NCBI RefSeq assembly: GCF_004360155.1
Contig: NZ_SAIS01000001.1
Location: 124,001 to 188,000, forward strand
DNA: 64,000 bases
Source: Paraglaciecola marina
GTDB lineage: Bacteria; Pseudomonadota; Gammaproteobacteria; Enterobacterales; Alteromonadaceae
Direction: 5' to 3'
How positions within the stretch are numbered: position 1 is the stretch's first letter; each line of letters begins with the position of its first letter. The notes under the pieces were generated by a model. That model searched no databases. It worked only from the letters and a program-made list of their open reading frames with translations, and had not been told where the DNA came from. A program made the translations under genes and the position numbers. This document shows positions 1 to 64,000 of the stretch, in pieces.

Positions 1-793
1 GTTCCGTTAACTCGGCTGTTTTCAAATTTAGCGTTAAAATTCCTGTTACTAACTTTCCTTTTTTGATAATTCTTCCCGCGACTACAGCACATTCAGAGTT
101 GAGCTTTAGCATTGCGGGGCCGCCAATGTATCTTTTTAAATCAATCCACTTCCAGGTTTTATAAGGAAAATGGCTCACCCCTAATTGTGCCGTGTAACTA
201 TCAGCGTCGCGTCTTATTAGCGCATAAGCAGTTTGGTTATCAAAGATAATATCACTTTCGTTGGGGTAACCTTTGCCGTGTTTCTTTAAGCTAAATGCTT
301 CGGATACATGGCGATGGAAACTCCGACGGGGATCGCCTGAAAATAAGTTTATAGCATTTCGTTTGCGGTTGTAGGCGAAGCCATAACCCAAGCCTAGGTG
401 CCAAGTTATTCGCCATAACCACCATCCTTTTTCGGCAAACTCTTTAAAAGACGACCAACTTTCGCCTGTTTGTGATACCCAACACAGGTTGCGAGTACCA
501 AGAGTACGATTTTCATTATTGGTTTTCCTAGCGTAGGCGATGAGTAATAAATGCCCATTAGGGGTAATACTTAATTTGGGATCTCTAAGGTCAGTATTTG
601 GCAAATGAATTCGAGTTTTGTTTTGTACTTTACCTGTATTATCTAGAGTTAATACGCAAATTCGCCCATCAGCACTTATATGGTTTGTAGCCTCTCGATA
701 GCAGCAATAAAATTGCTCATCAAAGTGGCATAAATCCACAAAAGCATTGTGACCTGCCCAGTTTCCTATCTTTTTAGACCAATTTATCTGCAT
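1..793 (-). CDS. Sialidase-like beta-propeller protein, 5' part only
   Basis: The minus strand reads open from an ATG at 793 to the window edge, about 264 codons, with no stop. The product starts MQINWSKKIGNWAGHNAF and contains a CCYREATNH segment and an RDPKLSITPNGHLLL blade, the kind of repeat seen in sialidase (BNR) and related five- or six-bladed propellers. There is no signal peptide at this start. It is transcribed away from the flagellin cluster and its relation to the nonulosonic acid genes is unknown. The reading frame is secure; the enzymatic role is a guess from fold-like motifs, and a non-catalytic propeller is equally possible. Confidence 0.65.
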   Translation of the reverse strand, partial: MQINWSKKIGNWAGHNAFVDLCHFDEQFYCCYREATNHISADGRICVLTLDNTGKVQNKTRIHLPNTDLRDPKLSITPNGHLLLIAYARKTNNENRTLGTRNLCWVSQTGESWSSFKEFAEKGWWLWRITWHLGLGYGFAYNRKRNAINLFSGDPRRSFHRHVSEAFSLKKHGKGYPNESDIIFDNQTAYALIRRDADSYTAQLGVSHFPYKTWKWIDLKRYIGGPAMLKLNSECAVVAGRIIKKGKLVTGILTLNLKTAELTE

Positions 794-897
794 TTTCAAA
801 ATAATTTTATCGAATTTAACTTATTGAAACTCAAGTAAATATTAATAGCAATACGGCAAAAAATTGCCGAGTTCTCAAAAATAAGGCAATGAATGAC

Positions 898-924
898 TAA
901 AGGGATTTTTAAAAGCGTCGATAC
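898..924 (+). promoter_or_regulatory. Sigma-28 (FliA) promoter candidate for flagellin 1
   Basis: TAAAGGGA at 898-905, an 11-base spacer, then GTCGATAC at 917-924, against the consensus TAAAGTTT-N11-GCCGATAA. Transcription would start near 931 and leave a leader of about 120 bases. The same -10 core GTCGATA occurs before flagellin 4 and both are followed by a TTGAGAG sequence. Confidence 0.6.
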
Positions 925-1051
925 ATTTTTTGAGAGAGCCAGTAATAATGATTTTTTGAAGTACAAAATTATTATTCTATTAGTGTTATTTAACCAGCCG
1001 AATTTGTTTCGGTCGCCAGCATCGTCTGGACTGAGAGTGTAGGAGAAAACC

Positions 1052-1876
1052 ATGAGTTTATTCGTAAATACCAACGTATCTTCTTTGAATGCGCAACGTC
1101 AGTTGTTTGATTCAGGGAATGCTTTAAGTACATCTTTTGAACGTTTGTCATCAGGATTCCGTATTAACAGCGCTGCAGATGATGCCGCTGGTCTACAGAT
1201 TACCGACAGAATGACTACGCAAATCCAAGGTCTAAACCAGGCCGCACGAAACGCTAACGATGCTATATCATTAGCCCAAACCGCTGAAGGCGCGTTAGGC
1301 GAAGTGACAACTGCTTTACAGCGAATTCGTACCCTAGCAGTACAATCACAGAATGGTATTAACTCTTCTGCTGACCGTACGGCTTTGCAGAAAGAAGTCA
1401 GTGCCCTTAAAACTGAAATTACACGTATCTCAACTGACACACAGTTTGGGGGGGTAGATATATTAAAAGGTGATTTTTCTGCGACTTTCTTAGTAGGGGC
1501 CAATGCAGGTCAGACTATTGCTGTCGGTCTTACTAGAACTGATGGTTTTGGGGCTTCAGGCTTAGCTGTTAACGATACTACAGTACAAACTGAAGCCGGA
1601 GCCTCTGCTGCTTTGACTGCTGTTAGTGAAGCAATATCTGCCATTGGTGGTGTCAGAGCTGACCTAGGTGCTTTACAGAATCGTTTTCAGTCTACTATTC
1701 GTAACTTAACCAATATATCTGAAAACGTATCGAGTGCCAGAAGCCGAATCAAAGATACTGATTTTGCTACTGAAACAGCAGAGCTAACTCGTAACCAGAT
1801 TGTACAGCAAGCAAGTTTAACGGTTTTAAGTCAGGCTAATCAGCGTCCACAGTCAGCTCTATCTTTACTAGGTTAA
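1052..1876 (+). CDS. Flagellin 1 (274 aa)
   Basis: Filament subunit. The N-terminal D0/D1 region ([17 protein letters not shown], then [19 protein letters not shown]) and the C-terminal region ([20 protein letters not shown] ending [11 protein letters not shown]) are complete, with only a short variable middle around residues 150-190, so there is no D2/D3 domain. This length is normal for Shewanella and Alteromonas-type flagellins. The start has the ribosome site TAGGAG (1040-1045). It is closest to flagellin 4 (shared [20 protein letters not shown]). The variable Ser/Thr-rich stretch is the likely surface for nonulosonic acid glycosylation by the Maf protein encoded at 32-36 kb. Confidence 0.97.
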
Positions 1877-1915
1877 TAACACAGTAACCTAGGTTTCGAG
1901 ACTCTTCATCTGTTT

Positions 1916-2030
1916 TGAGGCGTAGAAGCCAGGAGGTAGTGCTCTGGATTTAACGAACCGAGCAGTTGGGAGTTTTGCTCACTCTCTCCTAATAAAAGAG
2001 CGACCAGCCGGAGTTTACTCCGGCTTTTTT
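1916..2030 (+). ncRNA. Structured spacer RNA 1 with anti-Shine-Dalgarno loop
   Basis: After flagellin 1 the spacer holds a GGC-GCC hairpin (1919-1930) directly followed by AGGAGG (1931-1936), a GCTC/GAGC hairpin (1977-1980 with 1998-2001) whose loop contains TCTCCTAA (1985-1992), and a strong terminator. TCTCCTAA is the exact complement of TTAGGAGA in the ribosome sites of flagellins 2 and 3. It may be a 3'-UTR-derived small RNA, as no promoter is obvious just upstream. The 5' end is arbitrary. Shares its GCTC-loop-GAGC-terminator plan with the elements at 4601-4672 and 4847-4919. Confidence 0.45.
2006..2030 (+). terminator. Rho-independent terminator after flagellin 1
   Basis: Perfect 8-bp stem AGCCGGAG / CTCCGGCT with a TTTA loop followed by six T residues. 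It ends the flagellin 1 transcript and the spacer RNA 1. Confidence 0.9.
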
Positions 2031-2081
2031 GTATTTAACTATTTGTAAAATAAGAACTTTAAAAATAAATTGTTTTTTTCC

Positions 2082-2109
2082 TAAAGGATTCTCCTGATAC
2101 GAACGATAA
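2082..2109 (+). promoter_or_regulatory. Sigma-28 promoter candidate for flagellin 2
   Basis: TAAAGGAT at 2082-2089 and AACGATAA at 2102-2109, a 12-base spacer instead of 11. The -10 core CGATAA is good and the -35 TAAAG is exact. It would give a leader of about 145 bases. Confidence 0.45.
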
Positions 2110-2117
2110 ATTAAATA

Positions 2118-2145
2118 GACGTTACGCAACTAACAAAAATATAAG
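2118..2145 (+). other. Leader element shared by flagellins 2 and 3
   Basis: GACGTTAC (2118-2125) followed by AACAAAAATATAAG (2132-2145). The same two blocks occur before flagellin 3 at 3586-3608 with a shorter gap. The conservation in otherwise divergent leaders suggests a shared function such as an Hfq or activator site, or recent duplication. Unknown. Confidence 0.5.
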
Positions 2146-2259
2146 CGAACGGCGACGTAGAAGCTAAATAATAATAAAAGAAAAGCTCTACATCTATTTA
2201 GGCAACTAATAAAAATAATAGCCAAATAGTATTTACACAAAAATCGTTAGGAGATTGAA

Positions 2260-3087
2260 ATGAGCTTATTCGTCAACACAAATGTGTCGTCGTTAAATGC
2301 AACTCGCCAGTTGTTTACGTCGAACAATAATTTAACCACTTCTTTTGAACGTTTATCGTCAGGTTTTCGCATTAATAGTGCCAAAGATGATGCCGCAGGC
2401 CTGCAAATATCTAATCGTTTAACTACGCAAGTTCTTGGTTTAGATCAAGCCGTTAGAAACGCAAATGATGGGATTTCTTTATCCCAAACCATCGAAGGTG
2501 CGTTAGGCGAAACTACAACAGCTTTACAGCGTATACGTGTTTTGTCGATACAATCTCAAAATGGTATTAATTCCTCTTCTGATAGAGTTGCATTACAGAA
2601 AGAAGTAACCGCTCTAAAACAAGAAATAAGCCGTATTGCTTCTACATCACAATTTGGTGGCGTTTTCATCTTAGACGGTGCATTTTCTTCAAAGTTTCTA
2701 GTGGGTGCTAATGCAGGCCAAACTATTAGCGTAAACGTACAGCGAACAGGTGGTTTTGGAGCTTCTGGTCTAGCTGTAAGTGACACTTCTGTTTTAACTG
2801 AAGCTGAAGCATCGACGACTTTAACGGCAGTGTTAGAAGCTATTTCTATTATTGATGCTAAACGTGCTGATTTAGGTGCTGTTCAAAACAGATTTCAATC
2901 AACTATCCGTAATTTAAGTAATATATCTGAAAACGTATCAGCGGCGAGAAGTCGTATCCGTGACACAGATTTTGCCGTCGAAACGGCAGAGTTAACCCGC
3001 TGGCAAATCATCCAACAAGCGAGTGTAACTGTTCTTGGGCAAGCGAATCAACGCCCTCAGTCAGCATTAAGCTTGTTGCAAGGTTAG
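2260..3087 (+). CDS. Flagellin 2 (275 aa)
   Basis: Filament subunit with complete D0/D1 helices and no D2/D3. It belongs with flagellin 3 in a second subfamily ([40 protein letters not shown] type middle). Differences from its siblings include Trp in the normally conserved ELTRNQI segment (ELTRWQI) and an extra Gln before the final Gly. The ribosome site CGTTAGGAGAT (2245-2255) is six bases from the ATG and is exactly complementary to the loop of the RNA at 4850-4874. Likely a minor or positionally restricted filament subunit, inferred from having its own leader. Confidence 0.96.
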   Translation: MSLFVNTNVSSLNATRQLFTSNNNLTTSFERLSSGFRINSAKDDAAGLQISNRLTTQVLGLDQAVRNANDGISLSQTIEGALGETTTALQRIRVLSIQSQNGINSSSDRVALQKEVTALKQEISRIASTSQFGGVFILDGAFSSKFLVGANAGQTISVNVQRTGGFGASGLAVSDTSVLTEAEASTTLTAVLEAISIIDAKRADLGAVQNRFQSTIRNLSNISENVSAARSRIRDTDFAVETAELTRWQIIQQASVTVLGQANQRPQSALSLLQG

Positions 3088-3133
3088 TAATTAAACTGGG
3101 TGATCAGGAAACACTATGAATAAAAATGTTGAG

Positions 3134-3249
3134 CAATTGCGGGGGCAGGCTGCAACTTAGAAAACGAGGATAAAAATTGTTTGGACGGGGTGGTAGCCTC
3201 TAGGCAATTAAAAACGGTCGAATTGCAAAATGTGGGGACAGGCTGCAAC
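3134..3249 (+). repeat. Two imperfect direct repeats in the flagellin 2-3 spacer
   Basis: CAGGCTGCAAC occurs at 3146-3156 and 3239-3249, each preceded by a G-run (GGGGG and GGGGA) and by AATTGC. They resemble dispersed repetitive (REP-like) elements but no REP transposase is present. Function unknown. Confidence 0.5.
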
Positions 3250-3357
3250 CGACCGAGGGATATGAATTTATTAAGTATTATCAATGCGTTAAAACAATTT
3301 TTAGCGTGAGAAAACTTTGATTTAACAAGATCAGCCGAGGCTTTTTTTGTTAGATCG

Positions 3358-3451
3358 CTAACAGACGGAATAGATGCCAGGAGGTAGTGAGGTATTGAGG
3401 TAAAGGCCACCAACTCCGTCTGTCAGCTTGAGCATATGCTCACACTTTTTT
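3358..3451 (+). ncRNA. Structured spacer RNA 2 between flagellins 2 and 3
   Basis: A perfect 9-bp stem, ACAGACGGA (3361-3369) with TCCGTCTGT (3415-3423), closes a 45-base loop that carries GCC/GGC and the purine block AGGAGGTAGTG (3379-3389). The same block CCAGGAGGTAGTG occurs in spacer RNA 1 (1929-1941). The domain ends in a palindromic hairpin with a T-tract. The stem plus conserved motif argue for RNA function. It lacks the GCTC-CTCCTAA-GAGC hairpin of the other spacers. Confidence 0.4.
3429..3451 (+). terminator. Terminator-like hairpin before flagellin 3
   Basis: Palindrome TGAGCATATGCTCA (3429-3442), short loop, followed after CAC by six Ts. Weaker than the other spacer terminators because the loop is tight. 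Confidence 0.55.
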
Positions 3452-3585
3452 GCATTTGTTTTTGTGCTTGTAACACTTAACAAAAATGCTAACCAGGGTA
3501 CCAGCTAGCAGTTAACTTAAAGCATGTAATGTGCCAAAACGCACTCTAAGTGTAAATTTTAATTTTAGCATTACCAAAAAACACT

Positions 3586-3608
3586 GACGTTACAAACAAA
3601 AATATAAG
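3586..3608 (+). other. Leader element shared by flagellins 2 and 3 (copy 2)
   Basis: GACGTTAC (3586-3593) then AACAAAAATATAAG (3595-3608), 25 bases before the flagellin 3 start. See the copy at 2118-2145. No clear sigma-28 motif was found for this gene. Confidence 0.5.
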
Positions 3609-3632
3609 TCAGTGAATGGTTAGGAGATAAAA

Positions 3633-4457
3633 ATGAGTTTATTCGTCAATACAAATGTGTCGTCTTTAAACGCGACAAGACAGTTGTTTAATTCAAATAA
3701 TAGTTTGAGTACTTCGTTTGAAAGGTTGTCTTCGGGCTTTCGTATCAACAGCGCCAAAGATGATGCCGCAGGCTTACAGATTTCAAATCGTTTAACTACT
3801 CAGGTTATGGGGTTAGATCAAGCTGTTAGGAATGCCAATGATGGGATCTCTCTATCGCAAACTATTGAGGGTGCGCTAGGGGAAACCACTACAGCATTGC
3901 AAAGAATAAGGGTCTTAGCAGTTCAATCCCAAAATGGTATTAACTCTTCAGCTGACAGGGTTGCACTTCAAAAAGAGGTAACGGCTCTGAAACAGGAAAT
4001 AAGTCGTATTGCATCTACGTCGCAGTTTGGGGGGGTTAATATTTTAGATGGCGCTTTTTCCTCAAAATTTTTAGTGGGCGCAAATGCCGGGCAAACTATA
4101 AGTGTAAATGTTGAGCGAGAAGGAGGCTTTGGTGCATCTGGCTTGTCACTAACGGATACATCAGTATTAACAGAAGCATTGGCATCTTCTACATTAGGTA
4201 GCATTTCCGAAGCTATCTCTATTATTGATGCGAAGCGAGCAGATTTAGGTGCTATACAAAATAGGTTTCAGTCGACTATTAGAAACTTGAGCAATATATC
4301 TGAGAATGTTTCAGCGGCAAGAAGTCGTATTCGTGATACAGATTTTGCCGTCGAAACGGCAGAATTAACCCGAGTACAAATTGTTCAACAAGCGAGTATA
4401 ACTGTGCTTAGTCAGGCAAATCAGCGCCCACAATCTGCATTGAGTTTATTAGGATAG
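3633..4457 (+). CDS. Flagellin 3 (274 aa)
   Basis: Filament subunit, complete D0/D1 with a short variable middle ([18 protein letters not shown]). It is closest to flagellin 2, from which it probably arose by tandem duplication. The C-terminus [20 protein letters not shown] and final LSLLG are normal. The ribosome site GTTAGGAGAT (3619-3628) matches that of flagellin 2 and is complementary over ten bases to the loop of the RNA at 4850-4874. The gene is followed by two tandem structured RNA elements. Confidence 0.96.
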
Positions 4458-4490
4458 ATTGGGACGTAACAAGTGAAGAGGGTAGGAAAT

Positions 4491-4672
4491 GAGAGGCCAA
4501 CCCAGGGCTATGCCCTAAATAAGCAATAATGGATTGTTGCTGTTTTATGCTAAGGAGGGCGCTATTTAGAAGTTAAGGAGTTTTCCTTAGCAATTACCAA
4601 GTTTGCTCCAACTCCTAACGTGAGCAAGTTGGTCGGTGTCATCCTTTCGAAGAGGGGGCACCGGCCTTTTTT
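4491..4672 (+). ncRNA. Structured spacer RNA 3a with anti-Shine-Dalgarno loop
   Basis: It begins around GAGAGGCCA (4491-4499). It contains AGGGC/GCCCT (4504-4515), two mutually exclusive stems sharing the arm TCCTTAGC (4584-4591) with GCTAAGGA (4549-4556) or TTAAGGA (4573-4579), then the 6-bp hairpin TTGCTC/GAGCAA (4603-4608 with 4622-4627) whose 13-base loop carries ACTCCTAACG, and a terminator. The loop complements nine bases of the flagellin 2 ribosome site. The 5' end is a guess, and it could be processed from the flagellin 3 transcript. Confidence 0.5.
4631..4672 (+). terminator. Rho-independent terminator of RNA 3a
   Basis: GGTCGGTG (4631-4638) pairs with CACCGGCC (4659-4666) through one G-U pair, with an inner ATCCT/AGGGG helix, then six Ts. 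Its stem covaries with the copy at 4878-4919. Confidence 0.85.
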
Positions 4673-4746
4673 CATAGTAAAAATATTAAGGCAAAATGAT
4701 TTCATGCCTTATGAAACAAGCAGTATTTCTGCGTTTTCTTTACATC

Positions 4747-4773
4747 TTAAGGTGTAAATTAAAACGCCGACTA
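4747..4773 (+). promoter_or_regulatory. Sigma-28-like promoter inside the flagellin 3-4 spacer
   Basis: TTAAGGTG (4747-4754), an 11-base spacer and GCCGACTA (4766-4773): 5 of 8 and 6 of 8 matches to the consensus with the correct spacing. Start of transcription would be near 4780, giving a stand-alone transcript of about 140 bases that ends at the terminator 4878-4919. Confidence 0.4.
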
Positions 4774-4779
4774 ACAGGA

Positions 4780-4919
4780 CTAAGAGTGTAGAAGTTTGGT
4801 TGAGAGGCCAGTATTCAGCTCTAACCCTGCCAGTCGGACAGAAACCTTTTTGCTCCATCTCCTAACGTGAGCAAGTTGGTCGAGGTTATCCTTTCTAAGA
4901 GGATGCCTCGGCCTTTTTT
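4780..4919 (+). ncRNA. Small RNA 3b with anti-Shine-Dalgarno loop
   Basis: Tandem paralogue of RNA 3a. It shares TGAGAGGCCA (4801-4810), the hairpin TTGCTC/GAGCAA (4850-4855 with 4869-4874) and the terminator. The 13-base loop contains ATCTCCTAACG, the exact complement of 11 bases of the flagellin 2 ribosome site (2245-2255) and of 10 bases of that of flagellin 3 (3619-3628). CCGACT (4767-4772) and AGTCGG (4832-4837) could close the 5' domain, although the former overlaps the promoter. The gene would be free-standing, between a promoter candidate and a terminator. Confidence 0.5.
4878..4919 (+). terminator. Rho-independent terminator of RNA 3b
   Basis: GGTCGAGG (4878-4885) with CCTCGGCC (4906-4913), an inner ATCCT/AGGAT helix, then six Ts. 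Two base pairs differ from copy 3a in a compensatory way (GGTG/CACC against GAGG/CCTC). Confidence 0.88.
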
Positions 4920-5348
4920 CTTTGTAAAACTCAATCTCAAATTTTTGTTTTACAAAACTAAGTAAGCATTTTATATGCCAATATTAATTAGGCATTAAAA
5001 TTATTAAGATGTTTTTCTTTAGCTACTCTCATCACCAAGAAAATACTGTTCTACAAAGAGTTTAACTATAAGTGTGTTGGTCATGCCGCCTATTCCTCCT
5101 AAAAATAATCTATAACTAAACATAAATAGAAGACTTCCAGAAAGGAATAAAAACAGAGTTTATACCTAGCTCAATTAATTTCTATCTGTGCGACTGATAC
5201 GTAAACGCTAATGAAATTTACTTCTTTAGCAGGCATATAATACAGGTGTATTAGTTCCTATATCTTTCTGTACGTTAATTAAAAGTATAATTAAAACAAT
5301 GAATTAATGCTTGAAAAGCATCTGGCAAAAAAAAATTAATAAAAAAAT
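4920..5348. other. AT-rich spacer upstream of flagellin 4
   Basis: About 430 bases of AT-rich sequence without a plus-strand gene. It holds a 10-bp inverted repeat TTTGTAAAAC / GTTTTACAAA (4921-4930 with 4947-4956) just after the RNA 3b terminator, a possible short minus-strand reading frame (5019-5084), and a run of A residues leading into the flagellin 4 promoter. No other feature is supported. Confidence 0.5.
5019..5084 (-). CDS. Possible 21-residue minus-strand peptide
   Basis: An ATG at 5084 is preceded on the minus strand by AGGAGG (5094-5099) at nine bases, an optimal ribosome site, and reads MTNTLIVKLFVEQYFLGDESS before TAA. It is too short for homology to be judged. The strong ribosome site in an AT-rich spacer is the only support, and it may be chance. 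Confidence 0.2.
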   Translation of the reverse strand: MTNTLIVKLFVEQYFLGDESS

Positions 5349-5375
5349 TAAAGTTACTATTGAACGGGTCGATAA
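5349..5375 (+). promoter_or_regulatory. Sigma-28 (FliA) promoter for flagellin 4
   Basis: TAAAGTTA (5349-5356), an 11-base spacer and GTCGATAA (5368-5375): 7 of 8 matches in both boxes and exact spacing. This is the best flagellin promoter in the window, suggesting flagellin 4 is a major subunit. The leader is about 170 bases. Confidence 0.85.
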
Positions 5376-5381
5376 CTTTAG

Positions 5382-5552
5382 TTGAGAGGTAATCTAACTA
5401 GATTATTTCAAGTTTGACGAGCGATAGAGGTGTCGTTCGTTGAATTGATAAATGAGGTGATGGACAAGAAGAGGTTCTTGGCCATTAATATTGAGGCAAA
5501 CTTACTGTGAAACATACGTCACAGGCGTGCAGTGAGTTTTCAGGAGGTTTTT
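5382..5552 (+). promoter_or_regulatory. Structured 5' leader of flagellin 4
   Basis: The leader contains two stable hairpins: ACGAGCGA/TCGTTCGT (5417-5424 with 5433-5440, one G-U pair) and TGGACAAGAA/TTCTTGGCCA (5461-5470 with 5475-5484, one mismatch, GAGG loop). The ribosome site AGGAGG (5542-5547) differs from those of flagellins 2 and 3. Long structured leaders of flagellin mRNAs are common targets of post-transcriptional control, which is inferred here. Confidence 0.5.
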
Positions 5553-6377
5553 ATGTCTTTATTTGTAAATACAAATGTGTCTTCTTTGAATGCTCAGCGT
5601 CAGCTGTCTAATTCAGGGAATGCTTTAAGTACTTCTTTTGAGCGTTTGTCGTCTGGGTTCCGTATTAACAGTGCATCTGATGATGCTGCTGGATTACAGA
5701 TCACCGACAGAATGACCACGCAAATCCAAGGTCTAAATCAGGCTGCACGAAACGCCAATGATGCTATTTCATTAGCCCAAACCGCTGAAGGTGCATTAGC
5801 TGAAGTGACTACGTCATTGCAACGTATTCGTACTCTTGCAGTGCAATCACAAAATGGCATTAACTCATCAGCTGACCGCACGGCGTTGCAGAAAGAAGTT
5901 AGTGCTCTAAAAACTGAAATCACGCGAATTGCGACTGATTCACAATTTGGTGGTGTAGATATACTAAGTGGAAGTTTTTCTGCTTCATTCTTAGTTGGGG
6001 CTAATGCAGGCCAAACAATTTCAGTAGGTCTAACTAGAAGCGGTGGTTATGGGTCTTCTGGGCTATCTATTGGTGACACTACAGTGGAAACAGAAGCAGG
6101 TGCTTCTGCAGCTTTGACCGCTGTAAGTGAAGCTATTTCGTCAATTGGTGGTGTTAGAGCTGATTTAGGTGCATTACAAAACCGTTTTCAATCTACAATC
6201 CGTAACCTAACGAATATTTCTGAAAATGTTTCTGCAGCTCGATCAGGGATCAGAGATACTGACTTTGCTACTGAAACCGCTGAATTAACTCGTAACCAGA
6301 TAGTTCAACAAGCGTCTCTTTCAGTATTGAGTCAAGCTAATCAAAGACCACAATCTGCATTATCGCTATTAGGCTAG
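5553..6377 (+). CDS. Flagellin 4, probable major subunit (274 aa)
   Basis: Complete short flagellin close to flagellin 1. The ATG at 5553 is chosen over an in-frame GTG at 5532 because it gives the conserved N-terminus [13 protein letters not shown] and follows AGGAGG at five bases. It has the best sigma-28 promoter. One oddity: the conserved Arg in the C-terminal ARSRI(R/K)DTDFA motif, present in flagellins 1, 2, 3 and 5, is Gly here (ARSGIRD). The variable region (residues 150-190) is Gly/Ser/Thr-rich and a likely glycosylation surface. Confidence 0.97.
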
Positions 6378-6410
6378 ACCTAGTTTAAGCGATATGTAAA
6401 AAGCTATGAT

Positions 6411-6435
6411 TGGCTACTATATTTTATAGTGGCCA
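6411..6435 (+). terminator. Stem-loop between flagellin 4 and flaG
   Basis: TGGCTACTAT (6411-6420) pairs with ATAGTGGCCA (6426-6435) around an ATTTT loop, with one G-U pair. It is followed by TTTGTTCTCTT rather than a clean T-tract, so it is more likely a partial attenuator or a 3'-end stabiliser that keeps flagellin message in excess over flaG-fliD. Confidence 0.45.
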
Positions 6436-6459
6436 TTTGTTCTCTTAGAGGGGTGATTT

Positions 6460-6876
6460 ATGGAGATTAATTCGTTTCAAGTTGGCCAGAGTTTTGCTTT
6501 GCCAAAAGAGGATCTTGTTGTAGACAAAACGCAAACCCAATTGTCTCAATCAGAGTTGTCAGCAGAGAGTAATAACCAAACTAAAGTTCCGGTATTTTCT
6601 GCCGATAACCAAGTAGCACAGGATGAATATAGTCCTGAAAAGATTGAGATTGCGGTAACACAAATTAGTGAGTTTGTTCAGGCAAGTAGCAGGCAATTAA
6701 ACTTTTCTGTGGATGAAGATAGTAACAAGCAAGTTGTAAAAGTTACGGACGCAGAGTCTGGTGATGTGATTAGACAAATCCCATCAGAAGAAGTGTTGAA
6801 ACTATCTGAACGATTACAAGACTTACAAACTGAGGTTGGTACTGCAGTGGGTTTACTATTTAATAAGCAAGTCTAG
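6460..6876 (+). CDS. flaG: FlaG family flagellar protein (138 aa)
   Basis: FlaG proteins affect filament length and are found beside fliD in polar flagellates. The conserved C-terminal domain is clear from about residue 60 (LNFSVDEDSNKQVVKVTD, then VIRQIPSEEVLKLSERL), after a low-complexity Gln/Ser-rich N-terminus. It lies between flagellin 4 and fliD, the usual place in Vibrio, Shewanella and Pseudomonas. ATG preceded by GAGGGG. No promoter of its own was seen, so it is probably read through from flagellin 4. Confidence 0.93.
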   Translation: MEINSFQVGQSFALPKEDLVVDKTQTQLSQSELSAESNNQTKVPVFSADNQVAQDEYSPEKIEIAVTQISEFVQASSRQLNFSVDEDSNKQVVKVTDAESGDVIRQIPSEEVLKLSERLQDLQTEVGTAVGLLFNKQV

Positions 6877-6922
6877 TTATTAAGGTATGAACAGCTCTAA
6901 AACATTGGGGCAGGGGTGAAGT

Positions 6923-8380
6923 ATGTCAATACAATCATTAGGTGTAGGTTCAGGCTTAGATCTTGAAGGCTTAGTCACGCAATTGTTACAAGCTGAAAGC
7001 GAACCCAAAACAGCTGCTCTGGATGCCAGAGAAGAATCTGTTGAAGCTGAAATATCGGCTATTGGTCAGTTAAAATCTAAGCTAGAAGACTTTCAAGAAA
7101 GTTTGGATAACTTACGCAGTGAAACAAACCTAAAAGGCCGCGAGCCTACTATTAATAACCCATCCTCTGATATAGAGCCATTTACTGCAGAGGCTTCCAA
7201 CAGTGCTTTGGAAGGTGATTACCAGATAACTGTAACCCAATTGGCCAGTGGCAGTCGTATTGAAACTGCTGATGCTGCTGACGGGGGCTTTTCTAGTACT
7301 TCCGACTCAGTACTATCTACTGGTACTGGTAGCTTAACTTTTAAAATAGACGCTACTAGTGATGCATTCACCATTGACTTGTCGGCTGGTGACTCATTAG
7401 AAGACCTACGAAATGCCATAAATAATTCTGATGATAACTTTGGTGTAACTGCCAGTATTATTACTACTGGTACCGCAGATGGTGGTTCTAAGTTAGTTTT
7501 TACTTCTGATGTAACCGGGGATGGCAATGATTTAGTCATTGTAAATGACAATGATATTGCTGAGTTAGACCGAGTATCTACTACTAACTCTCTAGAAACT
7601 ATTGATTATTTATCGCCAGTATCTTCTGCTCAAAACTCTAAAGCAACCATTGACGGTATTGATGTAGAAAGTGAAAGTGACGAATTTGAAAATGTTATTG
7701 AAAATGTTAGCTTTACTGTATCCGAGCTATCAGAATTAGCTGCTGACGGCGTGACATATCAAGCATCGAAATTAAGTATTGGGTTTGATACCGAGCAAGT
7801 AAAGGAAAATATTCAGGCGTTTGTTGATAACTATAATGCTTTAAAGTCTGAGATAGATATTTTAACTAACTATGGTGAGTCTGATTTAGAAGAAGATGGC
7901 GCATTAGCTGGAGACTCTTTAGTAAGAGGTATTCAGACAGGCCTCGCTAACATTCTATTTTCATCAGTAGATTCTTCAGATTTAGGGACTATTTATCAAA
8001 TCGGTATTGAATACACCGATGATGGGGAACTAGAAATTAGTTCAACAGATAACATTGGTTTAGGAAGTGGGGAAGACCGTCTAACTGATGCGTTAGATGA
8101 TAATTTTGATGAGATTGCTGCGCTATTTACTGATGAAGAAAATGGTATTGCAGTTCGACTTTATGATTTCGTAGAAGAGTACACTAATTATAGTGGCTTA
8201 CTTAAGACTCGAGAAGATACAGCAAAAGATCAGCGTGAACAGATATACGATGACCGAGAAACATTAGAGTTACGTTTAGCGAGTACTGAACAAATATTAC
8301 GAGACAAGTATTTAAACTTGGATCAAACCGTAGCTTCTTTGAATTCTACTAGTTCAGCATTATTGGCAACTTTAGGTTAG
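6923..8380 (+). CDS. fliD: Flagellar filament cap protein FliD (485 aa)
   Basis: The cap (HAP2) at the filament tip that folds incoming flagellin. The N-terminus SIQSLGVGSGLDLEGLV is the typical FliD D0 motif, followed by a coiled-coil (residues 35-65), an acidic Ser/Thr-rich middle exposed to the medium, and a C-terminal coiled coil ending LNLDQTVASLNSTSSALLATL. The length is normal. It is followed at 37 bases by fliS, as in most polar-flagellar operons. Confidence 0.96.
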   Translation: MSIQSLGVGSGLDLEGLVTQLLQAESEPKTAALDAREESVEAEISAIGQLKSKLEDFQESLDNLRSETNLKGREPTINNPSSDIEPFTAEASNSALEGDYQITVTQLASGSRIETADAADGGFSSTSDSVLSTGTGSLTFKIDATSDAFTIDLSAGDSLEDLRNAINNSDDNFGVTASIITTGTADGGSKLVFTSDVTGDGNDLVIVNDNDIAELDRVSTTNSLETIDYLSPVSSAQNSKATIDGIDVESESDEFENVIENVSFTVSELSELAADGVTYQASKLSIGFDTEQVKENIQAFVDNYNALKSEIDILTNYGESDLEEDGALAGDSLVRGIQTGLANILFSSVDSSDLGTIYQIGIEYTDDGELEISSTDNIGLGSGEDRLTDALDDNFDEIAALFTDEENGIAVRLYDFVEEYTNYSGLLKTREDTAKDQREQIYDDRETLELRLASTEQILRDKYLNLDQTVASLNSTSSALLATLG

Positions 8381-8417
8381 TAATGTTTTTTAATTTTATT
8401 CAGCATGGACAAATATT

Positions 8418-8849
8418 ATGGCGTTAAAAGGCATCAATGCTTATAAAAAAGGCAATATTAAGCAAGATATAGCTCAAGCCGATCCTCATAAGTTAACTTT
8501 AATGTTGATGCAAGGGGCTTTGGATAGGCTTGCCTATGGAAAAGGCTGTATCGAGCGTAAGGATTATGCTGGTAAATCTGAACATTTATCTCGAGCAACC
8601 GCTATTATTATGAATTTACGAGATACTATCGATCTTGAAGTGGGTGGAGAAGTCGGTGGTAATTTGTTTGATCTATACGAATATATGTTGCAACGCTTAA
8701 TTGATGCAAATGTACAGAATAACTTGAAGATTGTAGATGAAGTGATTACTCTATTTTTACCTATTAAAGCCGCCTGGTCACAAATTCCTGAGTCTGCAAA
8801 GCAAGAGGCTTATGAAACACAGAGGCAAAAACGTCAAGCAGCGGTTTGA
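8418..8849 (+). CDS. fliS: Flagellin export chaperone FliS (143 aa)
   Basis: Cytoplasmic chaperone that binds the disordered C-terminus of flagellin before export. It begins ALKGINAYKKGNIKQDI and has the family pattern DPHKLTLMLMQGALDRL and the LRDTIDLEVGGEVGGNLFDLYEYML helix. The length is normal. Its stop codon overlaps the start of the next gene, indicating translational coupling. Confidence 0.96.
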   Translation: MALKGINAYKKGNIKQDIAQADPHKLTLMLMQGALDRLAYGKGCIERKDYAGKSEHLSRATAIIMNLRDTIDLEVGGEVGGNLFDLYEYMLQRLIDANVQNNLKIVDEVITLFLPIKAAWSQIPESAKQEAYETQRQKRQAAV

Positions 8850-9154
8850 AAACATTAAATCTAGACCATCCTTTTACACCTCCCCAATTAAGTATCATTA
8901 ATAAAAGTTTAGTGGATCATCTTGCAACAGATGATCCTGATGAAGCGGTTCTGCTGCAACTTGTCAAAAATCGAGAAGAAGTGATTCAAGCGTTTTTGAA
9001 AGAGCATTCTAAAGAAGACTTAAAAGACTTTGCTGAGCAAGAATTAAAAATGAATGGTCTATTAATTGCTTATTGTGAAAAGATGTCTAAAGCGTCATTA
9101 AAGCGGTTGTCAGGGTTAGTTCGCGGCCGTAAAGCCGTGAAAAAGTACCTTTAA
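8846..9154 (+). CDS. Small helical protein in the FliT position (102 aa)
   Basis: An uncharacterised, charged, predominantly helical protein read from a TTG that overlaps the fliS stop codon. It has a Lys/Arg-rich C-terminus (SGLVRGRKAVKKYL). Gene order (fliD-fliS-this) is that of fliT, the FliD chaperone, but sequence similarity to FliT cannot be asserted by eye. The coupling supports a chaperone or assembly role. Alternatives are an unrelated Alteromonadales-specific flagellar protein. Confidence 0.7.
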   Translation: MKTLNLDHPFTPPQLSIINKSLVDHLATDDPDEAVLLQLVKNREEVIQAFLKEHSKEDLKDFAEQELKMNGLLIAYCEKMSKASLKRLSGLVRGRKAVKKYL

Positions 9155-9209
9155 TCATGTTTAATGTAGCTTGTCACTAACGTTTACCTGCTGCTACTTT
9201 AGGAAATAA

Positions 9210-10214
<1,005 letters not shown>

Positions 10215-10228
10215 TACTGGATGTAAAC

Positions 10229-11374
10229 ATGATTTTTTACGGTAAACATTCAGTTGATGAAACAGATATCGAAGCTGTGGTTGAAGTTTTACGTCATCAG
10301 TTTTTGACACAAGGCTCAGTCGTACCTCAATTTGAAGAAGCACTTTGCCAATATACAGGTGCAGACTATTGTACTGCGGTAAACAGTGCGACTTCAGGCT
10401 TACATGTAGCATGCTTAGCAGCAGGCGTAGGCTCTGGTGATTTAGTTTGGACAGTACCTAATTCATTTGTGGCGTCGGCAAACTGTGCGCTATTTTGTGG
10501 AGCCAGCGTTGACTTTGTAGATATAGACAAGCAAAGCAGAAATATCAGTATCTCCCAACTTACGGCAAAATTAGAAAATGCTAAGCGACTCGGCAAACTT
10601 CCAAAAGCTTTAATTGTGGTGCATTTTTCAGGTTTAAGTTGTGATATGCAGGCTATTGCTGAAGTTATAGCTCCCTATGAAGTAGTCTTAATTGAAGACG
10701 CCGCTCATGCACTAGGTGGGCAATATCAAACTGAAAAAATTGGCAGTTGCCAATACTCAGATATGGCGGTATTGAGCTTTCATCCAGTAAAATCAATAAC
10801 CAGTGCTGAAGGTGGGGCTGTTTTAACCAACAGTTCTGATTATGCTGAAAAGATAATATTACATGCCAAACATGGTGTGACCCGTGATCCTAACTTAATG
10901 CAAGGAGAAAGCCACGGTCCTTGGTATTATCAACAGGTTGCTTTAGGTTATAACTACCGGTTAAGTGATGTGCATGCTGCTTTGGGGCTATCACAACTTA
11001 AAAAACTTGATAGCTTTATTGCTAAGCGAGTGGAGTTAGCCAAGGTTTATCAACAGGCGTTGGCGCATTTACCTCTAAAGTTACCGAGTGTAGAAGAGTT
11101 TGCCAATAGTGCTTGGCATTTGTATATGGTTGAACTAACACACCACTCTAGAAAAGAGGTTTATCAAAAACTTCACGAGAAGGGAGTAGGGGTTAATGTT
11201 CACTACATTCCCATTCACTTGCAACCTTATTATGAAAACCTTGGGTTTCAAGCGGGGGATTTTCCTAATTCAGAACATTTTTATGAACATGCCTTAACCT
11301 TGCCTTTATATCCGACACTCACAGACGCTGAGCAGCAAAGTGTAATTGATGCTCTTATTCAGGTTTTGTCGTGA
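10229..11374 (+). CDS. pseC: UDP-4-amino-4,6-dideoxy-AltNAc aminotransferase PseC
   Basis: PLP-dependent aminotransferase of the DegT/DnrJ/EryC1 family that aminates the PseB product. The internal-aldimine lysine is Lys188 in SFHPVKSITSAEGG, with the cofactor-binding IEDAAHALGG segment at 155-164 and GYNYRLSDVHAALG near residue 240. Full length (381 aa). Its last bases overlap the pseF start. Confidence 0.96.
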   Translation: MIFYGKHSVDETDIEAVVEVLRHQFLTQGSVVPQFEEALCQYTGADYCTAVNSATSGLHVACLAAGVGSGDLVWTVPNSFVASANCALFCGASVDFVDIDKQSRNISISQLTAKLENAKRLGKLPKALIVVHFSGLSCDMQAIAEVIAPYEVVLIEDAAHALGGQYQTEKIGSCQYSDMAVLSFHPVKSITSAEGGAVLTNSSDYAEKIILHAKHGVTRDPNLMQGESHGPWYYQQVALGYNYRLSDVHAALGLSQLKKLDSFIAKRVELAKVYQQALAHLPLKLPSVEEFANSAWHLYMVELTHHSRKEVYQKLHEKGVGVNVHYIPIHLQPYYENLGFQAGDFPNSEHFYEHALTLPLYPTLTDAEQQSVIDALIQVLS

Positions 11375-12072
11375 ATATAGCCATAATACCTGCCCGCGGT
11401 GGTAGCAAACGTATTCCCAAAAAAAATATTAAACGTTTTGCCGGTAAGCCATTAATTGCTTATTCCATAGAGGCTGCTAAAGCGTCAGGGATTTTTGATA
11501 AAATTATAGTCACTACAGACAGTCAAGAAATTGCGAATACCGCCATTGAGTTAGGTGCTGAAGTTCCTTTCACTAGACCTGCTAAGTTATCAGATGATGT
11601 TTCAGGCACACGTCCTGTTACCAATCACGCGATAAAATATTGCATAGAGCATTTCTATAAACCTGAGTATTGTTGTTGTATTTATGCCACTGCACCCTTT
11701 ATAGAAGCTGAGTATTTACAGCAAGGGTTAGACGCGCTGCAAAAAAATGAAGATAAGGCATTTGCATTTTCGGTAACGAGTTTTGCTTTCCCAGTACAAC
11801 GAGCTTTAATCCAACAAGGCTCAGGTGTAGCACCTATGTACCCAGAAAATATAAGTAAACGCTCTCAAGATTTACCTGAAGCTTACCATGATGCCGGCCA
11901 ATTTTATTGGGGTAGAACCGACGATTATCTATCTAAAAAAAGAATCTTTAGTGAGCATAGTATTCCTATTATTTTACCTAGGCATTTAGTTCAAGACATT
12001 GATACTGCAGAGGACTGGTTTAGAGCCGAGTTGATGTATAAAGCGTATATTCAAGGATTAAAAAGTGACTGA
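11371..12072 (+). CDS. pseF: CMP-pseudaminic acid synthetase PseF
   Basis: Activates the nonulosonic acid with CTP. The N-terminal IIPARGGSKRIPKKNIK (residues 4-20) is the nucleotide-binding signature of CMP-sialate-type synthetases, followed by LIAYSIEAAKAS and a C-terminal DIDTAEDW. The 233-aa length fits PseF. It uses a GTG start overlapping pseC and its end overlaps the next gene, so the operon is tightly coupled. Confidence 0.95.
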   Translation: MNIAIIPARGGSKRIPKKNIKRFAGKPLIAYSIEAAKASGIFDKIIVTTDSQEIANTAIELGAEVPFTRPAKLSDDVSGTRPVTNHAIKYCIEHFYKPEYCCCIYATAPFIEAEYLQQGLDALQKNEDKAFAFSVTSFAFPVQRALIQQGSGVAPMYPENISKRSQDLPEAYHDAGQFYWGRTDDYLSKKRIFSEHSIPIILPRHLVQDIDTAEDWFRAELMYKAYIQGLKSD

Positions 12073-13150
12073 AATAGTTGATGATAGTCAGCCAATAGAA
12101 AAAATATTATTAATTCGCATGTTGAGTACAGCAGATGTTTGCGCCATTGGTTTGCCGGTTGTGCGTTATTTTCAGCAGCAACATCCTCATGCTGAATTAC
12201 ATTTTTTAACCTTTGGTGATGGCGCGAAGTTAATGAAGATGGCCGTACCAAGTGTGAAAGTACAAGTACTACCTAATGAGCAGTGGCCTGATGATTTTTT
12301 TCTGGCCTTAGAAGCCTTTTTAGCGCTAGCTGAAGACATTGTTGGTGAGTCTTATAGTCAAATCATCAATCTTGATACCGCATTTATGCCGTGCTTTTTA
12401 GCTAGGTTTTTAAAAGATGCCCATGAGCCTATTAGTGGTAATCTTCTCAGTTTATCTGTGCAGCAGTTGTTTGACCAAGTTCAAAAGCAAACCTTGAAAG
12501 CTGATTATGTTAATTCCCCTCAGGCTTTTATGGATAGTACTTTCACCACTATGTACAAATGGCATAGTCAATGGTGGCAATACGGCGAAACTCCTGATGG
12601 TGGCTATCCGGAGTTCTATCTAAAGAAATGTTGTGGCCTAGTAGTGGATAAATTGGCAACCGATATATCTGTTATACCCGATAAACGTTTGTTAAAAGCG
12701 CAGAAAAATAACAAGGTAGTTGGCTTGTGTTTTGAGCAGTCTGAAGACGGTTACCTTTACCCTTATCAAGCAGAATTAAAAAAGTCTTTAGAACAATTAG
12801 GGTTTACAGTATGGGTAGAACAAGACAGTAAAGCAGACATTAAACTTCTTTTGAAAATGCTGGCTGCAAGTGACTTATTAGTATGCAAAGCCGCCGGCCC
12901 TAGATGGTATGCTCAAGCTACAAGTTGTCCTAGTTTACTGATAAGTGGAGCGAGTGAACCAGCATTACTAATGCCTGAGTTTGCAACCGATACGGTTACA
13001 CCTTGTCTGCGCCATTCAGGTAAAACTGCAGCTATAGGCCAAGCCGATACACTAGACTGTAATTGTGATAAAGCTGCAGATTTAGTTGAAAGTATCGAAT
13101 CTATTTTTGAACACTTGGCTGAAGAAGCCCAAGGGTTAAATAATGGGTAA
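12065..13150 (+). CDS. GT9/heptosyltransferase-like protein within the pse operon
   Basis: A 361-residue protein with a Rossmann-like start (EKILLIRMLSTADVCAIGLPVVRYF) and a second half with ASDLLVCKAAGPRWYAQATSCPSLLI, the pattern of the GT9 ADP-heptose transferases. The C-terminus is Cys- and acid-rich (TLDCNCDKAADLVESI). It overlaps pseF at its start and pseI at its end, so it is translationally coupled to nonulosonic acid synthesis. It may transfer or modify the sugar on flagellin, but the typical GT9 donor-site residues are not all evident. Confidence 0.7.
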   Translation: MTEIVDDSQPIEKILLIRMLSTADVCAIGLPVVRYFQQQHPHAELHFLTFGDGAKLMKMAVPSVKVQVLPNEQWPDDFFLALEAFLALAEDIVGESYSQIINLDTAFMPCFLARFLKDAHEPISGNLLSLSVQQLFDQVQKQTLKADYVNSPQAFMDSTFTTMYKWHSQWWQYGETPDGGYPEFYLKKCCGLVVDKLATDISVIPDKRLLKAQKNNKVVGLCFEQSEDGYLYPYQAELKKSLEQLGFTVWVEQDSKADIKLLLKMLAASDLLVCKAAGPRWYAQATSCPSLLISGASEPALLMPEFATDTVTPCLRHSGKTAAIGQADTLDCNCDKAADLVESIESIFEHLAEEAQGLNNG

Positions 13151-14195
13151 TATTCTAATTGGTGATCGATTAATAGGCCCAAGCCAGCCACCATTTGTAA
13201 TCGCAGAATTAAGTGGTAACCACCAACAAAACCTCGATTTAGCTTTAGCTATGGTAGACGCAGCGGCTAAAGCCGGTGCAGATGCTATTAAATTGCAGAC
13301 TTTCACCGCAGATAGTATGACCTTAGATGTAGATAACGAGCATTTTGTTATTCAAGAGAAAGACAGTTTATGGAGTGGTGAATCTTTGCATGCCTTATAT
13401 CAGAAAGCCGCTACTCCTTATGATTGGCATAAACCTTTATTTGATAAGGCCAAAGCCCTAGGTATGTTAGCTTTTAGCTCCCCATTCGATGCGGCCGCAG
13501 TAGATTTTCTTGATGATTTAGATGTGCCTTGCTTTAAAATTGCCTCATTTGAATTGACAGATTTGCCCCTTATTCGTAAAGCCGCTTCTAAAAATAAACC
13601 ATTAATTATGTCCACGGGAATGGCAAGTCTAAGTGAAATAGAAGATGCAGTTAAAACGGCAAAAAAAGCGGGATGTAAAGATATCATCTTACTTAAATGC
13701 ACAAGTACCTATCCAGCATTGCCCACTAATACTAACTTAGCCACTATTCCTAACTTAGTTGATGCGTTTGGCTGCCAAGTTGGCTTGTCTGACCATACCG
13801 CTGGAGTTGGAGTGTCAGTTGCATCAGTTGCGCTAGGAGCAACGGTGATTGAAAAACATTTTGTGTTAGACAGAGCGGCCGGTGGGGTTGATGCCGCTTT
13901 CTCCTTAGAGCCAGAAGAATTTGCAAGCTTAGTCACCGAAACCCAAAGAGCGCATCAGGCTCTAGGGCAAGTAACCTATGGTGGCACTAAAGCAGAAAAT
14001 AAGTCTAAGCAATATCGCCGCTCTATATATGTAAGTGAGGACATTCCTCAAGGCGGGGTTTTGACTGAGAAAAATTTGCGGATAGTACGACCGGCATTTG
14101 GTCTTGCTCCTAAAAATTGGGAAAAAGTATTAGGTAAACTTGCTAAACATACCCTGAAAAAAGGCACTGCGCTCGATTGGTCTATGTTCGAATAA
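13143..14195 (+). CDS. pseI: Pseudaminic acid synthase PseI
   Basis: NeuB-type condensation of phosphoenolpyruvate with the 6-deoxy-AltdiNAc precursor. The TIM barrel carries FVIAELSGNHQQNLDLA (residues 19-35), AGADAIKLQTFTAD, KIASFELTDLP, IMSTGMASL and GLSDHTAG, and there is a C-terminal SAF antifreeze-like domain from about residue 285. SGN rather than a sialate synthase pattern favours PseI. Length 350 is normal. Confidence 0.95.
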   Translation: MGNILIGDRLIGPSQPPFVIAELSGNHQQNLDLALAMVDAAAKAGADAIKLQTFTADSMTLDVDNEHFVIQEKDSLWSGESLHALYQKAATPYDWHKPLFDKAKALGMLAFSSPFDAAAVDFLDDLDVPCFKIASFELTDLPLIRKAASKNKPLIMSTGMASLSEIEDAVKTAKKAGCKDIILLKCTSTYPALPTNTNLATIPNLVDAFGCQVGLSDHTAGVGVSVASVALGATVIEKHFVLDRAAGGVDAAFSLEPEEFASLVTETQRAHQALGQVTYGGTKAENKSKQYRRSIYVSEDIPQGGVLTEKNLRIVRPAFGLAPKNWEKVLGKLAKHTLKKGTALDWSMFE

Positions 14196-14215
14196 ATCAT
14201 GTTGATTAATATCTG

Positions 14216-15253
14216 ATGCGTATTGTATTTAGAGTGGAGGGCGAACCCAGGATTGGCTTAGGTCATATAATGAGGTGTTTGGCTTTGGCACAGAGTTTAA
14301 CTAACAGCGGTCATTACGTGTGTTTTCTGATGTCTAAATCTTCACAAAGCTTTTGTCAAAATCGTGTCGATTGGGTTGGAGACATACTGCCAATGGATAT
14401 TATTAATCCACCAAACGAAGCTAGCTGGGTACAGCAGCAGTGTGTTGAGTTACAAGCTGATTGGTTGGTTTTAGATGGTTATCAATTTACAGAAGGGTAC
14501 CGCCGAGCTTTGGTGAGTCGCCATTATCATCTTGCCGTTTTTGATGACATTAACAATAGTGGTAATTTATTTGCTGATTTAGTGATAAACGGTGTCAGCA
14601 ATGGGTTAGCTTTGAATTATCAAGCGACGGCACCCCAAGCTCACTTGGCCGTGGGTAGACGATACCAAGTATTAAGACAAGAGTTTTTCAGGTTATCGGA
14701 CCGAAGCTGGTCAAGAAGACGCAGCTTGACGTTAATGTTTGGTGGCAGCGATACTCACAATATGACTTTATCTGTACTAGATGCATTGGCTAAGAGCCAT
14801 GTTTCAATACCTATCTCGGTTATTACTGGTGCCGCATATAGCCATTTAAATGAACTTAGTGAGTTTATCGCCAGCAGTGATTTAACTGTTACTCATCATC
14901 ATGATTGCCAGAATATGGCTGAGGAACTGGTTAATAGCCGCTTAGCTTTATCTGCAGCTGGGGGCAGTCAGTTTGAATTGTTAGCCTGCGCTACTCCCGC
15001 TATTTTACTAGTGGTGGCAGATAATCAGAAGTTCGCGAGTGAAGAGGCTAAAAAGCAAGGTTGGTGTCAGGTCTTGAATTATCAAGAGCAAACTTCAGAA
15101 CAGCTTGTTAAGCATTGCTTAGCCCTTTGGGGTGATGTAGATACATTATTCTCTATGCATCAACACGCTATGAAACAAGCGGTAATAGATGGGGCTAAGG
15201 CCGTAGGTGAACGTATGTCTAAAATAGCCAGTTCAACTGAGTCTAATTTATGA
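14216..15253 (+). CDS. pseG: UDP-sugar hydrolase PseG
   Basis: Removes UDP from UDP-6-deoxy-AltdiNAc before PseI acts. It has a GT28/MurG-like fold with GLGHIMRCLALAQSL (residues 15-29, containing the catalytic His), FGGSDTHNMTLSVL in the middle and LSAAGGSQFELLACATPAIL near residue 245. The length is 345 aa. The stop overlaps the pseH start. Confidence 0.93.
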   Translation: MRIVFRVEGEPRIGLGHIMRCLALAQSLTNSGHYVCFLMSKSSQSFCQNRVDWVGDILPMDIINPPNEASWVQQQCVELQADWLVLDGYQFTEGYRRALVSRHYHLAVFDDINNSGNLFADLVINGVSNGLALNYQATAPQAHLAVGRRYQVLRQEFFRLSDRSWSRRRSLTLMFGGSDTHNMTLSVLDALAKSHVSIPISVITGAAYSHLNELSEFIASSDLTVTHHHDCQNMAEELVNSRLALSAAGGSQFELLACATPAILLVVADNQKFASEEAKKQGWCQVLNYQEQTSEQLVKHCLALWGDVDTLFSMHQHAMKQAVIDGAKAVGERMSKIASSTESNL

Positions 15254-15849
15254 AGGTTGGTTTGCCTTCCCATGAATTTAGACCTCTTACGGAACAGGAG
15301 CTTACGCTAGTTTGGCAATGGCGCAATAGCCCTAGAATCCAGCAAAATATGCATAACAATGAAGCAGTGGAGTGGCAAAGTCATTGCAATTGGTTTAAAA
15401 AGTTGCAAAGTGATAGCAGTCGACGTTTTTTTGTTTTGTGGCAAAACCAGCGACCGATTGGTGTACTTAATTTTTCAGGGTTGGATACACCAACACCTGA
15501 ATGGGGCTGTTATTTGGGTGAAACAAACGTGTGGCCTGGCAGTGGCATAATGCTAGAGCTTGCTGCTTTAGACTACGCAGCTATGGGTTATATAAAAGAC
15601 AGTAAAATTAAATATAGCCATTTGTTAGCTCAAGTATTGTCCTTTAATCATGCCGCAAATAAAATGCATAAACTATTTGAATATGAGCAAGTTAAGCAAG
15701 AGCCGGCAGCTGAGCGTGATGGTGAAACTTTTACTGTTTTACATTACAGTTATGATCTGAAACAGTGGTTACAAAAACGTGAAAAAGTGCTCAATAAGCT
15801 GCCTAAAAATATTTGTTTAGCCAGCGCTCAAATACAGTTTTTAAAATAG
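15250..15849 (+). CDS. pseH: N-acetyltransferase PseH
   Basis: GNAT-fold enzyme that acylates the 4-amino group of the PseC product. It shows FRPLTEQELTLVWQWRNSP at the start and the GNAT core RRFFVLWQNQRPIGVLNFSG and GCYLGETN. It overlaps pseG by four bases. Because the next genes encode an acyl carrier protein and a ligase, the acyl donor may not be acetyl-CoA; this is inferred from context. Confidence 0.9.
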   Translation: MKVGLPSHEFRPLTEQELTLVWQWRNSPRIQQNMHNNEAVEWQSHCNWFKKLQSDSSRRFFVLWQNQRPIGVLNFSGLDTPTPEWGCYLGETNVWPGSGIMLELAALDYAAMGYIKDSKIKYSHLLAQVLSFNHAANKMHKLFEYEQVKQEPAAERDGETFTVLHYSYDLKQWLQKREKVLNKLPKNICLASAQIQFLK

Positions 15850-15857
15850 GAATCCCC

Positions 15858-16112
15858 TTGAATTTAGAACAGCAAATAAAAGATGCTATGCAACAGGTAG
15901 CTGAATTAAGTGATTGCCAATTAGTTGAGCCAATTGAAGCTAATACCTTGTTGCTTGAGTGTGGTTTAGACTCTTTAGGTTATGCCATGTTAGTGGCACA
16001 ACTAGAAGAAGATTTAGGGTTTGATCCCTTTACTGAGTTAGCCATAGAAACCTATCCAAGTACCTTTGCTGAGTTTCTAGCTATTTACAAACAATGTAAA
16101 AGTAACCAATAA
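15858..16112 (+). CDS. Acyl carrier protein (84 aa)
   Basis: A small acidic protein with the phosphopantetheine attachment motif ECGLDSLGYAMLVAQLEE (Ser near residue 39). The TTG at 15858 is chosen over an upstream TTG at 15813 because it follows pseH by eight bases and TAGGAA precedes it. Its position between pseH and an AMP-forming ligase suggests it carries an acyl group used on the nonulosonic acid rather than a fatty acid precursor. Confidence 0.88.
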   Translation: MNLEQQIKDAMQQVAELSDCQLVEPIEANTLLLECGLDSLGYAMLVAQLEEDLGFDPFTELAIETYPSTFAEFLAIYKQCKSNQ

Positions 16113-16118
16113 GTCATT

Positions 16119-17429
16119 ATGACTAACCTGATCGCTCAATTAAGAAAACGTGAAACATCAGGTGTCTTAAAGACTTCAGTTCAACAGTCAGCTATAGCTG
16201 ACTTAATCACCAAAGCCTATAAAATTAGGAGTCAAGCGCCACAATTGGCTGCAAAGAAAGTGGCGATACTCCCTAGCCCTATAGAAGATTTAATTGTGGG
16301 TTTGTTAGCCTTTGACGGTTTTTGCGAAGCAATTTATTTATGCCCTGCTAACACTGCTTTGCCGCCAGTAGAAGATTTACACCTGTGGTCTTTTACTAGC
16401 GAACTCTCTGTAGAAGTTAAATCTACTACAACTAGCAAACAAACCACTTGGTATATGGCTACGTCGGGCACCACAGGCAAGCCTAAGTGGTTTGGTCACT
16501 CCTTTGAGGCTTTGACGGCTAGCATTAAATACAGTGATAACCTACAGAAGCAATCCTGGGGCTTATTGTATCAAGCCTATCGTTTTGCTGGTTTACAAGT
16601 GGTATTACAGGCGCTGTTAAGCTCTGCTGATCTAGTGGATGTGACAGGGCACGAACCAATAAATCAGGTAGAGCTGATGGCATTGCATCAGGTTACTGCT
16701 GTATCTGCAACGCCAAGTTTATGGCGACAACTTTTGATGACTCAGCAATTAGATACATTACCTTTAAGGCATATTACCTTAGGTGGTGAGATAGCCGAAC
16801 AAGCGCTACTGACTCAGTTGAGTCGCTTATTTCCCAAAGCAAAACTACGACATATTTATGCTTCAACTGAAGCAGGCGTTGGGTTTGTGGTAGCTGATGG
16901 TCAAGCTGGATTCCCAACAAAATGGCTTGATAACCCGAGCTTACCAATAGAGTTAGATATATCAGAGCAACATCATTTACTGGTTAAGCCTCAGTGTTCA
17001 GTAGAATCAGACGCTCCACTGCTACTTAACTCAAAAGGTTTTATGGATACCCAAGATAGAATTGAAATAATCGGCGACCGAGTTTTCTTTTTAGGAAGGG
17101 CCACTGGAGCCATTAATGTGGGCGGCAATAAAGCTTATCCAGAAAAGGTAGAGCAGGTGTTGTTAAGCTGTGACGCCATAAGCCAAGCTAGGGTGTATGC
17201 AAAGAAAAGTGCCATGATGGGAGAGTTGGTAGCCGCTGATGTTGTGCTGCGAAGTGATCCTTTAATAACTCAAAGTGATGTTAGTATGATAAAACTACAA
17301 ATTCTAAAAGAATGTAAAAAACAATTGCAACGCTTTGAAATTCCTACCAAAATCTCATTTGTTGATAATGTGGCGTATAACCCAAGTGGCAAACTTAATA
17401 GACAATCAATCGGGAAACAGCATGACTGA
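16119..17429 (+). CDS. AMP-forming acyl ligase (436 aa)
   Basis: ANL-superfamily enzyme. The adenylate motif is MATSGTTGKPKWFGHS (residues 112-127), followed by YASTEAGVGFVV and the hinge RIEIIGDRVFFLGRATGAINVGG; the C-terminal lysine region NPSGKLNRQSI is intact. It is somewhat short for the family. Located directly after the acyl carrier protein, it is expected to load a carboxylic acid on to that carrier. Substrate unknown. Confidence 0.88.
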   Translation: MTNLIAQLRKRETSGVLKTSVQQSAIADLITKAYKIRSQAPQLAAKKVAILPSPIEDLIVGLLAFDGFCEAIYLCPANTALPPVEDLHLWSFTSELSVEVKSTTTSKQTTWYMATSGTTGKPKWFGHSFEALTASIKYSDNLQKQSWGLLYQAYRFAGLQVVLQALLSSADLVDVTGHEPINQVELMALHQVTAVSATPSLWRQLLMTQQLDTLPLRHITLGGEIAEQALLTQLSRLFPKAKLRHIYASTEAGVGFVVADGQAGFPTKWLDNPSLPIELDISEQHHLLVKPQCSVESDAPLLLNSKGFMDTQDRIEIIGDRVFFLGRATGAINVGGNKAYPEKVEQVLLSCDAISQARVYAKKSAMMGELVAADVVLRSDPLITQSDVSMIKLQILKECKKQLQRFEIPTKISFVDNVAYNPSGKLNRQSIGKQHD

Positions 17430-18147
17430 GTACGTGATAGTAACGGGTGCAAGTAAAGGGTTGGGCTTTGCTATTTGTGAACAAGCTGTAGCACTAGGTT
17501 ATAAGGTAGTTGCCCTTGCTAGAAGCTTTTCAGAGCCTTTAAAAACGCTACAACAAAATTACCCAGATTTTGTCCATTATCACAGTGCTGATTTAGCTGA
17601 TTTAGAGCAGATAGCGCCTCTTTGTAAGCAAATAATCTCGCAGTATGGTCGCCCTTATGGGTTAATTAATAATGCAGCTGCTGGCCATGATGGCGTGCTC
17701 GCGACTATGCCTAATTCTGCTATTGAGCATTTAATGCAACTGAATATTCAAGCTCCTATTTTAATGAGCAAATACTTAGTGCGTTCAATGATGTTGAATC
17801 GCAAAGGACGCATTATCAATATCTCGTCCATCATAGCTAAAACTGGTTTTAATGGTTTAAGTGTCTACGGAGCAAGTAAAGCTGCTCTTGAAGGGTTTAG
17901 TAAGTCCCTTGCAAGAGAGGTAGGTAAAGCAGGTATCACAGTGAACTGCGTAGCCCCCGGATACATGCAAACTGATATGACCAGCAGTTTGCAAGGTGAC
18001 AAATTAGAGAGCGTTAAAAGGCGTAGCCCCCTTGGTAAATTAGCCACGGTTGAAGATGCCGCTGCTATGGTGATGTATTTACTAAGTGAGCAAGCTAAAT
18101 CAATAACCGGAGCCGTAATGACAGTTGATGCAGGTAGTACGGCTTAA
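17422..18147 (+). CDS. FabG-like short-chain dehydrogenase (241 aa)
   Basis: Classical SDR with TGASKGLGFAI (NAD(P) binding), NNAAAGHDG, the catalytic Ser in NISSIIAKTG, Tyr-x-x-x-Lys in YGASKAALEGF and APGYMQTDM. The ATG at 17422 is chosen over the upstream in-frame ATG at 17335 because it gives the standard TEYVIVTGASKGLG start and overlaps the ligase end by eight bases. With the carrier protein and ligase it could reduce a carrier-bound 3-ketoacyl group, for instance to a hydroxybutyryl group. Confidence 0.9.
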   Translation: MTEYVIVTGASKGLGFAICEQAVALGYKVVALARSFSEPLKTLQQNYPDFVHYHSADLADLEQIAPLCKQIISQYGRPYGLINNAAAGHDGVLATMPNSAIEHLMQLNIQAPILMSKYLVRSMMLNRKGRIINISSIIAKTGFNGLSVYGASKAALEGFSKSLAREVGKAGITVNCVAPGYMQTDMTSSLQGDKLESVKRRSPLGKLATVEDAAAMVMYLLSEQAKSITGAVMTVDAGSTA

Positions 18148-18363
18148 AATAGATCAAACCTTTTAATATGCAGATTAAAAACGATTATGAATAATAGTCT
18201 GATTGAGACTCTCAGAGCAGATTAATGCTTTTCTATGGTTTGTCGATATTACTTAGAGACGCTCGGTAATTTAGCGGAGTTATTTTCAAATTACTGTGAT
18301 TTTCAGGATATCGAGTTATGCATGTAAAATTAATATATATAGAATGAAGTTGTGAGACACACT
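18148..18363. other. Spacer between the pse operon and the glycan island
   Basis: About 215 AT-rich bases without a gene. It is the first clear gap after 9.2 kb and probably holds the promoter of the island. No promoter motif is convincing and no terminator was found. Confidence 0.4.
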
Positions 18364-19263
18364 ATGGTTGAAAGTAGCAATAATAAACCAGTAGCCGTTA
18401 TTTTTGGGGCTAGCTCTTCTGGAAAGAGTGCCATTAATGTTGTCTCTGAATCATATGAGATTCTTGCTTTTATCGATAATTCTGCAGATAAACATGGTAC
18501 TAAATTAGCTAATGTTCCCGTTTTGGGAGCTAGCCAAATTCCGCAGCTTACATTTGATAAGATACTGATTGCTAGTGAGTTTTCTGAGAAAATTCATCAG
18601 CAGTTAACTAATGATTATTGTATTGATGCAGGTAAAATCCTTATTCTACCAAACCGAATTACTAAACCTATGCAGTTTGGTTTGGATGAATCGTTCCGCC
18701 AACAAAGCATTGAAATATTGTTACTCATCTGCACAAGTCTAAATAAATCAAAAGCAGCTTATTATATTGATGCGGGAACTCTGTTAGGTCTTTATCGAGA
18801 TGGTGCTCTTATTCCGTGGGACGATGACTTAGACATAGCCATACCTTCCACTTCATTGGAACATGTAAAGCAGATTATAACAGACTGTTTACATAGCTTA
18901 AGCACATTAACTGGCGAGCCATGGGAGCTTGTTGCTCATAAAAGTGAAGAATCTTATGGAGCGGTTCAAGCTGGTGACGTTCGAGGTTTAAAGTTAAAAA
19001 GTAAAAAAGTCGATACAAAGTTGCCAATGATGGACGTATTCGTCAAGTACATTAATGGTGATGTGATGGATTATACCTTGGCTTCTAGAGGTTTTAGAAT
19101 GCCAAGTGAGCATATACTTACACTTGAAACTATGGAATTTGCAGGAGGTACTATAAATATTCCTTCGAAGCCGGACTTATATCTAGAAAGGCATTATGGT
19201 GATTGGAAAACTCCAGTGAAAGATTGGTCATTGCAAGACGTAAAGTCTGCAACTGTATTTTGA
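18364..19263 (+). CDS. LicD-family phosphotransferase with N-terminal Rossmann-like domain
   Basis: Residues 1-95 form a small Rossmann-like nucleotide-binding domain (VAVIFGASSSGKSAINVV, then AFIDNSADKHGTKLANVPVL). The LicD/fukutin-type nucleotidyltransferase core follows: YIDAGTLLGLYRDGALIPWD with the metal-binding DDDLDIA. The C-terminus ends LERHYGDWKTPVKDWS, the usual LicD end. LicD proteins transfer phosphocholine or similar phospho-groups from CDP donors to glycans. A GTG at 18352 is an alternative start. It is followed by a CDP-glycerol-type synthetase, which suggests glycerol-phosphate as the group transferred. Confidence 0.88.
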   Translation: MVESSNNKPVAVIFGASSSGKSAINVVSESYEILAFIDNSADKHGTKLANVPVLGASQIPQLTFDKILIASEFSEKIHQQLTNDYCIDAGKILILPNRITKPMQFGLDESFRQQSIEILLLICTSLNKSKAAYYIDAGTLLGLYRDGALIPWDDDLDIAIPSTSLEHVKQIITDCLHSLSTLTGEPWELVAHKSEESYGAVQAGDVRGLKLKSKKVDTKLPMMDVFVKYINGDVMDYTLASRGFRMPSEHILTLETMEFAGGTINIPSKPDLYLERHYGDWKTPVKDWSLQDVKSATVF

Positions 19264-19274
19264 TAGGGAACAAA

Positions 19275-19733
19275 ATGAGAACAATCATTACCTATGGCAC
19301 TTTCGACTTAATGCATATTGGTCATTTAAATTTATTAGAACGTTTAGCTGACATGGGTGACAAGTTAGTTGTTGGCGTTTCTACCGATGACTTTAACTTA
19401 AGCAAAGGTAAGCAATGTTTATATTCTTTTGAAGAACGAGCAAGAATAGTAGGTGCGCTTCAATGTGTAGATTTAGTTATACCTGAGTCATCATGGGAGC
19501 AGAAAGAACAAGATATTCAAACTTATCAAGCTGATATTTTTGGCATGGGTGACGATTGGGTTGGAAAGTTCGATCACCTGGCGCCTGCATGCAAAATTGT
19601 TTATTTACCTAGAACTCCAACTATATCCACCACCGAACTTAAGCGTTCGTTGGCAAAAATAGACCCCGTGGCCATTCAAAAGATTAAAAAAGGTTTAGAT
19701 GGAGTGTTGGATATAGTTAAGGCATTAGAATAG
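19275..19733 (+). CDS. tagD: Glycerol-3-phosphate cytidylyltransferase (TagD type)
   Basis: Makes CDP-glycerol from CTP and glycerol-3-phosphate. The nucleotidyltransferase signature TYGTFDLMHIGHLNLLERL (HxGH) is at residues 5-23 and the second motif RTPTISTTELK near residue 120. The 152-aa length fits. The ATG at 19275 follows AGGGAA and gives the conserved MRTIITYGTFD start. It lies between two LicD-family genes, which would be users of its product. Confidence 0.92.
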   Translation: MRTIITYGTFDLMHIGHLNLLERLADMGDKLVVGVSTDDFNLSKGKQCLYSFEERARIVGALQCVDLVIPESSWEQKEQDIQTYQADIFGMGDDWVGKFDHLAPACKIVYLPRTPTISTTELKRSLAKIDPVAIQKIKKGLDGVLDIVKALE

Positions 19734-19737
19734 AAAT

Positions 19738-20802
19738 ATGGCTTACCAACTTAACAAGATTTATTCAGATTACGCTAATGTGCATAAAGTTTGTAGAGAG
19801 GTCTTAGATGTATCTGATAAAGTTGGGATCCAATCTGTATTAATAGGAGGCTCTCTTCTAGGAATGGTTCGAGATGGTGATTTTTTACCTTGGGATAAAG
19901 ATCTAGATTTTGCAGTTTTCGAAGATGATATTGATAAAACCCTAGCCCTAGAACAAAACTATAGAAAACTTGGATATGAGTGTCGAGTGCACCGACTAGG
20001 TGTACGCCAGTCTGACGAATTGCAAGAAGGGTTGTGTTTAATAAATGACTTGAGTTTGGCATTGCAAACCGAGTCTATTGAACATTGTTTGATTGGTGGT
20101 GCGTTACTGAATTTATATCGAGATGGCGAACTATTTTCAGAGATTGATACGCTCGGAGTGTTGTTAAAAACTGAAATCAATATAGAGCAACTGATAGAAA
20201 CGTTATTACAATTTGGGACTGTTTTTAAAAACATTGAAAATGAAGACCTAAAAGGTATTTCTCTAGTGACTAAAAGTTGGCGAGTAAACTTTTTTATTCA
20301 AGTTGAGTTGGATGGGAAGTATGGCTGGCGAGACTTAAACTGTGAGCATTGGTTTGATGCTGCATTTTTCCCTGCTGAAAAACATGAGTTAGACGAAAGA
20401 ATCTATTTTTCACCAAATAATCCTAGCCAATTTTTGTTAAGTCGATTTGGAGCTAAATGGACACAAAAACCAAAGGCTAAGTTTTCAGAGGGGAGAGTGG
20501 TTGGTTCTGTGCAGCTTTATAAAGAAGGCGTAATGTTTGATTTTATTATGCATTATGTAAGGGGGGATAAAACCTATTGGTATGAACCTGCTGCAAACGT
20601 AATTAGTACTAAAGGGTTTCTGCCTTGCTCAGTTAAATCAACTAAGGCCGGAAATATGTTGTTTCCAGATTGCCCTGAAATATTTTTAGAAGAGCACTAT
20701 GGGAATTGGAGAGTGCCAGTGAAAACCTGGGATGGCGCGGTAGATAACCCAACAATTATTCCTTCTGAATATGCAATGCAGAAAATTTTGAATGAACAAT
20801 AA
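19738..20802 (+). CDS. LicD-family protein with nested duplicate domain (354 aa)
   Basis: The first nucleotidyltransferase core is at residues 30-60 (VLIGGSLLGMVRDGDFLPWD then KDLDFAV). A second, degenerate core lies at 113-143 (CLIGGALLNLYRDGELFSEI, lacking the paired acidic motif) and is followed by a C-terminal-type segment ending LLSRFGAKWTQKP (residue 245). The real LicD C-terminal part then resumes (VQLYKEGVMFDFIMHYVRGD, ending LEEHYGNWRVPVKTWD). It therefore looks like one LicD module inserted inside another. Probably transfers a phospho-group on to the flagellar glycan; the inserted copy is likely structural. Confidence 0.85.
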   Translation: MAYQLNKIYSDYANVHKVCREVLDVSDKVGIQSVLIGGSLLGMVRDGDFLPWDKDLDFAVFEDDIDKTLALEQNYRKLGYECRVHRLGVRQSDELQEGLCLINDLSLALQTESIEHCLIGGALLNLYRDGELFSEIDTLGVLLKTEINIEQLIETLLQFGTVFKNIENEDLKGISLVTKSWRVNFFIQVELDGKYGWRDLNCEHWFDAAFFPAEKHELDERIYFSPNNPSQFLLSRFGAKWTQKPKAKFSEGRVVGSVQLYKEGVMFDFIMHYVRGDKTYWYEPAANVISTKGFLPCSVKSTKAGNMLFPDCPEIFLEEHYGNWRVPVKTWDGAVDNPTIIPSEYAMQKILNEQ

Positions 20803-21943
20803 GTCCCAATCAAATACTTGTGTACCTCTAGTTTCGGTCATAGTACCTAATTACAACCATTACGATTACCTTGAGCAGCGGTTGCAGTCTATTGCTAAAC
20901 AGACTTATTCTAATTTGGAAATTATCCTGTTGGATGACGCAAGCTCTGATAAGAGCGTGAGTCGGTTAGAAGAGTTTTCACTATCAGATGCAAGGGTTAA
21001 AACTTTTATTAAGAACTCTGATAATTCAGGGAGCGCTTTTGTACAATGGATTAAAGGAGTTGAGCAAGCATCGGGAAAGTATCTTTGGATTGCGGAGTCA
21101 GATGATTGTAGTGATTTACATTTTATTGAATGTTTAGTTGAACAACTTGAACAACAACCTAAAGCTGCACTGGCTTATTGTCATTCGAATTGGATAGACG
21201 CTGAAAGTAACCCTTTAGGATTAATGGATATACATGTACCTTATTTTAAGGAAAATTATTGGCTTACTGATTTTTGTCTTGACGGTGATGAGGTTAACCG
21301 AAATCTTATGCCCTATAGGAACGTAGTCAGAAATGCTTCATCAGCATTATTTAGGATTACGCCATTTAAGGCTGCGTTAAAGGGGGTATCGCCAAGCGGC
21401 AGAATTGACGATTGGTTGTTTTATGTTCTCTTGTTAAAGGGAAACATTCTGTGCTTCGTTAACCGAGAATTGAATTTTTGTCGATTGCACTCCGGTAATT
21501 TCAGCCGTTCCTTAACTAGTCAAAGTTATGTCTCAAACATCAAACAAAGAATTGGTGTGTTTCGAAAAATAATTGCTGAGTATCCTGATGGTGTTAATAG
21601 CGTGGAGCCGGCCTTAAAAATATTGTGGCGAAATCGTTTTAAATATAAATCAGTAGATACGTTAATAACGCGACATCAGAGCTTTGGTACTTACGCTCTC
21701 TATGGTTTTAATGATTTGAGTAAATACTTCATCAGTCGATGTACTAGTAAACCTTTAGTTATTTTTGATAAAAAAATTATAGACTCTAGTTATTCTGGTA
21801 CATCCCTATCACGGGTTGATGATTTTGATTTGGTTCAATTAGATACAGTCATTGTGATGTCTATCTATTATCAAGTTCAAATGCGGAAAATATTGCAAAG
21901 TTTAGGTTTTAAAGGTCGAGTTCTTTGTCTGGAGGTAAAATGA
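20792..21943 (+). CDS. GT2 glycosyltransferase with C-terminal Rossmann-like domain
   Basis: The N-terminal GT-A domain has VSVIVPNYNHYDYLEQRLQS, ILLDDASSDKS and the metal-binding WIAESDDCSD. From about residue 295 a separate domain (GTYALYGFNDLSKYFI, VIFDKKIIDSS, LDTVIVMSI) resembles the small nucleotide-binding domain fused to other enzymes of this island. It overlaps the LicD gene by 11 bases and the next gene by four. Probably adds a sugar to the flagellin glycan. Acceptor unknown. Confidence 0.88.
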   Translation: MNNKSQSNTCVPLVSVIVPNYNHYDYLEQRLQSIAKQTYSNLEIILLDDASSDKSVSRLEEFSLSDARVKTFIKNSDNSGSAFVQWIKGVEQASGKYLWIAESDDCSDLHFIECLVEQLEQQPKAALAYCHSNWIDAESNPLGLMDIHVPYFKENYWLTDFCLDGDEVNRNLMPYRNVVRNASSALFRITPFKAALKGVSPSGRIDDWLFYVLLLKGNILCFVNRELNFCRLHSGNFSRSLTSQSYVSNIKQRIGVFRKIIAEYPDGVNSVEPALKILWRNRFKYKSVDTLITRHQSFGTYALYGFNDLSKYFISRCTSKPLVIFDKKIIDSSYSGTSLSRVDDFDLVQLDTVIVMSIYYQVQMRKILQSLGFKGRVLCLEVK

Positions 21944-23331
21944 TCGTTTTTACAAGTATAAATACTGGATACCTAGACAAAGCGTTAGTGTTAGCAGAAT
22001 CTGTTAAACGTTGGCATCCCGACGCTTCTTTTCATATTGTACTGGCCGATTATAAAGAGGGTAATCAATATATTTGTGAATTAGTCGATCATGTTGAGTT
22101 TCTAGAAGAGTTTGAGTTTGGATTAGATAAAGCTTTTCTGTTTCAACACAATGTTGTTGAACTATGTACATTAGTAAAACCTATTTATGCGGCTAAATTG
22201 GCAAACAATCATAAAGGTAGACATATAGTTTATCTCGATCCTGACACTATGCTGTTTTCACCAATGGGTATCGTAGTTGAAGCTCACAGCGAGTCAGACG
22301 TTTTATTAACTCCTCATTTATTAACTCCACCTTCAAGTCATGCTCATATCGTTGAATCTGAATATAGTGCGCTACAACATGGATTGTATAATTTAGGATT
22401 TTTTTCTTGTGTTGGTGGAGATAACGCGAGCTTATTTTTCAATTGGTGGGGTGACCGATTAAAGCATATTTGTTCAACGGTAAAGGAAAATGGTTTATTT
22501 ACTGACCAAAAAATTGTCGATATTGCACCTATTTACTTTAATTTTATCGGCATACTTAAAAGTAAAAGCTTAAATGTTGCTACATGGAATTTATTTGAAC
22601 GGCCACTAGTTTGTGAAAATTCTCAATTTTTTATTGAAAATCAACCACTTGTTTTCTACCATTTTACTGGTTTTGATTCTGGAGCCGGCCAACGTAAAAT
22701 TGATCAACACCATACAAAAAACCAAGCATTGGAAATATTGTGGCAGCATTATCACCAACAATTAAGTAAACAAAGCACCAAAGTATTAGGCAGTACTCAG
22801 TGGTGTTTTGCTAACTTTGAAGATGGGCAGCCCATCCCCAATAAAGCAAGACAATATTTTCGATATTGTGTTGAGAATAAACATGACTTTCCTAACCCCT
22901 TTTCTACTCAATTTCAGACCCTTTGGGCTAACTCAATAGGTGCGCGATTGTTTGAACGTAGTGAAGAACAAGGAAGAAAATATTTAAAGAGCATTTCAAC
23001 GTTTTCCCATGCTCATAACTTTGACTTAAAGGGAGTAATGCAGCAACTGCAAACTTTAGAAAAGCATCATGGTTGCGCGAGAGTGTTTCTGTGGGGATAT
23101 AATGAATATGCTCAACAGGTTGAGTCAACATTTTATGCTCAGTCAATGCAGTTTGAGCATGCCTACGTAATTGATAAAAATTTGCCCGAGAATGATAGGG
23201 TGATTGACCCAACGTCTTCTACTTTTCTTAAATCAGACATCATTGTTGTGTGTGCTATTAGCGCTAAAAACGATATTCTAAGTCTGATCAAAACCCAGAA
23301 AATCCCCGCCCATGTTTTATCAATTGGTTAG
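21940..23331 (+). CDS. Putative glycosyltransferase with C-terminal Rossmann-like domain (463 aa)
   Basis: N-terminal part is a nucleotide-diphospho-sugar transferase-like fold: IVFTSINTGYLDKALVLAES at the start and HIVYLDPDTMLF (DxD motif) near residue 100. From about residue 378 a Rossmann-like module follows (RVFLWGYNEYAQQVES, AYVIDKNLPEND, SDIIVVCAI). The ATG at 21940 is preceded by GGAGG and overlaps the previous stop as ATGA. The family is not a standard named one; a role in flagellar glycan assembly is inferred from its operon. Confidence 0.8.
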   Translation: MIVFTSINTGYLDKALVLAESVKRWHPDASFHIVLADYKEGNQYICELVDHVEFLEEFEFGLDKAFLFQHNVVELCTLVKPIYAAKLANNHKGRHIVYLDPDTMLFSPMGIVVEAHSESDVLLTPHLLTPPSSHAHIVESEYSALQHGLYNLGFFSCVGGDNASLFFNWWGDRLKHICSTVKENGLFTDQKIVDIAPIYFNFIGILKSKSLNVATWNLFERPLVCENSQFFIENQPLVFYHFTGFDSGAGQRKIDQHHTKNQALEILWQHYHQQLSKQSTKVLGSTQWCFANFEDGQPIPNKARQYFRYCVENKHDFPNPFSTQFQTLWANSIGARLFERSEEQGRKYLKSISTFSHAHNFDLKGVMQQLQTLEKHHGCARVFLWGYNEYAQQVESTFYAQSMQFEHAYVIDKNLPENDRVIDPTSSTFLKSDIIVVCAISAKNDILSLIKTQKIPAHVLSIG

Positions 23332-24859
23332 AAAGCTACTTTATGCTTTATGCCTAAAAATAAATAAACCTCATTGGTTTCTACTTTGTCACCCTAGTAT
23401 TTGGTTTAGTCAAAACATTGTTGTGGTGGGCACTGGTAGCTTGGGTAAAAATGTTATTGCAGCGTTACTCAACACTAATAAAAACATATACATAATTGAT
23501 GATAAAGCCGCGAGATATGCTTATTCTATTTTGCAAATTGCTGTACTACCCTGGACAGATCTGGGCAAAGTTAAAAGCTTAAGAAGTTCAAATACTCGTT
23601 TTATTTTAACCATGTATGAAGGCGTGGATAATGCGAGAGAGCGTTTGCACGAGCTGAATGTCACCAAAGGCATTGTTAGTTTTTCAAAGGAGATGCGCCA
23701 TAATGGTCAAGTCGCCATTCGAAACCGATATGTTTCTCAATTGAAGGTACAAAGATTAAACGAAATACCACTTTGTTTACCGACCATTTATTCATACAGT
23801 ACTTTATTTGTAGAACACAATCTCGGTGGCGGAACCTATCATTTTTCTAAGCGACATATTCAGTCGAATTTACATAATTCTACAGTTTTAGTACTTACTT
23901 ATTGTGATGACGGCTTCCATCTAAGTGAATCTAAATCACCAGCATTGATCGCTTCTTTTTATTCCTTAGATATGCTCATGGAAAGTTTAAAAAGCATTAA
24001 ATTTAACCAATTAGTCCTCTCTAACCTGTTTGGATTTAATGCTCCTTTAAATGTTTTGCAGCGTTTGTTAGAACTAAGATATGAAGCCATTACTAGTTAT
24101 ATTCATGATTACTTTGCTATATGCCAATCCTATACTTTGTGGAATGAAAAGAACGAATATTGTCATTTACCTAGCCCCGATATATGCAACAGGTGTATTA
24201 GGCACAATAGAAATATTAATGATTCAAGCCTTTCTATTGAAACGTGGCGTTCAACGTGGTTGGATGTATTATTGAAATCAGACCAAGTTATTACGTTTTC
24301 TTCGGACTCACATCGTAAAATGAAGCAAACCTTTCCACAGCTGAATAACTTAATTGTGAGCCCTCACAGCTTGGATTACTTTCAACCAACCCATTTTTAT
24401 CAACAGAAGTGCGACATTAATTCAGTCTTAAATATTGGAATATTAGGTCCAGTTACTGCAAAAAAAGGTGAGTTGGCAATTAGAGAGCTGCATGAGTATA
24501 TTGTTAAAAATGATTTGAATACGAAGCTTATTATTATTGGCCGCGCTTCATCTGCTATATCTGAATTGAAGCATGTTACAGTTACGGGACCTTATGAAGT
24601 TGCTAATTTAGATAGGGTTTGTGCCAATCTAGAAATTAGTGTGTTTTTCTTTGCTTCCTTATGTCCTGAAACCTTTTCTTTTTCTGTTTCAGAAATTATC
24701 TCAATGAAATATCCAATTCTATGTTTTGATCTTGGTGCACAAGCCGATAAGGTAAAAGAGTATAAAAAAGGCAGTGTTATACCTTTGCATCGCAGTGGAG
24801 AAACCATGATTGTAGCGTTACAAGAAGCCGCAGGTTACGGAAAAACTCATGAAAAATAA
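23312..24859 (+). CDS. GT4-like glycosyltransferase with N-terminal Rossmann-like domain (515 aa)
   Basis: Residues 33-130 form a small nucleotide-binding domain (NIVVVGTGSLGKNVIAALL, IYIIDDKAAR). The rest is GT-B type: an acceptor domain with YIHDYFAICQSYTLWN and a CNRC pair near residue 290, and a donor domain with NIGILGPVTAKKGELAIREL, KLIIIGRA and CPETFSFSVSEIISM (the E-x7-E-like GT4 motif). It overlaps the preceding gene by 20 bases and the next by 11. The start ATG lacks a strong ribosome site, consistent with coupled translation. Confidence 0.83.
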   Translation: MFYQLVRKLLYALCLKINKPHWFLLCHPSIWFSQNIVVVGTGSLGKNVIAALLNTNKNIYIIDDKAARYAYSILQIAVLPWTDLGKVKSLRSSNTRFILTMYEGVDNARERLHELNVTKGIVSFSKEMRHNGQVAIRNRYVSQLKVQRLNEIPLCLPTIYSYSTLFVEHNLGGGTYHFSKRHIQSNLHNSTVLVLTYCDDGFHLSESKSPALIASFYSLDMLMESLKSIKFNQLVLSNLFGFNAPLNVLQRLLELRYEAITSYIHDYFAICQSYTLWNEKNEYCHLPSPDICNRCIRHNRNINDSSLSIETWRSTWLDVLLKSDQVITFSSDSHRKMKQTFPQLNNLIVSPHSLDYFQPTHFYQQKCDINSVLNIGILGPVTAKKGELAIRELHEYIVKNDLNTKLIIIGRASSAISELKHVTVTGPYEVANLDRVCANLEISVFFFASLCPETFSFSVSEIISMKYPILCFDLGAQADKVKEYKKGSVIPLHRSGETMIVALQEAAGYGKTHEK

Positions 24860-26006
24860 CATCGTGTTTGTATTAGGCATGCATCGATCTGGTACAAGTA
24901 TGTTAACAAGTATGGTTGAGGCTTCGGGTTATCATTGTGGTGACAACCTGCAACCACCAGGTAGTGACAACCCTAATGGTTATTGGGAAGACTTAGTAAT
25001 GCTGCGCATTAATGAAACGTTATTGCGTGCACTAGGTAAAGATTGGTCATCTTTGGGGACCCCAGAATATTCTGAAATTGAAGAGTTATCTTGTTTTGAT
25101 GAACTTAAAACCGAGGCTGTGGGTTATTTAACCCAACAAATTAATAAATATCAGCGTTTAGTTGTGAAAGATCCCCGAGTTTGTATTTTGTTACCCTTTT
25201 GGTTATCCGTTTGCAAAGAGCTAAACGCCAAAAGTAAATTCTTAATTATCAAGCGTGATGCTGCGGCCATAGTTCAGTCGTTACATAAACGTGATCTAAT
25301 GGATCCGGTTTATGCAATGCAATTGATCATCTGTTATTGGGTGCAAGTTGCCGTTCACCTTGTCGGCTCCGAGTTGAATTGGCAACTTGTTAACTATGAG
25401 TCGATAGGCGAAGTTAAAGCACATCAAAGTCTAGCGAAAAAGCTAGCTACTTTTATTGATGTTAAACCGGATAATATTTTAGTGGCGTTAGCCAGCTATA
25501 ACTCAGAACTTAATCACGCTAAAAATAATGAAGTTGTTCTACAGCCTATAGTGTTTGATTTTCAGAGCGGATTTTACCAAGCCTTTCCCTGTGAGATTTC
25601 AGATAGTGCATATCTACAACACAAAGCTCTTTCTTTTGTGCATAGCTCCTTATCTTTTTGGGGAGATACTAAAGCGATTATTCAAAAAGTTGCTCAGAGT
25701 CTTGATGTCTTTTCCAAAAATTTACGTCATGAAAAGCTGGTGTTATATGGGGCTGGAACAGTGGCTAAAACCATACTGACTCATATGTTTCCCAAAGTAA
25801 TGTGTGGTGTTGATCAGTCTTTTACTGCCATCAAAGATTTACATGGAGTGAGTTTCTACCCGGTTAGTCAGTTAGGTAACTTGGAGGAAACTACCATTTT
25901 AGTTACAGTAACAGGACGAAAAGCTGAGATTCAGAGCAGACTTTCGACCTATGGGCATAACGTTATTTTTATTGAGGATTATTTCAATGACCAAACGAAT
26001 TATTAA
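24849..26006 (+). CDS. Sulfotransferase with C-terminal Rossmann-like domain (385 aa)
   Basis: Residues 5-20 carry the PAPS-binding P-loop IVFVLGMHRSGTSMLTSM, followed by NPNGYWEDLVMLRINE and the 3'-phosphate-binding segment KFLIIKRDAAAIVQSLHKRD. From about residue 297 a Rossmann-like module (KLVLYGAGTVAKTIL, CGVDQSFTAIKDLHGV, TTILVTVTG) is fused. It probably sulfates a glycan. It overlaps both neighbours. Confidence 0.85.
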   Translation: MKNNIVFVLGMHRSGTSMLTSMVEASGYHCGDNLQPPGSDNPNGYWEDLVMLRINETLLRALGKDWSSLGTPEYSEIEELSCFDELKTEAVGYLTQQINKYQRLVVKDPRVCILLPFWLSVCKELNAKSKFLIIKRDAAAIVQSLHKRDLMDPVYAMQLIICYWVQVAVHLVGSELNWQLVNYESIGEVKAHQSLAKKLATFIDVKPDNILVALASYNSELNHAKNNEVVLQPIVFDFQSGFYQAFPCEISDSAYLQHKALSFVHSSLSFWGDTKAIIQKVAQSLDVFSKNLRHEKLVLYGAGTVAKTILTHMFPKVMCGVDQSFTAIKDLHGVSFYPVSQLGNLEETTILVTVTGRKAEIQSRLSTYGHNVIFIEDYFNDQTNY

Positions 26007-26961
26007 TGGTTGTGGATATAATTTAAGTGGTTGTACTGCCATTACTGATTTTTTTTCGGATTTTGAGGGGGCAGGTTACGTAAATCACGGAAAACACGAA
26101 ATCGGTATTTTGAAATGTCGTTTTGGATTTGCCGGTTCTATTCAAGGAATATTAAGAGATGAGTCTTTCAGAGCCAGTCGCGCTCAGCTGCGAGCTTCTT
26201 TACTAGGTGACCAAGACGCGCTACTAACAGAATCACTGGGACCTGTAGAAAAAGTGCACTTGGAAATGCGGTTGCGGGTTGCGGGGCAATTAGGTGACAA
26301 ATACAAAACTTTAGTAGAACGTATAGTGCAATATATTCCAGATGATGTGGTTACTGCTCCTGCTCCTGCTCCTAAAGCCCTTCTTGGGTACGAGCGAGCT
26401 CTTGATGAATGGCTTAAAGGCGTGGTGGAATTATTACCTGATGAACATTTTTTTGAAGGTAAACAAAATGCCAACTCATTTGTAATGCTCAAAAATGATC
26501 CTCCTGGTAAATATCCTTACATGGCATCACTTATTCCCAATGGAATTTCATTTTCGTCGTTGAGGGATCCTGTAGATGCATGCTTTGACTTCAATCGATT
26601 TTACAAAAAAGAGATGGCTGAAGAGCAGATTAAGGCTTATTGCGAAATGTTTAACTCTATTATTCGAACTGCAATGCATCATATTAATCTTCATGAAGAA
26701 AAAATTAGTGGAAAATTTTATGTGGTCAGATTTGAAGATTTCATTACCAAAGAAAATGTTCGGCAACAAGTGCTGGATATAGCAGGTATTTCACAAAAAC
26801 GAATACGTCATAGCTTCAACCCTGTGCTGTCCAAAGACAATATTGGTATCGGACATGAGTTACCGAAAGACTTAGTAACTTTTATAAAAGAGATGAGTGA
26901 ACCCTGGTATGAGAAGTATCAAGAATTTCTTATCAATAAAGATATATTAATTGAAGGCTAG
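25987..26961 (+). CDS. Sulfotransferase-like protein (324 aa)
   Basis: Begins TKRIINGCGYNLSGCTAITD, a P-loop-like nucleotide-binding start, and has SLRDPVDACFDFNRFYKKEM and FYVVRFEDFI, which resemble the 3'-phosphate-binding and C-terminal elements of sulfotransferases. The ATG at 25987 is chosen over 25951 because the latter runs deep into the previous gene. Assignment is by pattern and by neighbourhood, weaker than for its flanking genes. Confidence 0.7.
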   Translation: MTKRIINGCGYNLSGCTAITDFFSDFEGAGYVNHGKHEIGILKCRFGFAGSIQGILRDESFRASRAQLRASLLGDQDALLTESLGPVEKVHLEMRLRVAGQLGDKYKTLVERIVQYIPDDVVTAPAPAPKALLGYERALDEWLKGVVELLPDEHFFEGKQNANSFVMLKNDPPGKYPYMASLIPNGISFSSLRDPVDACFDFNRFYKKEMAEEQIKAYCEMFNSIIRTAMHHINLHEEKISGKFYVVRFEDFITKENVRQQVLDIAGISQKRIRHSFNPVLSKDNIGIGHELPKDLVTFIKEMSEPWYEKYQEFLINKDILIEG

Positions 26962-27681
26962 ATGATGCACGTTAATGTATTTTGTAATCATAAATGTGGC
27001 ACGGTTTGGTTATTTAAATACCTTAAAACCTTTGCTCAATTGAATGATTTTCAATATGTCAGTTCAAACCGTGGTTGGAAAGGGTTTGAGCCTTCAGAGT
27101 TAGCAGATAATGCCGTTGTTATGTATCGTAATGCGCAATATGAAGTCATTAGTAAAACGTGCAATGCAGGTGTACGGATTATAAGAGATCCAAGGGCACT
27201 AGTTAATTCAGCTTATTTCTCACATCTAAATACTCATAATGTTGATGATTGGTTGCAACTAAAAAAACAGCGCACTTTGCTTCAACAGATGTCTGAACAA
27301 GATGGCATTCGAATGACCTTAGCTTTCACTGAAAAAAGTCAGTTTTACCATGGAACAAAAGGTCCATTATGTGCGCTAGGTGAATGGCAATTTGATGATC
27401 ATCGATATTTGCCTATTCGTATGGAAGATTTTGTTATCGATCCACTTAAATATATGAAGCGGACTATTGTAGTTAATGGGGGCGATCCTGAACATTTCAC
27501 ATATCCTGATTCTGATGAATTTAGTTTTGCTAAGTTAACGGGCCGAACAGTAGGAGAAGTAAACGACAGTAGTCACTTTAGAAGTGGTGATCCTCAAGAT
27601 TGGAAAAAGCACCTTCCAGATGATGTGAAGCTTTATTTGCAAGCTCATTTCTCATACTTAATTAGTGAGTTCTACTCTTAA
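26962..27681 (+). CDS. Sulfotransferase domain protein (239 aa)
   Basis: Short sulfotransferase with N-terminal NVFCNHKCGTVWLFKYLKT, the RIIRDPRALVNSAYFSHL 3'-phosphate-binding segment and the C-terminal FRSGDPQDWKKHLPDD signature typical of cytosolic-type sulfotransferases. It starts immediately after the previous stop. A target glycan or lipid is not indicated by the sequence. Confidence 0.85.
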   Translation: MMHVNVFCNHKCGTVWLFKYLKTFAQLNDFQYVSSNRGWKGFEPSELADNAVVMYRNAQYEVISKTCNAGVRIIRDPRALVNSAYFSHLNTHNVDDWLQLKKQRTLLQQMSEQDGIRMTLAFTEKSQFYHGTKGPLCALGEWQFDDHRYLPIRMEDFVIDPLKYMKRTIVVNGGDPEHFTYPDSDEFSFAKLTGRTVGEVNDSSHFRSGDPQDWKKHLPDDVKLYLQAHFSYLISEFYS

Positions 27682-27721
27682 TTTAATCCTCAATAAAATA
27701 CTAAAATGTAAGGAGCTTACA

Positions 27722-28363
27722 TTGCGAATATCAAGTAAACATAAAATTATTTTTTTATCTAATCGGAAATGCGGCTCAAAATCGATAAGGTTATTACTCG
27801 ATAATGTTTCCGATATAAAAAGTGATAGTGGTTATCCATTTAATAATCATGGTTGTGCTAAGGGATTAAAGAAATATTTCGACCTGAAGGAATGGGACTG
27901 GAGTCAATATTGTTCTATTACAACTATTCGGAATCCTTTTGATCGAGTTGTTTCAATATATTATTTTTCCTAAGTTAATTCTGGCAATATTTGGCATAGC
28001 TTGTTTACACAAACTGGTAACTTTAAGGAATTTGTAGAGAGACTTCCCGATTTTATTAGAACAGTAGTTCATCCATTAGATGGAGAGCGTTTTATTAAAA
28101 CTGGACAAAAGTGGATTTCAATCGATGAATTTGCATTTGGAGATAAAGGAGAAAAGTTAGTTGACCACATATTACCAATCGAATCACTAACTGAAACTTT
28201 AATTCCAATTTTAGAGAGCTGTAATATGCGAAATTTACCCTCAATACCTCAGATAAACACTACTAAACACGGACACTATCGTCAATATTATACTGAAAAA
28301 GAGAAAAAAATTGTAAAGAAAATATTTGAAGCTGATTTTGAAATAGGCAAGTATTCTTTTTAA
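27722..28363 (+). pseudogene. Sulfotransferase (family 2) gene split by an in-frame stop
   Basis: The TTG at 27722 follows AGGAG (27711-27715) at six bases and gives LRISSKHKIIFLSNRKCGSKSIRLLL, a sulfotransferase family 2 start. TIRNPFDRVVSIYYFS is followed by TAA at 27971-27973, and the same frame continues VNSGNIWHSLFTQTGNFKEFVE to a normal stop at 28363. Both parts are in one frame, so a single nonsense change, not a frameshift, breaks it. The sequence is markedly AT-rich. It is the last gene of the island and faces a converging operon. Confidence 0.8.
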
Positions 28364-28364
28364 G

Positions 28365-29123
28365 TTAGCGAACGTCTGGATCGGATAAACAGCCGTGGAT
28401 TCCTCCCGTTGCGTTAATACAGGCACCATGAATAAACGATGCTTTATCAGAGCACAAATATACGGCTAATTGTGCTACTTCTACAGGTGTAGCAATACGG
28501 GCAATAGGATGAAAAGCTTCTAACATTTTATATTCTTCGTTTTTACCTTCAAATCCCGCTTTTAACATATCAGTACTTACTGCGGCAGGTTCAATCGCGT
28601 TTACTCTGACACTGCCACCTAAATCTACAGCCATATTTCTGGTTAATGAACTTAGAGCACCTTTGGTCGTTGCGTAAGTTACAAAATCTCGTTTAGTTTG
28701 AATAGCATGAATGCTACTAATATTGACGATTGAACCATGCTTTGATTGTATTAAATCTTTTAAAAACAACTGGCTAAGAAAGAAGGGTGCAGATAGGTTG
28801 ACATTAAAACTTTGGAACCATTCATTACGAGTAATTTTGTCAGTTGGATTCAATATTTGTGTAGCAGCATTATTAATTAACGATTGAATAGGCTGTCTTT
28901 TGGTTATCTCAATAATTTCATTATGAAATGCTTCAGCATAAGCTTCATTAAGAACTATTTCTTCTAAATTGGTTTGAAGCGGGTAGACGTTTTCATTTTC
29001 TTGCTCAATAGGTTTTATGTCTGTTGCAATAATACGATAACCTTCTTCGGCAAAAACATTAACTAAGGCTTTGCCAATCCCACCATCTGCGCCAGTAATG
29101 ATTACCCAGGGTTTATTGTTCAT
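28365..29123 (-). CDS. Short-chain dehydrogenase (252 aa)
   Basis: SDR with VIITGADGGIGKALV, NNAATQIL, the catalytic Ser in NISSIHAIQTK, YATTKGALSSLTRN and EPAAVSTDM, and a C-terminal FIHGACINATGG. The ATG at 29123 is preferred to a TTG at 29153; it overlaps the end of the dehydrogenase gene by 11 bases. As last gene of an operon with a second CMP-sugar synthetase, it resembles PtmA-type oxidoreductases of nonulosonic acid loci. Substrate unknown. Confidence 0.88.
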   Translation of the reverse strand: MNNKPWVIITGADGGIGKALVNVFAEEGYRIIATDIKPIEQENENVYPLQTNLEEIVLNEAYAEAFHNEIIEITKRQPIQSLINNAATQILNPTDKITRNEWFQSFNVNLSAPFFLSQLFLKDLIQSKHGSIVNISSIHAIQTKRDFVTYATTKGALSSLTRNMAVDLGGSVRVNAIEPAAVSTDMLKAGFEGKNEEYKMLEAFHPIARIATPVEVAQLAVYLCSDKASFIHGACINATGGIHGCLSDPDVR

Positions 29124-30048
29124 GTAAGAATCGTCCAATTTTGTCAATTGCAACTAACGAGGCGCGGTTGGCTGCTTCTTTTGTATTGGATGCATTGTGC
29201 GTACCTAGTATACATTTATCAAATTGCATTAATTTTGACTGGCTCGGCAATGGTTCAACATCAAATACATCTAATGCAGCCGCTTCGATGTGCCCTGACT
29301 CTAAATACGCTATCAGTGCACTTTCGTCAATTAGTTGGCCACGAGCAACATTGATTACAAATGCTCCAGATTTCAGAAGAGCTAGCGTCTGCTGGTTAAG
29401 CATATGCCAGGTATCTGCGTTTAATGCGCAGGTGAAAACTAGAAAGTCACATTCTTCAAGCTTGTTAGGAAAGGTTGAAAAACTGATATTTTTATTTTCG
29501 GTACTTTGCTCTGCGAAGGGATCAAATACTAAAACATTCATTTCTAAACTTGTAAGACGCGTCGCTAGGTTTGAACCTATATCACCATAGCCCACTACTC
29601 CCACTGTTTTTCCTGAAAGGCTCATTCCTGCTGGTTTTGGCCATAAGCCCATACGAACTTTGCGATCAATGTAAAATGTTTGTCGAGCTAGGCCAATAAC
29701 GTAACCTAGGGCTAAGTCTGCTACTTCTTTGCCAAACATGTTGGGGGTGTTATCAATTGGTAGACCCAATTTTTTGCAGGCATCAAAATCAACGTTATCA
29801 ATGCCTATACCCCATTTTACAGTGGCTTTTAAAGCACCACTTTTTCCAACTGATAGTACTGCATGAGTTGCTGGGTCATCTCCTATTATCCAGCCATCAT
29901 AGTTAGGCAACAGAGATTTTAGTTCTTTTTCTGTCAACGTTTGGGTAACATTTCCTGAAACTAATTCAATGCCTTTTTTAACAGCATATTCCCTTAAACT
30001 CTCTAATTGTCCTAACATAGGCGGACAAGTTACTAACACTTTAAACAT
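29113..30048 (-). CDS. D-2-hydroxyacid dehydrogenase family protein (311 aa)
   Basis: Phosphoglycerate-dehydrogenase-like. It shows the NAD-binding GKTVGVVGYGDIGSNLATRL, the catalytic Arg in INVARGQLIDESAL, the Glu segment AAALDVFDVEPLP and the His in ILGTHNASN. It is shorter than SerA and has no ACT domain. It is placed between the CMP-sugar synthetase and the SDR, so it likely acts on a sugar acid rather than in serine synthesis. Confidence 0.88.
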   Translation of the reverse strand: MFKVLVTCPPMLGQLESLREYAVKKGIELVSGNVTQTLTEKELKSLLPNYDGWIIGDDPATHAVLSVGKSGALKATVKWGIGIDNVDFDACKKLGLPIDNTPNMFGKEVADLALGYVIGLARQTFYIDRKVRMGLWPKPAGMSLSGKTVGVVGYGDIGSNLATRLTSLEMNVLVFDPFAEQSTENKNISFSTFPNKLEECDFLVFTCALNADTWHMLNQQTLALLKSGAFVINVARGQLIDESALIAYLESGHIEAAALDVFDVEPLPSQSKLMQFDKCILGTHNASNTKEAANRASLVAIDKIGRFLHEQ

Positions 30049-30726
30049 CTATTTTGCTCGCTGCTGTTTTTCGATTAATGCTTCAGCTAAAAGCCAATCT
30101 TCTTTCTCATCTATATCAATAGACTCTAATTTGGGTGTTACGAAAACTTGTGGCTTAAAACCAATTCTGGCTTTCGTTTGGTTAAATGAATTCTGATTAA
30201 ATAAGTAAATACAAGAGTTCTCTTCATACCAAGGCTCTAGATCTTGAGTCCGTATTAAATTCTTAGGATCATGATTTATGGGTGATACATTCTGTTTGTA
30301 GAATCGCGTTTGATGTTTATTAACCGAGAATAAAGAGTCTAAATTTTCATTATTTAAGTACGCCCCGACAGCCCTTTTAATTGTTGCTCTTGATATAAGT
30401 GGGTTAGTGGTATGCGTCATAAGATAATGTTCAGCTGGAACAGCATGGATATCGTCATTGAGAATATCATTCATACTGACATGATCACCACAAAGGTTAG
30501 GTTTTCTATCGCGAATGATTATACGTTCTGAAGGTACTAGTCCAGAGTCGAATAACGTTTGCTTAGCATCAGTATTAATAACTACAGCATCAATTTCGTC
30601 AATAGATAATAAGGTGTCTAAAATCCATCGAAACAGAGGCTTGCCACCTAAAGGTTTAAAGTTTTTTCCTGGTACCCTTTCACTGTGTAGCTTCATAGGT
30701 AGCAAAGCAATGATTTTATGGCCCAT
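30049..30726 (-). CDS. Second CMP-sugar synthetase (acylneuraminate type, 225 aa)
   Basis: Cytidylyltransferase with ALLPMKLHSERVPGKNFKPL (residues 7-26), the CTP-binding signature, and LMTHTTNPLISRATI. It is distinct in sequence from PseF, so the locus can activate two different acidic sugars. The start follows directly on the GT2 stop. Likely substrates are a Kdo- or legionaminate-like acid; the sequence cannot decide. Confidence 0.88.
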   Translation of the reverse strand: MGHKIIALLPMKLHSERVPGKNFKPLGGKPLFRWILDTLLSIDEIDAVVINTDAKQTLFDSGLVPSERIIIRDRKPNLCGDHVSMNDILNDDIHAVPAEHYLMTHTTNPLISRATIKRAVGAYLNNENLDSLFSVNKHQTRFYKQNVSPINHDPKNLIRTQDLEPWYEENSCIYLFNQNSFNQTKARIGFKPQVFVTPKLESIDIDEKEDWLLAEALIEKQQRAK

Positions 30727-30727
30727 A

Positions 30728-31624
30728 TTATCTTTCTTTATTTATAGAATAGGGCCAAAAATAAAGGCGTTTGGGTTCAATGTTTTTATAAGTCGCTCCG
30801 CATTGCCCTAAATATAAGCCTCTAAATTGATGAAATCTATACTTAAAAATTGCCGCTAAATTTCTTAATAAACTTCTAGCTTTTAACGCTTTTTCACAAT
30901 CTGAAATACAGGCTAGGAAAAACCAATAAATGGCCTCTGTTAAACTTAAAGAAGAAAACGCAATTTGCTTCAAGGCTTGGGCTTCTCGTCTAAAACGATG
31001 TTGTATTTGGGGCCAACTTTCTTCGTGAATATGAAACACAGAAGACTTTGATTGATAGCCTAGCTGATAACCTAATGCCTGTGCACGCTGGGCAAAGTCT
31101 AAGTCTTCAAGTCCCGATATGGACTCATTAAACTTCAGTGATTTCCACAACGTTTTATTCATCGCGGCATTTGCGTTATTACAAAAGTTAGATCTTTGAG
31201 GAATGGATGATTCATTTGGAAAGTTAGTTTCGAAAATTTGTTTTTCTGAGAATTGGGTTTTTTCATGGCTAAGTTGACGTCCATAAACATAATCTGCTTG
31301 CTTTGTAATTAAAGGCTTACATAATTGAATTAACCAGTTTGTTGTTGCTGGAATACAGTGACCACTGACAAATACTAAAAAGTCGCCACTTGCTGCTTCA
31401 CACCCAACATTTAGTGAGTATCCAAAAGTAAAATCTTCCTGCTTAATGTGCTGAATGTTGCAATTGTAACGTTTTGCTATTTCGAGGGTTTTATCATTTG
31501 ATCCGGAGTCAACAATGATAGTTTCAACTGAAATATTTTCAGTGACCTGATTTCGTATAGAGCTCAAAAGCTCTTCTAGATACTTTTCTTCGTTATATGT
31601 TCGAATAATTATACTAATCATCAT
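30728..31624 (-). CDS. GT2 glycosyltransferase (298 aa)
   Basis: SIIIRTYNEEKYLEELLSSI at the N-terminus, TIIVDSGSNDKTLEIAKRY and the region DFLVFVSGHCIPATTNWL are typical of the rhamnosyl- or mannosyl-type GT2 enzymes; GLEDLDFAQRAQALGYQL is the conserved ED acceptor-site motif. It lies in the maf operon and is expected to extend the flagellar glycan. Confidence 0.88.
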   Translation of the reverse strand: MMISIIIRTYNEEKYLEELLSSIRNQVTENISVETIIVDSGSNDKTLEIAKRYNCNIQHIKQEDFTFGYSLNVGCEAASGDFLVFVSGHCIPATTNWLIQLCKPLITKQADYVYGRQLSHEKTQFSEKQIFETNFPNESSIPQRSNFCNNANAAMNKTLWKSLKFNESISGLEDLDFAQRAQALGYQLGYQSKSSVFHIHEESWPQIQHRFRREAQALKQIAFSSLSLTEAIYWFFLACISDCEKALKARSLLRNLAAIFKYRFHQFRGLYLGQCGATYKNIEPKRLYFWPYSINKER

Positions 31625-31638
31625 TGCTGCGTATTTTG

Positions 31639-32475
31639 TTAACCTAATTTAAATATTAAACAGTTGCCGGAATCAGGTGCTAACTTTAACTCTTCATTTG
31701 TCAGGCCATGCCTAGCGCTTGTGACAAATAAGTAGTTAGATTCCGGTCCACCTATAGTACATGCAGTAACATGTGGCATTGGACATTTTATTTCACTCAT
31801 TACCGATGATTCATTCCGTATTTGTACACAGCTTTGTCCCCACACCGCAATAAGCAAATTTTTCCTTTTATCTAATATGCCACCATCGGGTGTCCCAGGA
31901 GCGCTATATTGTGCCCAAACGCGCTTATTTTCCCAATTTAGTGTTTGGCCTTCTTTCTTCACTATATAAATTGTTCTGGAATATGAGTCGCTGATCAAAA
32001 TTTCATTGTTGGACAACCAAACAAATGTGTTTGGAATGCCAATGTTATTTCCTACTACAGACAACTCTTTTCCTAAATCATATCTTAGGATCTGACCTGA
32101 ATTTTCATCAGGGTCTTTTTTCATTGTGCCGAACCAAAGTGCACCATCAGGACCTATTACTCCATCATTACACCGCATATTCACAGCGTGGGGAATTGTA
32201 ATCTTATTTTCAAATTCCCCCGTGTTTAAAGATAAAACGGCGATAGAGCTTTCTGAAGTTACTAATACTTTATCGTCAATCAGAACAGAAATATTAGTAA
32301 CCATTTGTGTAAGGGGAAGCTTTTTAGGGGGAAATGATTTTCCAAACGGGAGTTCGTAAACACAATTCCCTAGAATATCGGTCCAGATCCAGCTTTGTCT
32401 ATCTGAATGCCAAATAGGTGACTCACCTAATAAACATTCTGATGGGATAATTTTTGAAAGGGTATATGAACTCAT
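31639..32475 (-). CDS. SMP-30/gluconolactonase family protein (278 aa)
   Basis: Six-bladed propeller lactonase fold. The metal-binding acidic residues are present in CLLGESPIWHSDRQSW (Glu), IPNTFVWLSNNEILISDSYS (Asn, Asp) and AVNMRCNDGVIGPDGALWFG. The ATG at 32475 follows a GTG at 32478. It would hydrolyse a sugar lactone, fitting a pathway with a 2-hydroxyacid dehydrogenase for a sugar acid. It sits between maf and the GT2 gene. Confidence 0.87.
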   Translation of the reverse strand: MSSYTLSKIIPSECLLGESPIWHSDRQSWIWTDILGNCVYELPFGKSFPPKKLPLTQMVTNISVLIDDKVLVTSESSIAVLSLNTGEFENKITIPHAVNMRCNDGVIGPDGALWFGTMKKDPDENSGQILRYDLGKELSVVGNNIGIPNTFVWLSNNEILISDSYSRTIYIVKKEGQTLNWENKRVWAQYSAPGTPDGGILDKRKNLLIAVWGQSCVQIRNESSVMSEIKCPMPHVTACTIGGPESNYLFVTSARHGLTNEELKLAPDSGNCLIFKLG

Positions 32476-32482
32476 CACAAGC

Positions 32483-35400
32483 CTAAAACCGCATATCTAA
32501 TATTACAGAGTGCTTTTTGGATATTTTTTGTCGCATGCCTTGCAGTTTTTCATGGGATATTAGAGGATGAAGAAAGTCTTGTTTATCTAGTTTTTTGTAT
32601 TCGATTTCTCCCCTCGAACCGGACAGCGAAAAGTTTTTAAGTTCATTCTCATGCTGATAACAGCATACATAATTACCATAATCACAAATGAAATACTTTG
32701 AATGTGACGGTTCTAATTTATGTATAAAGGGATTAGAGGTAACTGAATAATATTTAGGAATTATGATTTTAGGTGCTTTGAAACTAACACTCGCTCTAAT
32801 TGCGTGCCCTATAATCCATGTAAGACCTGTAAAGGCTTCAGCTTCACCTATTTCAGGAACTAAAAATTGAGTTATGCCTTCCTTGGAAGTGCATTTATTA
32901 TTAATGAGGTCATTTGTAATGACGACTGTACTAACCTTGCCTTTTATTAGGGAATACTCGTCTTGGTGGATATCATAAAGACAATAGTCCGGAGTTTCAT
33001 TGAGTTTTTGGCTTTGCTCAAAGGTACAAACTGATACATTGTTAAACCAGGGGAAAGATTTTCGAAAAACATAATTTGCGATTTTTTCGAACTCTTCCGA
33101 CTCTGTAACTATTAGAAATGTTTCATTTTTAAAATTTTGTTGTAGGAACTTTAATTCTCTATTGGTCATGAAGTATGAGGATATATCTAGCTCATCTACT
33201 CTAGTGGATACCTTATTTCTAATAGTACTTATTGAATTAGCCCAAAAACTAATACAACTAACATTGTTACTGAACAGGTTATTACCTTCATCACATTCAG
33301 AAGCATTGATATTGGATAATAGTTTGGTTAACGCGGCATTTGCATAATTAACCGTGCCATATAAGTAGTAAAACAATAGAGATTTACCTGTTTTATATGA
33401 CGTGAATAACATTTCTTTTTGTCTATCAATGATAAATTGCACATCTTCAGTACAGGTGATTTCTTTTTCTAATAAGGTTTCAAATGCACTGATTTCTTGT
33501 AGCAATAATTCTTGTGAAAATTGCCTTTCGAATTTTTCTGAATAGTTTTCTAATCCGTTTGAAGAAAATACTTTTGTCTTAAGTACATCTAATGTTTGTT
33601 GTTTTTGTTCAAGTGTTGCAACAATTAACAAATCGTCAGGCCTAATAGGCAATGTCCCTTGAATTTTTGCGCCATCACTACAGTTATAGAAAGATTGGCC
33701 CTTCGGCTTTTTAGCTGTGACTTGCTCTATCACTTGCCTTGATACTTTAAATTCGTGTTTGGTATTTACAGTAGGGCGAAAATTACCTGGTACCACAATA
33801 GACGTATTATTTTTAGCCGAGTAGTCATAGGTTTCTTCGCCGTCTTCTTGGTAGTAACCTGACGATTTAGAATGATGGTGTTTTACACTAACAAAGCCTA
33901 GGTCTACCCCAATTAAATAAATGCTGGTAAACCCCATGCAACTAAATAGGTCACACACAAAGTTACTAACCGTAGGGAAGGCGTTTTGCAGTACCTCATA
34001 GTTCTCTCGGCCTAAAACAGTTAATGCTGACACAGTTGAAGACTCACCTTCTTTAAATGCAACCATCACGTCTTTGTATAATTCGCATGTGTCCGGGTGA
34101 ACCCCATTGCAGGATATTAAGGTAATCTCTTTTAAATAATCTAAATCACCTACTAACACTGCCCAATCAAAGGTGCTGCGGTTTTGCTCTATTTCTGCGT
34201 GAAAATCTGGAGTAATGTTATGGCGGTGTAAGGCTTGTAACGCAGTACCACAGCTAATAATTATACTTTGTCCTTGCCATTCTTTGATGGCGTCAATAGA
34301 AGAGTCTAAAGAAGGGCCGTTACCCACTATGAATATAGGTACTTCTTTATTGTCATAACTTAACTTGCTAGCAGGGTCGGCCGTTAATATAGGAATATTA
34401 CGCTGCATTCCTTCTTTTGTATGGGCAATACCATAATAAGCATGGTCGAAATATTCTCCCATTGAAATTACTACTTGCAATTGTTCTCTGAGCTGGCTAA
34501 TAGCCGAGTTTAGTGAGGCATTGTAGTAACTTTGGTAGAAATAGGTGCTGTTTAAAATATAAGGGCCAATGGAGTAGAACTGGTTTAATAAATCTCTAAA
34601 AAGGTTAGTGCCATCATCACCAATATTAAGATAAATACGTGATTCAGATTTTTCGACGGTTTCAAAAATTTCCAACCAGTCAATGGCAAAAAGTGAAGCA
34701 TAGAAAAAATCAGGGTTGGGTTCACAGATAAATAGTTTTTCAACTATGTGCTCGTTAAGTAACTTTTCAAGTTGATACCCAGCCCCTAATCCAAACATGA
34801 TGATTGATGCAACTTTATCAGGCAACGCGCCCACTTCTTCATCAGCTTGCTGTAGTAGCTCTTCTGTTTCTTTTACAAATTGATAGTGGATGTAATGAGC
34901 TAATTTTGTCCCTTTATAACCTAGTACTAATCCATCTTTGTTGGGCTGTTCATCGAAGTTTTCAAAGTTGAGTACGCATTCGTTTTTAGGTGAATCACCA
35001 TACCAAGAGTGTAAATTTTTAATATGTAATAAATTTACTTCGCCATTGTCGTTCTCAATAGGAAGCCACTTTTTGGGCGTATAATCTTTGAACTCATCAT
35101 AAATAGCTGGAAAATATTTCTTTAGGGCGTCGAGGTTCTTTAAGAGTTTTTCGTTATCATCCTGAAGTAAAGTATGTGTTTTTAGCTCTATGTTGGGTGT
35201 CCAACTGCTCACATAATCTAAATAGTTATTTTTGGTTTTGATTGAAAAACCACTGTCTTGGATGTCCTTCCAACTGCGAGTCATCACATCATGCTCAAGA
35301 GAGTCAAATACCTGATGGTTATAATGTTTATATAAATGAAAGCTGGATATATCACAGTGTTCGACTAACTCTCCAATATCTTTTATTAAGTCTCTACCGT

Positions 35401-36019
35401 CTTTACCAAGTTGTAGAAATATCGAAGTGCCTTTTTTTTGTATCACAGAAAAAATACTACTCCAGGATATATCCAGTACAGAGCATTTGAAAAATTGGAG
35501 TTCTGGTTCGTATATTACGATATTCTTAATATTGTGTTGTTCAAGTAAAGGTTCTAAATGTAGTCCTAGTCCACAGCCTAAAACCACTAAACACTCTATG
35601 TCTGTGGGTAACGGGTTTTGTGATTCTTGTAACATTACACTTGGTAGCGTTTCAATGCTGTTTACCGTTTCTTCATCGTTATTATTTGTTATAAATCCCG
35701 TATCACTGCTGAGCCGTACTTGTGGAGAATGTTGTTGCTTTTTCGCTAGCTGTTGCAACACTTCGTCTTCTGGGTGAAACCCATATATGGTGCGGCCTTG
35801 TCCATAATCAACAATGTTATGTTCGCCATATTGATTAATAAACAGTGAGAAATTAGCTAAATCGGTAGATTCTATATAATTTAGCAGTGAGGGGACGTTT
35901 CTTTGGAAAGCGTTAACATTGGCTTGTTGTGTTTTTAGAATATGATTGGCGAGTTCGTTTTCTAACTGTGCCTGTTTTTGTTCATCTTTTTCGATATGTA
36001 AGCGAATATTTTTAAGCAT
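32483..36019 (-). CDS. maf: Giant motility-accessory-factor (Maf) flagellin glycosyltransferase (1178 aa)
   Basis: Maf proteins attach nonulosonic acids to flagellin Ser/Thr in the cytoplasm. The MAF_flag10 core is at about residues 555-770 (IFIVGNGPSLDSSIDAIKEW, CGTALQALHRHNITPDFHAEI). Upstream the N-terminal Rossmann-like domain is present twice: 100-265 (VVLGCGLGLHLEPLLEQHNI, IVIYEPELQFF) and 370-525 (IIMFGLGAGYQLEKLLNEHI, LFICEPNPDFF). The protein is nearly twice the usual length of this family and has about 400 further C-terminal residues of unclear function. It is the first gene of the minus operon, divergent from flagellin 5. Confidence 0.92.
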   Translation of the reverse strand: MLKNIRLHIEKDEQKQAQLENELANHILKTQQANVNAFQRNVPSLLNYIESTDLANFSLFINQYGEHNIVDYGQGRTIYGFHPEDEVLQQLAKKQQHSPQVRLSSDTGFITNNNDEETVNSIETLPSVMLQESQNPLPTDIECLVVLGCGLGLHLEPLLEQHNIKNIVIYEPELQFFKCSVLDISWSSIFSVIQKKGTSIFLQLGKDGRDLIKDIGELVEHCDISSFHLYKHYNHQVFDSLEHDVMTRSWKDIQDSGFSIKTKNNYLDYVSSWTPNIELKTHTLLQDDNEKLLKNLDALKKYFPAIYDEFKDYTPKKWLPIENDNGEVNLLHIKNLHSWYGDSPKNECVLNFENFDEQPNKDGLVLGYKGTKLAHYIHYQFVKETEELLQQADEEVGALPDKVASIIMFGLGAGYQLEKLLNEHIVEKLFICEPNPDFFYASLFAIDWLEIFETVEKSESRIYLNIGDDGTNLFRDLLNQFYSIGPYILNSTYFYQSYYNASLNSAISQLREQLQVVISMGEYFDHAYYGIAHTKEGMQRNIPILTADPASKLSYDNKEVPIFIVGNGPSLDSSIDAIKEWQGQSIIISCGTALQALHRHNITPDFHAEIEQNRSTFDWAVLVGDLDYLKEITLISCNGVHPDTCELYKDVMVAFKEGESSTVSALTVLGRENYEVLQNAFPTVSNFVCDLFSCMGFTSIYLIGVDLGFVSVKHHHSKSSGYYQEDGEETYDYSAKNNTSIVVPGNFRPTVNTKHEFKVSRQVIEQVTAKKPKGQSFYNCSDGAKIQGTLPIRPDDLLIVATLEQKQQTLDVLKTKVFSSNGLENYSEKFERQFSQELLLQEISAFETLLEKEITCTEDVQFIIDRQKEMLFTSYKTGKSLLFYYLYGTVNYANAALTKLLSNINASECDEGNNLFSNNVSCISFWANSISTIRNKVSTRVDELDISSYFMTNRELKFLQQNFKNETFLIVTESEEFEKIANYVFRKSFPWFNNVSVCTFEQSQKLNETPDYCLYDIHQDEYSLIKGKVSTVVITNDLINNKCTSKEGITQFLVPEIGEAEAFTGLTWIIGHAIRASVSFKAPKIIIPKYYSVTSNPFIHKLEPSHSKYFICDYGNYVCCYQHENELKNFSLSGSRGEIEYKKLDKQDFLHPLISHEKLQGMRQKISKKHSVILDMRF

Positions 36020-36190
36020 TTATTTTGTGAACTCTAATTTTAAGACCAAGCAAGAAGTTTAATTATTCCATTTATGCTCTAGTTACCGCAACGAAATATT
36101 ATATAAAGGTATTGATTTACATTGGTATTCTAGATTACTTTTTGAGCGTCTATCTGCTAATATCTACAGAAGGCAAGTGAGGGTAACACC
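36020..36190. other. Divergent spacer between maf and flagellin 5
   Basis: 171 AT-rich bases that must carry both promoters. No sigma-28 or sigma-54 motif with acceptable spacing was found on either strand by eye. Confidence 0.35.
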
Positions 36191-36994
36191 ATGATTAATT
36201 TTAATACCGAGTCAAATTCTTCGTTATTGCAAAAAGTACAGAACAAGCAAGAGTCTATTCTTGAGAAATTATCTTCAGGAAAACGAATCAATAGTGCTGC
36301 AGATGGTGCTGCAGCTCAACAAATTATTGACCGCCTAACGTCTGAAGTAGAAGGCGGTAGACAAGCTATCTCTAATGCCTATGATGGCGTCTCGTTAACT
36401 CAGGTTGCCGAAGGTGGTTTAGCAGGAATTAATGAAGACGTTAACCGCATAAGAGAACTATCAGTGCAATCTGGTAATGGCTTATTAACTGATGCTGATA
36501 GACAGGCCATCCAATCTGAAGTGTCACAACTGCAAGAAAACATTTCCCAAACCATAGAGCAAACAGAGTTTGCAGGTAAGTCTTTACTGTCTAACGATGG
36601 TTCTATCGATTTTCAAGTGGGCTCTAATGCAGATCAAAAAATTGGTGTTGGTACCCAAGATGTTCTTTCTGGTTTAAATGATATTCTAAATGTGGACTTA
36701 AGTTCAGCAGATGGTGTTGAAGATGCTCTGGCCGCAGCTGATGCTGCCACTGAGTTTGTAGGTAGTGCTCGAGCTGATTTAGGGGCAACCCAAAGTCAAT
36801 TTGAAAGCGCAGCTCGTAACCTTACTCAAACAAACGTAAATGTCGCTGCAGCAAGAAGTCGTATTCAAGATACTGATTTTGCTCAAGCAACATCTGAAAA
36901 TGCAGCTGCTGGTATATTGAGTCAAGCAGGTATTGCAGTACAAGAGATCGCAAATCAACAGCAAGGGCAAGTGCTGTCGTTGTTGAATGGTTAG
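36191..36994 (+). CDS. Flagellin 5, divergent (267 aa)
   Basis: Flagellin fold with the D0/D1 motifs LSSGKRINSAADGAAAQQII and ARSRIQDTDFAQATSENAA, but the N-terminus (MINFNTESNSSLLQKVQNKQ) lacks the NTN.SL.A motif of the other four and the middle is acidic (VDLSSADGVEDALAAADAA). The C-terminus ends QQQGQVLSLLNG. It is far from the flagellin cluster, beside flrA, and followed by its own terminator. It may be a minor, junctional or differently regulated subunit. Confidence 0.93.
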   Translation: MINFNTESNSSLLQKVQNKQESILEKLSSGKRINSAADGAAAQQIIDRLTSEVEGGRQAISNAYDGVSLTQVAEGGLAGINEDVNRIRELSVQSGNGLLTDADRQAIQSEVSQLQENISQTIEQTEFAGKSLLSNDGSIDFQVGSNADQKIGVGTQDVLSGLNDILNVDLSSADGVEDALAAADAATEFVGSARADLGATQSQFESAARNLTQTNVNVAAARSRIQDTDFAQATSENAAAGILSQAGIAVQEIANQQQGQVLSLLNG

Positions 36995-37014
36995 TATGTT
37001 TACCAACTTAACTA

Positions 37015-37046
37015 TAAAAAAGAGTAGCTAAGCTACTCTTTTTTTT
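37015..37046 (+). terminator. Terminator after flagellin 5
   Basis: AGAGTAG (37021-37027) and CTACTCT (37033-37039) with a five-base loop, flanked by an A-run and a T-run, so it could act in both directions. Confidence 0.9.
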
Positions 37047-37115
37047 GAGGTTTGTTACTTAAACCTTAGGATTGCTCAATAAAAAAGCATTTTATTAAAA
37101 TTGCTTGAAATTCAG

Positions 37116-37143
37116 TTGCTATCCCCTCTCGAATGTTTAGAAT
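37116..37143 (+). promoter_or_regulatory. Possible sigma-70 promoter of flrA
   Basis: TTGCTA (37116-37121), 16-base spacer, TAGAAT (37138-37143), 43 bases before the flrA start. A housekeeping promoter is expected for the master regulator. Weak match. Confidence 0.3.
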
Positions 37144-37185
37144 CATTTGATAAAGTTAAATAAATACAAGCAGAATTGAGGGTGC

Positions 37186-38613
37186 ATGAGCAATATTTTG
37201 ATTATTTGTTCTGATGAAGAACAAGCCAATAATCTTACAACTATTCTTACCTTTCTTGGTGAATGCTGCTCTAGTGTTTTATTTTCTTCAGCCATTGAAA
37301 CTTTAAAAATAAATCCAGATATCGAATCTGTGCTGGTCGATGGCGCAAGCACTGAATTAGTAAGTGATATAGGTGAAAAGTTCCCTAGTATTCCATTCAT
37401 CCTATTAGGTAATTACGATAACTTTAAACCCAAATCAAATATTGTTGGGGTTATCAGTGAGCCAATTACATATCCAGCATTAACTCAGATGTTACATAGA
37501 TGCCAAGAGTATCGACGTCGTCAACCCTCGAGAAAACCAAATCCTCACCAAAAACCCAGACTTTTTCGTAGCTTGGTCGGAAAAAGCGATCATATACGGA
37601 ACGTGAGACATCTCATCGAACAAGTTGCGCCTAAAGAAGCCAATGTGCTTATCTTAGGGGAATCAGGTACCGGCAAAGAGGTGATAGCCCGTAACGTACA
37701 CTTTATGTCTAACCGTAAAGAAGGGATTTTTATTCCGGTAAATTGTGGTGCTATTCCTGGTGAGTTGCTTGAAAGTGAATTATTTGGACATGAAAAAGGG
37801 GCGTTTACTGGGGCTATTGGTACACGTAAAGGTCGTTTTGAAATGGCGGAAGGCGGGACCTTATTTTTAGATGAAATTGGTGATATGCCTTTGCAAATGC
37901 AAGTGAAATTATTAAGGGTGTTACAAGAGAGGACTTACGAAAGGGTAGGTGGAACTAAGCCTATTAAGTGTGATGTGCGTGTAATTGCAGCCACCCATCG
38001 AAATTTGGAAGCCATGATCGAAGATGGCAGCTTTAGGGAAGACTTATATTATCGCTTAAATGTGTTTCCAATTGATAGCCCTGCTTTAAGAGAGCGTAAA
38101 GAAGATATCCCGCTATTACTACAAGAGCTAGTGTGTCGCTTACAAGAAGACAATGCTCAGATTAAATTTACAGAAAACGCCTTGAAGTCATTGATGGAAC
38201 ATAAATGGCCTGGAAATGTTCGAGAGCTGTCAAATTTAGTGGAGCGCTTGATGATTTTATATCCTGAGCAACTCATTGATTTAGCTGATCTACCATTTAA
38301 ATACAAACATTTAGATATTGATCCCTACGAGCCTGAATACCCAGAAGAGTTGCTTGAGCGAGAAGCTATTAATGCGCTATTTAGAAGTAATGATGACGAT
38401 GATGAAAGTGAAACTATCAACGATGCTTCGTCTAAAGAGTTGCCAGTTGATGGGCTAAATTTAAAAGAATACATTTCGGAGCTAGAAGTTAGTTTGATTT
38501 CTCAAGCGCTAGAACAACAAGATTGGGTTGTTGCTCGTGCAGCTGAAGCTTTGGGGATGCGCCGTACAACCTTGGTAGAAAAAATGCGCAAATACAATAT
38601 TAATAAAGCATAA
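37186..38613 (+). CDS. flrA: Flagellar master regulator FlrA/FleQ (475 aa)
   Basis: Sigma-54 activator at the top of the polar flagellar hierarchy. It has an N-terminal receiver-like (FleQ) domain, the segment [13 protein letters not shown] near residues 125-137, where FleQ binds c-di-GMP, the Walker A GESGTGKE at about 156-163, GAFTGA at about 206 (sigma-54 contact) and a C-terminal Fis-type helix-turn-helix ([20 protein letters not shown]). Full length. It likely activates the sigma-54 promoters of flrBC and others in this window and is repressed by c-di-GMP and FlhG. Confidence 0.95.
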
Positions 38614-38713
38614 CTAGCTATACCGGCTTATTTATCCCATAGGCCGCCATTTCTTTGACATCATTTTTAACCATTTACCTATCTAACCTTATGTTTTAAA
38701 AGACTATTTCTTT

Positions 38714-38729
38714 TGGCATGACATGTGCT
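38714..38729 (+). promoter_or_regulatory. Sigma-54 promoter before flrB
   Basis: TGGCATGACATGTGCT: the GG (38715-38716) and GC (38727-38728) doublets are separated by ten bases as required. It fits FlrA-dependent transcription of flrBC known from Vibrio. Confidence 0.65.
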
Positions 38730-38776
38730 TTGTAATACTCGTAATCATTCTGTCTAAGTTTTGACGTGGGGAATTT

Positions 38777-39967
38777 ATGGGGTCTAACAATAGCTTGCCA
38801 AACAATATACTTAAAGACGCTGTTTCAAGAGCGGATTTATTACCTAATGAGCCCCTTGTAGCTGCAGAGGAGTCGATGGAGCTCGATGCATTACGCTTGC
38901 AGGCCAACCGTTTAGAACATTTATTACAGGTTATGCCTGCTGGTGTAGTGGTAATTGATGGTAAAGGTGTAGTGAAACAGTCTAATCAGCTTGCCAAATC
39001 ATTATTAGGAGAGCCACTTGAAGGTCAGTCTTGGCGCGCCATTATTCTGCGTTCATTTAAGCCCCAAGCAGATGATGGGCACGAAGTTTCTTTGTTTGAT
39101 GGGCGTAAAGTTAAGTTATCTATCACACCTTTAGGAAAAGAGCCGGGACAACTGATTGTATTAACTGACTTAACAGAAACCCGTCAGTTACAACAGAGGA
39201 TTGGACATCTTCAAAAGTTATCTTCCTTAGGAAAAATGGTGGCCTCGCTAGCCCATCAAATACGCACGCCTTTATCTGCAGCCATGTTATACGCTGCCAA
39301 CTTGTCAAATAACACCTTGAATAAAAGCTCGAGAGACAAGTTCAGTGAAAAATTGCAATCCCGACTGAGAGACTTAGAAAGCCAAGTGAATGATATGTTG
39401 TTGTTTGCAAAAAGTGGTGATGGGCAGGTTGTGAGTAATATTTCTATTAATGATTTAATGTCAGAGCTACAACAAGGCGCTGATGCTATGTTACAGAGAC
39501 AGCAAGCAAAATTAATCCTACAGCAACCAGAATCTGATTTGACAATTTTGGGAAATAAAACGGCTTTGTTAGGTGCGCTGCAAAACTTAATTCACAATGC
39601 GCTCACAATTAAACCTGAAAACGCAGTGATAAACTTATCTGTGGTCCAAGATAGCGACCAGCCTAATTGGGTCAGCGTTAGTGTTAAGGATAATGGCCCA
39701 GGTATCAAAGATGAAAATATCAATCGTATTTTTGAGCCCTTCTATACAACTAAGAGTAACGGAACAGGCTTGGGTTTAGCGGTAGTAAAAAGTGTTGCAC
39801 AGTCCCACCAAGGCAAAATTAGTGTTAGCAACTTAGCTGATGGTGGAGCCTGTTTCACCCTTAGGCTACCCATATACAATTCCAATAGTTTAACAGAAAC
39901 CACGATTCAATCCGCGAAATACAATCAGTCGCAACCACACTATGCCGATGCGGCGGGGAGTTTATAA
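38777..39967 (+). CDS. flrB: Sensor histidine kinase FlrB/FleS (396 aa)
   Basis: Cytoplasmic kinase of the class III flagellar switch. It has a PAS-like domain (VMPAGVVVIDGKGVVKQSN, from residue 50), a HisKA box with phospho-His in SLAHQIRTPLSAAML, and an ATP-binding domain with NLIHNAL, DNGPGIKD and GTGLGLAVV. No membrane segment, as in FlrB. It is adjacent to flrC, its response regulator, with no gap. Confidence 0.94.
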   Translation: MGSNNSLPNNILKDAVSRADLLPNEPLVAAEESMELDALRLQANRLEHLLQVMPAGVVVIDGKGVVKQSNQLAKSLLGEPLEGQSWRAIILRSFKPQADDGHEVSLFDGRKVKLSITPLGKEPGQLIVLTDLTETRQLQQRIGHLQKLSSLGKMVASLAHQIRTPLSAAMLYAANLSNNTLNKSSRDKFSEKLQSRLRDLESQVNDMLLFAKSGDGQVVSNISINDLMSELQQGADAMLQRQQAKLILQQPESDLTILGNKTALLGALQNLIHNALTIKPENAVINLSVVQDSDQPNWVSVSVKDNGPGIKDENINRIFEPFYTTKSNGTGLGLAVVKSVAQSHQGKISVSNLADGGACFTLRLPIYNSNSLTETTIQSAKYNQSQPHYADAAGSL

Positions 39968-41314
39968 ATGAGTCAAGCAAAAGTATTAATTGTTGAGGAT
40001 GATGCTGGCTTACGTGAAGCGCTAGTCGACACTTTATTACTTGGTGGGTATCAAGTCATTGAAGCAGAAAGTGGTGAACGAGCTTTAATCACACTATCTG
40101 AACAGTCTGTAGACTTAGTTGTCAGTGATATCCAAATGTCTGGTATGAGTGGTTTGTCTTTGTTGAAGAATATAAAAAACAAACACCCGAATCTTCCCAT
40201 TTTATTAATGACGGCATTTGCCACTATAAATGATGCGGTACAAGCAATGCGAGATGGGGCAACAGATTATCTGTCAAAGCCTTTTGCACCTGAAGTCTTA
40301 CTTAACTTAGTAGGCCGTTATGCTCCTGCCCATAAGGTTGAATCAAGAACACCAGTAGTTGATGATCCAAGTAGTCTGCAATTATTAGCATTGGCTAAAA
40401 AAGTTGCGGTATCAGAAGCCACAGTTATGGTGCTTGGTCCAAGTGGCTCTGGTAAAGAAGTCCTAGCGCGATACATTCACGACCAATCTAATCGCAGTGC
40501 AAAGACATTTGTAGCAATAAATTGTGCTGCTATACCTGAAAATATGCTTGAAGCTACTTTATTCGGTTACGAGAAAGGAGCGTTTACTGGGGCGTTACAA
40601 GCTTGCCCAGGTAAATTTGAGCAAGCCCAAGGTGGCACTATCTTATTGGATGAAATCAGTGAGATGGATCTTAGCTTACAGGCTAAACTATTGCGGGTAT
40701 TACAAGAAAAAGAAGTTGAGAGATTGGGGAGTCGTAAAACGATTTCTCTGGATGTTAGGGTGATTGCTACTAGTAATCGTAATCTAAAACAAACAGTTGA
40801 TGCTGGTGAATTCAGAGAGGATCTATATTACCGCCTTAATGTGTTCCCATTAACTTGGTTACCCCTTGATAAACGTGCTGGGGATATTGTGCCCTTAGCA
40901 GAGCATTTAATTGAGCGCCATTGTCAAAAGTTGGGTAATGCTATACCTAAATTAACAGCCGCTGGTCGCAGCAAATTGTTGCAACACAATTGGCCTGGCA
41001 ATGTTCGTGAGCTGGAAAACGTGATCCAGCGTGCATTAATTTTATCCGATGGCACTCAGATTGATGCGATTGATTTAATGATTGAACAAGACTTGGCTGT
41101 TGGTGCTAGAGCACTTGATATTGAACCTGTTGAAGATGATAACAGTAAGCTTGGTTCAGAGTTGCGACAACAAGAGCACCAGATTATTTTGGATACCTTG
41201 CAAAGCTGCAAAGGTCGCCGTAAAGATGTAGCGGAACGTCTTGGGATAAGTCCAAGAACTTTACGTTATAAGCTTGCAAAAATGCGAGAAGTGGGCATTG
41301 ACCTACCGGCATAA
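39968..41314 (+). CDS. flrC: Sigma-54 response regulator FlrC/FleR (448 aa)
   Basis: Activates the hook-basal-body and export genes. The receiver has the phospho-Asp in VSDIQMSGMSG (about residue 54) and TKP-type SKPFAPE; the AAA+ domain has GPSGSGKE and GAFTGA; the C-terminal Fis-type helix-turn-helix is RRKDVAERLGISPRTLRYKL. The start codon abuts the flrB stop. Sigma-54 sites before fliE, fliK and flhA are its expected targets. Confidence 0.95.
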   Translation: MSQAKVLIVEDDAGLREALVDTLLLGGYQVIEAESGERALITLSEQSVDLVVSDIQMSGMSGLSLLKNIKNKHPNLPILLMTAFATINDAVQAMRDGATDYLSKPFAPEVLLNLVGRYAPAHKVESRTPVVDDPSSLQLLALAKKVAVSEATVMVLGPSGSGKEVLARYIHDQSNRSAKTFVAINCAAIPENMLEATLFGYEKGAFTGALQACPGKFEQAQGGTILLDEISEMDLSLQAKLLRVLQEKEVERLGSRKTISLDVRVIATSNRNLKQTVDAGEFREDLYYRLNVFPLTWLPLDKRAGDIVPLAEHLIERHCQKLGNAIPKLTAAGRSKLLQHNWPGNVRELENVIQRALILSDGTQIDAIDLMIEQDLAVGARALDIEPVEDDNSKLGSELRQQEHQIILDTLQSCKGRRKDVAERLGISPRTLRYKLAKMREVGIDLPA

Positions 41315-41350
41315 AAGCTCAGTTTTTGCTCTATAATTAGATTGTTTTTT

Positions 41351-41376
41351 AGCCACCTGAACCGGTGGCTTTTTTA
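41351..41376 (+). terminator. Terminator after flrC
   Basis: AGCCACC (41351-41357) with GGTGGCT (41364-41370), six-base loop and a T-tract. It separates the flrBC operon from the fliE operon. Confidence 0.92.
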
Positions 41377-41490
41377 TGCCTATTAGATAGTTCTGAATGT
41401 CAAGAATATGACACTGTTTTTATTTATGATTTTTGACTGTAACTCATTGTATTTTATAGGTAATTTATTTTAATTTGTTTTGTTTCTATT

Positions 41491-41506
41491 TGGCATCCGG
41501 CTTGCT
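41491..41506 (+). promoter_or_regulatory. Sigma-54 promoter of the fliE operon
   Basis: TGGCATCCGGCTTGCT has the -24 GG (41492-41493), ten bases, and the -12 GC (41504-41505), near the consensus TGGCAC-N5-TTGC. It lies 60 bases before the fliE start and is the strongest of the sigma-54 sites. Confidence 0.85.
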
Positions 41507-41566
41507 ATTGATACATGTACAGTGTTTCAAAATTAGAAAACGTCAATAGGTAGTGGGAGCAAGGTC

Positions 41567-41893
41567 ATGGACATTAAAGCACAGTCAATCTATCAAGAAC
41601 TGCAAGGCATGGCCGAGCAGACGAAAATGGGGCTGGGTGAATCTGGCGGGATTGCTACTAACCCTTCGTCGCAAAATTTTGCTGAACTGCTGAGTCAAGC
41701 TGTCGGTACAGTAAACGATATGCAGTTAGAGTCCAAAGATAAGGCGATGGCGTTTGAAATGGGCGATAAAAATCTTAGTTTAGCCGATGTAATGGTCGCT
41801 AAAGAAAAAGCTGGGATTGCGTTTGAGGCTACTATTCAAGTAAGAAATAAAGTACTTGATGCCTACAAGCAAATTATGAATATGCCAGTTTAG
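41567..41893 (+). CDS. fliE: Hook-basal body protein FliE (108 aa)
   Basis: Links the MS ring to the rod. It shows the Ser-rich N-terminal half and the C-terminal pattern SLADVMVAKEKAGIAFEATIQVRNKVLDAYKQIMNMPV, which is characteristic of FliE. The length is normal and the gene opens the fliEFGHIJ operon. Confidence 0.95.
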   Translation: MDIKAQSIYQELQGMAEQTKMGLGESGGIATNPSSQNFAELLSQAVGTVNDMQLESKDKAMAFEMGDKNLSLADVMVAKEKAGIAFEATIQVRNKVLDAYKQIMNMPV

Positions 41894-41903
41894 GAGTTAG
41901 GTT

Positions 41904-43607
41904 TTGGCTGAAGCTGCGGGTACAGAATTAGCAATGAGTGATATGAGTACAGACTTGTACCCAAGTGACTCAGGTGCGGAACAAAAATCAGGGTTTATGG
42001 ATTCAGTTGGCAATGCCGATATGATGCGCCAAATAACTTTGATTGTGGCATTAGTGATATGTGTAGCTATTGCTGTGTTTATTTTTCTTTGGGCGCAAGA
42101 ACCAGACTATCGTCCATTAGCCAAAATGGAGACCCAAGAGTTAATTGAAACGTTAGATTATTTAGATCAAGCTCAAATCGATTATCGCCTAGAGGGCAAC
42201 GTTATATACGTTAGTAGTGAGCAGTATCAAAGTATAAAAATTGGCATGACTAGACAAGGAATTTCACAAGGAGAGTCAGCTGGCAGCGATATTATTATGC
42301 AAGACATGGGGTTTGGTGTGAGCCAACGTGTTGAAAAAGAGCGTTTAAAACATGCCAGAGAGAAACAAATTGGTAGCACCATTGAAGAAATAAATTCCAT
42401 CGCACGAGCAAAAGTTTTACTCGCTTTACCTAAAGAAAATGTGTTTGCTCGCCGTGAGAAAAAAGCCAGTGCAACAGTCGTGGTGACTAGCAAACGTGGG
42501 GCTATGATCACCTCTGGTGAAGTCAACTCTATAATTGATATTGTTGCATCTTCTGTGCAGGGGTTAGAACCAGAACGGGTGACTGTAAGTAATAGTAATG
42601 GACGCCTGTTAAACTCAGGGTCCCAAGACGCAGACTCGGCACGCTCTCGTAAAGAGTATGAGTTGGAGAAAAAGCGTGAGTCAGAGTATCTAGAAAAAAT
42701 TGATTCAATTCTTATTCCTGTCTTAGGGATAGGTAACTATACAGCGCAAGCTGATGTCACCATGGATTTTACTTCAGTAGAGCATACTCAACGTAGTTAC
42801 AATCCTGATTTGCCTGCCATTAGAAGTGAAATGACAGTTGAAGATAATAGCATTGGAGGGGTTATTGCGGGCATACCTGGCGCGTTAACAAATCAACCTC
42901 CTTTGGACGCGAATATTCCTGAACGAGCTAATGGCAGTTCAACGCAACAAACAACACCAGGCAGAAACCACAGAGAAGAAACCCGTAATTACGAGTTAGA
43001 CACCACAGTTAGCCACACAAAGCAGCAGGTTGGGGTGATACGTCGTTTGAGTGTTTCGGTAGCCTTAGATTACATAACCAATACTGCGGCAGATGGCACC
43101 GAGAGCAGTGCCCCCAGACCACAAGCTGAGCTATTAGATATTCGTCGTTTGTTACAAGGTGGAATCGGCTTTGATGTGACTCGAGGAGACTCTCTAGAAG
43201 TTGTTAGTATTCCATTTAGTCGTGATGCAGACTATGAAGCCATTGACTTACCGTTTTGGGAAGACCCTGTTTTTATCCCTATGCTTAAGTTAGGTGGGGG
43301 CATCTTTATTATTGCCTTACTGATTTTGTTTGTAGTTAGGCCTATGGTCAGTAAACTCATTCACCCAGAAGAGTTAAAGAGTAATGACTTAGACGCTGAT
43401 GAAGGATTAGATTTAGGTGACGAAAGTATTAACCTCTTGGCGGAAGAGTTTGATGAATCTCAGGTAGGCTTTGCTGCAGATGGCACCTTTATGCTACCTG
43501 ATTTACATAAAGATGAAGATGTATTAAAAGCAGTAAGAGCCTTGGTTGCAAATGAGCCAGAGTTATCTTCACAAGTTGTTAAAAACTGGATGATGCTTGA
43601 TGATTAA
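41904..43607 (+). CDS. fliF: MS-ring protein FliF (567 aa)
   Basis: Membrane ring of the basal body. The first membrane segment is ITLIVALVICVAIAVFIFLW (about 45-64), the periplasmic ring-building motifs follow (ARAKVLLALPKENVFARR), and the second membrane segment GGGIFIIALLILFVV is near residue 460, before the C-terminal FliG-binding tail. A TTG at 41904 with AGGAG at seven bases is used. Confidence 0.95.
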   Translation: MAEAAGTELAMSDMSTDLYPSDSGAEQKSGFMDSVGNADMMRQITLIVALVICVAIAVFIFLWAQEPDYRPLAKMETQELIETLDYLDQAQIDYRLEGNVIYVSSEQYQSIKIGMTRQGISQGESAGSDIIMQDMGFGVSQRVEKERLKHAREKQIGSTIEEINSIARAKVLLALPKENVFARREKKASATVVVTSKRGAMITSGEVNSIIDIVASSVQGLEPERVTVSNSNGRLLNSGSQDADSARSRKEYELEKKRESEYLEKIDSILIPVLGIGNYTAQADVTMDFTSVEHTQRSYNPDLPAIRSEMTVEDNSIGGVIAGIPGALTNQPPLDANIPERANGSSTQQTTPGRNHREETRNYELDTTVSHTKQQVGVIRRLSVSVALDYITNTAADGTESSAPRPQAELLDIRRLLQGGIGFDVTRGDSLEVVSIPFSRDADYEAIDLPFWEDPVFIPMLKLGGGIFIIALLILFVVRPMVSKLIHPEELKSNDLDADEGLDLGDESINLLAEEFDESQVGFAADGTFMLPDLHKDEDVLKAVRALVANEPELSSQVVKNWMMLDD

Positions 43608-43644
43608 TCTAGGATTTAACAAAAAGAGTATTGAGGACTAGGTT

Positions 43645-44679
43645 GTGGATGAAGATAATGTAGAAGACACCGGATATGACGTCGGGAAATTAGAGGGTGT
43701 CGATAAAGCTGCCATATTATTACTGAGCCTGTCAGAAGAAGATGCGGCACAAATTCTTAAGCACCTTGAGCCAAAAGAAGTCCAAAAACTAGGGCAGGCT
43801 ATGGCCTCGATTGAGGATATGACCCAACCTAAAATCACGGCCGTGCATAAAAGTTTTATCGAAGAAATCCAAAACTACAGTACCATTGGATTCCAAAGTA
43901 CTGATTTTGTTAAGCGAGCACTAACTTCGGCATTAGGTGAAGATAAGGCCGCTAACTTAATCGACCAAATATTAATGGGATCAGGTGCTAAAGGTCTAGA
44001 TTCGTTGAAATGGATGGACTCGAAGCAAGTTGCCAGTATTATTCGCAACGAGCATCCGCAAATACAAACTATAGTTATGTCTTATTTAGATGCTGAGCAA
44101 TCAGCGGAAATTTTGAGTCAGTTCCCTGAAAAAGTACGGCTAGACCTAATGATGAGGGTGGCTAACCTAGAAGAAGTTCAACCTGCTGCATTACAAGAAT
44201 TGAATGAAATTATGGAGAAACAGTTTGCCGGTCAAGCTGGAACTCAAGCTGCGAAAATGGGTGGGCTTAAATCTGCAGCCGATATTATGAACTATCTAGA
44301 TACCAATATCGAAGGTCAGTTAATGGACGCTATTCGTGAGCAAGATGAAGAAATGAGTCAGCAAATTCAAGATCTTATGTTCGTATTTGATAATCTTGCC
44401 GAAGTCGACGATAGAGCTATTCAAGCCATACTCCGTGAAGTACAACAAGAAGCATTACTTAAAGCCATTAAAGGTGCTGAAGACGAACTTAAAAATAAAA
44501 TCACTAAGAACATGTCCAAACGTGCAGCTGAAATGTTAATCGATGATTTAGAAGCCATGGGCCCAGTACGTATTAGTGAGGTCGAAACTGCACAAAAAGA
44601 AATTCTATCTGTCGCTAGGCGCTTAGCTGATTCTGGTGAAATCATGTTAGGCGGTGGTGGTGGTGATGAATTCTTATAA
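43645..44679 (+). CDS. fliG: Flagellar motor switch protein FliG (344 aa)
   Basis: Torque-generating rotor protein. It has the N-terminal KAAILLLSLSEEDAAQILKHL, the EHPQIQTIVMSYL middle (EHPQ motif), the LREVQQEALLKAIKGAEDEL charged helix and the C-terminal IDDLEAMGPVRISEVETAQK. Length normal. GTG start. It follows fliF directly in the switch operon. Confidence 0.96.
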   Translation: MDEDNVEDTGYDVGKLEGVDKAAILLLSLSEEDAAQILKHLEPKEVQKLGQAMASIEDMTQPKITAVHKSFIEEIQNYSTIGFQSTDFVKRALTSALGEDKAANLIDQILMGSGAKGLDSLKWMDSKQVASIIRNEHPQIQTIVMSYLDAEQSAEILSQFPEKVRLDLMMRVANLEEVQPAALQELNEIMEKQFAGQAGTQAAKMGGLKSAADIMNYLDTNIEGQLMDAIREQDEEMSQQIQDLMFVFDNLAEVDDRAIQAILREVQQEALLKAIKGAEDELKNKITKNMSKRAAEMLIDDLEAMGPVRISEVETAQKEILSVARRLADSGEIMLGGGGGDEFL

Positions 44680-44708
44680 GTATCTGACGAGTTTGAAAAG
44701 GTAGTTTT

Positions 44709-45494
44709 ATGACTGATGAAGAGTTGGAAGAAGAGTTTAAAACATGGGATCTACCCTATGTAGAACAGAAAACTTCAAAGGTTGATTTAGATAAAACTAA
44801 CGCCTTAAACCGAAAGTCTAATTGGAAATACGAACCTCCAGAGCCAGAAATTGAAATTCTACCTCCCACAGCTGAAGAGATTGAAGCGATTAGAGCTGCA
44901 GCTCACGCTGAAGGGTTTGCTGAAGGGCAGAAAAAAGGTGAAGACGAGGGCTTTCAACAAGGTTTGGAAAACGGTCAAAAAGAAGGTTATGCAAAAGGGT
45001 TAGAGCAAGGAACTCAAGAAGGCTTAGCTAGCGGTGAAGAGCAAACTCAGCAGAATCTTGCATTATGGGAGAGCTTAATTGAAAGTCTTCAAAACCCTGT
45101 TACTAAAGTAGAAAAACAACTCGAACAAGAGCTAGTCCTGTTAGCAGTGAGTTTAGCTAGAGGGGTAATACGTAGTGAAGTGAAGACTAATCATGACCTT
45201 ATATTTCAAGCCTTAAGTGAAGGCCTAAAAGTATTACCTATTCAAGAGAAACATTATCAGATTCGTTTGCACCCAGATGATATTGAGCGGGTAAATAACC
45301 ACTTTTCAGAAGAAGAAATCACTAAACATCGATGGGATTTGGTTGCCGCTCCTGAATTATCTGCTGGTGGGTGTGAAATTGTAACGGATGCTAATGCGGT
45401 CGATATATCGGTTGAACGACGAGTGCGAGATGTTATAGATAAGTTTTTACTTGAGCAGGGCTTAAGTCACTTGGCTAATGCTAGTGACGAGTAA
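44709..45494 (+). CDS. fliH: Flagellar export ATPase regulator FliH (261 aa)
   Basis: Binds FliI and connects it to the export gate and C ring. It has the characteristic glycine-containing repeats [20 protein letters not shown] (residues 78-110) and the C-terminal conserved [20 protein letters not shown] and [17 protein letters not shown]. Its end overlaps fliI. Confidence 0.93.
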
Positions 45495-46824
45495 AGCCTC
45501 TATGTTAGAGCGTATCAAAAAGTTAAAACACCAAATTCCCCATGCGCCTATAGTTGCCAGTGGCAAGTTGGTAAGAGGTATTGGGCTAACTCTTGAGGCC
45601 GTGGGGTGTCAAATGCCTGTCGGCAGTCAATGTTTAATTCAAACCATAGAAGGCGAAATAGAAGCTGAAGTGGTTGGCTTTGCGGAAAATATCACTTATC
45701 TAATGCCCACTGAAGCTGTGAAAGGCATAGTTCCTGGTTCTAGAGTCTTGCCTCTCAATAGAGAGCAAGGTTTAGCTGTGGGAATGGAGTTATTAGGCCG
45801 AGTGGTGGATGGTAACGGCCAACCACTTGATGGACTTGGGCCAATTAATGCTGAAACACGAGTCCCCTTAACTAAACCACCAATGAATCCATTATTACGA
45901 AAACCCATCACACAACCATTGGATGTTGGGGTGAGAGCCATTAATTCTGTTATTACAGTTGGCTCTGGGCAACGTATGGGCTTGTTTGCTGGCAGTGGTG
46001 TAGGTAAAAGTGTATTGATGGGCATGATGACCCGAGGAACCACAGCTGATGTTGTTGTGGTTGGCCTAGTTGGGGAAAGGGGCCGAGAAGTAAAAGAATT
46101 TATTCAAGATATATTGGGTGAAGAAGAACGAAAAAAATCTGTAGTCGTGGCGGCTCCTGCGGATACATCACCATTAATGAGACTCAAAGGATGTGAAACT
46201 GCTATTACTATTGCCGAATATTTTCGGGACAAAGGCCTAAATGTTTTATTGTTAATTGATTCATTGACCCGTTACGCCATGGCACAAAGAGAAATCGCCT
46301 TAGCTGTGGGTGAGCCGCCAGCCACCAAAGGATATCCACCTTCTGTGTTTGCCAAGTTACCTGCATTAGTGGAAAGAGCGGGCAATGGCTCAGAAACACA
46401 AGGCTCTATTACTGCGTTTTATACAGTACTAACTGAAGGAGATGATTTACAAGACCCCATAGCGGACGCAGCGCGGGCTATTTTAGATGGGCATATAGTG
46501 TTGTCGCGAGACTTAGCTGACTCAGGACACTATCCCGCCATTGATATAGAAGCTTCAATTAGCCGGGTTATGCCTATGGTTGTGTCCGAGGATCATGTAT
46601 TAAGAGCAAGGCGTATCCGTCAAGTTTATGCCACTTATCAAAGAAACCGAGATTTAATCAGTATAGGCGCTTATTCAAAGGGAACAGATCCTCGAATTGA
46701 CTTATCCATAAATGCTGAGCCTGCAATTAATGCCTTTTTACAGCAAGGTATGTCGCAAGTTCTAGATTTTGAACACAGTACAGCCGATATGACTACATTG
46801 AGTAGTGGCTTGGGAACAGGATGA
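45478..46824 (+). CDS. fliI: Flagellum-specific ATPase FliI (448 aa)
   Basis: Export ATPase. Walker A is [17 protein letters not shown], then [13 protein letters not shown], Walker [21 protein letters not shown] and [20 protein letters not shown]. The ATG at 45478 overlaps fliH; an ATG at 45502, seven bases after the fliH stop, is an alternative start. The full domain set of the family is present. Confidence 0.95.
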
Positions 46825-46858
46825 GTAGTATTAGATTGATAAATGAGACTTTACTTTA

Positions 46859-47293
46859 ATGGCTAACTCTCAACTAGATATCGTGGCTGAATGGGAGCGA
46901 CAAAAAGAGCAAAAGATGGTTGAAGATTTTCGCCAGGCGCAGCAGTTTGCCCAGAATAATAAGCAAAAATTATCAGGTTTAGAAAATTATCGCTTAGATT
47001 ATTTAAGACAAGTTCAACAAAAGGCTAAACAAGGTATAGGTAGTTTAACTTTTGGGCAGCATCACCAGTTTATAGGTAAGTTAGACAAGGCATGTGAAAT
47101 GCAAGTTCAAGCTTTAAATAAAGCCCTTGTTGTAGCTGATCAAAGACGTGCTCAATGGTTACAACAACAACGCAAACGTAAAGCTGTTGAAATGCTCTTA
47201 GAAAAGCAACAAATAGCAAAGCAAAAACGAGAAGACCGACAAGAGCAAATAATGCTTGATGAAATGTCTCTACAAAAATACCTCCGCAAGTAA
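46859..47293 (+). CDS. fliJ: Flagellar export chaperone FliJ (144 aa)
   Basis: Highly charged coiled-coil protein (QLDIVAEWERQKEQKMVEDF to KQKREDRQEQIMLDEMSLQ) of the expected length and position after fliI. FliJ couples the ATPase to the export gate; its sequence is poorly conserved, so the assignment rests mainly on gene order and coiled-coil composition. Confidence 0.87.
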   Translation: MANSQLDIVAEWERQKEQKMVEDFRQAQQFAQNNKQKLSGLENYRLDYLRQVQQKAKQGIGSLTFGQHHQFIGKLDKACEMQVQALNKALVVADQRRAQWLQQQRKRKAVEMLLEKQQIAKQKREDRQEQIMLDEMSLQKYLRK

Positions 47294-47312
47294 TTAGCAC
47301 AATTTTATAAAT

Positions 47313-47328
47313 TGGAATACTCCTTGCT
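47313..47328 (+). promoter_or_regulatory. Sigma-54 promoter candidate before fliK
   Basis: TGGAATACTCCTTGCT keeps GG (47314-47315) and GC (47326-47327) ten bases apart and the -12 TTGCT, but the -24 region lacks CAC. It would make fliK the head of a second operon, after a 180-base gap. Confidence 0.55.
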
Positions 47329-47473
47329 CTATCTAGTTTGAGCACTAATTTATTTTTACCCATAAGACATTTAAGAGTTACAGGGCTTAGTTCGATAATT
47401 GCTGTAACGTGCTGAAAAATATAAGTTAAATGACTATGGGGTGACCCAGTACTATGAGGTTAAGGACGTTACA

Positions 47474-49654
47474 ATGATGCAACAAGTTGCCACAGCTAAA
47501 TCAGAACTTGCCGCTTTTGCCATAGGCGCTGAAACAAGCGGCCAGCAAGAGTCAGCGATGAAAGAACAGTTTGGTTTATTACTAAAAGATCAACAAAATA
47601 GCCTAAGTAAGCATGAGAAGTCTGTTAGCTCTATTAAAGACGCGGCAACAAAAAGTTCAACTTCAAGTAAAGAAAAGCCCACTGAAATTAGCCCCTCAAA
47701 ACCCAATAAAGAGCAATCAAGTAGTAACGCTCAAATAGAAGATTCGGCAGCGAGCTTAGCCAAAGAAAAGTACGAATCTGATAAGCCTACAAAGCCGCAA
47801 CCGAAAATTGAGAGCCATGATGATATTAAGGTTAAATCATCAGATAAAGGCGAACATGATGTTATCCCTAGAGATGCAAATATTGATGTTTCTAAATCGA
47901 TTAGTAGCTCTGACATTATCTTGGAAAGTGACTTAGATACCGAGTTAGAAAATATAGACCTGCAACAGTGGGTTAACTTAGTAGATAACCTGCAAGGTTT
48001 GAATCAAGGTCAGGCTGAGTTAAAGGTGGACACAAAAGAGTTAACAACTAAGTTATCAGGAGAGCAGCAAGCATTATCTGACCTTCTAACGAATACTTCT
48101 GCCCATGGCTCAGATATCAGTTTGGCTGAGGTAGAAACTAACTTAGAGACACTAGACCTTTCCAACTTAGAGTCTGACGATACGAGCCAGGTGAAAAGTA
48201 GTCAGCTTTTAGCAGAGAAAATAATGGGGCAATTAGAAAAAGCGCCTAATAAAGACGAGTTTAATAAAATAGTAACTAAAATTCTTGATTCTTTAGGTGA
48301 TGAAGTTCCAACAGATGATTCATTAGTTAATGCAGATAACCTAAAAGCAAGCCTAGACATATTACCCGCTGAAAGTCTCGATGCTCTGGAACTCCCAGAT
48401 TTAACCAAGGATGTGAATAAGTCTCTTTTAATTGAGTTGTTGCAAGATAATGGGGAACTTAACCTCGATGAGCCATCAATCATGGCTGAAACAGATAACG
48501 CAGAACTGCTAGTTTCGGGATCTGAACAAGCAATTGTTGCCGACTTAACCGGCAATATAATAGCTGAGGAAGAAATTGAGTCTTCTGAAATAGGCGAAAT
48601 AGTGACGGCTACTGGTCTTGATAACGAGCTGGCTGAATCAGCTACTGATACTGCACCTGAAGTGGTGAGCATAGTAAATAGCATAATTTCACCAAATGAA
48701 AATAAACACTCTGAAGTGAAAGCTTTACTTGATTTACCTGATACTAAATTAAATAAAGTCCTAGAGAATATTAGCAGTCGTGTAATTGAGCAAGAAAAGG
48801 TAAGTGATGCCACGTTATCGGAACAAAACCAGTTAGCAGCACAACGCTCAGTATCGACTTTGATTGCGGATCTTGCCCCAGCAAGTGAACTAGCCTCTAA
48901 GGAGTTTGTTGCTGCATTAAAAACTGGGTTACAAGAATTTAAAAGCCAACTCGCACAGGGACGGGAGCCTGGCATAGATTTAAAGGCATTAATTGCTGAA
49001 GCTGCTACTAAAGTATCTGACCAGAGTGTGGTGAACAAAACTGCATTGAGCTCTGATATGACAGTTAACAGCGTGTCCCAAGTAATAGATTTTGCTAGCA
49101 CCCTTAGTCAAGCTTTAGAGCATAATCAAAACCAATCTTATAATAATCATGCTAGAGACGTTGCACAAATTCAAGGTGAGCAAAGCAAACAAGTGCAGCT
49201 AAATCAGCTAGAAACTAAGTATGATAAAGCGATTAATATTACTAAACCTGAAGGCCATCAACAATTAGCTGAAAAGGTTCGCTGGATGGTCAATACCAAG
49301 AATTTAGTAGCAGATATTCGTCTCGATCCAGCAGAGCTAGGCTCAGTACATGTTAAAGTCGCAATGTCTGGAGATTCTGCAACCGTCAATTTCGTGGTGC
49401 AGTCTCACCATGCACGGGACGCCATGGATTCAGCAACGCCGAGATTACGAGAAATGTTGGCTGATAAAGGTATAGAATTAGGGCAATCATCAGTACGCCA
49501 AGAAAGCAATGGTCAACAACAAGAACAAGGTGAGCTCGCCGGGAATGGTGGCGGATCTGAGCAAGGTATAGAAGAGCTTGAAGTGCCTGAGACTATGTTA
49601 TCTCAACAAAATGTTGTGAATGGGGCTTTAGGTGGAATAGATTATTTTGTGTAA
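47474..49654 (+). CDS. fliK: Flagellar hook-length control protein FliK (726 aa)
   Basis: Measures hook length and triggers the export switch. The long acidic, Ser/Asp-rich N-terminal ruler is disordered and poorly conserved; the C-terminal domain is clear: KVRWMVNTKNLVADIRLDPA, LGSVHVKVAMSGDSATVNF and SHHARDAMDSATPRLREML. The ATG at 47474 is used, preceded by AAGGA, rather than an upstream GTG at 47441. Confidence 0.92.
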   Translation: MMQQVATAKSELAAFAIGAETSGQQESAMKEQFGLLLKDQQNSLSKHEKSVSSIKDAATKSSTSSKEKPTEISPSKPNKEQSSSNAQIEDSAASLAKEKYESDKPTKPQPKIESHDDIKVKSSDKGEHDVIPRDANIDVSKSISSSDIILESDLDTELENIDLQQWVNLVDNLQGLNQGQAELKVDTKELTTKLSGEQQALSDLLTNTSAHGSDISLAEVETNLETLDLSNLESDDTSQVKSSQLLAEKIMGQLEKAPNKDEFNKIVTKILDSLGDEVPTDDSLVNADNLKASLDILPAESLDALELPDLTKDVNKSLLIELLQDNGELNLDEPSIMAETDNAELLVSGSEQAIVADLTGNIIAEEEIESSEIGEIVTATGLDNELAESATDTAPEVVSIVNSIISPNENKHSEVKALLDLPDTKLNKVLENISSRVIEQEKVSDATLSEQNQLAAQRSVSTLIADLAPASELASKEFVAALKTGLQEFKSQLAQGREPGIDLKALIAEAATKVSDQSVVNKTALSSDMTVNSVSQVIDFASTLSQALEHNQNQSYNNHARDVAQIQGEQSKQVQLNQLETKYDKAINITKPEGHQQLAEKVRWMVNTKNLVADIRLDPAELGSVHVKVAMSGDSATVNFVVQSHHARDAMDSATPRLREMLADKGIELGQSSVRQESNGQQQEQGELAGNGGGSEQGIEELEVPETMLSQQNVVNGALGGIDYFV

Positions 49655-49739
49655 TCGGATACTAAAAGTGTAAAGCACGTTGCCAAATTTTATTTGAACA
49701 TGATAATAGGCAGAATGTTGTTTAATTTGAGAGAGCAGA

Positions 49740-50279
49740 ATGGCTGAAGAAGAGTTACAGATGGAAGAGGGGGGCAAAAAAAGCAAGCTGATGATCATTA
49801 TCATTGCTGTGGTTGTCCTGATAATTGGTGGTGGCGCCGCTTATTATTTTTTAATGGGCTCTGAAGAGCCTGCGCCTGTAGTTGAAGATGGAGCAGCGGT
49901 AGCAGGCTCTGAAGGTACTGATAACGCAGCGTCTGCCAATACATCATTGGTTAAAACGGGTACGGCTTTATATGTAGCAATGCCAAGGCCGTTTACCTTT
50001 AATGCCCCTGGTGCAACTCGGGATAGATATGTAGAAATTAAGGTGCAATTGATGATGCGTGGCTCTGATAACGAAGAGCAAGTAAAAATGCACATTCCCT
50101 TAATTGAAGGCACATTATTAACATCTTTCAGTACTGCTAATGCAGATGATTTAGCTACAGAGGCCGGTAAAACTGCTATTCGAGCTAATGCTTTAAAAGA
50201 AGTACAAAGAATTATGGCTGATTTAACTGGTAATCAAATTGTGGAAGAAGTTTTGTTTACTGGGTTCGTAATGCAGTAA
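49740..50279 (+). CDS. fliL: Flagellar basal body protein FliL (179 aa)
   Basis: Inner-membrane protein around the stator. A single membrane segment (KLMIIIIAVVVLIIGGGAAY, about residues 16-35) is followed by an acidic linker and the periplasmic FliL domain (FTFNAPGATRDRYVEIKVQL, KEVQRIMADLTGNQIVEEVL). Position before fliM is standard. Confidence 0.94.
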   Translation: MAEEELQMEEGGKKSKLMIIIIAVVVLIIGGGAAYYFLMGSEEPAPVVEDGAAVAGSEGTDNAASANTSLVKTGTALYVAMPRPFTFNAPGATRDRYVEIKVQLMMRGSDNEEQVKMHIPLIEGTLLTSFSTANADDLATEAGKTAIRANALKEVQRIMADLTGNQIVEEVLFTGFVMQ

Positions 50280-50307
50280 ATGGCATTGATTAAATGAGAG
50301 AGTAAGA

Positions 50308-51366
50308 TTGAGCGATTTATTATCCCAAGACGAGATTGACGCGCTACTTCATGGAGTAGATGACGTTGAAGAAGAGGACGTTTCCGAAAGCGTATCCGAA
50401 GGGTCTGCGATGGAATATGACTTTTCCTCGCAAGATCGTATCGTCCGAGGCCGTATGCCAACACTAGAGATCGTCAATGAACGGTTTGCTAGACACATGC
50501 GGGTGAGTCTTTTTAACATGATGCGCCGTTCAGCTGAAGTATCGATTAATGGTATTCAGATGACTAAGTTTGGAGAATATATCCATACTTTATTTGTGCC
50601 GACAAGTTTAAACATGGTTAGGTTTCGCCCATTAAAAGGGACTGGCTTGATCACTATGGAAGCTAGGCTAGTGTTTATTTTGGTTGATAACTTTTTTGGA
50701 GGTGATGGTCGTTATCATGCCAAGATAGAAGGTCGGGAGTTTACGCCTACCGAACGGCGAATCATTCAAATGTTGCTTAAGTTAATATTTGAAGATTATA
50801 AAGAAGCATGGGCACCAGTAATGGATGTATCCTTTGAATATCTTGATTCCGAAGTTAACCCCGCTATGGCCAATATCGTTAGCCCAACAGAGGTAGTAGT
50901 AATAAGTTCTTTCCATATTGAACTTGATGGTGGTGGAGGCGATTTTCATGTGTCATTGCCATATTCAATGTTAGAGCCCATTCGAGAGTTATTAGACGCT
51001 GGTGTACAAAGTGACAAAGAAGATACAGATTTAAGGTGGAGTAAAGCGTTACGTGATGAAATCATGGATGTAAAAGTTGAACTGTCAACGCACATGATGG
51101 ATATCGATATGACGTTGGAAGAGGTAATGGATTTTGAAGCGGGTCTTATTATCCCCATCGAAATGCCAGAGCATATTACCGTTATGATTGAAAAATTACC
51201 GACATTTAGGGCAAAAATGGGTCAATCAAGAGAAAGTCTTGCCCTTAAAATAATAGAAAAAATTCCGCGACCGACTTCAGTTAAGTCTGAGTTGCAATTG
51301 TTAACTAAAGGTGGACGTCGCATCGATAACGACGCCGAACTGCAAACCCTCGAAGATGATTGGTAA
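50308..51366 (+). CDS. fliM: Flagellar motor switch protein FliM (352 aa)
   Basis: Binds phospho-CheY through its N-terminal peptide LLSQDEIDALLHGV (residues 4-17) and carries the CheC-like middle and C-terminal SpoA domain (VKVELSTHMMDIDMTLEEVM, IEMPEHITVMIEKLPTFRAK). TTG start, as commonly in fliM. It is followed by fliN. Confidence 0.96.
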   Translation: MSDLLSQDEIDALLHGVDDVEEEDVSESVSEGSAMEYDFSSQDRIVRGRMPTLEIVNERFARHMRVSLFNMMRRSAEVSINGIQMTKFGEYIHTLFVPTSLNMVRFRPLKGTGLITMEARLVFILVDNFFGGDGRYHAKIEGREFTPTERRIIQMLLKLIFEDYKEAWAPVMDVSFEYLDSEVNPAMANIVSPTEVVVISSFHIELDGGGGDFHVSLPYSMLEPIRELLDAGVQSDKEDTDLRWSKALRDEIMDVKVELSTHMMDIDMTLEEVMDFEAGLIIPIEMPEHITVMIEKLPTFRAKMGQSRESLALKIIEKIPRPTSVKSELQLLTKGGRRIDNDAELQTLEDDW

Positions 51367-51399
51367 GTCTGTGTCATCGAATCGAGTATGGAGTAGAAA

Positions 51400-51819
51400 A
51401 TGAGTGAAGAAGATGGTTTAGATGATTGGGCTGCGGCTATGGCTGAGCAAGCAGATGAAGAGGCAAAAGATGAAGAAGCTAAAGACGATTTTGGTTTAGC
51501 CGCTGAAGTCGCAGAGCTTGACGAGTTTGATGAAGATAGAGAAATTACGCCTAAGGAAAAACGTAAGCTCGACACCATATTGGATATACCTGTCACTATT
51601 TCTATGGAAGTAGGCAGGAGTAATATAAGTATTCGTAATTTGTTACAGCTAAACCAAGGATCTGTTGTTGAATTAGACCGCGTAGCAGGTGAGCCATTAG
51701 ATGTTTTAGTTAATGGCACGTTGATTGCTCATGGAGAAGTAGTAGTGGTCAACGACAAATTTGGTATTCGCTTAACAGATGTTATTAGTCAATTGGAAAG
51801 AATCAAAAAGCTTAGGTAA
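51400..51819 (+). CDS. fliN: Flagellar motor switch protein FliN (139 aa)
   Basis: C-ring component with the SpoA domain LDIPVTISMEVGRSNISIRN and VNGTLIAHGEVVVVNDKFGI. The N-terminal 60 residues are acidic and alanine-rich, typical of FliN of polar flagellates. Confidence 0.96.
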   Translation: MSEEDGLDDWAAAMAEQADEEAKDEEAKDDFGLAAEVAELDEFDEDREITPKEKRKLDTILDIPVTISMEVGRSNISIRNLLQLNQGSVVELDRVAGEPLDVLVNGTLIAHGEVVVVNDKFGIRLTDVISQLERIKKLR

Positions 51820-51850
51820 AAAAAACACATGTAAAACATGGGCTTGGCGT

Positions 51851-52300
51851 ATGCTTGGCCCATTTTTATTGTTCTCTAATCGAGCGTTTTCAGCAGCGCA
51901 AGACCTCACAAATCCCTCATCTATACTGTCAATTTTCCTCTCTTTATTGCTTGTTGTAGGCGTGGTTTTTGTGATTGCCTTTCTAATGCGACGGTTTAAC
52001 GTCACTCAGTCTGGTTCATCAAACTTAAAAGTAGTTGCTTCAATGATGGCCGGCACAAGAGAAAGAGTGATGGTGATCGAAGTGGGCAATGAACAACATT
52101 TAGTAGGGGTAACCGCCCACAACATTAATCATCTAGCTAAACTTAGTCAGCCTTTACCTGATGATTCAGCAACGGGTAACGATAAGTTTAAGGGTAAGTT
52201 AGCCTTGTTCATGGCTGGAAAGCTCAGTCCTGCGATAGCTGATAGCCAACAAGCCAAAACTACTGAGCCAAACACACCTAAGCAAGGAGACATGCCATGA
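51851..52300 (+). CDS. fliO: Flagellar export protein FliO (149 aa)
   Basis: Helps assemble the FliP/FliR export gate. A cleavable-type or anchoring hydrophobic start ([16 protein letters not shown]), one strong membrane segment ([20 protein letters not shown]) and a cytoplasmic domain with [20 protein letters not shown]. The ATG at 51851 is chosen; an ATG at 51779 would overlap fliN by 41 bases. The ribosome site is weak for either. Confidence 0.88.
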
Positions 52301-53052
52301 ATAAAAATGGGCTAAGGATTTTGCTGGTTTTGGCGTTGGGTGCCTTTAGTTTTTCTGTCTATAGTGCTCCAGGTATTCCGGCGTTAACGCTTACTGATAA
52401 TCCTGATGGGACTCAAGATTACACCATGACCTTGCAAGTTGTGGCAATCATGACAGCTCTCAGTTTATTGCCAGCCTTTGTGATGATGATGACGTCTTTC
52501 ACGCGAATTATTATCGTCTTGTCTATTTTACGGCAAGCTATAGGTTTGCAGCAGTCTCCTTCAAATCAGATATTAATTGGCGTTAGCTTATTCTTGTCTA
52601 TGTTCATCATGGCTCCAGTTTTTGAGAAAATAAATGAAACAGCTCTTCAGCCATACCTAAATGAAGAGATTACGTCTATCCAAGCTTATGAAATCGGTAA
52701 ACAGCCATTAAGGGCTTTTATGTTGGCACAGACTCGGGTTAAAGATTTAGAAACGTTTGTGCAAATAGGCGGTATGGATGGTCAGTTTCAAGATCCCGCA
52801 GATGTCCCTATGAATGTACTAATCCCCGCTTTTGTGACCAGTGAGCTAAAAACCGCCTTTCAAATTGGCTTTATGTTGTTTATACCCTTCTTGATTTTGG
52901 ATTTGGTGGTGGCGTCTATTTTAATGGCCATGGGTATGATGATGTTGTCTCCTATGATTGTATCTCTGCCATTTAAGCTAATGTTATTTGTGCTAGTAGA
53001 TGGTTGGAATCTTATATTTGGAACTCTAGCTAATAGCTTTGGAATGGGGTGA
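52297..53052 (+). CDS. fliP: Flagellar export gate protein FliP (251 aa)
   Basis: Polytopic gate component with a signal-like N-terminus ([19 protein letters not shown]) and the family signature [20 protein letters not shown] and [20 protein letters not shown]. Overlaps fliO by four bases. Confidence 0.96.
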
Positions 53053-53089
53053 CCAATGTCAATCCTTGTAAGCATAATGGAGTATTTTG

Positions 53090-53359
53090 ATGAGTCCTGA
53101 GGTATTCGTAGAGATTTTAAAAGAAGCACTCCAAATGGTGATTTTGTTGGTGTCGGTTATTATTTTACCTAGCTTATTTGTAGGTTTAATTGTGGCTGTA
53201 TTTCAAGCAGCCACATCAATTAATGAGCAAACAATGAGTTTTTTGCCTAGGTTGATTGTGACCTTGTTAGCCTTAAGTTGGGGAGGACATTGGCTTGTGC
53301 AGAAGTTGATGGACTTCACTTTTACTATGGTTGAACGTATACCTGAAGTGGTTGGTTAA
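53090..53359 (+). CDS. fliQ: Flagellar export gate protein FliQ (89 aa)
   Basis: Small two-helix membrane protein with SPEVFVEILKEALQMVILLV and GLIVAVFQAATSINEQTMSF, the diagnostic FliQ motif. ATG at 53090, with a TTG in frame directly upstream. Confidence 0.96.
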   Translation: MSPEVFVEILKEALQMVILLVSVIILPSLFVGLIVAVFQAATSINEQTMSFLPRLIVTLLALSWGGHWLVQKLMDFTFTMVERIPEVVG

Positions 53360-53391
53360 TTTTAATGAGTATAGAAGGTAGTATTTAAATC

Positions 53392-54171
53392 GTGGAATTC
53401 GCTACTTCTACTATCACCCAATATTTAGCAGATTTACTGCTACCGTTTATGCGGATATCCGGTATGTTTGCTTCCATGATTGGTTTGAGTGCTCAAAGTG
53501 TACCGCCCACCACAAGAGCTTTATTGACGCTATTTCTTACCTTAATCATCATGCCTGTTATTCCTCCTGTTCCTGTTGTGGAAGTATTTTCGGTGGGGAC
53601 TTTTGTATTAGTGATTCAGCAACTAATAATTGGTATTGCCTTAGGGTTCTTATCAAACATGGTATTGAATACTTTTGTATTAGCTGGGCAAATTGTGGCT
53701 ATGCAAACCGGTTTAGGTTTTGCATCCATTGTCGATCCTGTTAATGGCATTAATGTACCAGCTGTTGGGCAATTCTACTTAATATTAGCGACATTACTGT
53801 TTTGGTCTTTGGATGGGCACTTAGCCATGATTAGAATGGTCGTAATGAGTTTCGAGGCTTTTCCTATTGGGGAGGCGTGGTTCTCACCCGAGCAGTTTAA
53901 AGAGATTGCCCATTGGGCTGGTTGGATGTTTGTTTCCGCACTGACCTTGTCTTTAGCTCCTATTGTTTCGTTACTCATTGTTAATTTAGCTTTTGGGGTA
54001 ATGACGAAAGCTGCCCCGCAGTTAAATATTTTTAGCATTGGCTTCTCTATTGCACAGATTATGGGCCTATTCATTATGTGGTTAACGCTAGGGAACTTAA
54101 CACACCACTTTGAGTTATTGTGGAACCGTGCACAAACTACTATGTGCCAATTGGTTTTAGTGTGTTCTTAA
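53392..54171 (+). CDS. fliR: Flagellar export gate protein FliR (259 aa)
   Basis: Integral membrane gate protein with several hydrophobic segments, including LLPFMRISGMFASMIGLSAQ and MQTGLGFASIVDPVNGINVP, which are typical of FliR. GTG start. It is followed at 12 bases by flhB, with AGGAGG between them. Confidence 0.95.
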   Translation: MEFATSTITQYLADLLLPFMRISGMFASMIGLSAQSVPPTTRALLTLFLTLIIMPVIPPVPVVEVFSVGTFVLVIQQLIIGIALGFLSNMVLNTFVLAGQIVAMQTGLGFASIVDPVNGINVPAVGQFYLILATLLFWSLDGHLAMIRMVVMSFEAFPIGEAWFSPEQFKEIAHWAGWMFVSALTLSLAPIVSLLIVNLAFGVMTKAAPQLNIFSIGFSIAQIMGLFIMWLTLGNLTHHFELLWNRAQTTMCQLVLVCS

Positions 54172-54183
54172 AGGAGGAAAGCT

Positions 54184-55308
54184 ATGGCTGATGCAAATGA
54201 AAAAACAGAAGACCCCACCTCCAAAAAAATTGAGGACTCCCGAAAAAAAGGACAAGTTGCAAGGTCTAGAGAATTATCAACCACTCTAGTATTAGTGGCC
54301 AGTGCCATCGCTTTTTTGATGATAGGAGCGCAAATTGCCAGTGCTGTTTTTGAAGTCACACGTCGAACTTTTACATTATCTCGAGATGAGACTTATGATT
54401 TTAAACACATGTTTCAGGTCTGGGGGTTTGCGATAGAAACCATAAGTTTTCCAGTTTTGTTCTATATGCTGATTGTCACCGTCGCAGGTATCTACGGGAA
54501 TATAGCCCTAGGCGGGTATAACTTTACATGGCAGGGAGCCTCGCCAAAAGCGAGTAAAATTAGTCCTATTGCTGGGATAAAGCGTATGTTTGGTATGAAT
54601 AGTATTGTCGAACTATTTAAAGCGATTGCAAAATTTTTGGTAGTGGCCACCATGGCTTATATATCGCTTATTATTTTTCAAGATGAAGCGTTACATTTAG
54701 ATTTAGAGCTTTACCCCCAGAATATATTTCATGCGCTTGATCTTATTGCTTGGGCTTTTCTACTCATGTGTTGTGCACTGATACCCATTGCAGTTTTCGA
54801 TGTACCTTATCAAAGCTTTAAACATAATAAAGAAATGAAAATGTCGCTGCAGGAAGTTAAAGACGAACGGAAAAACTCTGACGGTGATCCACAAGTAAAA
54901 AATCGTATTCGTAAATTACAATACCAGGCTGCGGCCAATCGAATGATGCAAGAAGTGCCCAATGCTGATGTGGTGGTGACAAACCCAACTCATTTCTCTG
55001 TTGCTCTGAAATATGACCAATTAGGTACAAGAGCCCCAACACTTGTAGCGAAAGGTGTAGATGAAATGGCCATGCATATACGTAAAATTGCTAAAGCTCA
55101 TGATGTACCCATTGTGGCGTCTCCCATCCTAGCTAGGGCTATTTACTATTCAACAGAGGCTGACCACGAAATTCCTGAAAAGTTATTTATGGCGGTTGCT
55201 CAAGTGCTGGCTTATGTATATCAATTGAAAGCCTTTAAACAAGGTAAAGGGAAGCGACCTAATCCTCTCAAGTCTAATCTGCCTATTCCACCAGAATTAC
55301 GAAGATAA
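54184..55308 (+). CDS. flhB: Flagellar export switch protein FlhB (374 aa)
   Basis: Specificity switch of the export apparatus. The N-terminus EKTEDPTSKKIEDSRKKGQV, four membrane segments and the autocleavage motif NPTH (in VVVTNPTHFSVAL) are present. C-terminal cytosolic tail is Pro-rich (PNPLKSNLPIPPELRR). Confidence 0.96.
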   Translation: MADANEKTEDPTSKKIEDSRKKGQVARSRELSTTLVLVASAIAFLMIGAQIASAVFEVTRRTFTLSRDETYDFKHMFQVWGFAIETISFPVLFYMLIVTVAGIYGNIALGGYNFTWQGASPKASKISPIAGIKRMFGMNSIVELFKAIAKFLVVATMAYISLIIFQDEALHLDLELYPQNIFHALDLIAWAFLLMCCALIPIAVFDVPYQSFKHNKEMKMSLQEVKDERKNSDGDPQVKNRIRKLQYQAAANRMMQEVPNADVVVTNPTHFSVALKYDQLGTRAPTLVAKGVDEMAMHIRKIAKAHDVPIVASPILARAIYYSTEADHEIPEKLFMAVAQVLAYVYQLKAFKQGKGKRPNPLKSNLPIPPELRR

Positions 55309-55335
55309 ACTAAAATTTAGGGTATATTCGAATTT

Positions 55336-55351
55336 TGGCGCACTAGTTGCT
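55336..55351 (+). promoter_or_regulatory. Sigma-54 promoter of the flhA operon
   Basis: TGGCGCACTAGTTGCT: GG (55337-55338), ten bases, GC (55349-55350), with a perfect TTGCT -12 box. It lies about 50 bases before flhA. Confidence 0.82.
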
Positions 55352-55401
55352 TTTGTGTAAATAACTCATAGATTACAAGTAGAAGCGTCAATATTTCGTT
55401 T

Positions 55402-57501
55402 ATGGAACTCACTCCTTACCTAAATAGATTTAACAAAAATAATCTTAAAACCGCGGCATCAGGTTTGGGCGCGCCAATTGTATTATTGGCTATTATGGGG
55501 ATGGTTATTTTACCTATGCCCGCGTTCTTATTAGATATTTTGTTCAGCTTCAATATCGCACTTTCTCTGGTTGTTATTTTGGTTTCAGTGTTTACTAAGA
55601 AGCCCGTTGATTTTGGGATTTTCCCCTTAGTGTTGTTAATCGCCACCGTTTTACGGTTAGCATTAAATGTTGCCTCTACGCGAATAGTATTACTTGAAGG
55701 GCACGAAGGTGGAGACGCAGCAGGTAAAGTTATTCAAGCATTTGGTGAAGTAGTCATTGGCGGAAACTATGCGGTTGGTATAGTGGTATTTGCTATCTTG
55801 CTAATCATTAATTTTAAAGTAGTCACTGCAGGTGCTGGCCGTATATCAGAAGTGAGTGCTAGATTTACCTTAGACGCTATGCCTGGTAAGCAAATGGCTA
55901 TAGATGCTGATTTGAATGCTGGTTTTATTGATTCAGATGAAGCTAGAAAGCGCCGTATTGAAATCACTAGCGAAGCTGATTTTTATGGTTCTATGGATGG
56001 TGCGTCGAAGTTTGTAAAAGGTGATGCTGTAGCTGGCTTGTTTATTATGTTGATCAATATAGTCGGTGGGCTCTTTATTGGCATGATCCAACATGACTTA
56101 AGTTTTGGGCAGGCAATTGAAATATATACTTTATTAACAATTGGGGATGGCCTGGTAGCTCAAATTCCTTCACTACTTCTCTCAGTTGCAACCGCTATTA
56201 TAGTTACTCGAGAAAATGACTCACAGGAAATGGGGTCAGAATTAAGTAAACAGCTTGGAAACCAACAGGCCCTGTATATTACATCTGGTGTTTTATTTGT
56301 GATGGGAATAGTTCCAGGTATGCCGCATGTCGCTTTTTTAGGGTTTAGCGCTGTTGTTGGTGGATACGCCTATTATAACTATTGGCGAGCACAAAAAATT
56401 GCAAATGAGCCTAAGACAGTTAGTAACTTACCAGAGCAAAATCAGCAACCCGCTGAAGTAAAAGAATTGGGATGGGATGATGTTCAACATGTTGATACCA
56501 TTGGACTAGAGGTCGGTTACCGTTTAATCCCTTTAGTTGATAAAGCCCAAGGAGGTGAGTTATTAAACCGTATTAAAGGGGTGCGGAAGAAATTATCTCA
56601 AGAGTTGGGCTTCTTAATCCCACCAGTACATATCCGTGACAACTTAGATTTAAGTCCAAATAATTACACCATAGCTATGTTGGGTGTCACGGTAGGTGAA
56701 GCCGAAATAAGTCATGATGATGAACTTGCTATTAATCCGGGACAGGTTTTTGGAAAGCTTGAAGGTAAAGTAACAAAAGATCCCGCTTTTGGGTTAGATG
56801 CTGTATGGATTAGAGCAAACCAAAGGGAGCATGCGCAAACCCTTGGTTATACAGTAGTGGATGCCGCAACTGTAGTGGCAACGCACTTGAGTCAGTTATT
56901 AACTAATAATGCATACCAATTGTTAGGGCATGAAGAAGTACAGCAATTGTTAGATATGTTAGCTAAAAATAGCCCTAAATTAGTGGAGGGCTTAGTACCC
57001 GATATCTTACCCCTGAGTACAGTGGTTAAAGTTCTACAAACTATGTTGTATGAGGGTGTACCTATTAGAGATATGCGAAGTATAGTGCAAACTTTGTGTG
57101 AATTCGGACCCAAAAGCCAAGATCCTGATGTACTAGTGTCAGCAGTCCGAATTGCTCTTAAGAGATTGATTGTTCAAGAAATAAATGGCGGCACAATGGA
57201 AATCCCAGTGATCACTCTAGCGCCTGAGTTGGAACAGATGTTGCACCAGTCTTTACAAGCTGGTGGTGCTGATGGGGCTGGTATTGAACCAGGCCTAGCA
57301 GAAAAACTTCAAAGCTCATTGAATGAGGCTTCACAGCAACAAGAATTGGCTGGTGAACCAGCAGTTTTACTGACTTCAGGTATGCTCAGGCCTGTGCTGT
57401 CTAAGTTTTTGAAACATTCTGTGAGTGGATTACACGTTTTGTCCTATCAGGAAATTCCAGATGACAAACAAATTAAAATTGTAAGTGCAGTAGGTCAATA
57501 A
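55402..57501 (+). CDS. flhA: Flagellar export gate protein FlhA (699 aa)
   Basis: Large gate protein. The N-terminal half has eight membrane segments and the FHIPEP-type loop region DIGIFPLVLLIATVLRLALN and GDAVAGLFIMLINIVGGLFI; the C-terminal cytoplasmic domain receives chaperone-substrate complexes (GLEVGYRLIPLVDKAQGG, LLGHEEVQQLLDMLAKNSPK). Normal length; starts its own operon with flhF, flhG and fliA. Confidence 0.96.
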   Translation: MELTPYLNRFNKNNLKTAASGLGAPIVLLAIMGMVILPMPAFLLDILFSFNIALSLVVILVSVFTKKPVDFGIFPLVLLIATVLRLALNVASTRIVLLEGHEGGDAAGKVIQAFGEVVIGGNYAVGIVVFAILLIINFKVVTAGAGRISEVSARFTLDAMPGKQMAIDADLNAGFIDSDEARKRRIEITSEADFYGSMDGASKFVKGDAVAGLFIMLINIVGGLFIGMIQHDLSFGQAIEIYTLLTIGDGLVAQIPSLLLSVATAIIVTRENDSQEMGSELSKQLGNQQALYITSGVLFVMGIVPGMPHVAFLGFSAVVGGYAYYNYWRAQKIANEPKTVSNLPEQNQQPAEVKELGWDDVQHVDTIGLEVGYRLIPLVDKAQGGELLNRIKGVRKKLSQELGFLIPPVHIRDNLDLSPNNYTIAMLGVTVGEAEISHDDELAINPGQVFGKLEGKVTKDPAFGLDAVWIRANQREHAQTLGYTVVDAATVVATHLSQLLTNNAYQLLGHEEVQQLLDMLAKNSPKLVEGLVPDILPLSTVVKVLQTMLYEGVPIRDMRSIVQTLCEFGPKSQDPDVLVSAVRIALKRLIVQEINGGTMEIPVITLAPELEQMLHQSLQAGGADGAGIEPGLAEKLQSSLNEASQQQELAGEPAVLLTSGMLRPVLSKFLKHSVSGLHVLSYQEIPDDKQIKIVSAVGQ

Positions 57502-57543
57502 TCTGACGGTTAAATATCGGATTAATGAGCTAAAGGGGGAAAT

Positions 57544-58848
57544 GTGAAGATTAGACGATTTTATGGCAAAGACATGCGAGAAGCACTTAAACAAGTTAAA
57601 GACGAGTTAGGTGGCGATGCGGTAATCATGTCAAACAAAAAGCATGCTGATGGTATAGAGATTGTTGCTGCATATGACAAAGAGCCTGATGCTCAGTTGG
57701 TTAGTAAAAATAGCAATGATGAAGCCAATCTAAAATCAACCAATAAAATCCCCTCTTTAAGTGAGATTATTGGTGATACTGCTCCCGATAGTTTAAAAGC
57801 TCTATTAGAAAAGCAATCCCAGTCTGCCAGTAAAAAAACTGAGGCCTTAGAAGCTTACCAACCACAAGAGTCCACGCCCCAAAGTCCTAGCCGAGCAGAA
57901 AAGCAACGACCAAATAATCAAAATGATGCACTTTCAGAAATGAGACAAGAGTTATCTTCCTTAAGAAATATCCTGCAATTCCAGGTGTCAGGGTTAATTG
58001 CTCAAGAAAAGCAAAGGCAGCATCCTCTACACGGCTATCTATTAGAAAAATTACATAATATGGGAATTTCAAATAATTTGGCTGAAGAGGTGGTTTCATA
58101 TACACCTGAATCGTCAGATGAGCGTCAGGCTTGGTTATTTCTTCTAAAGTTACTCGCAAATAAGTTACAAACCAAACAGGATGATATTTTATCGCAACCT
58201 GGCGTAGTTGCTCTAATGGGGCCGACTGGCACAGGAAAAACTACAACTATCGCAAAATTAGCGGCTCAAGCTGTAAAAAAATATGGAGTTGAAAATGTTG
58301 CGGTGATTACTTTAGATAATTACCGAATTGGTGCGTTTGACCAAATTGCTACTTACGGTAAAATTATTGGGTGCCCTGTGAAGCAAGCTCAGGATGCAAG
58401 TCAATTAACTGATTTACTTTATCAATTTAAAAATAAACGCTTAGTATTAATTGACACTGCGGGTTATAGTCAGAAAGATGCAAGATTAATCAAGCAGTTA
58501 GATACAATAAAGCAAAATTCATGTGTTAACATACGTAAATATTTAGTCATACAAGCCAATTGTCAGTATCGAGCAATGCAACAAACAGTAAATGAATATA
58601 GGAAGATTTCTTTGCATGGGTGTATATTGACAAAATTAGATGAATGTTACAGTTTAGGGGAAGCCATAAGTGTGGCAATAGAAAACAAATTACAGATTTG
58701 TTATTTAGCGGACGGACAAAGAGTGCCAGAAGACTTGCAGTCAGCCAGTACAAAACATTTAATAACAAGCGCAGCGAAGCTTTATAAAAAATATGCTTTA
58801 ATTCATACTAGAGCTAGTAAAGTTAATAGTGAAGTAGCGGCAATATGA
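57544..58848 (+). CDS. flhF: Signal-recognition-type GTPase FlhF (434 aa)
   Basis: Sets the polar site of flagellum assembly. An N-terminal B domain (KIRRFYGKDMREALKQVKDE) is followed by a low-complexity linker and the SRP-like G domain with VALMGPTGTGKTTTIAKLAA, LITLDNYRIGAFDQ-type motif and LVLIDTAGYSQKD. GTG start. Its last bases overlap flhG. Confidence 0.95.
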   Translation: MKIRRFYGKDMREALKQVKDELGGDAVIMSNKKHADGIEIVAAYDKEPDAQLVSKNSNDEANLKSTNKIPSLSEIIGDTAPDSLKALLEKQSQSASKKTEALEAYQPQESTPQSPSRAEKQRPNNQNDALSEMRQELSSLRNILQFQVSGLIAQEKQRQHPLHGYLLEKLHNMGISNNLAEEVVSYTPESSDERQAWLFLLKLLANKLQTKQDDILSQPGVVALMGPTGTGKTTTIAKLAAQAVKKYGVENVAVITLDNYRIGAFDQIATYGKIIGCPVKQAQDASQLTDLLYQFKNKRLVLIDTAGYSQKDARLIKQLDTIKQNSCVNIRKYLVIQANCQYRAMQQTVNEYRKISLHGCILTKLDECYSLGEAISVAIENKLQICYLADGQRVPEDLQSASTKHLITSAAKLYKKYALIHTRASKVNSEVAAI

Positions 58849-59711
58849 TTGAGGACCAAGCGAGTAGTCTAAGAAGAATGAATCAATCTAGATTAATTAA
58901 AGTTATTGCTGTAACAGGCGGTAAAGGTGGAGTAGGGAAAACTAATGTTACCCTAAACACGGCTATTTCAATGGCGCAACAAGGCAAGCGAGTTATGGTA
59001 CTTGATGCCGACTTAGGTTTGGCTAACGTTGATGTGTTATTGGGGTTAAGGGTTGAAAAAAACTTATCGCATGTATTATCGGGTGAGTGTACTTTAGACG
59101 ATGTACTAGTAGAAGGACCTTACGGTATCCAGATTGCACCTGCGACTAGTGGTAGCCAGTCAATGACAGAGTTGACACCAACAGAGCATGCAGGGCTTAT
59201 TCGGGCCTTTAGTGAACTCCAATCTCAGATAGATGTGTTGATTGTAGATACTGCAGCTGGTATATCGGATATGGTTTTAAGCTTTTCTAAAGCAGCTCAA
59301 GATATTTTGGTCGTAGTGTGTGATGAGCCCACCTCGTTAACTGATGCATATGCATTGATAAAAATATTAAATAAAGAACACGGGATCTTTCGCTTTAAAA
59401 TTGTAGCTAATATGGTGCGCAGCTTACGTGAGGGTGATGAGTTGTTCTCCAAACTTACTAAAGTGACTAATAGGTTCTTAGATGTAGCACTAGAGTTAGT
59501 TGCTGTTGTGCCTTTTGATGAAAATGTACGTAAGTCTGTAAGAAAGCAAAAAGCAGTTGTTGAGGCCTTTCCCGCAGCTCCTGCCGCTAAAGCGATAAGA
59601 GGGCTGGCCCAAAAAGCAATTAGTTGGCCAATACCAAATCAACCAGGCGGACATTTAGAGTTTTTCCTTGAGCAATTGGTAACCAAAAAAGCAATGGATG
59701 ACAACAGGTGA
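58845..59711 (+). CDS. flhG: Flagellar number regulator FlhG/FleN (288 aa)
   Basis: MinD-like ATPase limiting flagellar number by acting on FlrA and FlhF. The N-terminal DQASSLRRMNQ motif stimulates FlhF GTPase in relatives; the deviant Walker A VTGGKGGVGKTNVTLNTA and LDADLGLANVDVLLGL are clear. Overlaps both flhF and fliA by four bases. Confidence 0.95.
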   Translation: MIEDQASSLRRMNQSRLIKVIAVTGGKGGVGKTNVTLNTAISMAQQGKRVMVLDADLGLANVDVLLGLRVEKNLSHVLSGECTLDDVLVEGPYGIQIAPATSGSQSMTELTPTEHAGLIRAFSELQSQIDVLIVDTAAGISDMVLSFSKAAQDILVVVCDEPTSLTDAYALIKILNKEHGIFRFKIVANMVRSLREGDELFSKLTKVTNRFLDVALELVAVVPFDENVRKSVRKQKAVVEAFPAAPAAKAIRGLAQKAISWPIPNQPGGHLEFFLEQLVTKKAMDDNR

Positions 59712-60439
59712 GTAGTAAGGCTTCAGCTTATCAACAATTGGCCGATAAAAATGATCTGGTAGAACGCCACGCATCATTGGTTAAACGTATCGCCCATCAT
59801 TTAATGGTGAGATTACCGGCGAGTGTTTTGGTTGACGATTTGATTCAAGCTGGGATGATCGGACTGCTAGAAGCCTCTAGGAATTTTGATGGCAGTAAAG
59901 GTGCAAGCTTTGAAACCTTTGCTGGTATTAGAATTAGGGGCTCGATGTTAGATGAAATAAGAAAAGGTGATTGGACTCCTCGTTCCGTTCATAAAAATGG
60001 CAGGGCTATCACTCAAGCTATAAATGAAGTAGAAAGAGCTACAGGCAGAGATGCTAGAGATATTGATGTTGCCGAAAAATTGCAAGTTAGTATTGATAGT
60101 TACCATCAAATGCTGAACGAGGTGAATGCTGGTAAGATAATTGGTATGGAAGACCTTGGAGTAACCGAGGATGTAATTGGGACCGAGCAAACAAAAGGAT
60201 CTGATGCTCCTTTTGAGGATTTAGTACAAGGTTCTTTTCAAAAGGCTCTTGCGCATACCATTACTACCTTGCCAGAGAGAGAAGCAATCGTTCTCTCTCT
60301 GTACTATGATGAAGAATTAAATTTAAGAGAAATAGGTGAAGTGCTTGATGTTAGCGAGTCTAGAGTTAGCCAGATACATAGCCAAGCTATGTTGAAACTT
60401 AAGTCTCGCATGCAGTATTGGCGTTCACAGGAAAATTAA
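59708..60439 (+). CDS. fliA: RNA polymerase sigma factor FliA (sigma-28, 243 aa)
   Basis: Transcribes late flagellar genes. Region 2 is LVDDLIQAGMIGLLEASRNF and region 4 VLSLYYDEELNLREIGEVLD and ESRVSQIHSQAMLKLKSRM. GTG start. Its product is the factor expected at the promoter motifs found before flagellins 1, 2 and 4 and the small RNA 3b. Confidence 0.96.
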   Translation: MSSKASAYQQLADKNDLVERHASLVKRIAHHLMVRLPASVLVDDLIQAGMIGLLEASRNFDGSKGASFETFAGIRIRGSMLDEIRKGDWTPRSVHKNGRAITQAINEVERATGRDARDIDVAEKLQVSIDSYHQMLNEVNAGKIIGMEDLGVTEDVIGTEQTKGSDAPFEDLVQGSFQKALAHTITTLPEREAIVLSLYYDEELNLREIGEVLDVSESRVSQIHSQAMLKLKSRMQYWRSQEN

Positions 60440-60493
60440 AATGATAATAAATGGGTCAAAACAGTAGGTTTTGATTCTCACCGGAGGTGTTTT

Positions 60494-60877
60494 TTGGATA
60501 AGAACATGAAGATTCTTGTTGTTGATGACTTTTCGACAATGCGTCGCATTATCAAGAATTTACTTAAAGATCTTGGTTTTACAAACATACAAGAAGCGGA
60601 TGATGGCAGTACTGCATTACCCATGCTTCAACAAGCTGCTTTTGATTTTGTTGTAACAGACTGGAATATGCCTGGGATGCAAGGTATTGATTTACTTAGA
60701 GCTATCAGAGCAGATGACAAATTAAAACATATTCCCGTTTTGATGGTAACTGCAGAAGCTAAAAAAGAGCAAATTGTTGCTGCAGCGCAAGCAGGGGTTA
60801 ATGGCTACGTCATTAAGCCTTTTACTGCCGCCACTTTGAAAGAGAAATTGGCGAAAATTTTTGAACGTCTAGGTTAA
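60494..60877 (+). CDS. cheY: Chemotaxis response regulator CheY (127 aa)
   Basis: Single receiver domain: [20 protein letters not shown], phospho-Asp in [24 protein letters not shown] and the Lys in [13 protein letters not shown] start after GGAGGTG (60483-60489); a later ATG at 60506 is an alternative, but the [13 protein letters not shown] start is typical. Diffuses to FliM to change rotation. Confidence 0.96.
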
Positions 60878-60910
60878 ATTCAGGCTTCCCTGAGTCCGAG
60901 GAGAGACTGT

Positions 60911-61675
60911 ATGACTACCGTAAGTTCACCACCAATTTCTTTAGAAGATGCTAAGAAGTTGGTAAATTTGATTGAAAGTGGTGATAACCAAGCAGCCCAT
61001 GAGCTTCTTGATAACGCTGGAAAACATAACTCAGTTGAATTATTTGCAGAAGTAGGAAAACTAACAAGGCAATTACATGATTCGTTAAATCATTTTCAAC
61101 TAGATCCTCGAATTGCTGATTTGGCAAATGAGAGCATTCCAGACGCACAGAGCCGGTTAACATATGTTATGGAGGCGACTGAAGAAGCTGCCAATAAAAC
61201 TATGGATCTAGTGGATTCTTGCATGACAGTTGCAACAGACTTAAACACTGGTTTTTTAAACTTACAACCTGATTGGAAAAAGCTAATGGCACGAGAGCTT
61301 AAATTGGGTGAGTTTAATGAGTTAGTAAAGCGTATGGATGACTTTTTGTTAAGTGGTGTGGATTGTACGAGTAACCTGACGGGGTTGTTAACAGAAGTGT
61401 TGATGGCTCAAGGTTACCAAGATTTAACGGGTCAAGTGATCCGCAGAGTGATTGAGTTAGTTAAAGAAGTTGAAGATAGTTTAGTTGATATGTTGACTAT
61501 ATTTGGTGGCCTTGAATTAAAGGCTAATGATCAGCTAAGCGAAAAGTCTAACAAATCTGATAACAAGGCCGATAAAGTTAAGGCTGAAGGTCCAATCTTG
61601 GACGCAGACAGTAGAGAAGATGTGGCGTCTAATCAAGATGACGTCGATGATTTGCTTTCGAGTCTAGGGTTTTAG
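60911..61675 (+). CDS. cheZ: CheY-P phosphatase CheZ (254 aa)
   Basis: Helical phosphatase with the catalytic Gln in AQGYQDLTGQVIRRVIELVK, preceded by the long helical hairpin, and a CheY-binding tail DDVDDLLSSLGF at the C-terminus. The position after cheY is standard. Confidence 0.94.
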   Translation: MTTVSSPPISLEDAKKLVNLIESGDNQAAHELLDNAGKHNSVELFAEVGKLTRQLHDSLNHFQLDPRIADLANESIPDAQSRLTYVMEATEEAANKTMDLVDSCMTVATDLNTGFLNLQPDWKKLMARELKLGEFNELVKRMDDFLLSGVDCTSNLTGLLTEVLMAQGYQDLTGQVIRRVIELVKEVEDSLVDMLTIFGGLELKANDQLSEKSNKSDNKADKVKAEGPILDADSREDVASNQDDVDDLLSSLGF

Positions 61676-61688
61676 GGGTACTGAAAAT

Positions 61689-63836
61689 ATGGCGTTTGAT
61701 GTAGATGAGGAAATATTACAAGATTTTTTAGTGGAAGCTGGTGAAATCTTAGAGCAACTGCAAGAGCAGTTAGTTGACTTGGAGAACAATCCAGAAGATG
61801 CTGATTTACTCAACGCGATATTCAGGGGATATCATACAGTTAAAGGTGGAGCTGGTTTCTTATCTTTAACTGAGTTAGTAGAGATATGCCATGGCGCTGA
61901 AAATGTTTTTGATATTATGCGAAATGGTCAGAGAACGCTTACCCCTGAATTGATGGATGTTATTTTGCAAGCCACAGATTGTGTGGTCGTGATGTTTGAT
62001 AATGTAAAAGCTGGTGAGCCTTTAGTGGCAGCTGAGCAGTCTCTTATAGAAACACTTACTAGGTTAAGTAAGCCCGAATCTGAAGATGAGGTGGCCACGG
62101 TTGAAGAAGTGGTTGAAGAAGTAGTAGAGCAAATTCCTGAAGAGGCCCCAGAGCCAACGAGCACGGCATCAGCAGATTCTGATGATTTCAGTGAAGATGA
62201 ATTTGAAGCACTTTTAGATGAACTACATGGAAATGGTGCTCCAGTGTCGAAAGAAGACGCGCCCCCTGCAGGTAATGCAACGGATACTGGTAGTGATGAA
62301 GATATCAGTGATGATGAGTTTGAAGCTTTATTGGATCAGTTGCATGGCAAAGGCCAATTCAAAGCCGAAGAAAAAACAGAAGCAGCATCATCTGATAGTA
62401 ATTCTGCACCTACGAACGCTTCAGGTGATGATATTACTGATGATGAATTTGAAGCACTACTAGATGAATTACACGGCAAAGGCAAAGGGCCTGTTGACGA
62501 GAAAAATGTCGCCAAGCCTGAAAATAAAGCTGTAAAAGAAGTTAAGAAAGCTGCAACACCAGCTAAAGATTCTGAAGCTAAAGTTAGTCAGGCAAAAGCG
62601 CCTGCTAAAGCTGCAAGTAAACCAGTAGCTAAAAAAGAAGAGAAAAAGCCTGCCGCACCAGTACAAGGTGAAACAACAGTTCGTGTTGATACTAAGCGTT
62701 TAGATCAAATTATGAATATGGTGGGAGAGCTAGTTTTAGTGAGAAACAGGTTGCTAAGTCTAGGAGTTAACGTCAATGATGAAAGTATGTCAAAGGCTAT
62801 AGCTAACCTAGATGTTGTTACTGGTGACTTGCAAGGCGCTGTAATGAAAACCAGAATGCAGCCAATTAAGAAGGTATTTGGGCGGTTCCCCAGAGTTGTA
62901 CGTGACCTTGCTAGAACTTTGAAAAAAGAAATCACCTTAGAATTAGAAGGTGAAGAAACAGATTTAGATAAAAATCTAGTTGAAGCATTAGCAGACCCTT
63001 TAGTGCATTTGGTCCGAAACTCTGTTGACCATGGTATTGAAATGCCAGATGAGCGTAAGGCCGCAGGAAAGCCAACTTTGGGTACTGTTAAATTATCGGC
63101 ATCACAAGAAGGAGATCATATTCTTCTAAGTATTGTTGATGACGGTAAGGGCATGGATCCAGATAAACTAAAAGAAATTGCAATTTCTAGAGGTGTATTG
63201 GATGCAGATGCCGCTGCTAGAATGACAGATGTTGAAGCGTTTAACCTAATTTTTGCTCCAGGCTTTTCGACTAAAACTGAAATATCAGAAGTGTCAGGAC
63301 GTGGCGTTGGCATGGACGTGGTAAAAACCAAGATTAATCAATTGAATGGTACGGTAAGTATTGATTCTCAAATGGGGGTTGGAACAACTTTAGAAATAAA
63401 AGTCCCATTAACTCTAGCTATTCTACCTACTTTGATGATTGTCATTGGAGAGCAAACATTTGCTCTGCCATTAGGCTCAGTAAATGAAATTATTAATATG
63501 GATGTTGAAAAGACAAATACAGTGGATGGTCAATTAACCATGATCGTTCGTTCTAAAGCTATCCCGCTGTTTTATTTGGGGGAGTGGCTTAATAGAAGTA
63601 ACGCTGGGTTTGATAAATCTAAAGGTCATGTAGTGGTAGTGCAGATTGGTACCCAGCAACTTGGCTTTGTAGTTGATGCTTTGATTGGTCAAGAGGAAGT
63701 AGTAATAAAACCTTTGGATGAATTGTTACAGGGCACACCCGGTATGGCGGGAGCTACTATTACAAGCGATGGTGGCATTGCCCTTATTTTAGATATCCCT
63801 GGGTTACTTAAAAGATATGCGGCTAAGAAAACATAA
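61689..63836 (+). CDS. cheA: Chemotaxis histidine kinase CheA (715 aa)
   Basis: P1 phospho-His is in FRGYHTVKGGAGFLSL (about residue 48). P3 dimerisation (MVGELVLVRNRLLSLG), P4 ATP binding (HLVRNSVDHGIE, DDGKGMD, SGRGVGMDVV) and P5 CheW-binding domain are complete. Between P1 and P3 there is no folded P2 domain; instead a long low-complexity linker holds three similar acidic motifs, at about residues 168-181, 207-220 and 250-263, of the form (S/T)xDEFEALLDxLHG, which resemble the CheY-binding peptide of FliM. Confidence 0.95.
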   Translation: MAFDVDEEILQDFLVEAGEILEQLQEQLVDLENNPEDADLLNAIFRGYHTVKGGAGFLSLTELVEICHGAENVFDIMRNGQRTLTPELMDVILQATDCVVVMFDNVKAGEPLVAAEQSLIETLTRLSKPESEDEVATVEEVVEEVVEQIPEEAPEPTSTASADSDDFSEDEFEALLDELHGNGAPVSKEDAPPAGNATDTGSDEDISDDEFEALLDQLHGKGQFKAEEKTEAASSDSNSAPTNASGDDITDDEFEALLDELHGKGKGPVDEKNVAKPENKAVKEVKKAATPAKDSEAKVSQAKAPAKAASKPVAKKEEKKPAAPVQGETTVRVDTKRLDQIMNMVGELVLVRNRLLSLGVNVNDESMSKAIANLDVVTGDLQGAVMKTRMQPIKKVFGRFPRVVRDLARTLKKEITLELEGEETDLDKNLVEALADPLVHLVRNSVDHGIEMPDERKAAGKPTLGTVKLSASQEGDHILLSIVDDGKGMDPDKLKEIAISRGVLDADAAARMTDVEAFNLIFAPGFSTKTEISEVSGRGVGMDVVKTKINQLNGTVSIDSQMGVGTTLEIKVPLTLAILPTLMIVIGEQTFALPLGSVNEIINMDVEKTNTVDGQLTMIVRSKAIPLFYLGEWLNRSNAGFDKSKGHVVVVQIGTQQLGFVVDALIGQEEVVIKPLDELLQGTPGMAGATITSDGGIALILDIPGLLKRYAAKKT

Positions 63837-63907
63837 GCAGTGAAGTTCAGATATGCCATCTAAAACCTCATGTAAAGTAAAGTTTTAAACAAGGTAAGTA
63901 GGCGAAA

Positions 63908-64000
63908 ATGGCTTATAGGATTCTAATTGTTGATGATTCAACTTTTTTTCGTCGTAGAATCACCCAAATACTAGAGCAAGATAATGAACTTGAAGTAGTT
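63908..64000 (+). CDS. cheB: Chemotaxis methylesterase CheB, 5' part
   Basis: From an ATG at 63908 the frame [20 protein letters not shown] is the start of a receiver domain and runs off the window. Directly downstream of cheA in this kind of locus, the gene is expected to be cheB, the receptor methylesterase; only the first 31 residues are visible, so another receiver-containing protein cannot be excluded. Confidence 0.72.

Follow-up and report, generated by a model that had tools for sequence, protein, structure and literature searches.

The spacer between the third and fourth flagellin genes of Paraglaciecola marina holds a conserved structured RNA whose hairpin loop is very likely antisense to second-subfamily flagellin ribosome sites. 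We consider it probable that this RNA regulates the second-subfamily flagellins fla2 and fla3 through pairing between the loop and their Shine-Dalgarno sequences, as a feedback that would set subunit ratio or timing. Since the loop is antisense to the ribosome sites of two of the four flagellin genes, the RNA probably helps to set the amount of each filament subunit. Within the window (the whole 64,000-nt stretch of DNA that was analysed), the relevant features are the following.

1031–1045, forward strand: fla1 ribosome-site motif CTGAGAGTGTAGGAG, common to the fla1 leader and the RNA 5' domain
1052–1876, forward strand: flagellin 1 (fla1), first subfamily, 78% to fla2
1977–2001, forward strand: hairpin of related form downstream of fla1, with CTCTCTCCTAAT in its loop, then a terminator at 2006–2025
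2245–2255, forward strand: proposed target in the fla2 ribosome site, CGTTAGGAGAT, complementary to 11 nt of the loop
2260–3087, forward strand: flagellin 2 (fla2), second subfamily
3619–3628, forward strand: proposed target in the fla3 ribosome site, GTTAGGAGAT, complementary to 10 nt of the loop
3633–4457, forward strand: flagellin 3 (fla3), second subfamily, 91% to fla2
4602–4672, forward strand: first hairpin copy with its own terminator, in the fla3 3' region (TTGCTC 4603–4608, loop 4609–4621 CAACTCCTAACGT, GAGCAA 4622–4627)
4765–4837, forward strand: conserved RNA 5' domain, outer stem CCGACT/AGTCGG and inner hairpin with GGTTGAGAGGCC, from a 66-homologue alignment and fold
4780–4794, forward strand: 5' strand of the 5' domain, CTAAGAGTGTAGAAG, matching the fla1 ribosome-site motif
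4850–4874, forward strand: anti-Shine-Dalgarno hairpin (TTGCTC 4850–4855, GAGCAA 4869–4874) with the 13-nt loop CATCTCCTAACGT at 4856–4868
4878–4919, forward strand: intrinsic terminator, stem 4878–4913 and T-run 4914–4919; the stem covaries in the consensus fold
5553–6377, forward strand: flagellin 4 (fla4), first subfamily, 77% to fla2; leader CAGGAGGT, no proposed target

On re-reading the sequence, the hairpin, loop, complement and terminator proved to have been placed correctly to the base by the first-pass annotation. The loop segment ATCTCCTAACG is an exact complement of the fla2 site over 11 nt and of the fla3 site over 10 nt; its match to the fla1 leader extends over only 7 nt (TAGGAGA) and that to fla4 over 5 nt (AGGAG). 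Duplex energies were computed for the probe 4856–4870 against 54 gene starts, taken as the longest non-overlapping frames of >100 codons in the window rather than as annotated genes. With −16.9 and −15.6 kcal/mol, fla2 and fla3 ranked first and second, compared with −11.8 kcal/mol for the third-ranked start and a mean of −6.7 (sd 3.1), and the longest perfect loop match at any other start was 7 nt, in fla1. These ranks argue that the fla2 and fla3 matches are not due to chance. Across the 4.64-Mb genome, GTTAGGAG followed after 3–9 nt by ATG occurs at 17 places, fla2 and fla3 included, compared with six for the backwards pattern; six of the 15 such sites that were fetched precede an open frame of >100 codons, and two of these six are fla2 and fla3.

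The hairpin is the middle portion of a larger RNA that begins with the 5' domain (4765–4837) and ends with the terminator. Folding of positions 4765–4922 outperformed all 200 shuffled sequences (z = −4.15). The fold of the 5' domain itself is unsettled, because the consensus structure differs from the single-sequence fold and eight of the nine double-change pairs lie in the terminator stem. Rfam 15 returned no match at the gathering threshold for the window and five homologous loci, and a relaxed search gave five sub-threshold hits (E 1.4–4), on the other strand and far under threshold. The RNA lies outside Rfam and, as a whole, is a member of none of the tested families. An internal pseudoknot of the loop was considered and rejected, as the upstream complement within the same RNA averaged 4.17 nt over 66 sequences versus 4.48 nt in shuffles. 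The 3' half is present as a near-copy, a direct repeat (4602–4682 and 4849–4929, 86%) in the same spacer; in the first copy, CAA replaces CAT beside the loop core, which leaves 9 nt of pairing with fla2. Similar hairpins follow the first flagellin in 14 loci, among them L049, L050, L052, L053, L161 and L162.

Other features of the array were seen in passing. Upstream sites resembling the sigma28 consensus lie near 898 (fla1), 2082 (fla2) and 5349 (fla4), with two, two and one mismatches, respectively, and by the same consensus the region upstream of fla3 has no site as good. The fla2-fla3 spacer contains a direct repeat (AATTGCGGGGGCAGGCTGCAAC at 3135–3156, AAATGTGGGGACAGGCTGCAAC at 3228–3249). 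A second conserved element, which contains CAGGAGGTAGTG, occurs downstream of both the first and the second flagellin (1930–1941 and 3378–3389 in the window), and this motif is present in 68 of the 79 named loci (L060–L138); the copy after fla2 is flanked by arms (3357–3376 and 3408–3427) that are 80% complementary.

Scanning 84,980 species for the exact hairpin pattern, by which the loop core is fixed, yielded 79 stretches on 78 contigs. All 79 contain flagellin genes, and the hairpin mostly lies between a middle and the last flagellin. Record titles name genera of the Alteromonadaceae (some of which we take to belong there) or the family itself, apart from one that reads just 'Gammaproteobacteria'. 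A DNA similarity search of 60 relatives recovered the element from 18 of the 21 further genomes in the genus, and four additional genera gave strong hits (E 1e-21 or better). Of 295 family genomes, 75 (from 18 of 52 genera) were hit by a covariance model derived from an alignment of 66 of the 69 distinct RNAs (alignment A1). Based on match lists read by eye, 150 of these 295 genomes contain a close match to the flagellins (E up to 1e-70) and 119 have at least three; all 75 RNA-bearing genomes belong to the 119, and none of the 31 genomes with one or two matches carries the RNA. Applied to 394 genomes sampled across the order, the same model also matched four genomes of a second family; each of the 12 genomes examined there has a pair of such flagellins separated by an RNA built on the same plan. 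A covariance model for this second family found all 12 of its own genomes; in the same place it also gives weak matches to the window RNA (E 0.006) and to two further RNAs of the Alteromonadaceae (E about 4e-7). It also weakly matches three further genomes: G107, G110 (behind its first flagellin) and G482. The comparative outcome that the first-pass annotation had named as a refutation, homologous loci in relatives without both features, was not observed; a single array-type flagellin is all that each of the three RNA-lacking genomes of the genus has.

Leaders of the successive flagellins differ by position. Across the named loci, first-flagellin leaders carry GAGAGTGTAGGAG in 41 of 51 cases, middle-flagellin leaders carry GTTAGGAG in 68 of 72, and last-flagellin leaders carry GGAGGT in 64 of 64 and GTTAGGAG in none of 64; because these classes were defined by motif, a few leaders are misplaced (four of the 51 'first' leaders contain GTTAGGAG, and the first middle leader of locus L155 was entered as a first-flagellin leader in the covariation count). 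Conservation of the middle leaders is highest from −4 to +3 (68–72 of 72) and falls to 34 of 72 at −5 and 57 of 72 at +4, and this best-kept stretch is complementary to the loop core CTCCTAAC. In a larger genome set, GTTAGGAG was present in 115 of 122 middle leaders; four of the other seven are diverged (L047, L074, L110 and L123) and three look like mis-picked starts (L054, L105 and L187). Loop invariance is imposed in the 79-stretch set, whose selecting pattern fixes the core, and evidence for covariation within the core therefore comes only from model-selected and second-family loci. Of 18 model-negative loci that were read, 16 lack both GTTAGGAG leaders and a hairpin with a CTCCTAA loop, some of them having unrelated hairpins that contain CTCC. 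The other two (L161 and L162) have both features in the form found after fla1, with a 12-nt match between loop CTCTCTCCTAACT and the third-flagellin leader AGTTAGGAGAGA. As would be expected of a small RNA, the seed lies in a predicted loop, is complementary to the Shine-Dalgarno region of its proposed targets and is conserved together with it. At the level of sequence, the loop-leader match is conserved and specific to the second flagellin subfamily, which agrees with the earlier claim that this subfamily is matched and the main one spared.

Flanking bases of the loop and of the middle leaders vary together. The covariation set comprised 89 distinct hairpin loci after removal of 36 duplicates, nine of them without a middle leader, and the outer pair was counted for TAGGAG leaders only (38 first-middle, 79 last-middle and 12 second-family rows). 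Loop CTCCTAACG (G) occurs with leader CGTTAGGAG, that is, with C before GTTAGGAG, in all 32 first-of-two middle flagellins; loop CTCCTAACT (T) occurs with leader AGTTAGGAG (A) in five of six first-middle flagellins; and in the second family loop CTCCTATC faces leader GATAGGAG in 12 of 12. Loop CTCCTAACA, carried by two genomes (L155 and L187), is mismatched in both, since A precedes GTTAGGAG in their first middle leaders, although L155 has T at this position in its second one. When loop and leader were treated as a joint helix over 23 distinct rows, 80.9% of cells were paired (75.0% in shuffles), 18 cells were changed on both sides (9.1 in shuffles) and the covariation score was 0.124 (0.047 in shuffles, sd 0.013). 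Each of these three values was matched by none of 500 shuffles, and covariation dropped to 0.007–0.060 when the strands were slid. The same test gave no excess of double-change pairs (5 versus 4.4; 252 of 500 shuffles as high) or of further pair types (8 versus 7.0; 182 of 500 shuffles). Six of the 23 rows lack the outer, flanking pair, and 18 show no pairing at the two outermost positions. With the last middle flagellin as partner, only 28 of 49 distinct rows form the outer pair. On the flagellin tree, the T-bearing loop corresponds to two changes (possibly a single origin) and the second-family state to one, so the covarying cells stem from few independent events. Comparison of these sequences supports, to some extent, covariation in trans between the loop and the second-subfamily leaders.

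Where the RNA sits bears on how it would act. The first-pass annotation had called it a spacer RNA; it is a conserved structured RNA, but at most loci it belongs to the 3' region of the preceding flagellin. The distance from the preceding stop codon to the hairpin nearest the last flagellin could be measured in 67 of the 79 loci; its median is 194 nt (range 116–1536), and L049 and L121 are exceptions at larger distances. Because it stands right behind the preceding flagellin, the RNA may be a 3'UTR-derived or 3'UTR-acting element. In 12 of 12 second-family genomes the RNA matches the leader of the flagellin just upstream and begins directly after that gene's stop codon. L108 departs from the usual arrangement between a middle and the last flagellin, in that the next flagellin is 7.6 kb downstream; the middle flagellins of the same contig (Paraglaciecola sp. 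MB-3u-78) are in L116, and the interval of about 7.6 kb looks like an insertion into the array. The usual position behind the preceding flagellin lends some weight to pairing in cis, by which the 3' hairpin would fold onto the ribosome site of its own flagellin mRNA and so close the 5' and 3' ends of fla3 (in the second family, those of the first flagellin) instead of acting in trans. We regard that as possible though the less probable account: the RNA stands behind fla3, yet fla2 matches the loop better and covaries with it more strictly, and four genomes of the genus that lack a third flagellin (L049, L050, L052 and L053) retain the RNA about 900–1030 nt behind fla2. In two of these, L049 and L053, the gap contains no flagellin remnant, the RNA block is intact and the elements on both sides of the lost gene are kept. 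Its persistence where the third flagellin is missing indicates that the RNA unit is kept for itself.

With respect to transcription, a promoter scan ahead of the RNA revealed no convincing promoter of its own; the best sigma28-like site had three mismatches and was equalled in 32 of 300 shuffles. The candidate CTTAAG-N14-GCCGACTAA was rejected as a sigma28 promoter, given that GCCGACT belongs to the conserved stem, that the −35 part is not conserved and that 32 of 300 shuffles equal it. A terminator at 4631–4672 precedes the second hairpin copy, which therefore needs read-through or an unseen promoter.

The earlier reading was incomplete in that it overlooked the 5' domain with its fla1-leader motif, the near-copy of the hairpin at 4602–4682 and the hairpin after fla1, as well as the 3'-region location. 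One strand of the domain, GAGAGTGTAG, is nearly invariant (GAGAGTGTAGAAG in 46 of 79 loci) and its partner strand varies. The 15-base motif CTRAGAGTGTAGRAG has exactly two mismatch-free sites in the genome, the fla1 ribosome site and the RNA, and 18 further sites at two mismatches. One could suppose from this that the domain is a decoy, which mimics the fla1 ribosome-site motif and titrates a factor acting there, and that the anti-Shine-Dalgarno loop is secondary. The long invariant stretches are in keeping with such a role, and the domain can occur apart from the hairpin: L121 has three tandem 5' domains (near 6140–6700), only the last with an anti-Shine-Dalgarno hairpin and terminator, one copy in G018 (L027) has no hairpin, and L156 keeps the domain and lacks both the hairpin and GTTAGGAG leaders. 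Furthermore, the three same-genus species without the RNA all have a changed fla1 leader (GAAAATGTAGGAG, with GAAAATG for GAGAGTG), although these three may represent one shared ancestral loss. We nonetheless find a decoy doubtful as the primary function, since it leaves both the conservation of GTTAGGAG and the covariation in trans unexplained, and we know of no factor for the fla1 ribosome-site motif. A CsrA sponge looks doubtful for the domain, because its GGA is not conserved (by eye, AACAGGAC becomes AACAGAAC or AACAAGAC in several homologues), but the upstream part of the first copy does contain several GGA. Compared with CsrB/RsmZ-type sponges (Aln1a-c of Alteromonas; PMC5864184), the 5' domain, tandem in L121, has a possible likeness in titration and differs in having no conserved GGA.

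The second family offers a parallel, as its RNA bears TAGGAGGCTCA from the leader of the second flagellin in 12 of 12 genomes (CTTAGGAGGCTCA in 10 of 12). In both families, then, the RNA combines a loop antisense to one flagellin with a copy of a leader motif from another. By eye, GTTCAA/GTTCAG repeats are also present in the RNA region and the second-flagellin leader of the second-family loci (L199–L210), several of them apparently borne on loops. That the motif copy serves as a decoy is a guess. We tentatively raise the possibility of a two-armed RNA of flagellin choice, in which one arm would silence the second subfamily through the anti-Shine-Dalgarno loop and the other would mimic a ribosome site of the opposite kind and so free that flagellin from a regulator. 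The mimicked site would perhaps be that of fla1 in Alteromonadaceae and, no more certainly, that of the second flagellin in the second family. If this were true, one RNA would shift the filament between subunit types, and flagellin genes would control each other via their 3' ends, a new wiring found in two families with different sequences.

The RNA could also be an ordinary structured 3'UTR that just terminates or stabilizes the flagellin mRNA: the terminator is strong and its stem holds eight of the nine double-change pairs, but a terminator needs no conserved loop that matches second-subfamily leaders only, and we consider this explanation unlikely. It is very improbable that the spacer is the relic (leader and terminator) of a deleted flagellin gene with ordinary anti-Shine-Dalgarno similarity, as the domain motif common to a flagellin leader and the TAGGAGGCTCA of all 12 second-family RNAs could suggest, in view of the conservation in two families, the near-invariant loop, the covariation and the specificity relative to 52 other gene starts.

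By analogy, the flagellin-array RNA may work like regulatory RNAs that block Shine-Dalgarno sequences and like the FliX feedback RNA of E. coli. An example of the former is RNAIII of Staphylococcus aureus, a small RNA with an anti-Shine-Dalgarno hairpin loop, whose pyrimidine-rich loop covers the Shine-Dalgarno sequence of several unlinked targets. The RNA described here has the same type of loop; it differs in sitting within the array that it apparently regulates and in that its loop tracks the flanking bases of the targets. FliX derives from the fliC 3'UTR, and its overexpression lowers flagellin and fliC mRNA, for which negative feedback was proposed (PMC10578931). Our RNA shares with FliX the location in the 3' region of a flagellin gene. 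According to the same paper, FliX pairs inside coding sequences, including those of ribosomal-protein mRNAs (PMC10578931), whereas a scan of leaders places the complement here in the leaders. Also unlike FliX as portrayed there, the RNA has a fixed hairpin loop, an additional upstream domain and the Shine-Dalgarno regions of paralogous flagellins as its matches. Flagellar small RNAs are likewise described in Campylobacter jejuni (CJnc230/FlmE and CJnc170/FlmR), one of them encoded downstream of flgE and processed from its mRNA (PMC11187230). Compared by description, they differ from the array RNA in that flgM and a flagella-interaction regulator, and not the ribosome sites of flagellins, are reported as their direct targets (PMC11187230). 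We found no description of this RNA among open-licence papers.

Taken as a regulator of fla2 and fla3, the structured RNA would arise from the 3' region behind second-subfamily flagellins, presumably by transcription and separate release. Its hairpin would display CUCCUAACG in the 13-nt loop and form 8–11 bp with the ribosome sites of the fla2 and fla3 mRNAs, which should block their translation; fla1 and fla4, with different leaders, would be spared. Because the RNA sits in the fla3 3' region, the predicted effect is negative feedback and cross-talk inside the second subfamily, which may set the ratio or the timing of subunits. More than one flagellin is present in about half of all flagellated species, for reasons that are mostly unknown (PMC6299084). 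Here, the RNA would offer a concrete post-transcriptional mechanism for the flagellin subunit ratio in marine bacteria, many of them named strains. Its proposed target sites are already known, and nature supplies compensatory variants in the swaps CTCCTAACT/AGTTAGGAG and CTCCTATC/GATAGGAG.
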